From Quinella sp. 1Q7 (GTDB lineage Bacteria > Bacillota > Negativicutes > Selenomonadales > Selenomonadaceae), in the NCBI GenBank assembly GCA_015206805.1, contig JADEZP010000007.1, forward strand, positions 1-41,855: DNA of 41,855 nucleotides, written 5' to 3'. The notes beneath the pieces were generated by a model that worked only from the letters and a program-made list of their open reading frames with translations, was not told the origin of the DNA and searched no databases. A program made the position numbers and the translations under genes. This document shows, in pieces, positions 1-41,855 of this stretch. How positions within the stretch are numbered: position 1 is the stretch's first letter; each line of letters opens with the position of its first letter.

Positions 1-1
1 T

Positions 2-232
2 CGCGGCTCTTTCGTTTACGAGTCGTACAAATATTTCGGCTTGCGAGTAGAAATCAGCAAGAAGCTTAAGGGGCACGGTTGGCAAGTCTTACCAAAACGC
101 TGGATAGTGGAGCGGACTTTTGCCTGGCTCAATCACTCCCGCCGACTTAGCAAAAATTATGAGCTAACAATATCTTCCGCTGAGACTTTGATTAAAATTT
201 CTCATATTCATACTTTACTTAAGCGTTTGTGA
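2..232 (+). mobile_element. C-terminal fragment of an IS5-like DDE transposase
   Basis: The frame is open from base 2, so the gene begins outside the window and only about 76 C-terminal residues are present. The stretch [20 protein letters not shown], followed by YE, is the typical C-terminal signature of IS5-family transposases; the E in VERTFAW is the likely catalytic glutamate of the DDE triad. The stop codon is at 230-232. The terminal inverted repeat should lie in the next few tens of bases, but it cannot be identified without the other end of the element. Family placement is by motif recognition. Whether the complete element is functional cannot be judged from this window. Confidence 0.8.
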
Positions 233-253
233 ACACCTGTTCTTAAAATTCAT
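215..253 (-). other. Very short ORF with a good ribosome binding site, possibly a gene start cut by the IS
   Basis: On the minus strand an AAGGAAG ribosome binding site precedes an ATG at 253. The frame gives 12 residues ([12 protein letters not shown]) and stops inside the transposase 3' end. The minus promoter at 381-410 could drive it. The simplest reading is a real gene start interrupted by the insertion sequence, but a chance match is possible. No function can be given. Confidence 0.3.
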
Positions 254-293
254 GATACGCACTTCCTTTCTAAATGAGGACAAGTAAATTGAC

Positions 294-322
294 TTGACAG
301 TTACCGCCGTGTTTGTTACAAT
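294..322 (+). promoter_or_regulatory. Strong sigma70-type promoter, plus strand
   Basis: TTGACA at 294-299 and TACAAT at 317-322 are separated by exactly 17 bases, so transcription should start near 329. No gene follows on this strand before tsaC at 1456. The transcript would contain a GACGCA/TGCGTC hairpin near 344-360 followed by a T-rich run, and a second stem GCGGGC/GCCCGC further on. It could therefore be a short noncoding RNA. Confidence 0.5.
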
Positions 323-380
323 CACAGCAATAAACGAAGTCTGGAGACGCACCCTGCGTCGTTGGTTTTTGGTTAATGCT

Positions 381-410
381 AGAATAGCATAAGCGGGCGG
401 GGGTTGTCAA
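381..410 (-). promoter_or_regulatory. Sigma70-type promoter, minus strand
   Basis: Read on the minus strand, TTGACA (405-410) and TATTCT (381-386) are 18 bases apart. Transcription would run toward the insertion sequence and the short ORF at 253. It faces the plus promoter at 294-322, so the two transcripts would overlap. The 233-510 interval holds only these promoters, the short ORF and a terminator. Confidence 0.4.
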
Positions 411-464
411 GAAGAACTCTTGCCCGCGTCAAAAGTCTTTATTTATTTTATGGAACACAAAAAT

Positions 465-487
465 TCCCGCAGGATCATCTTGCGGGA
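465..487 (-). terminator. Bidirectional Rho-independent terminator
   Basis: A 7-bp stem (TCCCGCA / TGCGGGA) with a 9-base loop is flanked by A-rich sequence on the left and T-rich sequence on the right. Read on the minus strand it is followed by a T-run, so it should end the membrane-protein gene at 511-999. Confidence 0.75.
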
Positions 488-510
488 GTTTTCAATTTAT
501 GTAGCCGTCG

Positions 511-999
511 TTAAAATCGTCGTCCGAAAAGTTGAGCTCCGAGCGGCGTGTATTTGAACGCAAGCGGCGTCGTGAAGATTGTCAGCAACCAATAGCCCGC
601 GCCCGTGAAAATTGCGGCGAACAGCGCGAAAATTATTCCGTTGAGTTTTATGCCGAGCATCGGCGCGTAAACGTGTGGAACGCCGACGGATATTGCCGCC
701 GACGCACAAAGCAGTGTCGCCCAAAAAATTCGTTTGCCCGCGCCTTGAGCTTCGTCGACCGTGAAAAAAAATCGCGCCGCAATAAACCAGCTTAGCGCGC
801 ACAGTCCGTTGAGCAAGCCCGTCGCCCGCGTGAGCGTGAAAAATTTTTCCAGCCAACGCGAATAATTCATGTTGTCCGACGCCGTCGCAAGCGCGTGTCC
901 CGTCACGTTCGAGCCGAGATAATACGCCGCCGCAGTTGTCCCCGCCGTCACCGCCGCTATCAAAAAAATTTTTACAACCGTCCGTGTCATTCGATTCAT
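511..999 (-). CDS. Small four-helix membrane protein, unknown function
   Basis: The 162-residue product has four predicted membrane helices at roughly residues 7-27, 60-78, 88-108 and 118-140. Positively charged residues sit near the N-terminus and in the loop around residues 80-90. The ATG at 999 is preceded by GGGAGG about ten bases upstream. I do not recognise the family. The gene stands alone, with its own terminator at 465-487. The longer overlapping minus-strand frame is arginine/cysteine-rich and looks like a shadow. Confidence 0.7.
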   Translation of the reverse strand: MNRMTRTVVKIFLIAAVTAGTTAAAYYLGSNVTGHALATASDNMNYSRWLEKFFTLTRATGLLNGLCALSWFIAARFFFTVDEAQGAGKRIFWATLLCASAAISVGVPHVYAPMLGIKLNGIIFALFAAIFTGAGYWLLTIFTTPLAFKYTPLGAQLFGRRF

Positions 1000-1072
1000 T
1001 AAGTTGCCGCCTCCCGAAAAAAATCAAGCGAATTTTACCGCAAAGGCGGGCGTTGCGCAACGTCGCGGCACC

Positions 1073-1101
1073 TTGCAAAATTTCGGCGGCTGTGATATAT
1101 T
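1073..1101 (+). promoter_or_regulatory. Promoter converging on the small peptide gene
   Basis: TTGCAA at 1073-1078 and TATATT at 1096-1101 have 17-base spacing, giving a predicted start near 1108. No protein gene lies in front of it on the plus strand. Its transcript would run into the 3' end of the minus-strand peptide gene at 1249-1341. This is the geometry of an antisense RNA in a type I toxin-antitoxin locus. Confidence 0.45.
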
Positions 1102-1107
1102 GCGTGC

Positions 1108-1190
1108 ACCACAAAGAAAAACTCAAACGTCGTGAGCATTGTGGAGTACGCACAAAAAGAACCCTCGAGCTGCGAACTCGAGGGTTCAAA
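1108..1190 (+). ncRNA. Putative antisense RNA of a type I toxin-antitoxin locus
   Basis: The ncRNA is inferred only from the promoter at 1073-1101 and the hairpin at 1160-1186. If the hairpin terminates in both directions, the RNA would be about 80 bases long and complementary to the 3' UTR of the peptide mRNA, as in the Fst/par arrangement. The plus-strand T-run after the hairpin is weak, so a longer transcript reaching the coding region is equally possible. Confidence 0.3.
1160..1186 (-). terminator. Hairpin terminator of the small peptide gene
   Basis: A perfect 10-bp stem (AACCCTCGAG / CTCGAGGGTT) has a 7-base loop. On the minus strand it is followed by a run of T residues, so it should end the 1249-1341 transcript. 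It may act weakly on the plus strand as well. Confidence 0.75.
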
Positions 1191-1248
1191 CTTTTAATGA
1201 AAGTATTTTCGCTTTACATATGAGCGATAACTGTCGGGCTGTCTGTGT

Positions 1249-1341
1249 CTATTTCCGTCCGTCCAGCCACTTGCAAACGAAGTACAGGATTACTCCCGCC
1301 GTAACGTCTGCTGCGACGGTTACCAAGAACGTCGTGAGCAT
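1249..1341 (-). CDS. 30-residue hydrophobic peptide, type I toxin-like
   Basis: A strong ribosome binding site (GGGAGGTGA) sits a few bases before the ATG at 1341. The product has one hydrophobic segment (FLVTVAADVTAGVILYFVC) followed by a short charged tail (KWLDGRK). That is the layout of small membrane toxins and holin-like peptides of the TxpA/Fst type. It has its own promoter (TTGCCG-17-TAAAAT at 1392-1420), its own terminator (1160-1186) and a convergent plus-strand promoter at 1073. A second gene of the same design occurs at 37813-37890. Toxicity is inferred. A regulatory or structural membrane micropeptide is the alternative. Confidence 0.6.
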   Translation of the reverse strand: MLTTFLVTVAADVTAGVILYFVCKWLDGRK

Positions 1342-1365
1342 GTCGATCACCTCCCTCTTTCAAAG

Positions 1366-1420
1366 TTGGCGATAAGAGTGCGCACGCGTTTATTTTAGCG
1401 AAAAATTTTTGTTGCGGCAA
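1366..1420. promoter_or_regulatory. Overlapping divergent promoters for tsaC and the small peptide
   Basis: On the plus strand TTGGCG (1366-1371) and TTTATT (1389-1394) are 17 bases apart and lie in front of tsaC. On the minus strand TTGCCG (1415-1420) and TAAAAT (1392-1397) are also 17 bases apart and lie in front of the 30-residue peptide gene. The -10 boxes overlap, so the two promoters probably compete for polymerase. Confidence 0.45.
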
Positions 1421-1455
1421 GATGACGGCAGACGGTTTGTTTAGGGGGAATTTAT

Positions 1456-2073
1456 TTGCAGACGGAAATTTTGCAACCGACGACGGGAAATTTATTGCGT
1501 GCGGCGGAACTTATCAGGCGCGGGGAAATTGTCGCGTTCCCGACGGAAACTGTCTACGGACTCGGCGCGAACGGACTCAACGTCGACGCGTGCAGAAAAA
1601 TTTTCGCGGCGAAGGGGCGTCCGTCCGACAAGCCGTTGAGTTTGCTCGTTGCGAATCTTGAGCAGGCGTCGCGCGTCGCAAAAATTTCATTGGCGGCGGA
1701 AAAATTGTTCGCGGCATTTTGTCCCGGTGCCTTGACGATGATTTTACCTAAGAATAAAATTGTGCCGGACTTCGTGACGGGCGGGCGGTCGAGCGTCGGA
1801 ATTCGCGTTCCCGACAACGTCACGGCACTTGCGCTGATAAAATTGGCGGGCTGTCCGCTTGCCGCACCGAGTGCAAATTTATCGGGCATGTCGCCGCCTG
1901 CGACGGCTCAAGAAGTTTTCGACAACCTGCGCGGGCGCGTTGAAGTGATTTTGGACGGCGGACGGTGCGAATTCGGAATTGCGTCGACGATAATCGACTT
2001 GACGACTTCGACGCCGAAAATCCTGCGCCACGGAGCAATTCCCGCCGAAAGATTATTGGAGGTCATATCATGA
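1456..2073 (+). CDS. tsaC: Threonylcarbamoyl-AMP synthase (TsaC/YrdC/Sua5 family)
   Basis: The enzyme makes threonylcarbamoyl-AMP from threonine, bicarbonate and ATP, the first step of the t6A37 modification of ANN-decoding tRNAs in the cytoplasm. The family signature is clear: RRGEIVAFPTETVYGLGAN near residues 21-40, then KGRPSDKPLSLLV, and SANLSG near residue 140. The 205-residue length fits the short form without the extra Sua5 C-terminal domain. The start is TTG at 1456 after a GGGGG ribosome binding site. The stop overlaps the next gene's ATG (ATGA), so the two are translationally coupled. This is the first gene of the 1456-7449 operon. Confidence 0.93.
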   Translation: MQTEILQPTTGNLLRAAELIRRGEIVAFPTETVYGLGANGLNVDACRKIFAAKGRPSDKPLSLLVANLEQASRVAKISLAAEKLFAAFCPGALTMILPKNKIVPDFVTGGRSSVGIRVPDNVTALALIKLAGCPLAAPSANLSGMSPPATAQEVFDNLRGRVEVILDGGRCEFGIASTIIDLTTSTPKILRHGAIPAERLLEVIS

Positions 2074-2501
2074 ACGACATTGAGCGCAACAAACTTGCAA
2101 TGCGGCGATTCGCGACGTGTATCAATACGAACAATCGCGCGCTTGCCGAAGAACTCATTGCCGCCGAAGCCGAATTCACCACGCCCGTATCCGACAAACC
2201 GCTTTACGGCGGCGCGGGCTATTTGAGCGTCGTCGACTTGATGCGCAAAAGTTTTTCCGACATTCACTGGGAGCTTGTCGACATGGCGGCGGAGGGCGAT
2301 AAAGTTGCCGTCAGTTGGATTTGCAGCGGCACGCACGACGGCGAATTTATGGGGCTCGCGCCGACGGGTAAAAAATTTTCTTTCAGCGTGATGAATTTTT
2401 ATTACTTCAACGCGGCGGGCAAAATTGTCAACGATGTGGCGGCGCAAGGTCTGTTCGGACTTTTGACGACGCTCGGACTTATCAGGGAGGTTACAGCATG
2501 A
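2070..2501 (+). CDS. SnoaL-like / NTF2-fold ester cyclase family protein
   Basis: The start is the ATG at 2070, preceded by GGAGG at 2058-2062 and overlapping the tsaC stop by four bases. The 143-residue product has the NTF2-like pattern: an N-terminal helix ([16 protein letters not shown]), a central segment around [20 protein letters not shown], and strand motifs [20 protein letters not shown] and [11 protein letters not shown]. These match SnoaL-like ester cyclases and related small-molecule binding proteins. The substrate cannot be deduced. It lies between tsaC and glyA and overlaps both by four bases. A link with serine/threonine or folate metabolism is only suggested by position. Confidence 0.75.
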
Positions 2502-3736
2502 ATTTGATGGACGGTTTGCAAAAGGACGCCGAACTTTTCGCGGCGGTGCAGGGCGAACTCAATCGCCAACGCAACAAGCTTGAACTTATCGCGTCGGAAA
2601 ATATCGTCAGCCGCGCGGTCATGGAGGCGCAAGGCTCCGTGCTCACGAACAAATACGCCGAAGGTTATCCCGGCAAACGTTACTACGGCGGTTGCGAATT
2701 CGTCGACGTGGCGGAACAACTTGCCATTGACCGCGCCAAAAAACTTTTCGACTGCGATTATGCCAACGTTCAGCCGCATTCGGGTGCGCAGGCTAACACG
2801 GCGGTTTACTTCGCGCTTGCCACGCCCGGCGATACGATTATGGGCATGAATTTGACGGACGGCGGACATTTGACTCACGGCAGCCCAGTCAACTTGAGCG
2901 GCAAATATTTTAAAATCGTCCCTTACGGCGTGCGGCGCGACACTGAAACGATTGACTACGACGCGCTGGAAAAAATCGCCATTGACTGCAAGCCGCGCAT
3001 TATCGTCGCGGGAGCGTCCGCCTATTCGCGAATCATCGACTTCGAGCGCATGGCTGACATTGCCAAAAAAGTCGGCGCGTATTTTATGGTCGATATGGCG
3101 CACATTGCGGGACTTGTCGCGGCGGGACTTCATCCGAGCCCGTTGCCTTATGCCGACGTTGTGACTTCGACGACGCATAAAACTTTGCGCGGACCGCGCG
3201 GCGGTTTGATTCTGTGCAAGGACGCGGAATTCGGCAAACAGTTCAACAAAGCGATTTTCCCCGGCACGCAGGGCGGTCCGTTAATGCACGTCATTGCCGC
3301 CAAAGCCGTTGCGTTCGGCGAGGCTCTTCAGCCCGAATTCAAAGCTTACGCCGCGCAGATTATCGCGAACGCAAAAATTTTGGCGGAGACACTTGCGGCG
3401 GACGGCTTCCGTATCGTCAGCGGCGGCACCGACAATCACTTGATGCTTGTCGACTTGACGAGCAAGAATCTCACGGGCAAGGACGCGCAAAATATTTTGG
3501 ACGAGGTCAACATTACCGCCAACAAAAATACAATTCCGTTCGAGCCGCGCAGTCCGTTCGTCACGAGCGGTTTACGGCTTGGCAGTCCCGCGCTCACGAC
3601 ACGCGGCTTTGTCGAATCCGACATGAAGGAGGTCGCCGACATTATCGCGCTGGTCTTGAACAATCCGACCGACGCCAACAAATCCGAGGCGCGTGCACGT
3701 GTCGCCGCGCTGTGCGAAAAATATCCGCTGTACTGA
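2498..3736 (+). CDS. glyA: Serine hydroxymethyltransferase
   Basis: GlyA interconverts serine and glycine with tetrahydrofolate, supplying one-carbon units. The 412-residue length is standard. Visible signatures include [16 protein letters not shown] near residue 27, [17 protein letters not shown] near residue 50, the PLP lysine around residue 228 in [14 protein letters not shown], and [11 protein letters not shown]. The start ATG at 2498 overlaps the preceding stop and has GGGAGG upstream. It sits in the same operon as tsaC, and the next gene starts two bases after its stop. Confidence 0.97.
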
Positions 3737-3737
3737 A

Positions 3738-5333
3738 ATGAAACTTACAAACGAAAATATTGCCGCCGCCGTTGAGGACGTGCGGGATTTTTTTCGGCTG
3801 GCGGGCGGCTCCGAAAAGGACGTGCTGAAAATTTGTCTCGTCGTCGAAGAGGCGTTGCTCCGTTATCGGGAACGTTTCGGCGCGGAACACGAATTCGAGC
3901 TTTACACGCGCAAATGGCTTCGTGCTCCGCGAATCGTCCTGCGCGTCAATGGTGCGCCGTTCAATCCGTTGCAGACGACTTCCGACGACGACGCGCTTTT
4001 CAGCAACGAGGTTATGCAAAATCTTCTGCACTACGACGACTCCAAAACCGTTTACCGCTACGAAAACGGTTGCAACGAAATTATTTCCATTTCACCGCTG
4101 GAGCGCAAGCCGATTAAAATTCCCGGCGGCTCAATCACCGTCGCGGTCGTCGCGGCGATAATTTGTTCGGTCGCCGTCGGTTATCTGCCGCAGGAAATTC
4201 AAACGTTGTTGCTCGGCGACATAATCACGCCCGTGCTGTCGACGCTGATGAGCTTAATCGTCACCGTGACGGTCTTCATGATGTTCTTTTCGATTGTGTC
4301 GAGTATTTGCGCCGTCGAAAGTACGACAATGCTAAGCAACATGGGCGTGCCCGTCATCAAGCGGTTTTTTTTCTACGACGTGTGCATAATCGCGCTGTCG
4401 ATTTTTATCAGCGTGATGTTTTTCCCCGTGCTGTCGATTGACAGTACCAAAGTATTCCACCTCAACGAAATTATGGGGCTGGTGCTGTCCGTTATACCGA
4501 CGAATTTTGTTGACGCGTTCGTCAAGTGCAACGTCCTGCAAGTGGCGGTAATGGCGTTCTTCAGCGGAATTTGCGTTATCACAATCGGCAACCGCGTCCC
4601 GACCGTCAAAGTCCTTGTCGCCGAAGCGAACACGTTAATGTTCAAAATCATGGACATGGTCTTTACGATTATGCCCGCGATAATTTTCCTGTGCATTGTC
4701 AAATCGCTGTCGACAAGCACGCTTGCGGAGGCTGTGACGGTCTGGAAAATCGTCGCGGCGAATTGTCTGGCGTATGGCGCGTTCACGCTGATTATGTTGG
4801 CAATGTTGCGGCTCAAGACTGCGGAGAAAATTCCGACGTTCCTCAAGAAAATTTCGCCGGCATTCGTCGTGTCGCTGACGACGGGCTCATCAAGCGCGTC
4901 GTTGCCGCAAAGTCTGGACGTCTCCAAAAATAATCTGCACGTCGACGAAAAATTTTGCAACTTCTGGATACCGCTGTCTTTGGTGCTGTTTTCGCCGTCA
5001 AAGTTGGTTCAGCTGACGGTGAGCGCGTTTTATGCCTCGGCGGCGGCGAACGACCCCGTTTCGTTATCGGAGCTGTTCATTATCGCATTTTTGGCAATGC
5101 AAATGAGCATTTCCACGCCGAATGCGGGCGGCGGTATCGCGGCGTCGTTCAGCATACTTTTGGCGCAACTGGGCTTGCCGCTTGAACTTATCGGCTCGCT
5201 GATGATTGCCGACGTTATGACGGGCAACATCTTCACGGGGATAAATGTCGTTGTCCGCGAATGTGAACTTGTGACGCTCGCAACCAAAATGAATTTCGTT
5301 AAATGTTCCGTCGAAGAGGAGGCGCGTCGTTGA
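3738..5333 (+). CDS. Dicarboxylate/amino acid:cation symporter with N-terminal HATPase-like domain
   Basis: The C-terminal part (about residue 135 onward) is a DAACS/GltP-type sodium- or proton-coupled carrier. It has the serine-rich reentrant hairpin TTGSSSASLPQS near residue 380, NAGGG near residue 461 and about eight membrane segments. The first ~130 residues are cytoplasmic and look like a degenerate RsbW/SpoIIAB-type HATPase. The likely N-box helix is KICLVVEEALLRY, and the segment VLRVNGAPFNPL resembles the glycine-containing ATP-lid start. Most symporters lack this domain. The ATG at 3738 is two bases after the glyA stop with no strong ribosome binding site, so translation is probably coupled. 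Substrate and ATP binding are inferred. Confidence 0.8.
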   Translation: MKLTNENIAAAVEDVRDFFRLAGGSEKDVLKICLVVEEALLRYRERFGAEHEFELYTRKWLRAPRIVLRVNGAPFNPLQTTSDDDALFSNEVMQNLLHYDDSKTVYRYENGCNEIISISPLERKPIKIPGGSITVAVVAAIICSVAVGYLPQEIQTLLLGDIITPVLSTLMSLIVTVTVFMMFFSIVSSICAVESTTMLSNMGVPVIKRFFFYDVCIIALSIFISVMFFPVLSIDSTKVFHLNEIMGLVLSVIPTNFVDAFVKCNVLQVAVMAFFSGICVITIGNRVPTVKVLVAEANTLMFKIMDMVFTIMPAIIFLCIVKSLSTSTLAEAVTVWKIVAANCLAYGAFTLIMLAMLRLKTAEKIPTFLKKISPAFVVSLTTGSSSASLPQSLDVSKNNLHVDEKFCNFWIPLSLVLFSPSKLVQLTVSAFYASAAANDPVSLSELFIIAFLAMQMSISTPNAGGGIAASFSILLAQLGLPLELIGSLMIADVMTGNIFTGINVVVRECELVTLATKMNFVKCSVEEEARR

Positions 5334-6493
5334 TTACGCCCGAATTTTTGGAGCAGGTCGAAAAGTATTTGGCGTGGCGTTGCTTGGATCAACGGTGGTT
5401 TGATTACAGGGAACGGCTCGGCAAGCCCGTCAATTTGCGCAAGCTCAAGTGCTTTGAAGGTGCCTGCGGGCGAACCGATGAGTTTTTGGCGGATCTCATC
5501 AAAGAAGCTCAAGCCGGTGAAGCTTGCATGGGTAATTTGCCGCAACCGATAACCGACGCCGAACGCGCCAAAATGTTGGAGACGCGCCGAAATTATTTTG
5601 CCAATTACCTGTTCGCGCTGATTAAGCAAAAAAATTTTACCGAAGCCGAAGTCGCCGAACGCGCTCACGTCGACGCCGCGATATTTTCAAAACTGCGCAA
5701 CGTCCGAAAATACATTCCCGAAGAGCGCACAATTTGGGCATTGTTTTTCGCGTTGGAGCTGACCTTCGACGAAGCAAACTCGCTGATGTATCGCGCGAAG
5801 ATTTATTTGTCCGCGAACGTCTGGGAAGAGGTCATCCTGATTTATTTTTTGGTAGAGAGCATTTACGACCTGTCGCTGTTCAATGAAGTCTTGGAACATT
5901 ACGGGCTTGCGCCGTTGGAAGTGACGGAAGATTTCTCGATTCGCCCCGACGAAAAACCTTTCAGCGACGACAGTTTGATTGAGCGCATCGACCTGTACAT
6001 CGAAGAAAATTTTTACGACACGTCGTGGATTGAGGAACAGGCGCGGCGCGGTACGAGATTTTCTTACAGCGTCAAAGCTCTCGGCGAGCCGGCAGAGTCC
6101 GTTAAAACTTTTGAGATCATCATTCGCAAGCTGAAAGACAAAATCGGTATGTCGGGAAATTTTTTTTCGGATTATCTGTTCAAACTCATCAAGCAAAAAA
6201 AATTGTCGGACGTCGAAGTTTACAAGGCGGCACATTTGGACAGGCGCATCTTCTCGAAAATTCGCAACGAAAAAACTTACATGCCCGCCAAAAAAACCGT
6301 GTTGGCGATTGCTTTTGCCATGAAACTCGACTTCAAGGAAACGAACAATTTGTTATGGCGTGCAGGTTATTCTTTGAGCGCGGGACGCAAAGAGGACGTG
6401 ATTGCCGCGTATTTTATCGACAATCAAATTTACGACCTGTTTCTGCTCAATGAAGTTCTGAACTACTACGGCTGCCCGCTGATTGGCGATTGA
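5330..6493 (+). CDS. Protein with two tandem HTH-like helical repeat modules
   Basis: The start is TTG at 5330, overlapping the symporter stop and preceded by GAGGAGG. The 387-residue product carries two related modules, about residues 85-195 and 275-387. Each begins (Y/F)xxYLF(A/K)LIKQK, continues with a helix-turn-helix-like segment (EVAERAHVDAAIFSKLRN and EVYKAAHLDRRIFSKIRN) and ends near YDLxLxNEVLxxYG. This module occurs widely in Firmicutes, often beside signalling or ADP-ribose-binding domains, and resembles a divergent XRE-type fold. DNA binding is not proven. It is coupled to the symporter and to the PAP2 gene and may regulate or assemble with either. Confidence 0.6.
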   Translation: MITPEFLEQVEKYLAWRCLDQRWFDYRERLGKPVNLRKLKCFEGACGRTDEFLADLIKEAQAGEACMGNLPQPITDAERAKMLETRRNYFANYLFALIKQKNFTEAEVAERAHVDAAIFSKLRNVRKYIPEERTIWALFFALELTFDEANSLMYRAKIYLSANVWEEVILIYFLVESIYDLSLFNEVLEHYGLAPLEVTEDFSIRPDEKPFSDDSLIERIDLYIEENFYDTSWIEEQARRGTRFSYSVKALGEPAESVKTFEIIIRKLKDKIGMSGNFFSDYLFKLIKQKKLSDVEVYKAAHLDRRIFSKIRNEKTYMPAKKTVLAIAFAMKLDFKETNNLLWRAGYSLSAGRKEDVIAAYFIDNQIYDLFLLNEVLNYYGCPLIGD

Positions 6494-6510
6494 ACGAAAG
6501 GAGCATCGAT

Positions 6511-7449
6511 TTGGATATTGATTACTTGATTTTTCTGCAGGGTTTGCGGCAGGATTGGGGCGGCGAAACATTTTTCGCGCTGATATCCGCGCTGGTTACA
6601 AGTCCGTTGACGGCGGCAATTCCCGCAATACTTTTTTGGTGCATAAACAAAAACGCGGGACTGTTCATCCTGTTCAACTCGATATGCGGGCGCGTAATCA
6701 ACGACCTGATTAAAGGAACGCTGTGCATCTATCGTCCGTGGATTGGCAACGAGGAACTGATACCTTCGGCGGCGGCGCAGGAAAAGGCGTCGTCATTCTC
6801 GTTACCAAGCGGGCACACGCAATTCACCACGGCGGTTTACGGCGGCTTCGCGTTCTTCTATCGGCGGCAACTCCCGCAACTGATTGTGCCCTGCGCGGCG
6901 ATAATTTTGCTCGTGGCGTTCAGCAGAAATTTTTTGGGCGTGCACACGCCGCAAGACGTTCTTGTCTCGATAATTTATTCAGTCGCGCTGATGTTCGCGG
7001 CGGAAAAAATTTTCGCGTGGATCGGTCGCGACGAAGGTCGAAGATTTTTTGTCTTCATCGTCGGATTAATCGCGGTGTCGACAATTTTCATGTGGCTGAA
7101 CTTCAAGCCGTACCCCGAAGACTTCATCAACGGCAAAGTTATCGTCGACCCGCTTGCCGCCCGCACGGACGCCTTCGACGCGCTGGGCTTCGGACTGGCG
7201 TTTTTCCTCGGCTGGTTTATGGAGCTGAAATTTGTCAACTTCAAAACGAACGTCTCGCCGATTGTCCGCTTGCGGCGAATTATTATCGGCTTCGCAGTTC
7301 TGGGCGTGATATACGTCGCCATATACCCGCTACTGAAAATTTTCGTTGGCGTCGCGGCTTACAAGTTCTTCAAAGCGTTCTTGCCGTTCTATTCGATGTT
7401 GTTCGTGATACCGCTGATTTTCACGGAAGTCGAGCGGCGTTTCAAGTGA
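6511..7449 (+). CDS. PAP2-superfamily membrane phosphatase
   Basis: The three PAP2 phosphatase motifs are present: KGTLCIYRP near residues 68-76, PSGHT near residue 100 and SRNFLGVHTPQD near residues 140-151. Several membrane helices surround them. Likely substrates are lipid phosphates such as undecaprenyl diphosphate or phosphatidate, which suits an envelope role. The start is taken as TTG at 6511, because AAAGGAG lies seven bases upstream at 6497-6503. An upstream TTG at 6490 would overlap the previous stop but lacks this spacing. The 312-residue product has extra C-terminal helices beyond the core. It is the last gene of the operon. Confidence 0.85.
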   Translation: MDIDYLIFLQGLRQDWGGETFFALISALVTSPLTAAIPAILFWCINKNAGLFILFNSICGRVINDLIKGTLCIYRPWIGNEELIPSAAAQEKASSFSLPSGHTQFTTAVYGGFAFFYRRQLPQLIVPCAAIILLVAFSRNFLGVHTPQDVLVSIIYSVALMFAAEKIFAWIGRDEGRRFFVFIVGLIAVSTIFMWLNFKPYPEDFINGKVIVDPLAARTDAFDALGFGLAFFLGWFMELKFVNFKTNVSPIVRLRRIIIGFAVLGVIYVAIYPLLKIFVGVAAYKFFKAFLPFYSMLFVIPLIFTEVERRFK

Positions 7450-7451
7450 CA

Positions 7452-7489
7452 AAAAAAATTCCCCGCCAAAATCTGACGGGGGATTTTTT
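7452..7489. terminator. Bidirectional terminator between convergent operons
   Basis: A CCCCG/CGGGG stem is extended by A-T pairs, with A8 on the left and T6 on the right. It lies between the PAP2 stop (7449) and the helicase stop (7488) and can end transcription from both sides. Confidence 0.8.
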
Positions 7490-10400
7490 ATTTGCAAGTT
7501 TTGTGTTTTCGCGGCGGAGCATAATCCGAACCGAAACGCTCGCGGAGGCGGTGGAGTTCGGCGCGGCTGATGTAAATCGGTCGCCCGCAAACTTTGCACG
7601 GTTGCGGCAAGCAGACATTTTCTTTGCGGCACTCGTCGCAGTAGTAAGCTTTGCCTTGCGCCGATAAATCGTCGATGAAACCGCGATTGACGGAAAAACT
7701 TTGTCCGCAAGCCGCGCACGTCATGAAAATTTTTTCATTGCGATAGTTGGCGCAGTCACGGCAGTATTCGGAAATTTTTTTGCCCTGCGAACGCAATTCG
7801 TGGAGGACGGCGCGTTTGAAAGTTATCGGACGTTGGCACCGCTTGCACCTGCCGACGGACTCTTCGCGCTCCCAACAGTCACGGCAATATTTCGACGGCT
7901 CTTTGCCTTGCGAATGTAAATCGTCGACTTGTCCCTGCGTGACGAAAAATTTTTGTCCGCAAGCCGCGCACGTCATGAAAATTTTTTCGTTGCGACGGTT
8001 GGCGCAGTCACGGCAGTATTCGGAAATTTTTTTGCCCTGCGAACGCAATTCGTGGAGGACGGCGCGTTTGAAAGTTATCGGACGTTGACACCGCTTGCAC
8101 CTGCCGACGGACTCTTCGCGCTCCCAACAGTCACGGCAATATTTCGACGGCTCTTTGCCCTGCGAATGTAAATCGTCGACTTGTCCCTGCGTGATGAAAA
8201 ATTTTTGTCCGCACGCCGCGCACGTCATGAAAATTTTTTCGCGACGCGCCTTCAAGCAATCCGTACAGTAAGGAAAATCGTCTTCGGTCTTTTGCGTATG
8301 TGCCACGTCCCGCGCCCGAACGATGACTTCATTTTTGCGACACCGTTTGCAAGTGTGCCGCCAAATAATTTTGCACTCCGCACACAACTCCTCACGCGGC
8401 TGACGATAAACGTAGCGGGCGGCGTTGGTATACAACATGTCCGCGCCGCAATGACTGCACTTGTAATGCTCGCCGTCAAAGAGACATTCGGGACAAAAGC
8501 CCTCCGTCAATTCGTCCGCGTCGAACTTTTTGCCGCAACCCGCGCAGGTCAAACGATTATCGCAATCTTGAGCGGGCAAATAATCTTGCGCACGTGTAAA
8601 CGGCGTTTCGGTAAGATCGTCGCCGAAAATTTCCTGCGGCGGCTCGCGGAAGTTCAACGGAAATTCTGCGGCGAAAAATTCTGCGTAACCGACCACTTTA
8701 GCGCAACGTTCCAAATTGTCGGCGACGGTCTGCATGAGGTGACCGGCTTTGTAACGGCGAAAATATTTCAGCGAACCGATGATAATCAGCAAATTCCTTG
8801 CGCGGGAAAAGGCTACGTTCAAGCGTGCGGCATCCGAAAAATATTTCGTCGGCGTATGCGCCCGCGTGGTGCAGTAAATCACAACATCCGCCTCGTCGCC
8901 TTGGAAGGCGTCAATCGTGTTTACGGCAATGTTCGCAAGTCGTTCGGCGCGCAACCTCCAATGCAATTTTTTGTTCTGACGTTTGTACGGCGTAATGACG
9001 GCGATTCGTCCCGAAAAATTTTCGCGGAGCCGCTTGAGCAAGTCGACCGCAACTTGAATCTCGCGCTCGTTGTAGGGGCTGCTTTTCTTGCCGCCCGTCA
9101 AGTCGTCCTGTTGCTCGCGGTAAGTGTCGTCGCCGTCCATGTTCAGGAAGAGTATATTGTTGCCGAAGAACATCGGAAATTTTTTATCGCAATTCGGTGC
9201 GCAGGCAAGTTGCCCGCCATAAAACAAGCGGCTGATCATATCGCCAATCGGTATCGGCATACGGAATTGAATGTTGAGCATACATTTGTTGTCGTCGGGA
9301 CAAGCTTCGTAAAGCTTTTCAAACAGGCTCGTCGCGAAAAATCTGTCGCGGCTGTCCTCGTCGATGATGTCGCTGATGTTTAACTTTGTCTCGTCGAAAA
9401 AGGCGGGGTCAGTGACGGGCGGCAACTGCTTGTGGTCGCCGATGATTATGATTTTTTTTGCGCGGTTAATCGGCATGAGCAATTCGCCCGGCAAAGCTTT
9501 ACCCGCCTCGTCCGCGACGACAAGATCAAAGCTCAACTTGTCCAAGCCGAAATTTTTTTTCTCCAGCCCGACGCACGTCGCACCCGTCACGGAAAAATTT
9601 TTCAGCAGGTATTCGCCGATTTGCCATTGAGTTTCGGCGTTGGTCAACATGTCGCACCAAATTGCCCGATAACGTTGCAGGTCGGCGCGGCAAGGTTTTG
9701 TCAATGTCGCCCGATATTCGGCAACGCGATTTTCCAACGACAACTCCTTAAGCTCGTCGGCAATTTTGTCGTCGTTGCCGCAACGAACAATCGCCGAACG
9801 TTCAATGCCCATTGCCGGCAAGCCTCGCAGGACGTTGTCGACAGCGACGTTTGCCTGCGACACCACCAAAATTTTCGACGCGGGCGCAAGTTTGAGCTGT
9901 TGCCAAATAATTTCCTTGATGACGGTCGTTTTGCCCGTGCCCGGCGGTCCTTGAATCATGAAAAAATTTTCCACGGCAATGGCGCGCACGACGGCTGTCA
10001 GTTGATTTTTGTTGCGCAGGAGTGACGGATTTTTAATCGTCGTCGGGCGTCGCCCCGAATCTTTGAACGGCAAGCGGCTCAAATCGAAAATGCATTCCTT
10101 GAGCGCGGGACGTTGCATTTGACTGCGCCGAAAATCTTCCAACGCCTTCAACTGCATGAGTTCGGGGTAAGGGAATTCGCGAACGTGCACCTCCACGCGC
10201 CAACCGACGCCGTCCAAAAATCTGTCGTCCCAAAAATCATGCGCCGTTATGATTTTGAAGTCGTCCTTGAACGTGACAAAAATTTTTCTGCCGTCCGCGT
10301 CGCGAACAAAAAAATTTGGCTCCGCCTCGTGTTTGTGTGCTTGCCGAACATAAAAATTTTTAAGCCGCGCCGCGCCGTCGTCAGTCGTCAGCAAACGTTT

Positions 10401-11942
10401 CGCGTCGACCTGCTCCAAAATATCAACGCACTCAAAGCCGCCGCTTTCCTTGACACGAACAAGCCGCCGCATTACCGCGCACCACTGATTGAAGAACAAA
10501 ACGTTGTCCCGATTGAATTTGATGCGCCGTTGCTTGAGAAATTCCGCGTTCAAATAAACGAACAAATTCAACGACTCCTGCAGTTGCTCGTGTTCAAGTG
10601 TCGCCGCACGTTCGGCGTTGACCGAATTCAAATCGGCATCCAACGCGACAAAAATATCGTCGGCTCCAATCATTTCCGCGTCGGGCAAAAATTTTTCAAA
10701 GCACATCGTCGGGAATTCGTCGCCGCTGAAATCGACTTGGAAGACGAGCTTTTGCCCCAGCTGACATTTGTAACGCGTCGCAGAAAAATTTTCGTCCTCG
10801 ACAATCGGCGCGATGTACCATTCGTCGTAAGAGTTGTCCGCGTTGCGTTTGTTGACGGTTGCCAAAAAATTATTCACGTCGCGACTTTTTATCAGCAACG
10901 GCACGTTTCGGAAGCGTTCGACGCTCAAACAATCTTCCACGCGTTCGGTAGCGTTCACATAATTTAACGTCTTGCGGTCGTAATTCATCACGTAAACGAA
11001 TTTCCGTTTGCCGATGGGCTCATCTCGTCTGTCGCGGCAAAATTTTTTTCGGAGCGTGACTTCAATGCCGTCCGCGTCCAAAATGTAAGCGTCGACGTAA
11101 CCGCGCTCGTTGAGCTTGTGGCGTTTGATTTTGCCTTCCAGCCGAACGTTCGGGCTCAACTCCAGCTTGTGAAGGAACATGCCCTTCACGCAGGAAAGTT
11201 TGTTTACGTAAGTCGTGTCGTCGTAACCTTCCGCAAGGCAGAAAATAATTTCGTCGTCGGGAAAGAGTCGGTCGATTTGCTCGCTGTCTTCGCAGAAAAA
11301 TTTGCAGTCGACGCGGGGATGAATGCTTTTCTCGAATTCGCCGCCAAGCAGTTCGTCGCGTTCAAAGCCGATAATTTTTCCGGGGTAAGCCCAAAATTCC
11401 GGCAACCTCATTTGAAACGGCTCAAGCAGTTCGCCCGTGCGCTCAAAGAGTTTTTCCGCCGCCTTACCGTAACGTTCCAAATATCGCAGGTAAGCTTTTT
11501 GTCGCGTCGAGGATTCGTAAGCGTCGTTCAAAATTGCCTGCATGGAATTTTGCCGCAATGCCGTCGCTTGATCTTCCGAGCGCGATTTTTTCAGCGTGTC
11601 AATCGTCCGCCGCGTCTGCTCAAGCAAATCGTTCCTGTCGTCGATTTGACCTTGCAATTCCGCCATCAGCACATCGAAATTTTTACGGTTGTGCGACTTG
11701 CGTTCTTCAATGGCGCGTTGTCGCTCCAACCACAAATCGTGCGCCGTCTGCCGCCGCATGTTTTCCAAATCGCGTTGACGGTTGCTGACAATCCGTGAAT
11801 ATTCGGTGTCGGAAGCGGCGAGATATTCGCGGTGGTTTTCTTCCAGCCGACGTTGCCGCTCACGCTCACCGTCGCTCAACGCGTTGAAAAGCAATGCGCC
11901 GCCGACAACCACTGCCGCGCCGATTAAAAGTGTCGGAAACAA
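7488..11942 (-). CDS. Membrane-anchored SF1/Upf1-like helicase with coiled coil and zinc-ribbon array
   Basis: The start is taken as TTG at 11942, seven bases after GGAGGG; a longer frame to 12014 would overlap the upstream gene. Of 1484 residues, 2-22 form a membrane helix (TLLIGAAVVVGGALLFNAL), about 24-120 a charged coiled coil, and about 130-640 have no recognised fold. The SF1 helicase has Walker A GPPGTGKTT near 665, DEAG near 807, GDHKQLPP near 834, QFRM near 890, TIDAFQGDEADVV near 1005 and NVAFSRAR near 1041. The C-terminus (about 1130-1484) carries about eight CxxC zinc ribbons of the zf-trcl kind. Two 84-residue units there are almost identical (see 7711-8214). It should translocate on nucleic acid at the membrane. 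It is the last gene of the 14282-7488 operon; the biological role is unknown. Confidence 0.85.
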   Translation of the reverse strand: MFPTLLIGAAVVVGGALLFNALSDGERERQRRLEENHREYLAASDTEYSRIVSNRQRDLENMRRQTAHDLWLERQRAIEERKSHNRKNFDVLMAELQGQIDDRNDLLEQTRRTIDTLKKSRSEDQATALRQNSMQAILNDAYESSTRQKAYLRYLERYGKAAEKLFERTGELLEPFQMRLPEFWAYPGKIIGFERDELLGGEFEKSIHPRVDCKFFCEDSEQIDRLFPDDEIIFCLAEGYDDTTYVNKLSCVKGMFLHKLELSPNVRLEGKIKRHKLNERGYVDAYILDADGIEVTLRKKFCRDRRDEPIGKRKFVYVMNYDRKTLNYVNATERVEDCLSVERFRNVPLLIKSRDVNNFLATVNKRNADNSYDEWYIAPIVEDENFSATRYKCQLGQKLVFQVDFSGDEFPTMCFEKFLPDAEMIGADDIFVALDADLNSVNAERAATLEHEQLQESLNLFVYLNAEFLKQRRIKFNRDNVLFFNQWCAVMRRLVRVKESGGFECVDILEQVDAKRLLTTDDGAARLKNFYVRQAHKHEAEPNFFVRDADGRKIFVTFKDDFKIITAHDFWDDRFLDGVGWRVEVHVREFPYPELMQLKALEDFRRSQMQRPALKECIFDLSRLPFKDSGRRPTTIKNPSLLRNKNQLTAVVRAIAVENFFMIQGPPGTGKTTVIKEIIWQQLKLAPASKILVVSQANVAVDNVLRGLPAMGIERSAIVRCGNDDKIADELKELSLENRVAEYRATLTKPCRADLQRYRAIWCDMLTNAETQWQIGEYLLKNFSVTGATCVGLEKKNFGLDKLSFDLVVADEAGKALPGELLMPINRAKKIIIIGDHKQLPPVTDPAFFDETKLNISDIIDEDSRDRFFATSLFEKLYEACPDDNKCMLNIQFRMPIPIGDMISRLFYGGQLACAPNCDKKFPMFFGNNILFLNMDGDDTYREQQDDLTGGKKSSPYNEREIQVAVDLLKRLRENFSGRIAVITPYKRQNKKLHWRLRAERLANIAVNTIDAFQGDEADVVIYCTTRAHTPTKYFSDAARLNVAFSRARNLLIIIGSLKYFRRYKAGHLMQTVADNLERCAKVVGYAEFFAAEFPLNFREPPQEIFGDDLTETPFTRAQDYLPAQDCDNRLTCAGCGKKFDADELTEGFCPECLFDGEHYKCSHCGADMLYTNAARYVYRQPREELCAECKIIWRHTCKRCRKNEVIVRARDVAHTQKTEDDFPYCTDCLKARREKIFMTCAACGQKFFITQGQVDDLHSQGKEPSKYCRDCWEREESVGRCKRCQRPITFKRAVLHELRSQGKKISEYCRDCANRRNEKIFMTCAACGQKFFVTQGQVDDLHSQGKEPSKYCRDCWEREESVGRCKRCQRPITFKRAVLHELRSQGKKISEYCRDCANYRNEKIFMTCAACGQSFSVNRGFIDDLSAQGKAYYCDECRKENVCLPQPCKVCGRPIYISRAELHRLRERFGSDYAPPRKHKTCK
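7711..8214 (-). repeat. Two 252-bp tandem repeats inside the helicase gene
   Basis: Bases 7711-7962 and 7963-8214 are direct copies differing at only a handful of positions, and a partial third copy continues on both sides. The period of 252 bases equals 84 codons, so the frame is kept and each unit encodes two zinc ribbons. One starts TCAACGQKFF, the other GRCKRCQRPITFKR when read as protein. The near identity implies recent duplication or gene conversion. Confidence 0.95.
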
Positions 11943-11961
11943 TTTCAAGCCCTCCGCATCG

Positions 11962-12624
11962 TTACTTGTACAGCTCGTGAATTTGCGCGGCGTATTCAAA
12001 AAGTTTGTCGTCAAGCCGCTTGAGCTCCGTCAAAAATTTTTCGTCCGCCACGTCGGAATTCAAACACCGCCGCCGAAGTTCCTGCGCGTAATCAATCACG
12101 GGGTCGACGATTTTTTCAAGCTGCGTCACGCGTCTGCGCCACTGTTCCTGCGAAAATTCGCGGTCTTTTTGACGGTCGGCAAGCTCCAATTTAAATCGCT
12201 CAAACTCAAACCGCTTGACATTCAAATCGGTTTTCAGATTCGCCAAATAACGAACGGTCTCTTGCTCCTGCTGAATTTGTACCTGACGAGTTTCTTCGCG
12301 CTTGCCGGAAATGTAAGCCTCCGCCCGAATTTCGACCTGCCGAGTCTGTTCGCGACTCGTCCGAATTTGCGCGTAAGCTTGAATGGCGGTGTTCACCACG
12401 GAAAGCACGCCGTTGATTAGTGCCGCGCCCGTATTCATGACGCCCATAAACGCGGCAAGGTAATTGTTGCTCGACGTTTGATGAGCGGCAAGGCGATTGT
12501 TGTCCAGTTGCACGGCGCGTTCGTTGTCGGAAATTTTTTTGCGCGTGTAATTGTCCGCGACGTTCGTAACAACCTCGGCGGCGGGCTCAACAAGCGGTAT
12601 CAAACTTGTTGTTTTAAGTGCCAT
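11962..12624 (-). CDS. Membrane-associated coiled-coil protein of the helicase operon
   Basis: The start is the ATG at 12624, eight bases after GGAGG; the longer frame to 12648 would overlap the previous stop. The 220-residue product has a glycine/alanine-rich hydrophobic segment at about residues 55-85 (FMGVMNTGAALINGVLSVVN and beyond). A long charged coiled coil rich in Q, E, R and K follows at about 85-215. No catalytic motif is visible. The gene ends 19 bases before the helicase start and begins 13 bases after the preceding gene, so it is clearly co-transcribed. A scaffold or membrane assembly role with the helicase, which also carries a membrane helix and coiled coil, is inferred. I do not recognise the family. 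Confidence 0.75.
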   Translation of the reverse strand: MALKTTSLIPLVEPAAEVVTNVADNYTRKKISDNERAVQLDNNRLAAHQTSSNNYLAAFMGVMNTGAALINGVLSVVNTAIQAYAQIRTSREQTRQVEIRAEAYISGKREETRQVQIQQEQETVRYLANLKTDLNVKRFEFERFKLELADRQKDREFSQEQWRRRVTQLEKIVDPVIDYAQELRRRCLNSDVADEKFLTELKRLDDKLFEYAAQIHELYK

Positions 12625-12637
12625 TGCAATTCCTCCG

Positions 12638-13234
12638 TTAGCGGTCAATCTTGTTGAGCAAATCGCGAAGCCATTTCTGCTTGACGCGGCAGTCTTCGCA
12701 GACTTGATAATAAAATTTGTTGCGCGTCACAAATTTTTCGGGACTGTCCTCAATTTCGGCAAGGAAAGTCTGCGCCTCCTCCAAGAACGACCGATAAAAC
12801 TCCAGCATTTTAATCTGCGCGGCGACCTCGCGTTGATGACGTTCCCTGTCGTTGCGAATGACTTCAACCTGCGCGGCACTTTGTTGCTCAATGTGTTTCG
12901 TCTCCAAGTCAAATTCCCGACGCTTAGTGTCCAAAAAATTTTTCAGCCGCTCGGCATAGTTCGCAATGATAATTTCGCTTTGCCGACGCGCCTCGGCATT
13001 TCGGGCATCAAGCGCATTTTCCGCCGCAGAAATTTGTCGCGCCAAATCCCGCGTGCGATTGCGCTCGACCAAATAATTCGCGAACGCCGTAAAAATATTC
13101 AAGCTGTCCGCGCAGTGTCGGCGGGCAACGTCAAGATTTACTGCACCGTCATAGCGCGACGGCAAATTTTCCGCAGTCGGCACCGCCTCCGAAAGTTCAT
13201 CCGTCCGCAAAGAGTAAGCGTCCTTCACGCGCAT
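12638..13234 (-). CDS. Coiled-coil protein of the helicase operon
   Basis: The 198-residue product is soluble and mostly helical. The first ~35 residues are polar, about 50-160 is a charged coiled coil (for example ARQISAAENALDARNAEARR) and the C-terminus has a CEDC motif (YYQVCEDCRVKQKW). The start ATG at 13234 has AGGTGA eight bases upstream and overlaps the end of a chimeric ORF (13225-13392) by ten bases (ATGCGCGTGA). Its first 26 codons are duplicated in that ORF by the 158-bp repeat. It probably pairs with the neighbouring coiled-coil protein. Function unknown. Confidence 0.75.
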   Translation of the reverse strand: MRVKDAYSLRTDELSEAVPTAENLPSRYDGAVNLDVARRHCADSLNIFTAFANYLVERNRTRDLARQISAAENALDARNAEARRQSEIIIANYAERLKNFLDTKRREFDLETKHIEQQSAAQVEVIRNDRERHQREVAAQIKMLEFYRSFLEEAQTFLAEIEDSPEKFVTRNKFYYQVCEDCRVKQKWLRDLLNKIDR

Positions 13235-13472
13235 AAAAAGTCACCTGCCACATTTTCCGCAACCAAAATTTTTACGCGATGAATCCCCTCGTCGACGACA
13301 CCGCCGTCATAAAGCGACGGCAAATTTTCCGCAGTCGGCACCGCCTCCGAAAGTTCGTCCGTCCGCAAAGAGTAAGCGTCCTTCACGCGCATAAAAAGTC
13401 ACCTGCCACATTTTCCGCAACCAAAATTTTTACGCGATGAATCCCCTCGTCGACGACACCGCCGTCATAAAG
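13157..13472. repeat. 158-bp tandem direct duplication at a gene boundary
   Basis: Bases 13157-13314 and 13315-13472 are direct copies with one visible difference (ATCCG versus GTCCG). The unit contains the last ~29 codons of the upstream gene and the first ~26 codons of the downstream gene. The length is not a multiple of three, yet each junction leaves an open frame. Confidence 0.95.
13225..13392 (-). CDS. 55-residue chimeric ORF created by tandem duplication
   Basis: The first 26 residues (MRVKDAYSLRTDELSEAVPT and on) copy the N-terminus of the 198-residue protein. The last 29 copy the C-terminus of the 299-residue protein (ending AENVAGDFLCA). The join is at a short shared sequence around CGCTATGACGG, so the fusion is in frame. 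It has the same ribosome binding site as the downstream gene, and each of its ends overlaps a neighbour by ten bases (ATGCGCGTGA). It may be a translated bridge that keeps coupling intact, or simply debris. Confidence 0.55.
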   Translation of the reverse strand: MRVKDAYSLRTDELSEAVPTAENLPSLYDGGVVDEGIHRVKILVAENVAGDFLCA

Positions 13473-14282
13473 CGCAGAAATTTTTTCCGTGAGCTCGCCG
13501 CCTTCAAATTCGGGGCTCGCGCTGAAAGAGAGCGTAACCTCCTCCGAATCGCTGTCGTCGCAGTCGCCCGTGAGTATCGTTCCAAGCAGAAGGTCGACGC
13601 AAAATTTCCGCACACCCGCCGCCGAAGTCACCGTGAACTTTCTGACGGGAATTTCGGCGTTAAACGTCCGCGCCGAATCAAACGTAATGCAACCGTCAAA
13701 ATTATTTTCGCCGACGACGGGCAGATAACGCAGTTCGCGGGCGGCAAAAGACAACTCCGCCGTCTGCTTCCCGCGCAGGATTTTCAGATCGTCGATGACA
13801 TTGCCCGCGCCGCGTCCGATTAAAACTTTCTTCGCCAACGCAGAAATATCCGCGAAGTCGGCAACCCAAACTTGCTCGCAATTTTTCACGACGGCGGCGC
13901 AATTCGTGTCCGCGAAACTTTTTTTGAGCTCAACGGTTTTGGGCAACAGGACGGGCATTTTCATCAACAGGTCGGAAAAAATTTGCGGCGGCTCGACGTT
14001 AAAGGCATTGATAGCGTCGCTCAACGTCAAAATTTTTTCCGCGTCTTCCGGCGAAATGTCGCGGGCGGCACGCATTACATTTTCGATTACGGGCGGCGGC
14101 AACAGCGTGACTGCGGCAATGTCGGTGGGGGATTTTCTGTCGCGCAACATGAGCAATGTCAACAACTCCAAATCGTTGAGCTTATAATCCGACGCGGCGA
14201 AATCCACGCGCAAATTTTCTTTTATCAGCGGCGTGCAGAAAAATTTTCTTTGCACGGGCAGATAACATTTCGGCTGAATCAT
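13383..14282 (-). CDS. First protein of the helicase operon, unknown function
   Basis: The start is the ATG at 14282 (MIQPKCYLP), eight bases after GAGG. The open frame to 14369 would translate through the nrdD terminator and is rejected. The 299-residue product is soluble. Residues 35-75 (ASDYKLNDLELLTLLMLRDR and on) form a helical region that could be a winged-helix or HTH-like fold. The C-terminal half is beta-rich, with an acidic stretch GDCDDSDSEEV near residue 240. No enzyme motif is evident. It ends overlapping the chimeric ORF and leads the operon with two coiled-coil proteins and the helicase. I do not recognise the family. Confidence 0.7.
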   Translation of the reverse strand: MIQPKCYLPVQRKFFCTPLIKENLRVDFAASDYKLNDLELLTLLMLRDRKSPTDIAAVTLLPPPVIENVMRAARDISPEDAEKILTLSDAINAFNVEPPQIFSDLLMKMPVLLPKTVELKKSFADTNCAAVVKNCEQVWVADFADISALAKKVLIGRGAGNVIDDLKILRGKQTAELSFAARELRYLPVVGENNFDGCITFDSARTFNAEIPVRKFTVTSAAGVRKFCVDLLLGTILTGDCDDSDSEEVTLSFSASPEFEGGELTEKISALYDGGVVDEGIHRVKILVAENVAGDFLCA

Positions 14283-14329
14283 CTCGTTGACCTCGCAAAA
14301 GTTTTTACGAAATTTTCGACGGCACAAAA

Positions 14330-14367
14330 AAAAAACCTGCCGCCAAATTTTCGGCGGAGGTTTTTTC
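14330..14367 (-). terminator. Terminator of nrdD
   Basis: The stem AACCTGCCGCC / GGCGGAGGTT (14334-14344 with 14353-14362) is followed on the minus strand by at least nine T residues. It overlaps the nrdD stop region and separates it from the helicase operon, so that operon probably needs its own promoter. I could not place one with confidence. Confidence 0.85.
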
Positions 14368-16561
14368 AATCGTCCTTAGGTTTTAGTCGCGCGATGTGGA
14401 ATGTTCCCGTCACGAGCTCCTTGCGGTGGCAGTGCGGGCACTCGTTGGCAATGACGCCCGTATATCCGCAAACGGGGTCGCGGTCGACGGGGTGATTAAT
14501 GCTGAAGTAACCCATATCGGCATCGTGCATTGCGCGAACCAGTGCCTCGAACGCGGAAAGATTTTTCGTCGGGTCGCCGTCCATTTCGATATAGGCGATG
14601 TGTCCCGCGTTGCACAGGGCGTGATACGGTGCCTCAATTTGAATCTTGTCGCCCGCGCAAATCGGGAAGTAAACGGGCACGTGACTTGAATTCGTCATGT
14701 ACGGGCGGTCGGTGACGCCTTTGATTATGCCGTAGACTTTGCGATTGGCGCGTTGAAATTGTCCCGCAGTCGATTCGGCGGGCGTCCCGAAGGTCGTCCA
14801 GTTGCGACGTTCCGCCTTAGTGTAGGCATCCGTGCGTTCGCGAAGGTGCCCGACGATTTTCAAGCCGAGCTGTTGAGCCGCGTCGCTTTGACCGTGGTGC
14901 TTGCCCGTCAGCGCAACCAAACATTCCGCCAACCCGCAAAAGCCGATTGAGTAGCTGGCGTGCTTGAGAACGTCTTTAATTTTGTCCGTCGGCTTGAGCT
15001 TGTCCGAATCCATCCAGACGCCCTGCCCCATTAGGAACGGGAAATTGTAGACGTGCTTTTCCTCAATCGTCCGCAGGCGCAACAGCAAATAATCGTGGCA
15101 AATCGTTATGTACTTGTCGAAGAGCTCAAAAAACTTTTCAACGTCGCCCTTGGACTCAAGCGCAAGCTTCGGCAGATTAATCGTCACGAAGGCGAAATTT
15201 CCGCGACTGCCCGACTGCTCGCGCCCGTTGACGTTGCTCATGACACGCGTCCGGCAACCCATTGTCGCCACGCAACTGTTGTAGTCGCCGGGCTTGTAGT
15301 ACGGCAGGTTATACGACGCGTCGATGTTCACGAAATTCGGGAAGAGCCGCTTTGCACTGACCTTGCATGCCTGACGGAACAAATCGTAGTTCGGGTCGTC
15401 GACGTTGTAATTGACGCCCGACTTGAGCTGAAAGACGCTTATCGGGAAAATCGGCGTCTCACCGTTGCCGAGCCCAGCGTCAATGGCGTTGAGCACCTCA
15501 CGAATCACCAGCCGACCTTCGGGCGACGTGTCCATGCCGTAGTTGATTGAGCTGAACGGAACTTGCGCGCCCGCCCGACTGTGCAACGTGTTGAAATTGT
15601 GAATCAGAGCCTCCATAGCTTGATGAGTTTCTTCCGCAACGTCCGCGCACGCCGCACGATAAACTTTCGCCGCCAATTCAGCCGAGCCGACGACCTGCGA
15701 CAGATTTTCCACGGCGGGGGAGTTTTCAGCCTCCGAATAAGTGCACACATTAAAATCAATTTCGCCCGCCGCAGTCACGCCGCAAAAGTCGCAGGCACGT
15801 TTGACCTCGTCGCGAATCGCCCGCCTGAAGGACTTGCGCACGCCTTCCGCCATTGCATAATCGAACGCGTTGATTGACTGCCCGCCGAACATGTCGTTTT
15901 GATTCGATTGAATCGCGATACAGGCAAGCGACGCGTAGGAGCGGATTGAGTTCGGCTCGCGCAAGAAGCCGTGCCCCGTGCTGAAGCCGCCGTGAAAAAG
16001 TTTCAGCAAGTCAATCTGGCAACAGTTGAACGTTATCAGCGAAAAATCTTTGTCGTGAATGTGAATCCAGTTATCCCTGTCGGCTTGAGCAAATTCTTCG
16101 GGCAAAACGTAATTATCGACGAAGTACTTGGAACTTTCCGCGCCGAGTTTGAGCATGATGCCCATTGATGCGTCGGTGTTGATATTGGCGTTGTCGCGCT
16201 TGAGGTCGACGTTGACGCTGTCGGCAAAAAAAATGTCGCGGTAGGTGTCGACCAATTTTTTCTGCGCGGCGCGACGCTGTGAATGTTTTTGCCGATAGAC
16301 GATGAATTGTTTTGCCACGTCAAAAAATCCGTGAGCCATCAAAGCCTTTTCGACTTGGTCTTGAATTTCCTCGACGCCGACAACTTCATTGGCGGAAATT
16401 GCGCGCTCAACGGTATCGGTCACGCGTTGCAAGTCGTCGTCGGAAAGTCTGTCGGCAGGCGTCGTCGCGTCACGATTCGCGCCGGCTATTGCGTTGAAAA
16501 TTTTTTCGCGGTCGTAGTTCACGCGCTGACCCGAACGTTTACGAACTTTGACCGATTGCAT
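14366..16561 (-). CDS. nrdD: Anaerobic (class III) ribonucleoside-triphosphate reductase lacking the glycyl-radical tail
   Basis: The start is the ATG at 16561 after GGAAAGGAGGGG; the longer frame to 16870 is rejected. Of 731 residues, about 1-95 are an ATP cone (KVRKRSGQRVNYDREKIFNA). The barrel follows, with FNCCQIDLLKLFHGG near 175, GGQSINAFDYAMAEGV, and SCVATMGCRTRV near 427. The C-terminal zinc site is present (CGYTG near 696, CPHCH near 708). The protein ends GTFHIARLKPKDD, exactly where family members read on to the glycyl-radical motif (RITGYL or RVCGYLG) and about 35 more residues. Neither that motif nor nrdG is found nearby. It may be inactive, or complemented in trans by a separate glycyl-radical subunit. 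Confidence 0.9.
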   Translation of the reverse strand: MQSVKVRKRSGQRVNYDREKIFNAIAGANRDATTPADRLSDDDLQRVTDTVERAISANEVVGVEEIQDQVEKALMAHGFFDVAKQFIVYRQKHSQRRAAQKKLVDTYRDIFFADSVNVDLKRDNANINTDASMGIMLKLGAESSKYFVDNYVLPEEFAQADRDNWIHIHDKDFSLITFNCCQIDLLKLFHGGFSTGHGFLREPNSIRSYASLACIAIQSNQNDMFGGQSINAFDYAMAEGVRKSFRRAIRDEVKRACDFCGVTAAGEIDFNVCTYSEAENSPAVENLSQVVGSAELAAKVYRAACADVAEETHQAMEALIHNFNTLHSRAGAQVPFSSINYGMDTSPEGRLVIREVLNAIDAGLGNGETPIFPISVFQLKSGVNYNVDDPNYDLFRQACKVSAKRLFPNFVNIDASYNLPYYKPGDYNSCVATMGCRTRVMSNVNGREQSGSRGNFAFVTINLPKLALESKGDVEKFFELFDKYITICHDYLLLRLRTIEEKHVYNFPFLMGQGVWMDSDKLKPTDKIKDVLKHASYSIGFCGLAECLVALTGKHHGQSDAAQQLGLKIVGHLRERTDAYTKAERRNWTTFGTPAESTAGQFQRANRKVYGIIKGVTDRPYMTNSSHVPVYFPICAGDKIQIEAPYHALCNAGHIAYIEMDGDPTKNLSAFEALVRAMHDADMGYFSINHPVDRDPVCGYTGVIANECPHCHRKELVTGTFHIARLKPKDD

Positions 16562-16594
16562 ATCGTTCCCCTCCTTTCCTGTGTAAGTGGCGCG

Positions 16595-16623
16595 ATTATA
16601 CCAAATTACGGCGGGCTTGTGAA
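16595..16623 (-). promoter_or_regulatory. Promoter of nrdD
   Basis: On the minus strand TTCACA (16618-16623) and TATAAT (16595-16600) are separated by 17 bases, with the ribosome binding site and ATG about 30 bases further. No clear NrdR-box pair was seen around it. Confidence 0.7.
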
Positions 16624-16691
16624 CAGGGCGACATTGGCGTTGCGACGCGAAAGTCACTTCCAAAGCAAGGCGTGACGCGAAAAAAAAATTT

Positions 16692-17306
16692 TTACTTGAG
16701 CGCGGCGGTGAAGGTGACATTGCCCGCGTCGGCATGAATCGAGTATTCGACGTTGCCGCGACTTGTCGTCCAGTCGTAGGCGTCTTCGGCGGCAACATTC
16801 TTGAGCATTCGTAAATCGCGCAAGACTTCGCTGCGGTCGTCAACGTCGAGTTCGGGATTGAGCGTCGCAATTAAAAGTCCCAGCACGTTCAGCGTCTTGA
16901 AGGATTCGTCTTGATTTTCGGGCGCGGCAAAAATTTTCAGCGCGGTAATATTTCCGTCAGCGTCGACCGTACCTTCAAGCGTGAGTTGCGGCGCGAATTC
17001 GTGGCGGAAAATTTTCCCGTCGACATCAAGCGGCGCGTCAATCGTCAAATTCAGATTCGGCGCGAGCTTGCGGGCGGAGGCGTTGAATTTTTCGCGGAAG
17101 ACTTCGGGCGTCAAACTCCGGTCAAAATCTTTACCAAGGTTGCCCGCCGAAATGTTTGCGTAGATGAAAAACGCCGTGCATATGGCGGCGATTGCGATAT
17201 TGGCGTTCCTGTCGAACGGCGAATATTTGTACATGAACAGCCAGCCCAGCGGCGGAATAAACAGACATAACGCCAACATCGCGCCGATTTTTACGTAAGA
17301 CAGCAA
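16692..17306 (-). CDS. Membrane-anchored protein with extracytoplasmic domain, unknown
   Basis: The start is chosen as TTG at 17306, about eight bases after GAGGAGG; the upstream frame to 17387 would cross the ubiA terminator. The 204-residue product has two N-terminal membrane helices at about residues 6-25 and 32-52. A soluble domain of about 145 residues follows, with alternating strands, including an EGTVDADGNITALKIFA segment. The overall look is of a small membrane protein with a secreted beta-rich domain. I do not recognise the family. It lies between ubiA and nrdD but is separated from ubiA by a hairpin. Confidence 0.6.
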   Translation of the reverse strand: MLSYVKIGAMLALCLFIPPLGWLFMYKYSPFDRNANIAIAAICTAFFIYANISAGNLGKDFDRSLTPEVFREKFNASARKLAPNLNLTIDAPLDVDGKIFRHEFAPQLTLEGTVDADGNITALKIFAAPENQDESFKTLNVLGLLIATLNPELDVDDRSEVLRDLRMLKNVAAEDAYDWTTSRGNVEYSIHADAGNVTFTAALK

Positions 17307-17330
17307 GTCGTAACCTCCTCTGAAAATTAA

Positions 17331-17358
17331 TCCCTGTCGAAAAATTTCTCGGCAGGGA
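17331..17358. terminator. Hairpin terminator between ubiA and the membrane protein
   Basis: The stem TCCCTGTCGA / TCGGCAGGGA has one wobble pair. It is flanked by T-rich sequence on both strands, so it could terminate ubiA transcription on the minus strand. Confidence 0.65.
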
Positions 17359-17368
17359 ATTTTTTTGT

Positions 17369-18214
17369 TCAAGCGTAGCTCAACCACGTGAAAATGAATA
17401 TCGCGATTGAGACAATGCCGTTGCGCATGAAGTATGCCTGCGTGACTTCGCGGTAGTCGTTCGGGCGAACAAGCGCGTGTTGATAAATCAGTGCCGCCGC
17501 CGCGATTGCGACGCCGACGAAATACGCCGCGCCCATGTTCAGCATAAACCCGACCGTCACGAAACAGACGATTGAAATTGCGTGGAGCCGCCGCGCGATT
17601 AACAATGCGCCCGCCGCGCCGTAACGTGTCGCCAAGGAGTGGAGCCCGTGCCGTTTGTCGAAGTGTTCATCTTGTGCGCCGTAAACCGCATCGAACGCGC
17701 CGATCCATAACGCGACTGCCACGCACAAAATTATCATCGGCAGGGCGATTTCTTCCGTGACGGCGACCCACGCGCCCGCAGGTGCCATTGCGATTGCCAA
17801 GCCTAAGAATAAGTGACACCACGGAGTGAATCGTTTCGTGAACGGATAAATTATGAACGGTGCCGCCGCGATTGGCAACAACTTCAAACATATCGGCGGG
17901 AGTTGCGCGACCGTCACGACAAGCACGATTAAACACGCCGCGATAAAAATCAGAGCCTCGCCCGCCGAAATTTCGCCGCGCACCATTGCCCGATAACTAA
18001 GTCGCGGCTGAAGTCTGTCGTATTTCAAATCGGCAAGGTTGTCGATTGCGATTGCCGCCCAACGCGCCGAAGTTATCGCCAACAAAATCAACACGACCGT
18101 CCACGCGTCGGGGGGACCGTTCGCCGCCATGAATGCGCTTGCCAACGCGAACGGCAAACTAAATATCGTGTGCGGCAGGGCGACGTTGTTGGCGTGCGAT
18201 TTAAATTTGCTCAT
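17369..18214 (-). CDS. UbiA-family prenyltransferase, MqnP-like
   Basis: An integral membrane enzyme that attaches a polyprenyl chain to an aromatic acid. Two aspartate-rich motifs typical of UbiA enzymes are present: DNLADLKYD near residues 57-65 and DEHFDKRHGLHSLATRYG near residues 181-198. About eight hydrophobic helices cover the 281 residues. The second motif resembles putative 4-hydroxybenzoate polyprenyltransferases linked to futalosine-route menaquinone synthesis (MqnP). Menaquinone would serve the cytochrome bd encoded at 25514-28269. The start ATG at 18214 overlaps the kinase stop by four bases. Confidence 0.85.
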   Translation of the reverse strand: MSKFKSHANNVALPHTIFSLPFALASAFMAANGPPDAWTVVLILLAITSARWAAIAIDNLADLKYDRLQPRLSYRAMVRGEISAGEALIFIAACLIVLVVTVAQLPPICLKLLPIAAAPFIIYPFTKRFTPWCHLFLGLAIAMAPAGAWVAVTEEIALPMIILCVAVALWIGAFDAVYGAQDEHFDKRHGLHSLATRYGAAGALLIARRLHAISIVCFVTVGFMLNMGAAYFVGVAIAAAALIYQHALVRPNDYREVTQAYFMRNGIVSIAIFIFTWLSYA

Positions 18215-18963
18215 TGCTTTTCAAAGTCGCCGTCGGGTAAAAGTTTCCACGTCTCGTCAGCCCGCGCAGAGTTTTTCAAAATGCGTTCGATGTTGCGGGC
18301 GTCGCTGAAGTCGAAAAATTTTTCGGCAGCCTCCCGCGACGAGCCGCCCATAATTTTGCGCCCGACAATGCGTTCGCGGAGCAAATCGGCGTCGGCGTCG
18401 ATGAACACGGAATAATCGGCAAGCACGCGAACATCCGTCCAGCCCCTGTCCTTGAGCAGCAGGTAGTTGCCCTCAATCAAAACAATGTCGTCCTCGACGC
18501 TGAAATAATCGGGCAAGACGTCGTGAATCCTGCGGTCGTAAATGTTCCAATCGGTGCCCTCCTGCCGCAGTTCGCGAATCTTTTCGACGAGCAAGTCAAC
18601 GTCAAAAGTTTCGGGCGCACCTTTGATGTCGCGCATGAGAATTTGTTGCCCGTCGCGTTCAACGTTGGTAACGTTCATGTAAGCGGCGGTGTAGTGGAAG
18701 CCGTCCATGCCGAGCGCACGAATCGGATCGACTTCGTCGGAACGTTCGCGGCTCAACCACTCAAGGAACTGCGCAACCGTCGATTTGCCGGAGCCGGGCG
18801 GCGCGACAAGATACGCGATAACTTTCCTGTCGAGTGTAAGGCGCAGGTCGGTCAGTTCGTGCAGGAGCGGCATAAAAATTTCTTCGACCGCCTGTTCGCT
18901 GAATCGGACTTCCTGCGTGAGCCCGTTGACTTCCATGTTGTACGTCAGAAATTTTTTGTCCAT
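18211..18963 (-). CDS. P-loop nucleoside/sugar kinase family protein
   Basis: The start is the ATG at 18963 after GAGGTG. The 250-residue protein has a Walker A motif APPGSGKST near residue 52, ALGMDGFHY near residue 90, and IVLIEGNYLLLKDRGW near residue 155. It ends in a lid-like region RERIVGRKIMGGSSREAAEKF. This matches the phosphoribulokinase/uridine-kinase-like group annotated as nucleoside/nucleotide kinase family, including YggC and FrcK relatives. The substrate is unknown. It is translationally coupled to ubiA and begins 19 bases after the RelE-like toxin gene. Confidence 0.8.
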   Translation of the reverse strand: MDKKFLTYNMEVNGLTQEVRFSEQAVEEIFMPLLHELTDLRLTLDRKVIAYLVAPPGSGKSTVAQFLEWLSRERSDEVDPIRALGMDGFHYTAAYMNVTNVERDGQQILMRDIKGAPETFDVDLLVEKIRELRQEGTDWNIYDRRIHDVLPDYFSVEDDIVLIEGNYLLLKDRGWTDVRVLADYSVFIDADADLLRERIVGRKIMGGSSREAAEKFFDFSDARNIERILKNSARADETWKLLPDGDFEKQ

Positions 18964-18982
18964 GGTAACACCTCGCGAAAAA

Positions 18983-19249
18983 TCAATCATAAATTGCGCC
19001 GCGCTTGTCAATTTTCACGACGAGGATTATAACTTTGTCGTCTTTAATTTGAGCGACGATTCGATAATCGCCGACGCGATAACGCCAATAACCGTGCCAT
19101 TCGCCGCTTAGTGCCTTGCCGTGCGCCCGCGGATTTTCGCAACCGTCCAAGTTAGTTTCAATCCACTTTTTGATTCGTTCACGAACAGGCGCATCAAGCT
19201 TATTAAGTTTTTTCAGAGCCGATTTTTTGTACTTAACCGAATATCTCAT
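18983..19249 (-). CDS. RelE/ParE-family toxin
   Basis: The start ATG at 19249 overlaps the antitoxin stop (ATGA). The 88-residue product has the RelE core: an N-terminal KKSALKKLNKLD helix, PRAHGKALSG, the diagnostic RYRVGDYRIVAQI segment near residues 56-68, and a C-terminal KRGAIYD. RelE-type toxins cleave ribosome-bound mRNA; ParE-type toxins poison gyrase. The RYRVGDYR signature favours RelE. Length and arrangement (antitoxin first, overlapping) are typical. Confidence 0.9.
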   Translation of the reverse strand: MRYSVKYKKSALKKLNKLDAPVRERIKKWIETNLDGCENPRAHGKALSGEWHGYWRYRVGDYRIVAQIKDDKVIILVVKIDKRGAIYD

Positions 19250-19461
19250 GCGCCGGCTCTCCGCCAAAATTCTTCATGCGATAACGGTTCGTCGGTATCT
19301 TCTTTTAGTATTGCCTCCGCCTCGCGAATGTCTTCTTCATCTTCGAGATGGTCAAGCATTGTCCGCCGAAGAAGTTCCGACGGAGTAAGTCCTTTTTCGT
19401 CCGCGTATTTTTTAAGCAAAGCAAAAGCTTCGTCGCGGAAATTCACAGTCACTGCAACCAT
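19246..19461 (-). CDS. RelB/DinJ-type antitoxin (ribbon-helix-helix)
   Basis: The start is the ATG at 19461 after AAAGGAG. The 71-residue product begins with a ribbon-helix-helix pattern (MVAVTVNFRDEAFALLKKYA, then GLTPSELLRRTM). An acidic tail follows (EDEEDIREAEAILKEDTDEP) that should wrap the toxin. Such antitoxins repress their own operon. A 32-bp sequence from the 3' end of the upstream gene is repeated just before this gene (19488-19519). Confidence 0.88.
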   Translation of the reverse strand: MVAVTVNFRDEAFALLKKYADEKGLTPSELLRRTMLDHLEDEEDIREAEAILKEDTDEPLSHEEFWRRAGA

Positions 19462-19487
19462 GTCAATCAAACTCCTTTCGTTCAAGA

Positions 19488-19628
19488 AATTTCGCCGTCA
19501 CGAATCAATTCACGCGCCGGCAACGTGACGTTGCATCCAAATGACGCGGCAAAGTCGTCAACACCGTGAGCAGTCGCCGCGCCGCAATGTTCAAACAATT
19601 TCGCCGTCACGAATCAATTCACGCGCCG
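19488..19628. repeat. 32-bp direct repeat, period 109, copying a gene 3' end
   Basis: The sequence at 19597-19628 is the last part of the flavin-fold gene encoding ARELIRDGEI. It recurs at 19488-19519 directly before the RelB-like gene. The 77 bases between hold no convincing gene, although a short minus-strand frame reads through and again ends in ARELIRDGEIS. Confidence 0.85.
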
Positions 19629-20091
19629 CCTTGCCCGTAAGGTGTTCAATCGTCATCACGGGTACGACAACCGCGCTCAAGCGAGCAAGTTCCTTTGCGC
19701 GAAGTTCGGCGTCGACGTTCGGCGAAAATTTATCGGCAAGCAGTTCAAGCCCGCGCAGTTTATCGGGGTCGGAGTTGTCCTCGATAAGCCGCATACGTCC
19801 GAAGGCAATCGCGCTGGTGAAATACGTCGTGAACTCTTCGGCAACGACCTCGTGCCTGTCGACGACGCAAAACGAAACTTTATCGTTGCGGCGGACGGCG
19901 TCGAGTTTGTGCCCGACCTTCGCGCTGTGGAAATAAATTTTGTTGCCGTCGACCGCGTAATTAATCGGCACGGCGTAAGGATAGCCGTCGTCGCCCGAAA
20001 GTGCCAACACGCCGTAATCGCCGCCGCGCAGAATTTTTTCCGCCGCCGCCGTCGAAAGCTGACACTTGGTGCGCCGCATTGCTCTGAACAT
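19591..20091 (-). CDS. Pyridoxamine 5'-phosphate oxidase-fold (NimA-like) flavoprotein
   Basis: The start ATG at 20091 follows GAGGAGG. The 166-residue product has the split-barrel flavin-binding pattern: GGDYGVLALSGDDGYPYAVP near residues 22-42, then NKIYFHSAKVGHKLDAVRRN and VSFCVVDRHEVV. These are characteristic of the family that includes NimA-type nitroreductases. It probably binds FMN and uses it for small-molecule reduction; the substrate is unknown. It starts 12 bases after the preceding gene in the pnp operon. Confidence 0.85.
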   Translation of the reverse strand: MFRAMRRTKCQLSTAAAEKILRGGDYGVLALSGDDGYPYAVPINYAVDGNKIYFHSAKVGHKLDAVRRNDKVSFCVVDRHEVVAEEFTTYFTSAIAFGRMRLIEDNSDPDKLRGLELLADKFSPNVDAELRAKELARLSAVVVPVMTIEHLTGKAARELIRDGEIV

Positions 20092-20103
20092 GAAAACGCC
20101 TCC

Positions 20104-20466
20104 TCAATGTCCCGCGCTGATACCGTCGCGGATAAATTCGGCAAGCTTGTTGCATTCTTTGGTTGCGCAGTCGATTTTGAGCAGTTCGCGTCGACAATCG
20201 AGCAGTTCTCGAATCGTCGCGTCGATTTTTTTCAGCGTGAGCTTGTCCTCGGCGGCGGCAACTTCACGCAACGTTTGGCAACAGCCCTTGAGCAAATCGG
20301 CGCGAAGTTTGGCGCGATATTCGTTGCGGGCGGTGATTTGTTCCGCAAGCGTGGTGAGCTGTTCCATCGTGTGAATCGCCGCAAGATAATCGTACTTCAT
20401 CTGCGCCGTAAGTGAATCGTGATTGAGCGCGTCCCTGAATCTGTCAATCGTTGCCACGTCAAGCAC
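20104..20466 (-). CDS. Small helical protein downstream of pnp, unknown
   Basis: The start is GTG at 20466, three bases after the pnp stop; an in-frame GTG lies nine bases later. The 120-residue product is almost entirely helical, with several cysteines (GCCQTL near 61, DCRR near 88, CATKEC near 99) and heptad-like leucines. No domain is recognised. Its tight spacing to pnp and to the following flavoprotein gene indicates co-transcription. Confidence 0.6.
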   Translation of the reverse strand: MLDVATIDRFRDALNHDSLTAQMKYDYLAAIHTMEQLTTLAEQITARNEYRAKLRADLLKGCCQTLREVAAAEDKLTLKKIDATIRELLDCRRELLKIDCATKECNKLAEFIRDGISAGH

Positions 20467-20468
20467 CC

Positions 20469-22745
20469 CTATCTGTCACGTCTGCGGCGACCGTCGCGGG
20501 CATTGCGCAGGTCTTTAAGGTCTTTAATCGTGCGCGAATCACTGCGGCGACTGTCGGAGCGTTGTTGCGGCTTATCGGAACGTTGCGGACGGTCATTACG
20601 TTGCGGCGGACGGTCTGAACTGCGCGGACGTTCGGAGCGTTGCGGACGCGGATTATCGCCTTCAAGCAATGCGCGGTGACTGGCGTTGATGCGTCCCTTG
20701 TCGTCGATTTCGGTAATTTTGACTTTGAGTTTGTCGCCAATCTTAACGGCGTCTTCGACAGTCGGAACGCGCTTGTCGGACAGCTGCGAAATGTGGCACA
20801 AAGCTTCCTTGCCGAAAGCAATTTCCACGAACGCGCCGCTCGGCAAAAGTCGCGTGACGGTGCCTTCGTAGACTTCGCCGACCGTAACTTCGTGAACAAT
20901 ATGCTCGATAATTTCAATGGCGCGGTCAATGCCCTCGACGTTGCGGCTCGTGACGAAAATTTGTCCGTCCTCGTGAATGTCAATTTCAACGCCCGTTTCC
21001 TCGATGATTTTGTTGACGACTTTGCCGCCCGTGCCGATAACTTCGCGGATTTTGTCGACGGCAATTTTAATCGTGCGGACGCGCGGCGCATACGGCGACA
21101 AGTCGGGCGCGGGTTCGCTGATAACTTCAAGCATCTTGCCCAGAATGAAACTTCTGCCGCGTTTGGCTTGAGCAAGAGCATCCGCCAAAATTTCGCGCGA
21201 TATGCCCGCAACTTTGATGTCCATTTGAATCGCCGTGACGCCCTCGACGGTGCCCGCAACTTTAAAGTCCATGTCGCCGAGCGCGTCTTCCATGCCCTGA
21301 ATATCCGTTAAAATCGTGTGCGCGTCGCCGTCCTTGACGAGACCCATTGCCACGCCGCTGACGGGACGTTTAATCGGGACGCCCGCTTGCATAAGGCTCA
21401 ACGTACTGCCGCAGACGCTGCCCATTGAGCTGGAGCCGTTGCTCTCCAAAACCTCCGACACAAGCCGAATCGTGTATGGAAAATCTTCAATCGACGGAAT
21501 GACGGGAATCAGCGCACGTTCCGCCAACGCGCCGTGACCAATTTCGCGACGACCGGGACTGCGTGCGGGACGCGCCTCGCCGACGCTGTAGCCGGGGAAA
21601 TTGTAATGATGTATGTAATGCTTCGTGTATTCGGGATCGAGTCCGTCGATTATTTGTTCGTCTCCGATTGAGCCGAGCGTCGTAATCGTCAGCACTTGAG
21701 TTTGTCCGCGTGTGAACAGTCCCGAACCGTGCGTGCGTGCGAAAAGTCCGACTTCGCATGTGACGGGGCGCACTTCCTCAAGTCCGCGACCGTCGGGACG
21801 AATTTTTTCATGCGTAATCATGCGGCGGACAACTTCCTTTTCGAGCTTGTAGAAGACCGCGCCGATGTCCTTAGCCGCCGTGGGATATTCTTCGGCGGGG
21901 AATTTTTCCGACAGCTGTTCGACGACTTGAGCTTTGAGTTCGTCGAGTGCCGCCTCGCGTGCAAGCTTGTCGGGGTTGCGGATAACGGTATCAATTTTTT
22001 CAAGCGCGACTTCACGGACAGCCGCCGCGACTTCCTCATTCGGTTGGAACAGCGCGACTTCGCGTTTGGGTTTGCCGACAGCCGCCGCAATTTCCTCTTG
22101 GAAGGCGACGAGCTTTTTAACCGCCTCGTGCCCGAACAAAATCGCGTCGAGAACAATTTCTTCGGGAAGTTCTTTAACGCCCGCCTCAACCATCATCACG
22201 GCATCTTTCGAGCCCGCGACGATTAAATCCATTTCGGAAACGTCAAGCTGTTCTTTCGTCGGGTTGATGATAAATTCTCCGTCAATGCGCCCGACGTGCA
22301 CGCCCGCAATCGGTCCGCCGAAAGGAATATCGCTGACGCAAAGTGCACAGCTCGCGCCGAACATGCCAGCAATTTCGGGCGCGTTGTCCTCGTCGTAGCA
22401 AATGACCGTCGCGATAATCTGCACGTCGTTGCGGAAGCCGTCGGGGAACAGCGGGCGAATCGGTCTGTCAATCAGGCGGCTTTTGAGAATCGCGCTGGTT
22501 TGCGGACGACCTTCACGCTTGATGAAGCCGCCGGGGATTTTGCCCGCGGAATACATCTTCTCCTCGAAGTCGACGGTCAGCGGGAAGAAGTCGACGCCTT
22601 CACGCGGTTCGGCGGACATCGTCGCCGCAACCAAAACCGCCGTGTCGCCGTAGCGAACGAGTACCGCGCCGTTCGCCTGCTTAGCCATTTTGCCGTGCTC
22701 GACGATTAATTTTCTGCCGCCGAGCTCCATTTCAAAAGTATTCAA
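20469..22745 (-). CDS. pnp: Polyribonucleotide nucleotidyltransferase (PNPase)
   Basis: PNPase degrades RNA 3' to 5' phosphorolytically and forms a trimer. The 758 residues cover the full plan: two RNase PH domains (about 10-140 and 320-455), a linker helical domain, KH ([12 protein letters not shown] near 555) and S1 ([18 protein letters not shown] near 625). The core signatures [19 protein letters not shown] and [11 protein letters not shown] are present. The tail after about residue 695 is low-complexity, made of R, S, D, P and Q, probably an RNA- or partner-binding extension. The start is TTG at 22745 after AGGAGG. No rpsO gene lies upstream, unlike the common arrangement. Confidence 0.97.
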
Positions 22746-23107
22746 AATTGTTTCCTCCTAATCGTTTGTCGCGCTAACCTTCGACAAAAATACGAATCTT
22801 CCTTCAACGGCGCGGACGGCTTGTCGCGTGCAGGTTAGTGCAAATTTTCCGTGCACTGTTGAAAAAAAATTCCGCTTGCCATAAAATTTCTGTCGTATTC
22901 GTGGCGGCGATATCAGCCGTCCGTACCGCAACCGTTGCTGTTCACGGCGAACAATTTTTTGCCGCATGGAGGAAGTTATTGATATGTTTACGGAAGATTT
23001 CGGCGTGACGAAAATTTCGGTGCGCTGTTGAAAAATTTTCCGCTTGCCCTAAAATTTCTGTCGTATTCAAATTGCGCTCAAATCGAAGCACGGAGGAAAT
23101 TATCATC
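22746..23107. promoter_or_regulatory. Divergent regulatory region of pnp and the DeoR gene with duplicated promoter
   Basis: Two copies of a plus-strand promoter block are present. The first has TTGAAA (22859-22864), 17 bases, TAAAAT (22882-22887). The second has TTGAAA (23028-23033), 16 bases, TAAAAT (23050-23055). Both are followed by TTTCTGTCGTATTC. A relic of the regulator's own start follows the first copy: GGAGG, then an ATG at 22984 and 15 codons ending FGVTKISVRC, which resembles the HTH part FGVTEDSIR of the regulator. I could not place a clear pnp promoter on the minus strand. Nothing else is seen in this interval. Confidence 0.6.
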
Positions 23108-23878
23108 ATGTTTTTGGAAGAACGACACGCAAAAATTTTGGATATGCTCAATCGCGACGGCAAAGTTCTCGTCAAGGAGTTGGCGGAAATTTTCGGCGTG
23201 ACGGAAGATTCAATCCGCAAAGACTTGAGCTCGCTGGAACTTGACGGCAAATTGAAACGCACATACGGCGGCGCAGTCAGCATATCGGAAAAACTTCAGA
23301 TGACCGAGGCGAATCGCCGCAGAATTTCCGACGTTGAATCCAAGCGCAAAATTGCCGCAGCCGCCGTCCGACTCATGCAGCCGCAAGATTTGATTTTCCT
23401 CGACATTTCCACGATAAGCATTGCCATTGCGCAGATACTCGAAAAATCCGACGGCAACTATAAAATTCTCACGAACATGGTCGACGTGCTTGTAATGTTG
23501 GCGCGCAATCCGAAGATACAGCTTTACTTCGCGGGCGGGAAAATCAATCAGAGCCGCGACGGTTTTTCGGACGTGCTCAATCTGGAATTTATTTCGCGCT
23601 TCCGACCCGACATCGCGTTTATCGGAGCGTTCGGAGTGGACATCAAAAAAAATTCGCTCACTTCGCGCGACACCGCCGGCGGCGTCCTCAAGGCGCGGAT
23701 GATTGAATTCAGCAAGACGTCTTACATTATCGCCGAGTCGCGAAAAATCGGCACGGAAAGTTCGTACCAATTCGCCGCGCTCGACAAAGTTGACGGCATC
23801 ATCACTGAAACGGAACTTCCCGCCGCGTTGACGAGTGCCGCCGAAAATTTGGGCGTGCGAATCATCGTCGCGAAGTGA
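23108..23878 (+). CDS. DeoR-family transcriptional regulator
   Basis: The start ATG at 23108 follows GGAGG. The 256-residue protein has the DeoR N-terminal winged HTH (ERHAKILDMLNRDGKVLVKE, then LAEIFGVTEDSIRKDLSSLE). The C-terminal sugar-phosphate sensor fold follows (LTNMVDVLVMLARN, LYFAGGKINQSRDGF, FIGAFGVD). DeoR regulators usually repress sugar-utilisation operons and respond to phosphorylated sugars. No such operon is adjacent, so its targets are elsewhere or include its own duplicated promoter. A terminator follows directly. Confidence 0.92.
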   Translation: MFLEERHAKILDMLNRDGKVLVKELAEIFGVTEDSIRKDLSSLELDGKLKRTYGGAVSISEKLQMTEANRRRISDVESKRKIAAAAVRLMQPQDLIFLDISTISIAIAQILEKSDGNYKILTNMVDVLVMLARNPKIQLYFAGGKINQSRDGFSDVLNLEFISRFRPDIAFIGAFGVDIKKNSLTSRDTAGGVLKARMIEFSKTSYIIAESRKIGTESSYQFAALDKVDGIITETELPAALTSAAENLGVRIIVAK

Positions 23879-23896
23879 ATCCGTCACGCAAAACAA

Positions 23897-23927
23897 AAGC
23901 CGCCTCAACGGACGGCTTAATTTTTTT
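23897..23927 (+). terminator. Terminator of the DeoR gene
   Basis: The stem AAGCCG / CGGCTT (23897-23902 with 23913-23918) with short inner pairing is followed by seven T residues at 23921-23927. Confidence 0.85.
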
Positions 23928-23954
23928 GAGCGACGAAAATTTTTCTAATACAAT
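23926..23954 (+). promoter_or_regulatory. Possible orphan promoter, plus strand
   Basis: TTGAGC and TACAAT are 17 bases apart, directly after the DeoR terminator. No protein gene follows on this strand before 28460. The 23930-24102 interval otherwise shows nothing I can identify. A short RNA is possible, but no clear terminator was found. Confidence 0.3.
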
Positions 23955-24102
23955 GTCGCCGTTCTCCACACGGCTTCTTCGCGACACGTACAAACATTAA
24001 TCGAGAGGAAGTCGACGCGGTAAATCCGACGCCCTGTCTTTCGATTTGTCTAATTGACTGCGAAAACCGTATCACAGGCGCGGCACCTTGTCAATCGGAA
24101 AA

Positions 24103-25326
24103 TCACGGCGACCACGTCGCGAAGGTGTACGCGCTGAAAATCGTCAGCAAAATTATTTCGGCAAGCAATATCGGTTTGAGCGTGCGCAGTAAGTCCGCGT
24201 GAAAATAATCGATCGTCACGATTAAGCAAACGTGCGTCGGAGTGAGCATTTGTCCCGCGACGCCAAATGCCATTGCCACGCCCGCCAGTTGCAAATCGCT
24301 CGTGCCCATTGCCGCGACAATCGGCATGACAATCGCGACGTGACCTTGGCTCATGCCCGTCAGCACGCCGATAATCAGCGATACGCACGCGATTATTACG
24401 GGCACGGGCAACGGCGACGCTTGGAACGCCGCGACAATTTCGCCGAGAACTTCCGTCACGTCAAGCAGCTGAATGAAGTACAGGATACAGCAAATATTGA
24501 GCGTCATTTTCCAATCGAACGCGCCGAGAAAAATTTTCCGCACGCCGACGCCGCGATTGACCGCCTTGAGCACGACGACCCATATCGCGACGATTAAGCC
24601 CGTTGACGCCGACGCGCTCAAGCCGCCGAATACGACGACCATAAAAACTGCCGCGACGGGCAACAGTGCCAAAATTAAGCCGTTGCGTTCGTGACGAATC
24701 TCCGCCGCCGACTCGACGGATTTTTTTTCGTGCGGAACTTTTATCGGGCGAATCAGAATCAGCCAGCCGATTGCCACTGCCGCGACCGTCAGCCAACACA
24801 AATGGCTGATGAACTCCCCGAACGTCACGCCCGCGATTGAACACGCCATAATCATGCCGGGGATAATCGGGCTCGAAAACTCGAACAGGTGACGGAACCA
24901 GAAATTTATCGCGGCTTTATGTTCGGGCGACAGCTTGAGACTCGCGCTAAGTTCCTCGACAATCGGCGCGGAAAATCTTGCGCCGCCGACGCTCGGCAAC
25001 AATCCAAGGAACGCGGGCATTGCCGCAAGTAAAATTTTCACGTCGGAGCACATTCGCCGCAACGCCTTAACCATGTCCGTGAGCGCGCCGCTCAAGCGCA
25101 ACTCAATTTCCAAACACATCACGAAGTACAGCGCGAAGATTATGTCATACGTGCGCGGCAGGGTCAGCATTTCGTAAGCCGCCTGCAACAAAGAAATTGG
25201 GCTCGCCGAACGCAGAGCCCAGATAAAAATTCCGCTCGCCAACATGCACGCGCCGATTGGTATCTTGAATCGCAACAGCACGATTATTATCAGCAATGCC
25301 GCCGCCAAAAGTAAAAATATGTTCAA
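24103..25326 (-). CDS. DUF401-type integral membrane permease
   Basis: The 407-residue protein has about ten hydrophobic segments. Motifs include PAFLGLLPSVGGARFSAPIV near residue 105, NFWFRHLFEFSSPIIPGMIM near residue 145 and GVLTGMSQGHVAIVMP near residue 335. The overall pattern is that of the DUF401 family, related to CitMHS/gluconate-type ion transporters. The substrate is unknown, though the duplicated serine/glycine re-entrant-like motifs suggest an anion carrier. The start is TTG at 25326 with AAGGAAG upstream. Its first ~35 codons are duplicated between this gene and cydB. Confidence 0.75.
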   Translation of the reverse strand: MNIFLLLAAALLIIIVLLRFKIPIGACMLASGIFIWALRSASPISLLQAAYEMLTLPRTYDIIFALYFVMCLEIELRLSGALTDMVKALRRMCSDVKILLAAMPAFLGLLPSVGGARFSAPIVEELSASLKLSPEHKAAINFWFRHLFEFSSPIIPGMIMACSIAGVTFGEFISHLCWLTVAAVAIGWLILIRPIKVPHEKKSVESAAEIRHERNGLILALLPVAAVFMVVVFGGLSASASTGLIVAIWVVVLKAVNRGVGVRKIFLGAFDWKMTLNICCILYFIQLLDVTEVLGEIVAAFQASPLPVPVIIACVSLIIGVLTGMSQGHVAIVMPIVAAMGTSDLQLAGVAMAFGVAGQMLTPTHVCLIVTIDYFHADLLRTLKPILLAEIILLTIFSAYTFATWSP

Positions 25327-25505
25327 GTCAAAACTTCCTTACGTTAGCGCAACAGTTCCAAAAAAATTCTGCGGATTTTGATTCGCCTGCGACGTTCGCG
25401 CCGAACGCAGAGCCCGAATAAAAATTCCGCTCGCCAACATGCACGCGCCGATTGGTATCTTGAATCGCAACAGCACGATTATTATCAGCAATGCCGCCGC
25501 CAAAA
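25204..25505. repeat. 107-bp direct repeat, period 195, duplicating the permease N-terminus
   Basis: Bases 25204-25310 (start of the permease gene) recur at 25399-25505, just after cydB, with one or two differences. The second copy still encodes ALLIIIVLLRFKIPIGACML and a little more, but it has no proper start and ends in unrelated sequence. It is a truncated duplicate, not a gene. Confidence 0.9.
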
Positions 25506-25513
25506 ATTCGTGC

Positions 25514-26518
25514 TCAATGGTAATGAACGTCGGCGGGTGTGACGCGGTCTTTGAAGATTTTGTAAGTCCACGCCTGATAGCACAGGACAATCGGCACGAA
25601 GACAACTGCCGCGCCCGTCATAAGCGCAAGGGTGTGCGGCGTGGAGGCGGCGTTGTAAATCGTCAAGCTCCATTCGGGCGAAATGCTCGACACCATCAGC
25701 CGCGGGAACAGTGCCGTAAAAACTCCGACCGTCAAAGCCGCGATACCTGCCGTCGACGCGCCGAACGCCTTGCAACAGTCGCCCGCACGAACGCTTGCGA
25801 TACTTGCAACCAGCGCGACGATTGACACGCCCAAAAATACGATTGTCAGCGGCTTGGCGAGGATGTCGGTTTCGACGCTTGCGACCGCCGCGAACAGCAC
25901 GTACACCAGCAACGTCGCGATACCGACGCAGAAATTTCTTTGCCGCAGTTCTTGAAGCAAGCCTTTGTCCGCGAGTTTAATCAGCAAAAAATTCGTGCCG
26001 TGGAACATGAACAGCGCGACGAAGAAAATTCCGCCCATAAGCGCGCACGGGTTGAGCAAGTCCAAAAATGTTCCGACGTAATGCATTTGGAAATCTATCG
26101 GCAGTCCGCGCAGTAAGTTCACGACCGCCACGCCCCATAACAGCGCGGGCACGAAGCTCCCGAAAATTATTCCGAAGTCCCAGAAATTTATCCAGTCCGA
26201 CGATTTGAATTTGCCGCGCAGTTCAAAGGCGACTCCGCGCATAATCAGCGCGAGCAACATCAAAAACAGCGCGATATAAAACGTGCTGAACATCGTGGCG
26301 TAAACGTGCGGGTATGCCGCGAACGTCGCGCCGCCCGCCGTAATCATCCAGACTTCGTTGCCGTCCCAGACCGGACCAATCGCACGGACGAATTGCCCGC
26401 GCTCATTTTTCGGGCGACCGAGCATCATCATGCCCACGCCGTAATCGAAGCCTTCCAGAATGAAAAATCCCGTGAAGAGCACCGTTATCAAGATAAACCA
26501 GACGATATTTAAGTCCAC
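25514..26518 (-). CDS. cydB: Cytochrome bd ubiquinol/menaquinol oxidase subunit II
   Basis: CydB is the second membrane subunit of the bd oxidase, which reduces oxygen with quinol. The start is taken as GTG at 26518 (DLNIVWFILI), eight bases after AGGGGAG, matching the conserved CydB N-terminus. Signatures include FTGFFILEGFDYGVGM, GPVWDGNEVWMITAGGA near residue 50 and FLDLLNPCALMGG. The 334 residues and about eight helices are typical. It is separated from cydA by a gene for a small coiled-coil membrane protein. Confidence 0.95.
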   Translation of the reverse strand: MDLNIVWFILITVLFTGFFILEGFDYGVGMMMLGRPKNERGQFVRAIGPVWDGNEVWMITAGGATFAAYPHVYATMFSTFYIALFLMLLALIMRGVAFELRGKFKSSDWINFWDFGIIFGSFVPALLWGVAVVNLLRGLPIDFQMHYVGTFLDLLNPCALMGGIFFVALFMFHGTNFLLIKLADKGLLQELRQRNFCVGIATLLVYVLFAAVASVETDILAKPLTIVFLGVSIVALVASIASVRAGDCCKAFGASTAGIAALTVGVFTALFPRLMVSSISPEWSLTIYNAASTPHTLALMTGAAVVFVPIVLCYQAWTYKIFKDRVTPADVHYH

Positions 26519-26545
26519 AAGTCTCACTCCCCTGCGAAAAAAATT

Positions 26546-26893
26546 TCAGTGCGTCACAATCGAGTAAATGACGGTGATGGCGATTGTTGCGACGCCGATA
26601 ATCGTAGCGACGGTGATGTTTCGGACGTGGTTGCCGATGTTTTCGATTTTTGATTCAAGTTTAGTTATTGTCGCGTCCATTTTTGTATCCATATTGTCCA
26701 TCTTAGTGTAAAAATTTTTTTGCATCGCTTTCATGTCTTGTCGAAGTTCGCGAATGTCTTCTGCGCGCTGATTGTCGCGGTCGCGCATCTCCGTCTTAAA
26801 ATCGTCAAACGAGCGCATAAACATTTCAAATTTTGTTTCAAGACTAGTGACACGTGATTCAACCGCGTTAAGTTTGGTTTCTTGTTCGGTCAT
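26546..26893 (-). CDS. Small coiled-coil protein with C-terminal membrane helix, between cydA and cydB
   Basis: The start ATG at 26893 lies five bases after the cydA stop, with its ribosome binding site inside the end of cydA. The 115-residue product is a coiled coil to about residue 92, with heptads such as NAVESRVTSLETKFEMFMRS and KMDNMDTKMDATITKLESKI. One membrane helix follows (ITVATIIGVATIAITVIYSI). It resembles XhlA-like tail-anchored proteins in layout, not CydX, which is far shorter and has no coiled coil. Its place inside the oxidase operon suggests assembly or regulation of the oxidase. That is inference. Confidence 0.75.
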   Translation of the reverse strand: MTEQETKLNAVESRVTSLETKFEMFMRSFDDFKTEMRDRDNQRAEDIRELRQDMKAMQKNFYTKMDNMDTKMDATITKLESKIENIGNHVRNITVATIIGVATIAITVIYSIVTH

Positions 26894-26898
26894 GGGAA

Positions 26899-28269
26899 TC
26901 AGTCCTCCTCTGCCGTGATTTTTGTGCGGCGAATGAACATAACCGCCGCGAAGACTGCCAAAACTGCCAAGAACAGATAAATTGCCGTGAAGCCGATTAG
27001 CGTCAACCAGACTTCGTTTGCGGACAGATTCGGGCTGACGGCGACGGCTGTTTTTTGCAAGCCGACGACAATCCACGGCTGCCGACCCGCCTCCGCAATG
27101 TACCAGCCGACGGAATTTGCAATGAACGGGAGCGGCAACAACAGCGGCATAAACTTCAGGCATTGCAGGTGCTCGACAATGTGACTGCGGCGGAAAAAGA
27201 CTTGATACCACGTGAAAAGCACGATTAACATCATCAAGCCGCCCGCGCCGATCATTACGCGAAAACTCCAGAACATGCCGCGCACGTCGTTGGGAATGTA
27301 GTAGCCGCTGCCGTATTTCTCAATCGCCTCGCGCTGAAGGTCGTTAATGCCTTTGACTTCGCCGCTGAAGGAATTGTGCACCATGAACGTGAACATTTTC
27401 GGAATCAGTATCTCGAAGTCGTTGCGCCCTTCCGCTTGATTGATGTCGGCGACGACGGCGAACGGAGCGGGATTTTCCGTCTCCCACAGTGCCTCGAACG
27501 ACGCAAGCTTCATGGGATTTGCCGTGGCAAGATATTGTGCGTGCATGTGACCGGAGCCCATTACGCCGAGTAAGCCGACGAACGTAAACAAAACTGCGCG
27601 GCGAATTGTGCGAACGAACATTTCCCGCGAAACGCTGTCCGTCGCAATTTTCCACGCGCTGACGACGATGACCAAAAATCCGCCCGTCGTTATGCCGGCA
27701 AAGAACGCGTGAGAATATTCGCCCAGCACGTAATGATTCGTCACCAAGTCAAAAAAGCTCGTCATAACGGCGCGCCCGTCCTGAATTTCGTAGCCGACGG
27801 GGTGTTGCATGAATGAGTTCGCGACAAGAATCCAGAATGCCGACAGGTTGCTGCCGAATGCGACAATCCAAATGCACAGGCAATGCATCTTTTCGCTTAG
27901 TTTGTCCCAACCGAAAATCCACAGCCCGATAAACGTTGACTCGATGAAAAATGCCGTCAAAGCCTCCAGCGCGAGCGGTGCGCCGAAGATATCGCCCATA
28001 AAACGCGCGTATTCCGACCAGTTCATGCCGAAATGAAATTCCTGCACAATACCCGTCACGACGCCCATTGCGAAATTTATCAGGAAGATCGTCCCGAAAA
28101 ACTTCACCAGCCGTTTGAGCTTGAGCCGTTCGTAATAGCTGTTGCTGCAGATGTACCACGTCTCAAGCAGTGCCACGAAGATTGACAGCCCCAACGTCAC
28201 GGGCACGAACAAAAAATGGTACACCGTTGTGATTGCGAACTGCAGTCGCGATAAAAGCAATGCGTCCAT
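26899..28269 (-). CDS. cydA: Cytochrome bd ubiquinol/menaquinol oxidase subunit I
   Basis: CydA binds the three hemes and the quinol. The 456-residue protein shows the N-terminal RLQFAITTVYHFLFVPVTLG, with the heme b595 ligand near His18. Other landmarks are YSHAFFAG near residue 185 (likely heme b558 ligand), NPMKLASFEALWETENPAP and GRQPW near residue 390. The Q-loop is short, as in many Firmicutes. The start ATG at 28269 follows GGAGGG. It is expressed from the promoter at 28369-28397. Confidence 0.96.
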   Translation of the reverse strand: MDALLLSRLQFAITTVYHFLFVPVTLGLSIFVALLETWYICSNSYYERLKLKRLVKFFGTIFLINFAMGVVTGIVQEFHFGMNWSEYARFMGDIFGAPLALEALTAFFIESTFIGLWIFGWDKLSEKMHCLCIWIVAFGSNLSAFWILVANSFMQHPVGYEIQDGRAVMTSFFDLVTNHYVLGEYSHAFFAGITTGGFLVIVVSAWKIATDSVSREMFVRTIRRAVLFTFVGLLGVMGSGHMHAQYLATANPMKLASFEALWETENPAPFAVVADINQAEGRNDFEILIPKMFTFMVHNSFSGEVKGINDLQREAIEKYGSGYYIPNDVRGMFWSFRVMIGAGGLMMLIVLFTWYQVFFRRSHIVEHLQCLKFMPLLLPLPFIANSVGWYIAEAGRQPWIVVGLQKTAVAVSPNLSANEVWLTLIGFTAIYLFLAVLAVFAAVMFIRRTKITAEED

Positions 28270-28297
28270 AAAAAATCACTTCCCTCCAAAAAATTTT

Positions 28298-28332
28298 GGG
28301 AGCAGGGAGCAGAATTTCTACCCCTTACTCCC
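28298..28332 (-). promoter_or_regulatory. Hairpin in the cydA leader
   Basis: GGGAG and CTCCC at the ends, with inner GGG/CCC pairing, form an imperfect hairpin in the roughly 90-base leader between promoter and start codon. It could be a regulatory or mRNA-stability element. The purine-rich repeats may also be a mobile intergenic repeat. Confidence 0.35.
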
Positions 28333-28368
28333 GAATGAGTTGACGTATCCGATATTATGTTCGCGTCC

Positions 28369-28397
28369 ATTAAAGCATAAATCGCGGGCTTTGACAA
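28369..28397 (-). promoter_or_regulatory. Promoter of the cyd operon
   Basis: On the minus strand TTGTCA (28392-28397) and TTTAAT (28369-28374) are separated by 17 bases. The same stretch on the plus strand contains TTGACA (28391-28396), and TATAAT lies at 28420-28425 ahead of the decarboxylase gene. That spacing of 23 is too long for a classical promoter. Confidence 0.55.
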
Positions 28398-28459
28398 ATA
28401 CATTCCGCAAAAAATTTTCTATAATGGCGGCGCGATTATTCATGCGGAGGGATTTTGTA

Positions 28460-29890
28460 ATGGCAAATTTTACGGCACCGATTGTCGAGGCAATGCGGCG
28501 GTATTCGGCGGACAACGTCACACCGTTCCACACGCCGGGACATAAACACGGTCGCGGCGCACATGAAATTTTGCGCGGACTTTTGACAGCTCAAGGTCTG
28601 CGGCAGGAAGTTTCGCTTATGGACGAACTCGACGACCTGCACGCACCGCACGCTTGCATACGTGAAGCGCAGGAGCTCGCGGCGCGATTGTGGCACGCGG
28701 ACGATTGTATCTTCATGGTCAACGGGACGACCTCGGCAGTGCAGGCAATGTTGCTCGGCACACTCAAGGCGGGCGACGCCGTCATAATCCCGCGCAACGC
28801 TCATCGTTCCGTAATCGCGGGATTGATTTTGTCGGGCGCACGACCGATTTTCCTGCCCGTCGAATTCGACGCTCAACTGAACGTGCCGCTCAATGTCACC
28901 GTCGAAGCCGTTGAACTCGCGATAAAAAAATTTCCGCAGGCGAAGGCGGTATTGCTCGTGTCGCCGAATTATTACGGCGTGGCGGCTGACGTTGCTCAAA
29001 TTTCGCGGCTCGTGCACGCGGCGGGAATGTTGCTTTTGGTCGACGAAGCTCACGGGGCGCATTTGACATTCAGCGACGATTTGCCGCTGTCGGCGATTGA
29101 ATCGGGCGCAGACCTTGCCGCGCAATCGACGCATAAAATTTTGGGCTCACTGACGCAAACATCAATGCTGATGATTCGGCGCGGAATTGTCGACGCGGAG
29201 TCGGTCAAGCGTGCGGCAAGTTTGTTGCAGACGACAAGCCCGAATCAACTGTTGTTGGCGTCGCTGGACGTGGCGCGTTTGCAAATGGAAGTCGACGGGC
29301 GGCAGTTGATTCAATCGGCGGTGGAGCTGTCGAAATTTTTGCGTGCGTCGATAAAAAATCTGCGCGGCTTGCGAACGTTCGACGCCGTGAAAAATTTTTC
29401 ACTGGACGCGACGAAATTGACGGTGAACGTCGTCGGCAGAGGCTTGAGCGGTCACGAGGCGGAAGAAATTTTGCGGCGGGATTTGCGCGTGCAATGCGAG
29501 CTGTCGGACGCGGCTAACGTGCTGTTTTTGGTGACGTTTGCTGACAACGCGGAGACTTGCGGCAAACTTATCGACGCGCTGAAAAATTTGCCGAGCCGTC
29601 CGCCGAAAATTTTGCCGCCGATATTGCCCGCCCCGAATGAAATTTCCGTTGCGGAACTTACGCCGCGCGAAACGTTCCATGCGCCGACGGAGCAGGTCGA
29701 GTTGCGTGCGGCAGTCGGACGAATTTGCGCCGAGGAAGTCACGTTTTATCCGCCGGGCATTCCGCTTTTGATGCCGGGCGAAAAAATTTCTTCAACGGTC
29801 GTCGAGCGGTTGCGGTCGGAAAAATTTTCGGGCAGTCACATCGTCGGCGCGTCCGATAAAAATTTGTCGACGATAAAAGTTGTCCGCTGA
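28460..29890 (+). CDS. Orn/Lys/Arg decarboxylase family PLP enzyme
   Basis: The start ATG at 28460 follows GCGGAGGG; the longer frame to 28142 overlaps cydA and is rejected. The 476-residue enzyme has the fold-type I decarboxylase pattern: FHTPGHKHGRGAH near residue 22, FMVNGTTSAVQAM near residue 83, LLVDEAHGAHL near residue 194 and the PLP lysine in QSTHKILGS near residue 226. The C-terminal domain carries YPPGIPLLMPGE. The short form matches Firmicutes arginine/lysine decarboxylases of the SpeA/YaaO group involved in polyamine synthesis. Which amino acid is used cannot be decided from sequence alone. Confidence 0.88.
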   Translation: MANFTAPIVEAMRRYSADNVTPFHTPGHKHGRGAHEILRGLLTAQGLRQEVSLMDELDDLHAPHACIREAQELAARLWHADDCIFMVNGTTSAVQAMLLGTLKAGDAVIIPRNAHRSVIAGLILSGARPIFLPVEFDAQLNVPLNVTVEAVELAIKKFPQAKAVLLVSPNYYGVAADVAQISRLVHAAGMLLLVDEAHGAHLTFSDDLPLSAIESGADLAAQSTHKILGSLTQTSMLMIRRGIVDAESVKRAASLLQTTSPNQLLLASLDVARLQMEVDGRQLIQSAVELSKFLRASIKNLRGLRTFDAVKNFSLDATKLTVNVVGRGLSGHEAEEILRRDLRVQCELSDAANVLFLVTFADNAETCGKLIDALKNLPSRPPKILPPILPAPNEISVAELTPRETFHAPTEQVELRAAVGRICAEEVTFYPPGIPLLMPGEKISSTVVERLRSEKFSGSHIVGASDKNLSTIKVVR

Positions 29891-29999
29891 TTGCGGAAGT
29901 CGAGGCCGCCCATGAACGCGCGACATTCAAATCGAATTCAACGCTTGATACGTCTTGTCGCCCGCCGCGCAAAAATTTGTCGACGTTAAAGGTCATCAA

Positions 30000-30008
30000 T
30001 GCTATAAT
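30000..30008 (+). promoter_or_regulatory. Extended -10 promoter of the lpxC operon
   Basis: TG at 30000-30001, one base, then TATAAT at 30003-30008 gives an extended -10 element 35 bases before the lpxC start. A -35 box is weak. The nearby sequence AAATTTGTCGACG repeats part of the preceding gene's 3' end. Confidence 0.55.
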
Positions 30009-30042
30009 AAGCGGGAATTTTTTTCCGAAAGGGGGCTAAGTC

Positions 30043-30873
30043 TTGCCCAAACAGCGGACTATACGAAATAACGTTTCGTGCGTCGGCGTCGGACTGCATT
30101 CGGGCAAAAATGTTCGCCTTGAGCTCAAGCCCGCCGCCGTCGACAGCGGAATAATTTTTTTGCGCACGGATTTGCCGACGTGCCCCGCCATTCACGCGAC
30201 AGCCGCAAACGTGACGGCGACATTGCGGGCAACGACACTCGAAGAAAACGGCGCGAAGGTCTTCACGATTGAACATTTGATGAGCGCGCTCAACGCTTGG
30301 CGAATCGACAACTGCACAATCGAAATCAGCGCGGAGGAGCCGCCCGTCCTCAACGGCAACTCGATAGAATTTTTCCGCATGATTCGCGCGGCTGGAATCG
30401 TCGAACAATCGGCGGAACGTAAATTGATTCGGCTCGACAAAATTTATCGCGTTGACGGCGACGAGGGCAAACGTTTCGTCATGGCGTTGCCTTACGACGG
30501 CTTGCGCGTAAGTTTCGTTTCGGTCAATCCGCACCCGCTAATCGGCATTCAATACGCCGACTTCGAGATAACCGAAGACATTTACGAACGCGAAATTGCT
30601 CCCGCGCGAACAATCGCCTACGAACGGGAAATCGACGCGCTTAGGGCAATGGGCTTGGGGCTCGGCGGCACGCTGGAAAATGTCATCGTCTACAACGACG
30701 ACGGCTGGCTAAACGCGCTCAATTATCCCGACGAACTCGTCCGCCATAAAATTTTGGACGTTATCGGAGACCTGCGACTTGCGGGCATTTTTAATTGTCA
30801 TATCGTGGCGGCGGCTTCGGGACACGCGCTAAACACTCAACTTGCCAAAAAAATTTACGCGGACTTCAATTAA
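30043..30873 (+). CDS. lpxC: UDP-3-O-acyl-N-acetylglucosamine deacetylase
   Basis: LpxC is the zinc-dependent, committed step of lipid A synthesis. The 276-residue protein has the expected zinc ligands: His78 in TIEHLMSAL, and His235 and Asp239 in RHKILDVIGDL. The general catalytic His261 is in SGHALN. The N-terminus RTIRNNVSCVGVGLHSGKNV is typical. The start is TTG at 30043 after GGGGG. It opens an operon continuing with fabZ, lpxA, an unknown gene, lpxI and the PBP2 gene, all on the plus strand. Confidence 0.96.
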   Translation: MPKQRTIRNNVSCVGVGLHSGKNVRLELKPAAVDSGIIFLRTDLPTCPAIHATAANVTATLRATTLEENGAKVFTIEHLMSALNAWRIDNCTIEISAEEPPVLNGNSIEFFRMIRAAGIVEQSAERKLIRLDKIYRVDGDEGKRFVMALPYDGLRVSFVSVNPHPLIGIQYADFEITEDIYEREIAPARTIAYEREIDALRAMGLGLGGTLENVIVYNDDGWLNALNYPDELVRHKILDVIGDLRLAGIFNCHIVAAASGHALNTQLAKKIYADFN

Positions 30874-30886
30874 AGGAGCGATACAG

Positions 30887-31327
30887 ATGATATTGGAAAT
30901 CGAAGACATCATGAAAATTTTGCCTCACCGCCCGCCCATGCTTTTGGTGGACAGAATTTTGGAGATTGACCCGTTCAAGTCGGCGACGGGCTTAAAAAAT
31001 ATCACCATGAACGAACCGCAATTCGCCGGACATTTCCCCGGTCACCCGATAATGCCCGGCGTGTTGCAGCTGGAGGCAATGGCGCAAGTCGGCGGCGTCG
31101 CAATGCTTTATCCCGAAGAACATCGCGGCAAAATCGCGCTCTTCGGCGGCATGGACAACATCAAGTTCAAAAAGATGGTCGTCCCCGGCGACACGCTCAT
31201 CACCAAGGCGGAAATCGTCAAGGTGCGCGGACTTTTCGGCGTGCTCCATACCGACGGCTACGTTGACGATAAACTTGTCGCCGTCGCAGATTTTACCTTC
31301 GTGCTCAAAGGTCACGACGAGCTTTGA
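30887..31327 (+). CDS. fabZ: 3-hydroxyacyl-[acyl-carrier-protein] dehydratase
   Basis: FabZ dehydrates 3-hydroxyacyl-ACP in type II fatty acid synthesis and competes with LpxA for hydroxyacyl-ACP. The hot-dog fold signatures are clear: ILPHRPPMLLVDRILE near residue 8, and GHFPGHPIMPGVLQLEAMAQ near residues 48-67, with the catalytic His near 49 and Glu near 63. The 146-residue length is normal. The start ATG at 30887 follows AAAGGAG, 13 bases after the lpxC stop. Confidence 0.97.
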   Translation: MILEIEDIMKILPHRPPMLLVDRILEIDPFKSATGLKNITMNEPQFAGHFPGHPIMPGVLQLEAMAQVGGVAMLYPEEHRGKIALFGGMDNIKFKKMVVPGDTLITKAEIVKVRGLFGVLHTDGYVDDKLVAVADFTFVLKGHDEL

Positions 31328-31330
31328 AAG

Positions 31331-31384
31331 GCAATGCGTAATTCGTAATGCGCAATGCGTAATGCATAATTCCATGCGCATTGC
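31331..31384 (+). repeat. Intergenic repeat with long inverted ends (GCAATGCG)
   Basis: GCAATGCG (31331-31338) and CGCATTGC (31377-31384) enclose several repeats of the kind AATGCGTAAT, and a short T-run follows. It sits between fabZ and lpxA. It could fold as an attenuating hairpin or be a dispersed repetitive extragenic element. Confidence 0.6.
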
Positions 31385-31402
31385 TTTTGGGAGTAAATGC
31401 AA

Positions 31403-32242
31403 ATGATAACACTTGAAAGCAACGGCGACTTTGTCACGAACGGCGACGCGCTGATTCACCCCGGCGCAGTCATCTCAAGCAGCGCACGCATCGGCAAAAA
31501 CGTCACAATCGGTCCATACAGCGTAATCGGCGACGAAGTTGAAATCGGAGACGACTCAATCATCGGACCGCACGTTGTCATTGACCGCTGGACGACACTC
31601 GGTAAAGGTTGCAGAATTTTTCAGTTCGCGTCGGTCGGTGCCGAGCCGCAAGATTTGAAGTTCAAGGGCGAGCAAAGTTGCACGGTAATCGGCGACCGCA
31701 CGACAATCCGCGAAGGCGCAACAATTCACCGCGCCACGGGCGAAGGCAACGAAACGCGTATCGGCAGCGACTGTTTGCTTATGGCTTACGTTCACATTGC
31801 GCACAACTGCACGCTCGGCAACCGCGTCATCATGTCGAATTTGGCAAGCTGTTCGGGACACGCCACGGTTGAAGATCGCGTCGTTATCGGCGGAATGGCG
31901 GGCGTTCACCAGTTCGTTAAAATCGGGCGCAACGCAATGGTCGGCGGCATGAGCAAACTTGTGCAAGACGTCGTGCCCTATACGCTCGTCGACGGTCACC
32001 CCGCCAAGGTCGTCGGCTTGAACAACGTCGGCTTATCGCGCGCGGGCATTCCGCTTGAAAGTCGCCGCCTGATTAAAAAAGCCTACAAAATTCTGTATCG
32101 GTCGGGCTTGAGTTTGCCGGAAGCAATCGCCGTGATTGAGCAGGAGGTTGACTCGTGCGAAGAGGTCGAACACTTCCTGCGATTTTTGCGCAATGCCGAA
32201 CGTGGCATTTGCCGCGAACGCCGCGACTTCGACGACAAATAA
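31403..32242 (+). CDS. lpxA: UDP-N-acetylglucosamine acyltransferase
   Basis: LpxA adds the first 3-hydroxyacyl chain to UDP-GlcNAc in lipid A synthesis. The 279-residue protein has many left-handed beta-helix hexapeptides (IGKNVTIGPYSVIGDEVEIG and similar), then MAYVHIAHNCTLGNRVIMSN, where one of the histidines is the catalytic base. It also has GGMAGVHQFVKIGRNAMVGG. The helical C-terminus starts near residue 215. The ATG at 31403 is better placed after GGGAG than the ATG at 31397. The last codons are duplicated 99 bases downstream. Confidence 0.96.
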   Translation: MITLESNGDFVTNGDALIHPGAVISSSARIGKNVTIGPYSVIGDEVEIGDDSIIGPHVVIDRWTTLGKGCRIFQFASVGAEPQDLKFKGEQSCTVIGDRTTIREGATIHRATGEGNETRIGSDCLLMAYVHIAHNCTLGNRVIMSNLASCSGHATVEDRVVIGGMAGVHQFVKIGRNAMVGGMSKLVQDVVPYTLVDGHPAKVVGLNNVGLSRAGIPLESRRLIKKAYKILYRSGLSLPEAIAVIEQEVDSCEEVEHFLRFLRNAERGICRERRDFDDK

Positions 32243-32344
32243 TTTTGTTCGGCTGACGAAGTTGCGGCAGTTGCGGACGCTTGCAAAGCAAATCAGCAAA
32301 ATCAACGTCAACATTGCCGCCGCGACTTCGACGACAAATAATTT
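32219..32344 (+). repeat. 27-bp direct repeat, period 99, copying the lpxA 3' end
   Basis: CGCCGCGACTTCGACGACAA and the following AATAATTT occur at 32219-32245 (end of lpxA) and again at 32318-32344, directly before the ribosome binding site of the next gene. The 72 bases between show no gene. Confidence 0.85.
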
Positions 32345-32356
32345 GGAGGCGACATC

Positions 32357-32710
32357 ATGAACGAGCGTGAAATTAACGAGCTTGCCGCGTGGACTGCCAA
32401 AGAAATTCGCAACGCCGTCACGGAGGAAGGTCGCGCCTTCGACGCCGCCGGCGAAGACATCGTCCGCGAATTTGTTCGCACCTGTTTGATTAATTGGCAA
32501 CGCAACGGAACTGCCACGCTTGAGGCTTGTTCGCAACTGGTCACGGAAATTTTTCAACGCCGCAAGCATGAAACTCAAACGGAGCTTGAAGTCTTCAACG
32601 CAATGATGATTTTCGGCGCAAAGTTCCCTTCATTCGCACGCAACAATCAGCGTCAACGCGACGCGGAAGCAGCTCAAATTGCCGCGACGTTGCCCGCCGT
32701 TAAAGTTTGA
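32357..32710 (+). CDS. Small helical protein inside the lipid A operon, unknown
   Basis: The start ATG at 32357 follows TTGGAGG. The 117-residue product is soluble, helical and charged, with motifs REINELAAWTAKEIRNAVTE and TATLEACSQLVTEIFQRRKH. I recognise no domain. It sits between lpxA and lpxI and is transcribed with them, so a role in envelope synthesis or its control is suggested only by position. Confidence 0.65.
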   Translation: MNEREINELAAWTAKEIRNAVTEEGRAFDAAGEDIVREFVRTCLINWQRNGTATLEACSQLVTEIFQRRKHETQTELEVFNAMMIFGAKFPSFARNNQRQRDAEAAQIAATLPAVKV

Positions 32711-32750
32711 TTTAAGTTTGATTCGACGTAAAATTTTGGAGGTCGATTTA

Positions 32751-33554
32751 ATGGAAAAGCTCGGAATTTTGGCGGGAACAGGTAAGTTGCCCGTCGAATG
32801 CGCGCGCGCCGCTCAACAGCTCGGTTACGAAGTTTACGCGGTCGGACTGCTTGCCGACAGCGACCCGCAAATCGCGCAATTCGCCAAGGATTATCAATTC
32901 ATCAGCGTCGCGCAACTTGAATCGATTATGAATTATCTTAAGCACAACCAAATTCAGCGCGTCACGCTAATCGGCAAGGTCACGAAAGAATTGCTCTTCA
33001 ACGGCGCAGTTCAGCCCGACGCACTTATGGTTCAACTTATCATGAGTTTGCCAGACCGCAAAGACGATACGATTATGATGGCGTTTGTTCGATTTTTGGC
33101 GAAGGCGGGCATTCAAACGTTCGACCAAACCGCGCTGATTCGCAAGCTCATGCCGCGCAGGGGGACAATCACTCAACGCGAGCCGACGGACATTGAGCGG
33201 CAGGATATGGAATTCGGCTTCCGCATTGCCAAAGAACTCGGACGCCTTGATATCGGGCAGACAGTCGTCGTGAAAAATCGCGCGGTCATGGCACTTGAGG
33301 CGATTGAGGGCACGGACGCTTGCATTGAACGCGGCGGAATTTTGGCGCACGGCGGCGCAGTCGTCGCAAAAGTTTCCAAGCCGCAACAGGACAATCGCTT
33401 TGACGTGCCGACGGTCGGTTATCGCACGATTGAGCAAATGGCGCGCGTCGGTGCAACGGCACTTGCCATTGAGGCGGGCAAAACTCTCCTTGTCGAGCGC
33501 AAACAAATGGTCGCCTTCGCGGACGCAAACGGAATATCAATCGTCGCAATGTGA
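32751..33554 (+). CDS. lpxI: UDP-2,3-diacylglucosamine diphosphatase, LpxI type
   Basis: LpxI hydrolyses UDP-2,3-diacylglucosamine to lipid X, replacing LpxH in many lineages. The 267-residue protein has the DUF1009 pattern: GILAGTGKLPVECARAAQQL at the N-terminus, TLIGKVTKELLF near residue 75, LPDRKDDTIMMAFV near 105, and C-terminal FDVPTVGYRTIEQM with AGKTLLVERKQMVAFAD. The start ATG at 32751 follows GGAGG. LpxI in place of LpxH fits a Negativicutes origin. Confidence 0.95.
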   Translation: MEKLGILAGTGKLPVECARAAQQLGYEVYAVGLLADSDPQIAQFAKDYQFISVAQLESIMNYLKHNQIQRVTLIGKVTKELLFNGAVQPDALMVQLIMSLPDRKDDTIMMAFVRFLAKAGIQTFDQTALIRKLMPRRGTITQREPTDIERQDMEFGFRIAKELGRLDIGQTVVVKNRAVMALEAIEGTDACIERGGILAHGGAVVAKVSKPQQDNRFDVPTVGYRTIEQMARVGATALAIEAGKTLLVERKQMVAFADANGISIVAM

Positions 33555-33592
33555 GCGCACCTTTGGGCGAATGCGAATCGGTGAGCATGAGG

Positions 33593-33618
33593 TTTTCTTT
33601 TGGGCACGCAAAAGAAAA
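33593..33618 (+). repeat. Conserved-looking palindrome TTTTCTTTTG / CAAAAGAAAA
   Basis: A perfect 10-bp inverted repeat with a 6-base loop lies between lpxI and the PBP2 gene. Palindromes of this form occur between genes in many bacteria. Here it is not followed by a T-run, so it is probably a repeat or an RNA-processing element, not a terminator. Confidence 0.55.
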
Positions 33619-33652
33619 GTAGTTCACATACACGCTTCGGGAGGACTGTAAC

Positions 33653-35470
33653 TTGATTGACAACTCGAATAACGGCGAAGAATATATCGGGCGACTCAAA
33701 CCGCTTGCCGCCGCAGTGGTATTCGTCATTGCGATTTTGATTGCGCGAGTCGGTTATCTGCAACTTTACGACGGCGAATATTACGCGAATCTTGCCGACG
33801 GCAACCGCATACGAATTATCCCGACAATGGCTCCGCGCGGCACGTTCTACGACAGGAACGGTCAACTGCTCGTGTCGAATCGTCCCGGCTTCAGCGTAAG
33901 TTTACTGCCGCTTACCGCGCCGATTAAGCCCGAAGTCGTCGAGCGCATTTCAAAATTGCTCAACGTGCCGATTGAAGAAATTCAGCAGAAAATTTCCGTG
34001 CACTCCGGCTTCGACCCGATACGCATTCGCCCAGACGTCACGCAAGATATCGTCACAATCATCGAGGAGCAAAAAGATCTTTACCCCGGCGTCGTAATCG
34101 AGGTGCAGCCGATACGAAACTACGCGCTCAAGCAGGAAGGTGCTCATACGTTCGGCTACGTCAGCGAAATTTCCGACGCCGAGCTTGAGACTAAAAAATC
34201 CGAGGGCTACAAGTCGGGCGACATCGTCGGCAAATTCGGCTTGGAGCGCGTCTACGACAAGATGATTCGCGGCGAAAACGGCGGCGAGCAAGTTGAAGTC
34301 GACGTTGCGGGCAAGCCCGTGCAAATTTTGGGACGCAAGGAGCCTAAGCCCGGCTACGACTTGATTTTGACGATTGACCGCGATTTGCAGGTTGCCGCTG
34401 AACAAGCCGTCGACAACATGTTGAGTTCGCTGGGCTGTCACGCGGCGGCGGCAGTCGTCCTCAATCCGCAGACGGGCGAAGTCCTTGCGCTGGTAAGTCG
34501 TCCCGCCTTCGACCCGAATCTTTTCGCGCACGGCATATCGACCAAAGATTGGAACGCCATAAACAACAACCCGTATCACCCCATGGACAACAAAGCCATT
34601 ACGGGCGAATATCCGCCCGGTTCGACGTTCAAGATTGTTACGGGCACGGCGGCACTTGCGGCGGGCAGAGTGGCTCCCGACGAATTGATTTTCGACGGCG
34701 GAACTCACTGGCTCGTGCCAAAAGGCAATGCGGGCGGCGAAGCTCTCGGTTGGCTGGATTTTCACGCCGCGCTGTCGCATTCCGATAACGTCTACTTTTA
34801 CGAAATGGGCAACCGATTGGGCGTCGACCTGCTGGAAAGTTATGCGCGTATGTTCGGGCTCGGAAGTGTCACGGGAATTGATTTGCCCTACGAATCGCCC
34901 GGACTTGTCGACTGGAAGGAATACAAGTGGGACGTTTATCACGACGAATTTTATTTGTCGGAAGTCATGGACGCGGCAATCGGTCAAGGTTTCAATCTGG
35001 TGACGCCCCTGCAAGCGGCAATGGTCATGGGCGAAGTCGCGGCTAACGGCAAACGTTTCAAGCCGCATCTTGTCCGCCAAATCGTCACGCAAGACAAAGA
35101 GGTCGTCCAAGATTTTCAGCCCGAATTGCTTAGCGAACTGCAGGTTGAGCCGTGGGTGATTGAGCTCGTTCAATCGGGCTTGCATGACGTCACGGTCAAC
35201 GGCACGGCGGCGCGAAACTTTATCGGCTTTCCATACGACATTGCGGGCAAGACGGGTACCGCCGAAAATTCGCAGGGCATCGATCACGGCTGGTTCGTCG
35301 GTTACGGTCCGTTCAACAACCCGACAATCAGCGTCGCGGTTATCGTCGAGCAAGGCGGCTTCGGCGCAAGTTCCGCTGTCCCGATTGGTCGACAGATTAT
35401 GGAGGCGGCGTTCAATCTGCAAGTTCAACGCGGCGAAATTCCTCCGCCCGCCAATACCGCCGCTCAATAA
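33653..35470 (+). CDS. mrdA: Penicillin-binding protein 2 (class B transpeptidase)
   Basis: PBP2 cross-links peptidoglycan during cell elongation. The 605-residue protein has an N-terminal membrane helix (PLAAAVVFVIAILIARVGYL). A pedestal domain with MAPRGTFYDRNGQLLVSN follows, then the transpeptidase: active Ser in YPPGSTFKIVTG near residue 324, the SxN motif in SHSDNVYFYE near 376, and KTGTAEN near 533. The start is TTG at 33653 after GGGAGGA. Ending the lipid A operon with an elongation PBP links outer-membrane and wall growth. Confidence 0.94.
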   Translation: MIDNSNNGEEYIGRLKPLAAAVVFVIAILIARVGYLQLYDGEYYANLADGNRIRIIPTMAPRGTFYDRNGQLLVSNRPGFSVSLLPLTAPIKPEVVERISKLLNVPIEEIQQKISVHSGFDPIRIRPDVTQDIVTIIEEQKDLYPGVVIEVQPIRNYALKQEGAHTFGYVSEISDAELETKKSEGYKSGDIVGKFGLERVYDKMIRGENGGEQVEVDVAGKPVQILGRKEPKPGYDLILTIDRDLQVAAEQAVDNMLSSLGCHAAAAVVLNPQTGEVLALVSRPAFDPNLFAHGISTKDWNAINNNPYHPMDNKAITGEYPPGSTFKIVTGTAALAAGRVAPDELIFDGGTHWLVPKGNAGGEALGWLDFHAALSHSDNVYFYEMGNRLGVDLLESYARMFGLGSVTGIDLPYESPGLVDWKEYKWDVYHDEFYLSEVMDAAIGQGFNLVTPLQAAMVMGEVAANGKRFKPHLVRQIVTQDKEVVQDFQPELLSELQVEPWVIELVQSGLHDVTVNGTAARNFIGFPYDIAGKTGTAENSQGIDHGWFVGYGPFNNPTISVAVIVEQGGFGASSAVPIGRQIMEAAFNLQVQRGEIPPPANTAAQ

Positions 35471-35491
35471 TTTTACATCTGCGCACAAAAA

Positions 35492-35519
35492 AACCGCCCG
35501 TCGATTTTGACAGGCGGTT
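35492..35519. terminator. Bidirectional terminator between mrdA and carbonic anhydrase
   Basis: The stem AACCGCC / GGCGGTT has flanking A-run and T-run, so it works for both converging genes. Confidence 0.88.
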
Positions 35520-35540
35520 AAATTTTTTTATCGTTCGTGA

Positions 35541-36110
35541 TTAATCTTGCTTGTCGAGCAGTTCGAGTTTGCCGCTTCTGGGGTGGAACATCAGCCCGTG
35601 AATTTTTACGTCCTTCGGGATGAGCGGATTGGCGCGCAGTTGCTTGACGACCTTGACGACGTTTTCTTCAGGCTTCTGGAAACTGTCGGTCCATTCGACA
35701 AGCTCCTTTTCGACCATCTTAATCGCGTCGGCGGAAATGCCGCGACTAAGCATGCCGTTCGTCAGGCTCTGGCTGGTAGTTTTCGCCATGCCGCATTCGT
35801 GGTGACCGATAATCGCGACTTCCTGCACGCCGAGTTCGTAAATGCAAACGAGCAGACTGCGCACCGTGGTATCGAAGACGCCGTTCAAGCAGTTGCCGAC
35901 GGTCTTGATGATTTTTGCGTCGCCGCGTTTGATGCCGAGTGCGGGCTCAAGGAAATTGACGAGGCGCGTGTCCATGCAGGTGACGATTGCCAAATGTTTT
36001 TTGGGCAATTTGCTGTCGTGATGATCTTCGTGTTCGTAGGCTTTGTACTCTTCCGGCAGATTCGCGCAGAAGTTTTCGTTGGTCTTAAGAATTTCGTCAA
36101 TGACTGACAT
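35541..36110 (-). CDS. Beta-class carbonic anhydrase
   Basis: The enzyme interconverts CO2 and bicarbonate in the cytoplasm. The 189-residue protein has the zinc ligands Cys45, His103 and Cys106 (in CMDTR and GHHECGM) and the Asp47-Arg49 dyad. These are as expected for beta carbonic anhydrases. The start ATG at 36110 follows GGGAGGG. It would supply bicarbonate, which the TsaC enzyme and carboxylases use. It is probably a single-gene unit. Confidence 0.94.
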   Translation of the reverse strand: MSVIDEILKTNENFCANLPEEYKAYEHEDHHDSKLPKKHLAIVTCMDTRLVNFLEPALGIKRGDAKIIKTVGNCLNGVFDTTVRSLLVCIYELGVQEVAIIGHHECGMAKTTSQSLTNGMLSRGISADAIKMVEKELVEWTDSFQKPEENVVKVVKQLRANPLIPKDVKIHGLMFHPRSGKLELLDKQD

Positions 36111-36185
36111 TTAGAAGTTCCCTCCCGAAAAAATTTTAACGACGTGATTTTAAACTTACCGCCGCTGAAAGTCAACGTCGCCGCT

Positions 36186-36398
36186 TCAAATAACGAACAG
36201 CGCGTCAAGTTCGGCGAGCTTATTCTCCAAGTTGAAGTCGACGTTTTCCGCGTAGTATTGGAAAATATCTTCGCTGGTTCTCGTTTCGACGTAAAGATAA
36301 GTGTCGTCGTCCTCGTCGACGGCAAACCCGTAGCTGACAATTTCGTCGGCGTTGATGCGGTCGTCGCCAATCTTTATGAAACGCGGTAAATCCTTCAT
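36186..36398 (-). CDS. Small acidic protein, unknown
   Basis: The start ATG at 36398 follows GAAAGGAG. The 70-residue product is very acidic (VDEDDDTYLYVETRTSEDIF) and begins KDLPRFIKIGDDRINADEIV, a beta-strand-rich pattern. No family is recognised. A promoter TTGACG-17-TACAAT lies upstream, with its -35 box inside the first unit of the 66-bp repeat. Confidence 0.6.
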   Translation of the reverse strand: MKDLPRFIKIGDDRINADEIVSYGFAVDEDDDTYLYVETRTSEDIFQYYAENVDFNLENKLAELDALFVI

Positions 36399-36445
36399 GC
36401 TCAATCGCTCCTTTCGTTGCGGGGAATTGTATAATCTTTGTGCGC

Positions 36446-36660
36446 CGCCGTCAATAAAAAAACCCCCTGCACGTCGCGGAGGATTAAGCGGCTCGTGAAT
36501 TGCTCAATGTCAACGCGCCGTCAATAAAATTCCCGCACGTCGCGGAGGATTAAGCGGCTCGTGAATCGTTCAATGACAACGCGCCGTCAATAAAATTCCC
36601 GCACGTCGCAGAGGATTAAGCGGCTCGTGAATCGTTCAATGACAACGCGCCGTCAATAAA
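36446..36660. repeat. Three-plus tandem copies of a 66-bp noncoding repeat
   Basis: The unit begins CGCCGTCAATAAAA and contains GGAGGATTAAGCGGCTCGTG. Copies start at 36446, 36516, 36582 and 36648 (partial), with a first period of 70 and then exactly 66. All six frames are interrupted, so it is not coding. The GTCAA part gives TTGACG on the minus strand, so each copy carries a potential -35 box. The rest of 36399-36702 holds only the promoter and a terminator. Confidence 0.9.
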
Positions 36661-36664
36661 AAAA

Positions 36665-36685
36665 TCCCCGACGCGTTGTCGGGGA
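36665..36685 (-). terminator. Terminator of the LPP20-like gene
   Basis: The stem TCCCCGAC / GTCGGGGA is followed on the minus strand by a run of seven T residues. Confidence 0.85.
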
Positions 36686-36702
36686 CAGCTTGCAAAATTT
36701 TT

Positions 36703-37551
36703 TCAATAGAGGAACACGACCGCGATATTGTCGAGGAAATGAGTTCTGTCGTTTTCGTAAAGCACCATGTCGGCATCTTCCATGCTCAAAACGGGCGTGG
36801 CGTTGAGGTCGTCGAGCCACATTGCGCGGACAATCAGCGGGTTGGAACCTGCGCGGCTTGCACCGTTCATGTCGTAGGCATAAGACGCCATGCCTTCGCG
36901 AATGATTCTGTCGTAGTCAAGATTTTTGTGCCCGTAAATTTTTTGACCGTGAGCATTTTTGATGACGGGGCTCATGACGGGATTGAGTTCGCCCAAGCCG
37001 CGACAGTCGACGACAAGTCCCGTGTAGTTGCCGCTACCGGAATACGTCGGCCGGTAATCGGGGATTGGCGGCACGTAATCTGTCGGCGGGCGATAATCGG
37101 GCGCGGGCGTCGGGAACGGCTCAATCGTCGTCGGGCGTTCAATGACTGTTTCAGCCAGTGAGTTTGTCCCGCCGAACATCGGCAGTTCCATCGTGACGGA
37201 ATAACCGCCGCCGTTGAGTTCGCCTTCCGAGACAATTTGCGCACCTTTGATAATCGCGCTGACCTTCGTGCGCACGGTGTCGGATTCGAGCATCATTTTT
37301 TCGACGGTCGTTTCAGCGTCGACCTGCACGCCGTTGATGACCTCCGCAAGTTGACGGTAAGCGTCGCTGATTGCCGCGCGACGTGCCATCATTGACGCGT
37401 GAGCAGGGCTTATCGCATTCGGCGGCGCGACGCCCATTCCCGTCACTTGAATCACGTTGGTATTCCAATTCGGCGCGGCGTCCACAGTCGAGCTCAACGA
37501 CAGCACGATTGCCGCCAACAATACGCCGAAAATTTTTAACTTCCGCCACAT
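36703..37551 (-). CDS. Exported LPP20-like protein
   Basis: The start is the ATG at 37551, eight bases after GGGAGG. The 282-residue product begins with a Sec signal peptide (KLKIFGVLLAAIVLSLSS, cleavage near VDA-AP). Residues 35-130 have the LPP20/FlgT-N-like pattern (VTGMGVAPPNAISPAHASMM, then ARRAAISDAYRQLAEVINGV). A proline/tyrosine-rich linker (PAPDYRPPTDYVPPIPDYRP) precedes a C-terminal domain with GLVVDCRGLGELNPVMSP. There is no lipobox cysteine, so it is probably periplasmic, not a lipoprotein. Function unknown; envelope-associated by context. Confidence 0.75.
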   Translation of the reverse strand: MWRKLKIFGVLLAAIVLSLSSTVDAAPNWNTNVIQVTGMGVAPPNAISPAHASMMARRAAISDAYRQLAEVINGVQVDAETTVEKMMLESDTVRTKVSAIIKGAQIVSEGELNGGGYSVTMELPMFGGTNSLAETVIERPTTIEPFPTPAPDYRPPTDYVPPIPDYRPTYSGSGNYTGLVVDCRGLGELNPVMSPVIKNAHGQKIYGHKNLDYDRIIREGMASYAYDMNGASRAGSNPLIVRAMWLDDLNATPVLSMEDADMVLYENDRTHFLDNIAVVFLY

Positions 37552-37659
37552 GGTCAAGACCTCCCAAATTTTTTGTCAAGCGCAGTTTACGTTGGCACGA
37601 TTAGAATCCGCTTTGAGCCGCCGAAAAATTTTGTTAGGCGCGGGCGGCAAAGTTCCTGC

Positions 37660-37688
37660 TTGAAAATTTTCGCGGCGTCGATTATAAT
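37660..37688 (+). promoter_or_regulatory. Strong promoter converging on the 25-residue peptide gene
   Basis: TTGAAA at 37660-37665 and TATAAT at 37683-37688 are exactly 17 bases apart, giving a predicted start near 37695. No protein gene lies ahead on the plus strand, so it points into the 3' side of the minus-strand peptide gene. Confidence 0.6.
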
Positions 37689-37694
37689 TTTCGC

Positions 37695-37812
37695 GAATTA
37701 AGAACGCCCCGACGAGTGTCGAGGCGCGGGCGGGTTGATGTGGGTGCGTCGACCCTCTCCAAGATTGAACGGGTTGTAAGAGAATCGTACGCGATGGTTT
37801 GCTTTCAGGTGG
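37695..37812 (+). ncRNA. Putative antisense RNA to the 25-residue peptide mRNA
   Basis: The ncRNA is inferred from the promoter at 37660-37688. Its 3' end is uncertain. The hairpin at 37706-37725 is close to the start and stronger on the minus strand. The RNA would pair with the 3' UTR, and perhaps the coding region, of the peptide mRNA, as RatA does with txpA. Confidence 0.35.
37706..37725 (-). terminator. Hairpin terminator of the 25-residue peptide gene
   Basis: The stem GCCCCGAC / GTCGAGGC has a G-T wobble on the minus strand (a mismatch on the plus strand) and a 4-base loop. A short T-rich stretch follows on the minus strand. Confidence 0.5.
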
Positions 37813-37890
37813 TTACTTCAAGTAGGTAAGCAGTGACACAATCAACGAGCCGGCAGACAGCGCAAGGCTGAGCCATTCGTACTTCGTCAT
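37813..37890 (-). CDS. 25-residue membrane peptide, TxpA/holin-like type I toxin candidate
   Basis: A GGGGAGGTGA ribosome binding site precedes the ATG at 37890. The product MTKYEWLSLALSAGSLIVSL, plus LTYLK, has the (M)xxYExLxLxxxxxxLIVxLL pattern of putative holin-like toxins such as TxpA relatives. Its own promoter is strong (TTTACA-16-TATAAT at 37952-37979), with a long leader. The convergent promoter at 37660 completes a type I toxin-antitoxin layout. Host toxicity is inferred from this resemblance. Confidence 0.7.
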   Translation of the reverse strand: MTKYEWLSLALSAGSLIVSLLTYLK

Positions 37891-37951
37891 GAGCGTCACC
37901 TCCCCTCTTTGAGGAGAGAGCCGACCATCAAGCCGCTTGGCAACGATTATA

Positions 37952-37979
37952 GCATAAAGCTATTCGTTGTAAAGCGGCT
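37952..37979 (-). promoter_or_regulatory. Promoter of the 25-residue peptide gene
   Basis: On the minus strand TTTACA and TATAAT are separated by 16 bases, just after the murA stop. Transcription would start about 55 bases before the peptide's ATG. Confidence 0.65.
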
Positions 37980-37998
37980 GATTTTTTTGCGCAATGTG

Positions 37999-39264
37999 TC
38001 AGCAATCAACGCGTTTAATGTCCGCGCCGATACTTACGAGCTTTTGTACGAGGTTGTCGTAACCGCGGTCGATGTGGTGGATGTAGGCAACTTGAGTTTC
38101 GCCTTCCGCGACGAGTGCCGCCAAAACAATCGCCGCGCCCGCGCGTAAATCGGTCGCTTTGACTTGACAGCCCGTCAGCCGCGTTTGACCTTCGACGACG
38201 GAAGTGCGCCCGTCAATTTTGATTCGTGCACCCATGCGCCGCAACTCGTCAACGTGCATGAAGCGATTCTCGAAGACGGTTTCGGTGACGACGCTTGTAC
38301 CTTCGGCGACGGTGAGCATTGCCATAAACTGCGCCTGCATATCGGTCGGGAAGCCGGGGTAAGGCAACGTCTTAATGTCGACGGCACGCACTCGCCTGTC
38401 GCAGACAACGCGAATTCCGTCAACGTCCTCAATCACGGTGACGCCCGCCTCCTTGAGTTTGGCGATAACGGGCTTAAGGTGTTCGCTTATGGCGTTGGCA
38501 ATGTAAACGTCTCCGCGCGTCATTGCGGCGGCAATCATGTACGTGCCCGCCTCGATTCGGTCGGGAATGATTGTGTAGTCGCGGGCGATTAATTTTTTCG
38601 CGCCGTCGACTTTGATGACGTTGGTGCCCGCGCCGCGAATTTTCGCGCCCATAAGATTCAGGTAATTTGCAAGGTCGACAATTTCGGGCTCCTGCGCGGG
38701 ATTTTCAATGACGGTTTGACCTTCAGCCATTGACGCCGCCATCAAAATATTTTCGGTCGCGCCGACTGAAGGGAAGTCCAGATAAATTTGCGCGCCCTTG
38801 AGTCCGTCGGGAGTCGTCGCCTCAATGTAGCCGTGCCCGATTGAAATTTTCGCGCCGAGAGCCTCCAGACCTTTAAGGTGCAAATCAATCGGACGCGTGC
38901 CGATTGCGCAACCGCCGGGCAAAGAAATTTTCGCCCTGCCGAGCCGTGCAAGGAGCGGTCCCATAATCAGGAACGACGCGCGCATTCTGCGCACAAGGTC
39001 GTAAGGCGCGGTTATATTTTCAATCGTCGTGGCGTCGACGAACAATTTGTTATGTTCGGGTTCGTGGCGAACGGTGACGCCGAGCGAGCGGAGCAATTCG
39101 CTGATTGTGCGCACGTCGTCGAGGTTCGGCACTTCGTCAAGGCAAGTTTCCCTGTCTTGACCGAGGAGCGTCGCGGCGATGACGGGGAGGACGGCATTTT
39201 TCGCGCCGCTGATTTTTACGGTGCCGCACAAGCGGTTGCCGCCACGAATTATCAATCTCTCCAA
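37999..39264 (-). CDS. murA: UDP-N-acetylglucosamine 1-carboxyvinyltransferase
   Basis: MurA transfers enolpyruvate from PEP to UDP-GlcNAc, the first committed step of peptidoglycan precursor synthesis. The 421-residue protein has [18 protein letters not shown] near residue 17 and the catalytic Cys119 in [13 protein letters not shown] (the fosfomycin target). It also has [16 protein letters not shown] and [17 protein letters not shown]. The start is TTG at 39264 after GGAGG. It follows the S55 protease gene by 16 bases and is probably co-transcribed with it. Confidence 0.97.
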
Positions 39265-39280
39265 AATATCAATCCTCCGG

Positions 39281-41158
39281 TTAAACTTTTTCGACGCTCA
39301 AGGTCGTGCGCATGACGTTATCGATGATGTAATTCGTGTCAATTTTGTTGTCGGATTTTTTGGCGGATTTGCCGTCCTTTTTGAGGCGGGCTTGCACACG
39401 TTTGGCTTGAGCAATTTCGCGGCGCAATTCGCGGTCAGATTTTTTTTCGTTGGACGCACCGACTTCAATGACGAGCTGATTGTTTTTGCCGGCTTTAAGG
39501 AAATTTCGGATTTTGTCTTCGTAGCTTTGGTTGGAGTCGGCAGTTATAAGTCCGCTGTTGGATTGGGTGACGGGCACGAGTGCGCCGCCGTGAATTTCAA
39601 GCGCAAGGTTGCCCTGCCGAGCCGTGAGCGGGACTGTGTACGGCATAACGACTTTTTCGGCGGGCTTGCGGTATGGTTGCAGTTCGACAGTCAAGTTGAC
39701 GGTTTCGCCGGGCTTGACCTTCTTTTTGTCGGGCGTAATGGAAATTATCGACGCCGTGCGCCGTTCCGTGTCGAAGCTGATGTTGACGTTGACGCCGAAA
39801 ATATTTGATTCGGTCTTCGTGTTGGAGCAAACGAGATTCAACGCCTGCATGAGCTCAATCACGGCGACTTGCCCGACGTCCGAGGGATTGTAGAACATAT
39901 TTTTGCGAGAAAGTTCGCCGCCGTCGACGGCATCGGTTTTTATGTTGAAGTCGATATTTACGGTGCTTTCGGCGAGCGAATCAGCCATCTTGCTCAAGGC
40001 GGTGTAAGCAATGCTTGCTCCGAGTTTCGGGACGAGATTTTCGTTGTAAGCAATCGTCGCGTTGAAGGTCTCTTCCCTGTTCAAGGCGTTGTCGTGGATT
40101 GTGACGGTTATGGGCACGACAGCAGGGAACGTCCCCAACGTGCCCGCAATGCCCGATTCGCGATCTTGATTGACACGACCGATAATGTGCCCGATACCCG
40201 CGAGCTTGACGCCGTTGCCCATGACGCCGCTTACCGCGCCGATAACCGACGCGTCCGTCATGAAGTAATTGACGTTGCCTGCGTGCGTGAACGGGTGCCC
40301 GAAGGCGAGAATTTTTTTGCCGTCAACGGCGGTGACAGTGCCCGTCGCGCCGAGTGAAAAGTCGCCGTAAATTATCGCCACGCCGAGTGCCGAGCCGGGC
40401 TCAAGTTTGGCGTTGAGGTCGATTCCGCGATCAAAAGTTTTCGGCGTCGTCTGCAAACCGTCCATGCCGAGCGATTGAAGTTCGCGCCGCAAAAATTTCG
40501 CGCCGTTGCTGTCGAAGCCGTCAAGATAAAATGCGCACGCCTCCTGCACCTGCGGCGCGTCATCAATCTTTGCGGGCTCGTCAGTCGATTCGGCGGGTTT
40601 ATCGGCAGTTTCGGCGACAGAATCCTGCGCGGCATCGTCAGTAGGTTTGGCGTCGTCAGTCGGTTTGGCGGCGTCGTCGGCAGGTTGAGCGTCGGGCTCC
40701 GTGACGATTTTTATGCGATTGACTTCAGCTTTCGGGTCGGGCAAAGTCCACATCTCCAGCATATTTTCAATCGGCGTGATGAAAAACGTGTACGGATCCA
40801 TTTCCTTGAGCGTGGAGGCGAGTGCGCCGACGAGTTTGCCGTTGATATAAACGGGGCTGCCGCTCATGCCTTGAAGAATGCCACCCGTGCGCCGAATCAA
40901 ATCGCCCGACGCCTTCGCCATAATGATGCGCTTGGAGCCTTTGCCTTCGTCGGTCACGGCTAAAATTTGCACGTCGAAGCTTTCAATCTTGCCGGAGCCG
41001 TCGACGACCGTATAAGCTTTGCCGCTTATGCCGCTGTGCAATTCGTCGAACGGGAAAATATCGGGCATCGCCCATGCCGTGCGCGGTGCGACCAGTGCCG
41101 CCAGCATGACGATTAAAAATAATTTCGCAAACAGTTTGTGCAAGCCTTTCAACTCCAT
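39281..41158 (-). CDS. SpoIVB-type S55 serine protease family protein
   Basis: The protein has a signal peptide ([18 protein letters not shown], cleavage near residue 30). The S55 domain follows directly: [20 protein letters not shown] and [20 protein letters not shown], with the likely nucleophile Ser99. A low-complexity insert of D, A, P, T and K repeats (residues ~150-200) precedes the remainder, which includes [20 protein letters not shown]. At 625 residues it is longer than SpoIVB and lacks a visible PDZ domain. In sporulators this family signals to SpoIVFB; here it sits with murA, so an envelope role is likely. The start ATG at 41158 has a weak ribosome binding site; a TTG at 41143 with GGAG is an alternative. 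Confidence 0.82.
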
Positions 41159-41193
41159 TCCGGAACTCGAAAACTTTGTGAATAATCTAAGGC

Positions 41194-41222
41194 ATAATAA
41201 ATCAACTTTTAATTATCGTCAA
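41194..41222 (-). promoter_or_regulatory. Promoter of the S55 protease-murA operon
   Basis: On the minus strand TTGACG (41217-41222) and TATTAT (41194-41199) are 17 bases apart, about 35 bases before the ATG. Confidence 0.65.
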
Positions 41223-41256
41223 GTTGCGGACGCGGCGGGCTGTCGGCAAAAAAAAA

Positions 41257-41273
41257 TCCCCTCGACGAGGGGA
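41257..41273 (-). terminator. Terminator of the tandem-repeat protein gene
   Basis: The stem TCCCCTC / GAGGGGA with a 3-base loop is followed by a run of nine T residues on the minus strand. Confidence 0.88.
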
Positions 41274-41293
41274 AGTGTCGACGTAATTTATTT

Positions 41294-41855
41294 TTACGAC
41301 TGCGCCAAAACTTGAACGGGCAGTCCGCAAACTTTGAGCCATTCGGCGACGGCGGGCGAGTTCAAATTCAGCGGGTCACCTGCGACGACTTGCACGATGT
41401 TGAATTTTTTGGCGAAGTCATTCAGCGCGGCAACCTCCGACTTTATCGGCAAGTCCAGCGTCGAAAAATTTTCACGGCAAATAAGTTCGCCCTTGTCGTT
41501 GAGCCGCAGGAAGTAAAGCGTGCCGTTCGGAATCGTCTGCGCGAAGTGGTCGATTAAAAATGCTTTGGCACCATCATCAAGCGGCGATACGACTAAAATA
41601 TTTTTCGTGAACTTTTGGCGGGCGGCAGTGACGGTATCTTGAACTTCAGCGACCTCCTGCGCAGAATCATTTTCCAAAACTTGAACGGGCAGTCCGCAAA
41701 CCTTGAGCCACTCTTCGACTGCGGGCACGTTCAAATTCAGCGGGTCACCTGCGACGACTTGCACGATGTTGAATTTTTTGGCGAAGTCATTCAGCGCGGC
41801 AACCTCCGACTTTATCGGCAAGTCCAGCGTCGAAAAATTTTCACGGCAAATAAGT
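41294..41855 (-). CDS. Tandem-repeat protein, 5' end outside the window
   Basis: The frame is open to the window edge, so at least 186 C-terminal residues are seen and the start is missing. The sequence has a unit of 123 residues (369 bases): LICRENFSTLDLPIKSEVAA, NDFAKKFNIVQVVAGDPLNL and EWLKVCGLPVQVL recur nearly exactly. Between copies is ILVVSPLDDGAKAFLIDHFA with TLYFLRLNDKGE. The repeated DNA is almost identical, so expansion is recent. The alternating strand-helix pattern suggests Rossmann-like or thioredoxin-like units. I do not recognise the family. Confidence 0.7.
   Translation of the reverse strand, partial: LICRENFSTLDLPIKSEVAALNDFAKKFNIVQVVAGDPLNLNVPAVEEWLKVCGLPVQVLENDSAQEVAEVQDTVTAARQKFTKNILVVSPLDDGAKAFLIDHFAQTIPNGTLYFLRLNDKGELICRENFSTLDLPIKSEVAALNDFAKKFNIVQVVAGDPLNLNSPAVAEWLKVCGLPVQVLAQS

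Follow-up and report, generated by a model that had tools for sequence, protein, structure and literature searches.

The window analysed here, 41,855 nt from the draft genome of Quinella sp. 1Q7 (95% complete, 5.7% contamination; its relatives place it in the Selenomonadaceae), contains an operon of four minus-strand genes for proteins of 299, 198, 220 and 1484 amino acids, separated by gaps of 148, 13 and 19 nt from the end of the leader gene to the helicase. The leader protein P0002 (299 aa, 13383..14282, ORF call) is followed by P0004 (198 aa, 12638..13234), charged and helical according to ORF call and helix tests, and by P0003 (220 aa, 11962..12624), which from ORF call and hydropathy features a Gly/Ala-rich hydrophobic segment and then a long charged helix. 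Last in order is P0001 (7488..11942), by family matches and motifs a UPF1-like SF1 helicase of 1484 aa. The four co-directional frames with short gaps listed in the first-pass annotation were found at these positions, and the CEDC motif it had noted in P0004 is present. The helicase starts with TTG, 8 nt downstream of GGAGG; residue numbering of P0001 begins one codon earlier, so each number exceeds that of the 1484-aa protein by one. Where the 299-aa and 198-aa genes meet, a 158-bp tandem duplication (13146..13461, minus strand) leaves a truncated 55-aa copy of the start of the 198-aa gene. Part of it makes up sequence of the 148-nt gap, and in its first copy the stop of the 299-aa gene overlaps the copied start of the 198-aa gene.

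The genes flanking the operon directly abut in 4 of the 19 relatives fetched, which marks the operon as an insert. Inspection by eye showed a terminator-like hairpin on the PAP2 side (7451..7489), matching the single hairpin of these empty sites, and a second one on the nrdD side (14336..14366). Codon usage is host-like (0.949 for the helicase, 0.833 for the three partners); the insert thus carries no visible foreign signature, which counts against an immune reading. Even in a draft with 5.7% contamination, we judged contamination an unlikely source, given this codon usage and a GC content of 0.518 compared with 0.516 and 0.535. Those neighbours that matched a family are of housekeeping type; this, too, counts against an immune role, and the defence-island setting considered earlier is not supported. 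No second copy of the operon emerged from searches of 189 family genomes, a phylum draw of 398 genomes, plasmids and phages; co-inheritance of the four genes is therefore only presumed, again a point against the immune reading.

The helicase core (8736..10157, minus strand; family matches, motifs) carries the SF1 motifs previously read from the 1484-aa protein, with Walker A at residue 666, Walker B at 809, motif III at 836 and motif VI at 1043 of P0001. Its best PADLOC match was MkoA (PDLC03920, E 3.5e-112), confined to the core and spanning residues 621-1103 of the 1508-aa frame, about 598-1080 in P0001. Among the 189 family genomes, the nearest core was that of a Mokosh helicase (L017; 41% over 279 aa), where the MkoA match begins at residue 3, kinase models are matched and an MkoB partner is present. 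Both results group the core with Mokosh-type UPF1-like helicases, in line with the first-pass annotation, which had pointed to COG1112-type helicases in antiphage systems such as Mokosh. Sequence matches in the PDB were SMUBP-2, NAM7/UPF1, SEN1 and NFX1-type helicases (best E 3.1e-24), and the TIGR00376 score stayed below the cut-off (201.9 vs 348.9 bits). Walker A and motif III are only 170 aa apart, without a long insertion. Eight of nine related helicases were measurable, none of them CnuH itself, and in six of these the spacing was 291-384 aa; L019 and L020 share the short form with 165 and 177 aa.

Beyond the family, matches to the full-length helicase came from 170 plasmid and 5 phage records; identity was below 60% in every case, and none covered 80% of the protein. 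Single-protein scans of genome contigs with P0001 and of viral contigs with P0001-P0004 yielded no relative. With helicase alignment A1, the viral scan gave at least three confirmed core-only relatives among the matches listed, and with alignment A3 none of 30 stretches was confirmed. Among the best 25 of 29 Pfam matches of the helicase there was no kinase domain (the others are weaker than E 0.18) and no PLD; the best MkoC stretch lies within the helicase core. Neither a nuclease nor another effector was recognised in the operon with Pfam, NCBIfam and PADLOC, a further point against the immune reading.

N-terminally, the helicase begins with a strongly hydrophobic helix (11877..11942, minus strand) with a mean hydropathy of 2.29 over residues 2-20, which bears out the membrane helix predicted before. 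A long charged helical region (11451..11876) leads to a segment preceding the core for which we found no convincing relative (10176..11450, both minus strand). The N-terminal 640 residues had no relatives in plasmids or phages, and the N-terminal half was found in only one of the 189 family genomes, its own. The 398-genome phylum draw returned this protein and two further matches (E 0.0036 and 0.0066) that, by eye, were a CarB-like and a regulator-like ORF and that we judged chance; 82 genomes of another class, searched without a positive control, gave no match.

The coiled coils formerly ascribed to helicase and partners are long charged helices in which Gly and Pro are scarce or absent. In a crude Fourier test at period 3.5, one of nine segments, P0003 120-180, rose above shuffles at about the 5% level (89/2000), and scanning all periods from 3.2 to 4.2 left none of ten stretches above shuffles (smallest 53/500). 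A coiled coil in these proteins is no more than plausible. The Gly/Ala-rich segment described for P0003 is likewise present, although its hydropathy of 1.55 makes it only borderline hydrophobic.

As anticipated, the partners lack a recognisable family: none of the four family libraries gave a match that we found convincing. P0002 matched nothing in Pfam, NCBIfam and PADLOC at E values up to 1, nor in PHROGs up to 0.1, and neither MkoB nor PLD matched any of the three partners up to E 1. Nor was any partner match in the 189 family genomes convincing: P0002 hit one other genome (E 1e-4), P0003 one (E 0.0067) and P0004 three (E 1.4e-4 to 0.0023). P0003 found no match in plasmids and no paralogue in its own genome. 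Residues 36-75 of P0002 were aligned in one comparison with a wHTH-like region of partners of Mokosh-like helicases (hhalign E 0.08, probability 0.7%). Residues 36-102 also matched one protein among the 189 genomes that we take to be TelA-like (20/66 identical), and comparison with the N-terminus of this protein scored 87 (mean of 1000 shuffles 37, maximum 69). Since the two candidates overlap, at most one can be right, and we claim neither. P0003 and P0004 scored 79 and 99 against proteins of loci L131 and L133 (shuffle maxima 59 and 63), a likeness probably driven by helix composition.

At its C terminus, the helicase displays 17 CxxC knuckles that form eight complete zinc sites and one incomplete one, in line with the roughly eight zinc ribbons counted earlier. 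The tail comprises a cassette with one extra zinc site inside (8127..8546) and amplified treble-clef-like units, partly within 252-bp direct repeats (7491..8126, both minus strand). Sequence comparison shows homology between this tail and the zinc cassette at the C terminus of TerY-P kinases: twelve cysteines are invariant across 22 aligned cassette rows, and 32 of 75 aligned residues are identical between the tail and the TerY-P cassette of the same genome (score 183). There, a TerY-P-type triad lies on another contig (C54), its kinase cut by the contig end. A cassette match of any kind occurred in 14 of the 189 family genomes, the own one included; in Allisonella a PIN-like protein without kinase bears it. 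Carriers were examined in 12 of the 13 further family genomes that have a match and in 22 named loci, which are partly from the same genomes; the only cassette seen on a helicase is the present one. Structure matches of the tail were weak and mixed, so that nucleic-acid binding, which the original proposal associated with zinc ribbons, cannot be assumed. The tail is not of a generic kind but the TerY-P kinase cassette.

How does the operon relate to known systems? In Mokosh type I, MkoA has a Ser/Thr kinase domain and MkoB is a PLD partner, and in type II the helicase is fused to PLD (MkoC). The operon shares the MkoA core family with type I. In contrast, its helicase has no kinase domain, no PLD partner was found, Walker A and motif III are 170 rather than 336 aa apart, and a membrane anchor and a zinc tail are added. 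Unlike in type II, the best 25 of 29 Pfam matches of the helicase include no PLD fusion. With Upf1, SMUBP-2 and SEN1, SF1B helicases, P0001 has in common the core motifs and the PDB sequence matches, but not the anchor and the TerY-P type tail. The TerY-P triad of zinc-tailed kinase, VWA protein and PP2C shares the zinc cassette with all 12 cysteines, whereas no kinase, VWA or phosphatase match was found in the operon. PMC11090510 describes CoCoNuTs in which UPF1-like CnuH helicases occur with TerY-P. CoCoNuT type II/III (CnuH-CnuE) resembles the operon in its UPF1-like helicase, helical partners and TerY-P in the network (PMC11090510), and possibly in a wHTH protein, if the P0002 candidate (hhalign probability 0.7%) is real. 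However, the operon lacks a large helical insertion after Walker A, a recognised effector and an McrB/McrC match (among the best 25 of 29 helicase Pfam matches); the McrC match of this genome lies on a separate contig (C62). The helicase is moreover the last gene, whereas a wHTH-effector gene typically lies downstream of helicases of this family according to the same paper (PMC11090510), and this counts against the immune reading.

The TerY-P zinc module on the helicase tail suggests that the operon is a rare and so far undescribed system related to anti-phage machines of bacteria; our literature search found no description of this combination. We tentatively favour, at somewhat less than even confidence, a rare, inserted, membrane-tethered motor of immune type that belongs to the Mokosh/CoCoNuT/TerY-P network. 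In its favour we count the MkoA match of the core, the Mokosh helicase as nearest relative in the family, the cassette shared with TerY-P kinases, the TerY-P-type locus of this genome where only 14 of 189 have any cassette match, the occurrence of CnuH with TerY-P in CoCoNuTs (PMC11090510), an N-terminal half known from a single genome, and the empty sites. A Mokosh/CnuH-type motor would be tethered to the inner membrane via its N-terminal helix. As its tail is a TerY-P kinase cassette, it probably docks to the kinase-phosphatase switch of the TerY-P locus that the genome encodes elsewhere, or senses a signal common to both. Because this locus lies on a separate contig, coupling in trans is a guess from one genome only, again counted against the immune reading. 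Near the membrane the motor would load onto foreign RNA or single-stranded DNA and move along it with ATP, in a complex held together by the helical partners. Phage or cell would then be stopped, either through damage that the 220-aa protein does to the membrane or by an effector within the 299-aa protein that we did not recognise. Of the single membrane-bound nucleic-acid-processing complex, possibly for defence, that the first-pass annotation had proposed, the motor motifs and the anchor sequence stand, and the shared cassette and the insertion are shown as well; a defence role, complex formation, coupling to TerY-P, the substrate and the output we infer.

For a host membrane-bound motor of RNA surveillance or decay, a bacterial parallel to Upf1 that remodels cellular RNA and recruits partners by its zinc tail, speak the PDB matches to SMUBP-2, NAM7/UPF1, SEN1 and NFX1-type helicases, the host-like codon usage and the housekeeping setting. 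One would expect to find a housekeeping RNA factor in many genomes, however, and the N-terminal half occurs in 1 of 189 family genomes, with only itself and two matches judged chance in the 398-genome draw; we therefore consider this reading rather unlikely. The cassette common to helicase and TerY-P kinases could also mark a side branch of the TerY-P system that signals stress or metal: the tail would sense metal or oxidation, with the helicase as a target or output of the switch. PMC11090510 cites the hypothesis that TerY-P is a switch which senses metal and depends on phosphorylation, and the kinase-free PIN-like protein of Allisonella fits such a branch. Yet the triad does not adjoin the operon, the cassette could move freely as a module and the helicase activity would be left unexplained, which makes this improbable as well.

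Chance assembly, a zinc-tailed helicase beside three unrelated helical or uncharacterised ORFs that perhaps decay, would agree with the weak partner matches in the 189 family genomes and the recent-looking duplications. We regard it as quite unlikely in view of the narrow gaps between intact frames, of their plausible start sites, and of the long charged helices common to three of the four proteins. The DNA-uptake machine raised earlier, or a conjugation machine, has in its favour only a membrane anchor together with a nucleic-acid motor. It was not supported: no competence, pilus or relaxase family turned up in those window ORFs that we scanned with Pfam and the closest helicases are of defence type, so that it appears highly improbable. 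Returning to the immune-type motor, we may speculate, doubtful as this is, that it represents a novel class of UPF1-like immune motors, tethered to the membrane and without recognisable nuclease, docking or sensing through a TerY-P tail, tuned by the copy number of the 252-bp zinc unit and acting via two helical partners. With the operon, a helicase group that has mostly been described together with nucleases would gain a membrane-tethered branch. The cassette on the helicase is also a physical hint at the way in which UPF1-like helicases, described in CoCoNuTs as neighbours of the TerY-P switch (PMC11090510), may be linked to it.

A related arrangement is found in Anaerovibrio sp. JC8 (L058/L080). 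Its ATPase is HerA-type (Pfam DUF87 at cut-off) and not SF1, and its small hydrophobic protein is unrelated to P0003 (score 37 vs shuffle mean 36), but both are joined to a TerY-P locus.

The helicase encoded by the operon is a UPF1-like motor near Mokosh that is fused to the zinc cassette of TerY-P kinases and carries a membrane-anchor sequence. ORF calls placed the four genes with short gaps on the minus strand, from 14282 to 7488, as the co-directional frames of the first-pass annotation had suggested, and its 1484-residue helicase with SF1 motifs was likewise confirmed. Translation most likely starts at a TTG at 11942, 8 nt after GGAGG. In the P0001 residue numbering, which begins one codon before this start, Walker A lies at 666 and the other core motifs at 809, 836 and 1043; the Pfam families found were AAA_11 and AAA_12. 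From motif VI onward, 17 CxxC knuckles within 442 residues form eight complete pairs plus one unpaired, in agreement with the about eight zinc ribbons counted at first. One clear hydrophobic helix (mean hydropathy 2.29) is located at the helicase N-terminus, and the Gly/Ala segment of the 220-aa protein reaches a hydropathy of up to 1.55. The coiled coils proposed earlier correspond to charged regions in which Gly and Pro are few or absent, but whose heptad periodicity mostly failed to exceed that of shuffled sequences. We hence term these regions long charged helices and treat the coiled coils as putative.

The partners P0002 (299 aa), P0003 (220 aa) and P0004 (198 aa) gave no convincing match in Pfam, NCBIfam, PADLOC or PHROGs, and weak matches only among the 189 Selenomonadaceae genomes searched, own genome included (family genomes). 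Between the 299-aa and 198-aa genes, a 158-bp tandem duplication (13146-13461, 98% identical) leaves the start of the 198-aa gene in a second, truncated copy of 55 aa; it could be an assembly artefact. Elsewhere in the window, a 66-bp tandem repeat of 2.9 copies (36469-36661) adjoins an LPP20-type ORF at 36703-37557.

MkoA, the Mokosh helicase, was the top PADLOC match of the window helicase (E 3.5e-112). Whole-helicase matches at E <= 1e-30 occurred in 7/189 family genomes, own included, the nearest family relative sharing 41% over 279 aa. This relative matches MkoA from the kinase end through the helicase end, and its adjacent partner matches MkoB. Of the six relatives, five (L017, L026-L029) were retrieved with a complete next gene, and by eye all five partner proteins contain a wHTH-like region, aligned in A2. 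From Walker A to motif III, the window helicase spans 170 aa versus 336 aa in the Mokosh relative; two plasmid relatives are similarly short (L019, 165 aa; L020, 177 aa). For CoCoNuT helicases, passages of PMC11090510 describe an insertion modelled as contacting the wHTH partner. With only 170 aa in this stretch, the window helicase differs from the CoCoNuT helicases portrayed in those passages in having no insertion of this kind. Its N-terminal half found a convincing match only in its own genome when family genomes, a phylum draw and genomes of another class were searched. The operons of L026-L029, from the same family, pair a related helicase with the wHTH-like partner. Two genes, kinase-like by eye, precede the pair in L028 and L029; the L028 helicase matches MkoA in PADLOC, its partner no MkoB, which points to a possible undescribed Mokosh relative.

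A further zinc-region match in the own genome was the tail of a kinase-like ORF adjoining VWA and PP2C genes, a TerY-P-type triad cut by the end of contig C54. Aligned over 80 columns (score 183), the helicase and kinase tails are identical at 32 of 75 aligned residues. Tail matches were present in 14/189 family genomes, own included, and regions were fetched for 12 of the 13 others (G031 left out). Kinase, VWA and PP2C occurred together in ten of these; in L051 a PP2C gene and a broken kinase were seen but no VWA frame was found, and in the fetched region of L060 the triad was not seen. Pfam was applied to the L058 VWA and to the L054 and L058 kinases, both of which matched kinase and zinc treble-clef families and, weakly and below the cut-off, PIN; the other triad assignments are by motif and likeness. 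Scanning named genome contigs for the tail pattern yielded 22 loci, several from genomes already in the family search, and a VWA gene adjoins the cassette protein in 20 of them; the L068 sequence ends shortly past the kinase. No UPF1-type helicase was found next to the cassette among the listed neighbours (L068-L075 viewed at about 6.5-18 kb). In Allisonella histaminiformans (L063, 9380-10330), a protein PIN-like by eye is fused directly to the cassette without a kinase.

All 12 cassette cysteines are invariant in alignment A5, which comprises the window and 21 of the 22 loci (L083, which is like L082, was left out). The window tail has one additional zinc site within the cassette and, downstream, more treble-clef-like units, partly in 252-bp direct repeats. 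These repeats (7649-8241) each encode two zinc units and look like a recent copy-number change. Downstream of the TerY-P locus of Anaerovibrio sp. JC8 (L058/L080) lie genes for a HerA-type ATPase and a small hydrophobic protein, along with further small genes. A cluster in another genome (L133, G074) holds a fragment resembling this ATPase, a hydrophobic protein, a dynamin-like GTPase, two proteins with CCVGNC-type Cys repeats, a radical SAM protein and repeat-rich helical proteins.

An AlphaFold2 model of residues 1128-1290 was confident for the first 60 residues (block means 92-97; overall 81, pTM 0.46). Fold matches of the tail were weak and mixed, with oxidoreductase subunits first, then PHD, TRAF, LIM and FYVE types; sequence matches, also weak, were to DNA-binding C2H2 fingers. 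The tail might dock to proteins or bind nucleic acid. Because kinase and helicase have the cassette in common, we prefer docking to a partner, or sensing of a signal, common to both. Judged on the defining parts of each, the operon is neither a Mokosh, a CoCoNuT nor a TerY-P system. The initial observation stands, and its reading as a Upf1-like helicase complex, perhaps for defence, holds in part and becomes more specific: a motor near Mokosh with the TerY-P kinase cassette and a membrane-anchor sequence, for which defence is the likeliest, still putative role.

PAP2 homologues occur in 43/60 genus genomes, own included. Among 19 relatives fetched for comparison of the site, four (L106, L112, L113, L118) have PAP2 adjacent to nrdD in convergent orientation, a single terminator-like hairpin lying between the two, and in two (L109, L117) one small gene separates them; in 13, nrdD was not seen next to PAP2 within the stretch fetched. 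In the window, PAP2 and nrdD flank the operon, which has a terminator-like hairpin at either side. The operon locus is an insert. No integrase gene was seen adjoining it, and those neighbours that matched a family are of housekeeping type. Since helicase codon usage agrees with the flank genes (0.949; three partners 0.833; single flank genes against the rest, 0.58-0.89), either the insert came from a closely related source or it was acquired long ago. In L106, L109 and L118, nrdD is interrupted by small ORFs, some of them judged HNH-like by eye; the interruptions are perhaps introns. Elsewhere in the own genome (L124, contig C62, 5908-8432), we observed an McrC match with, by position, a likely McrB gene upstream.
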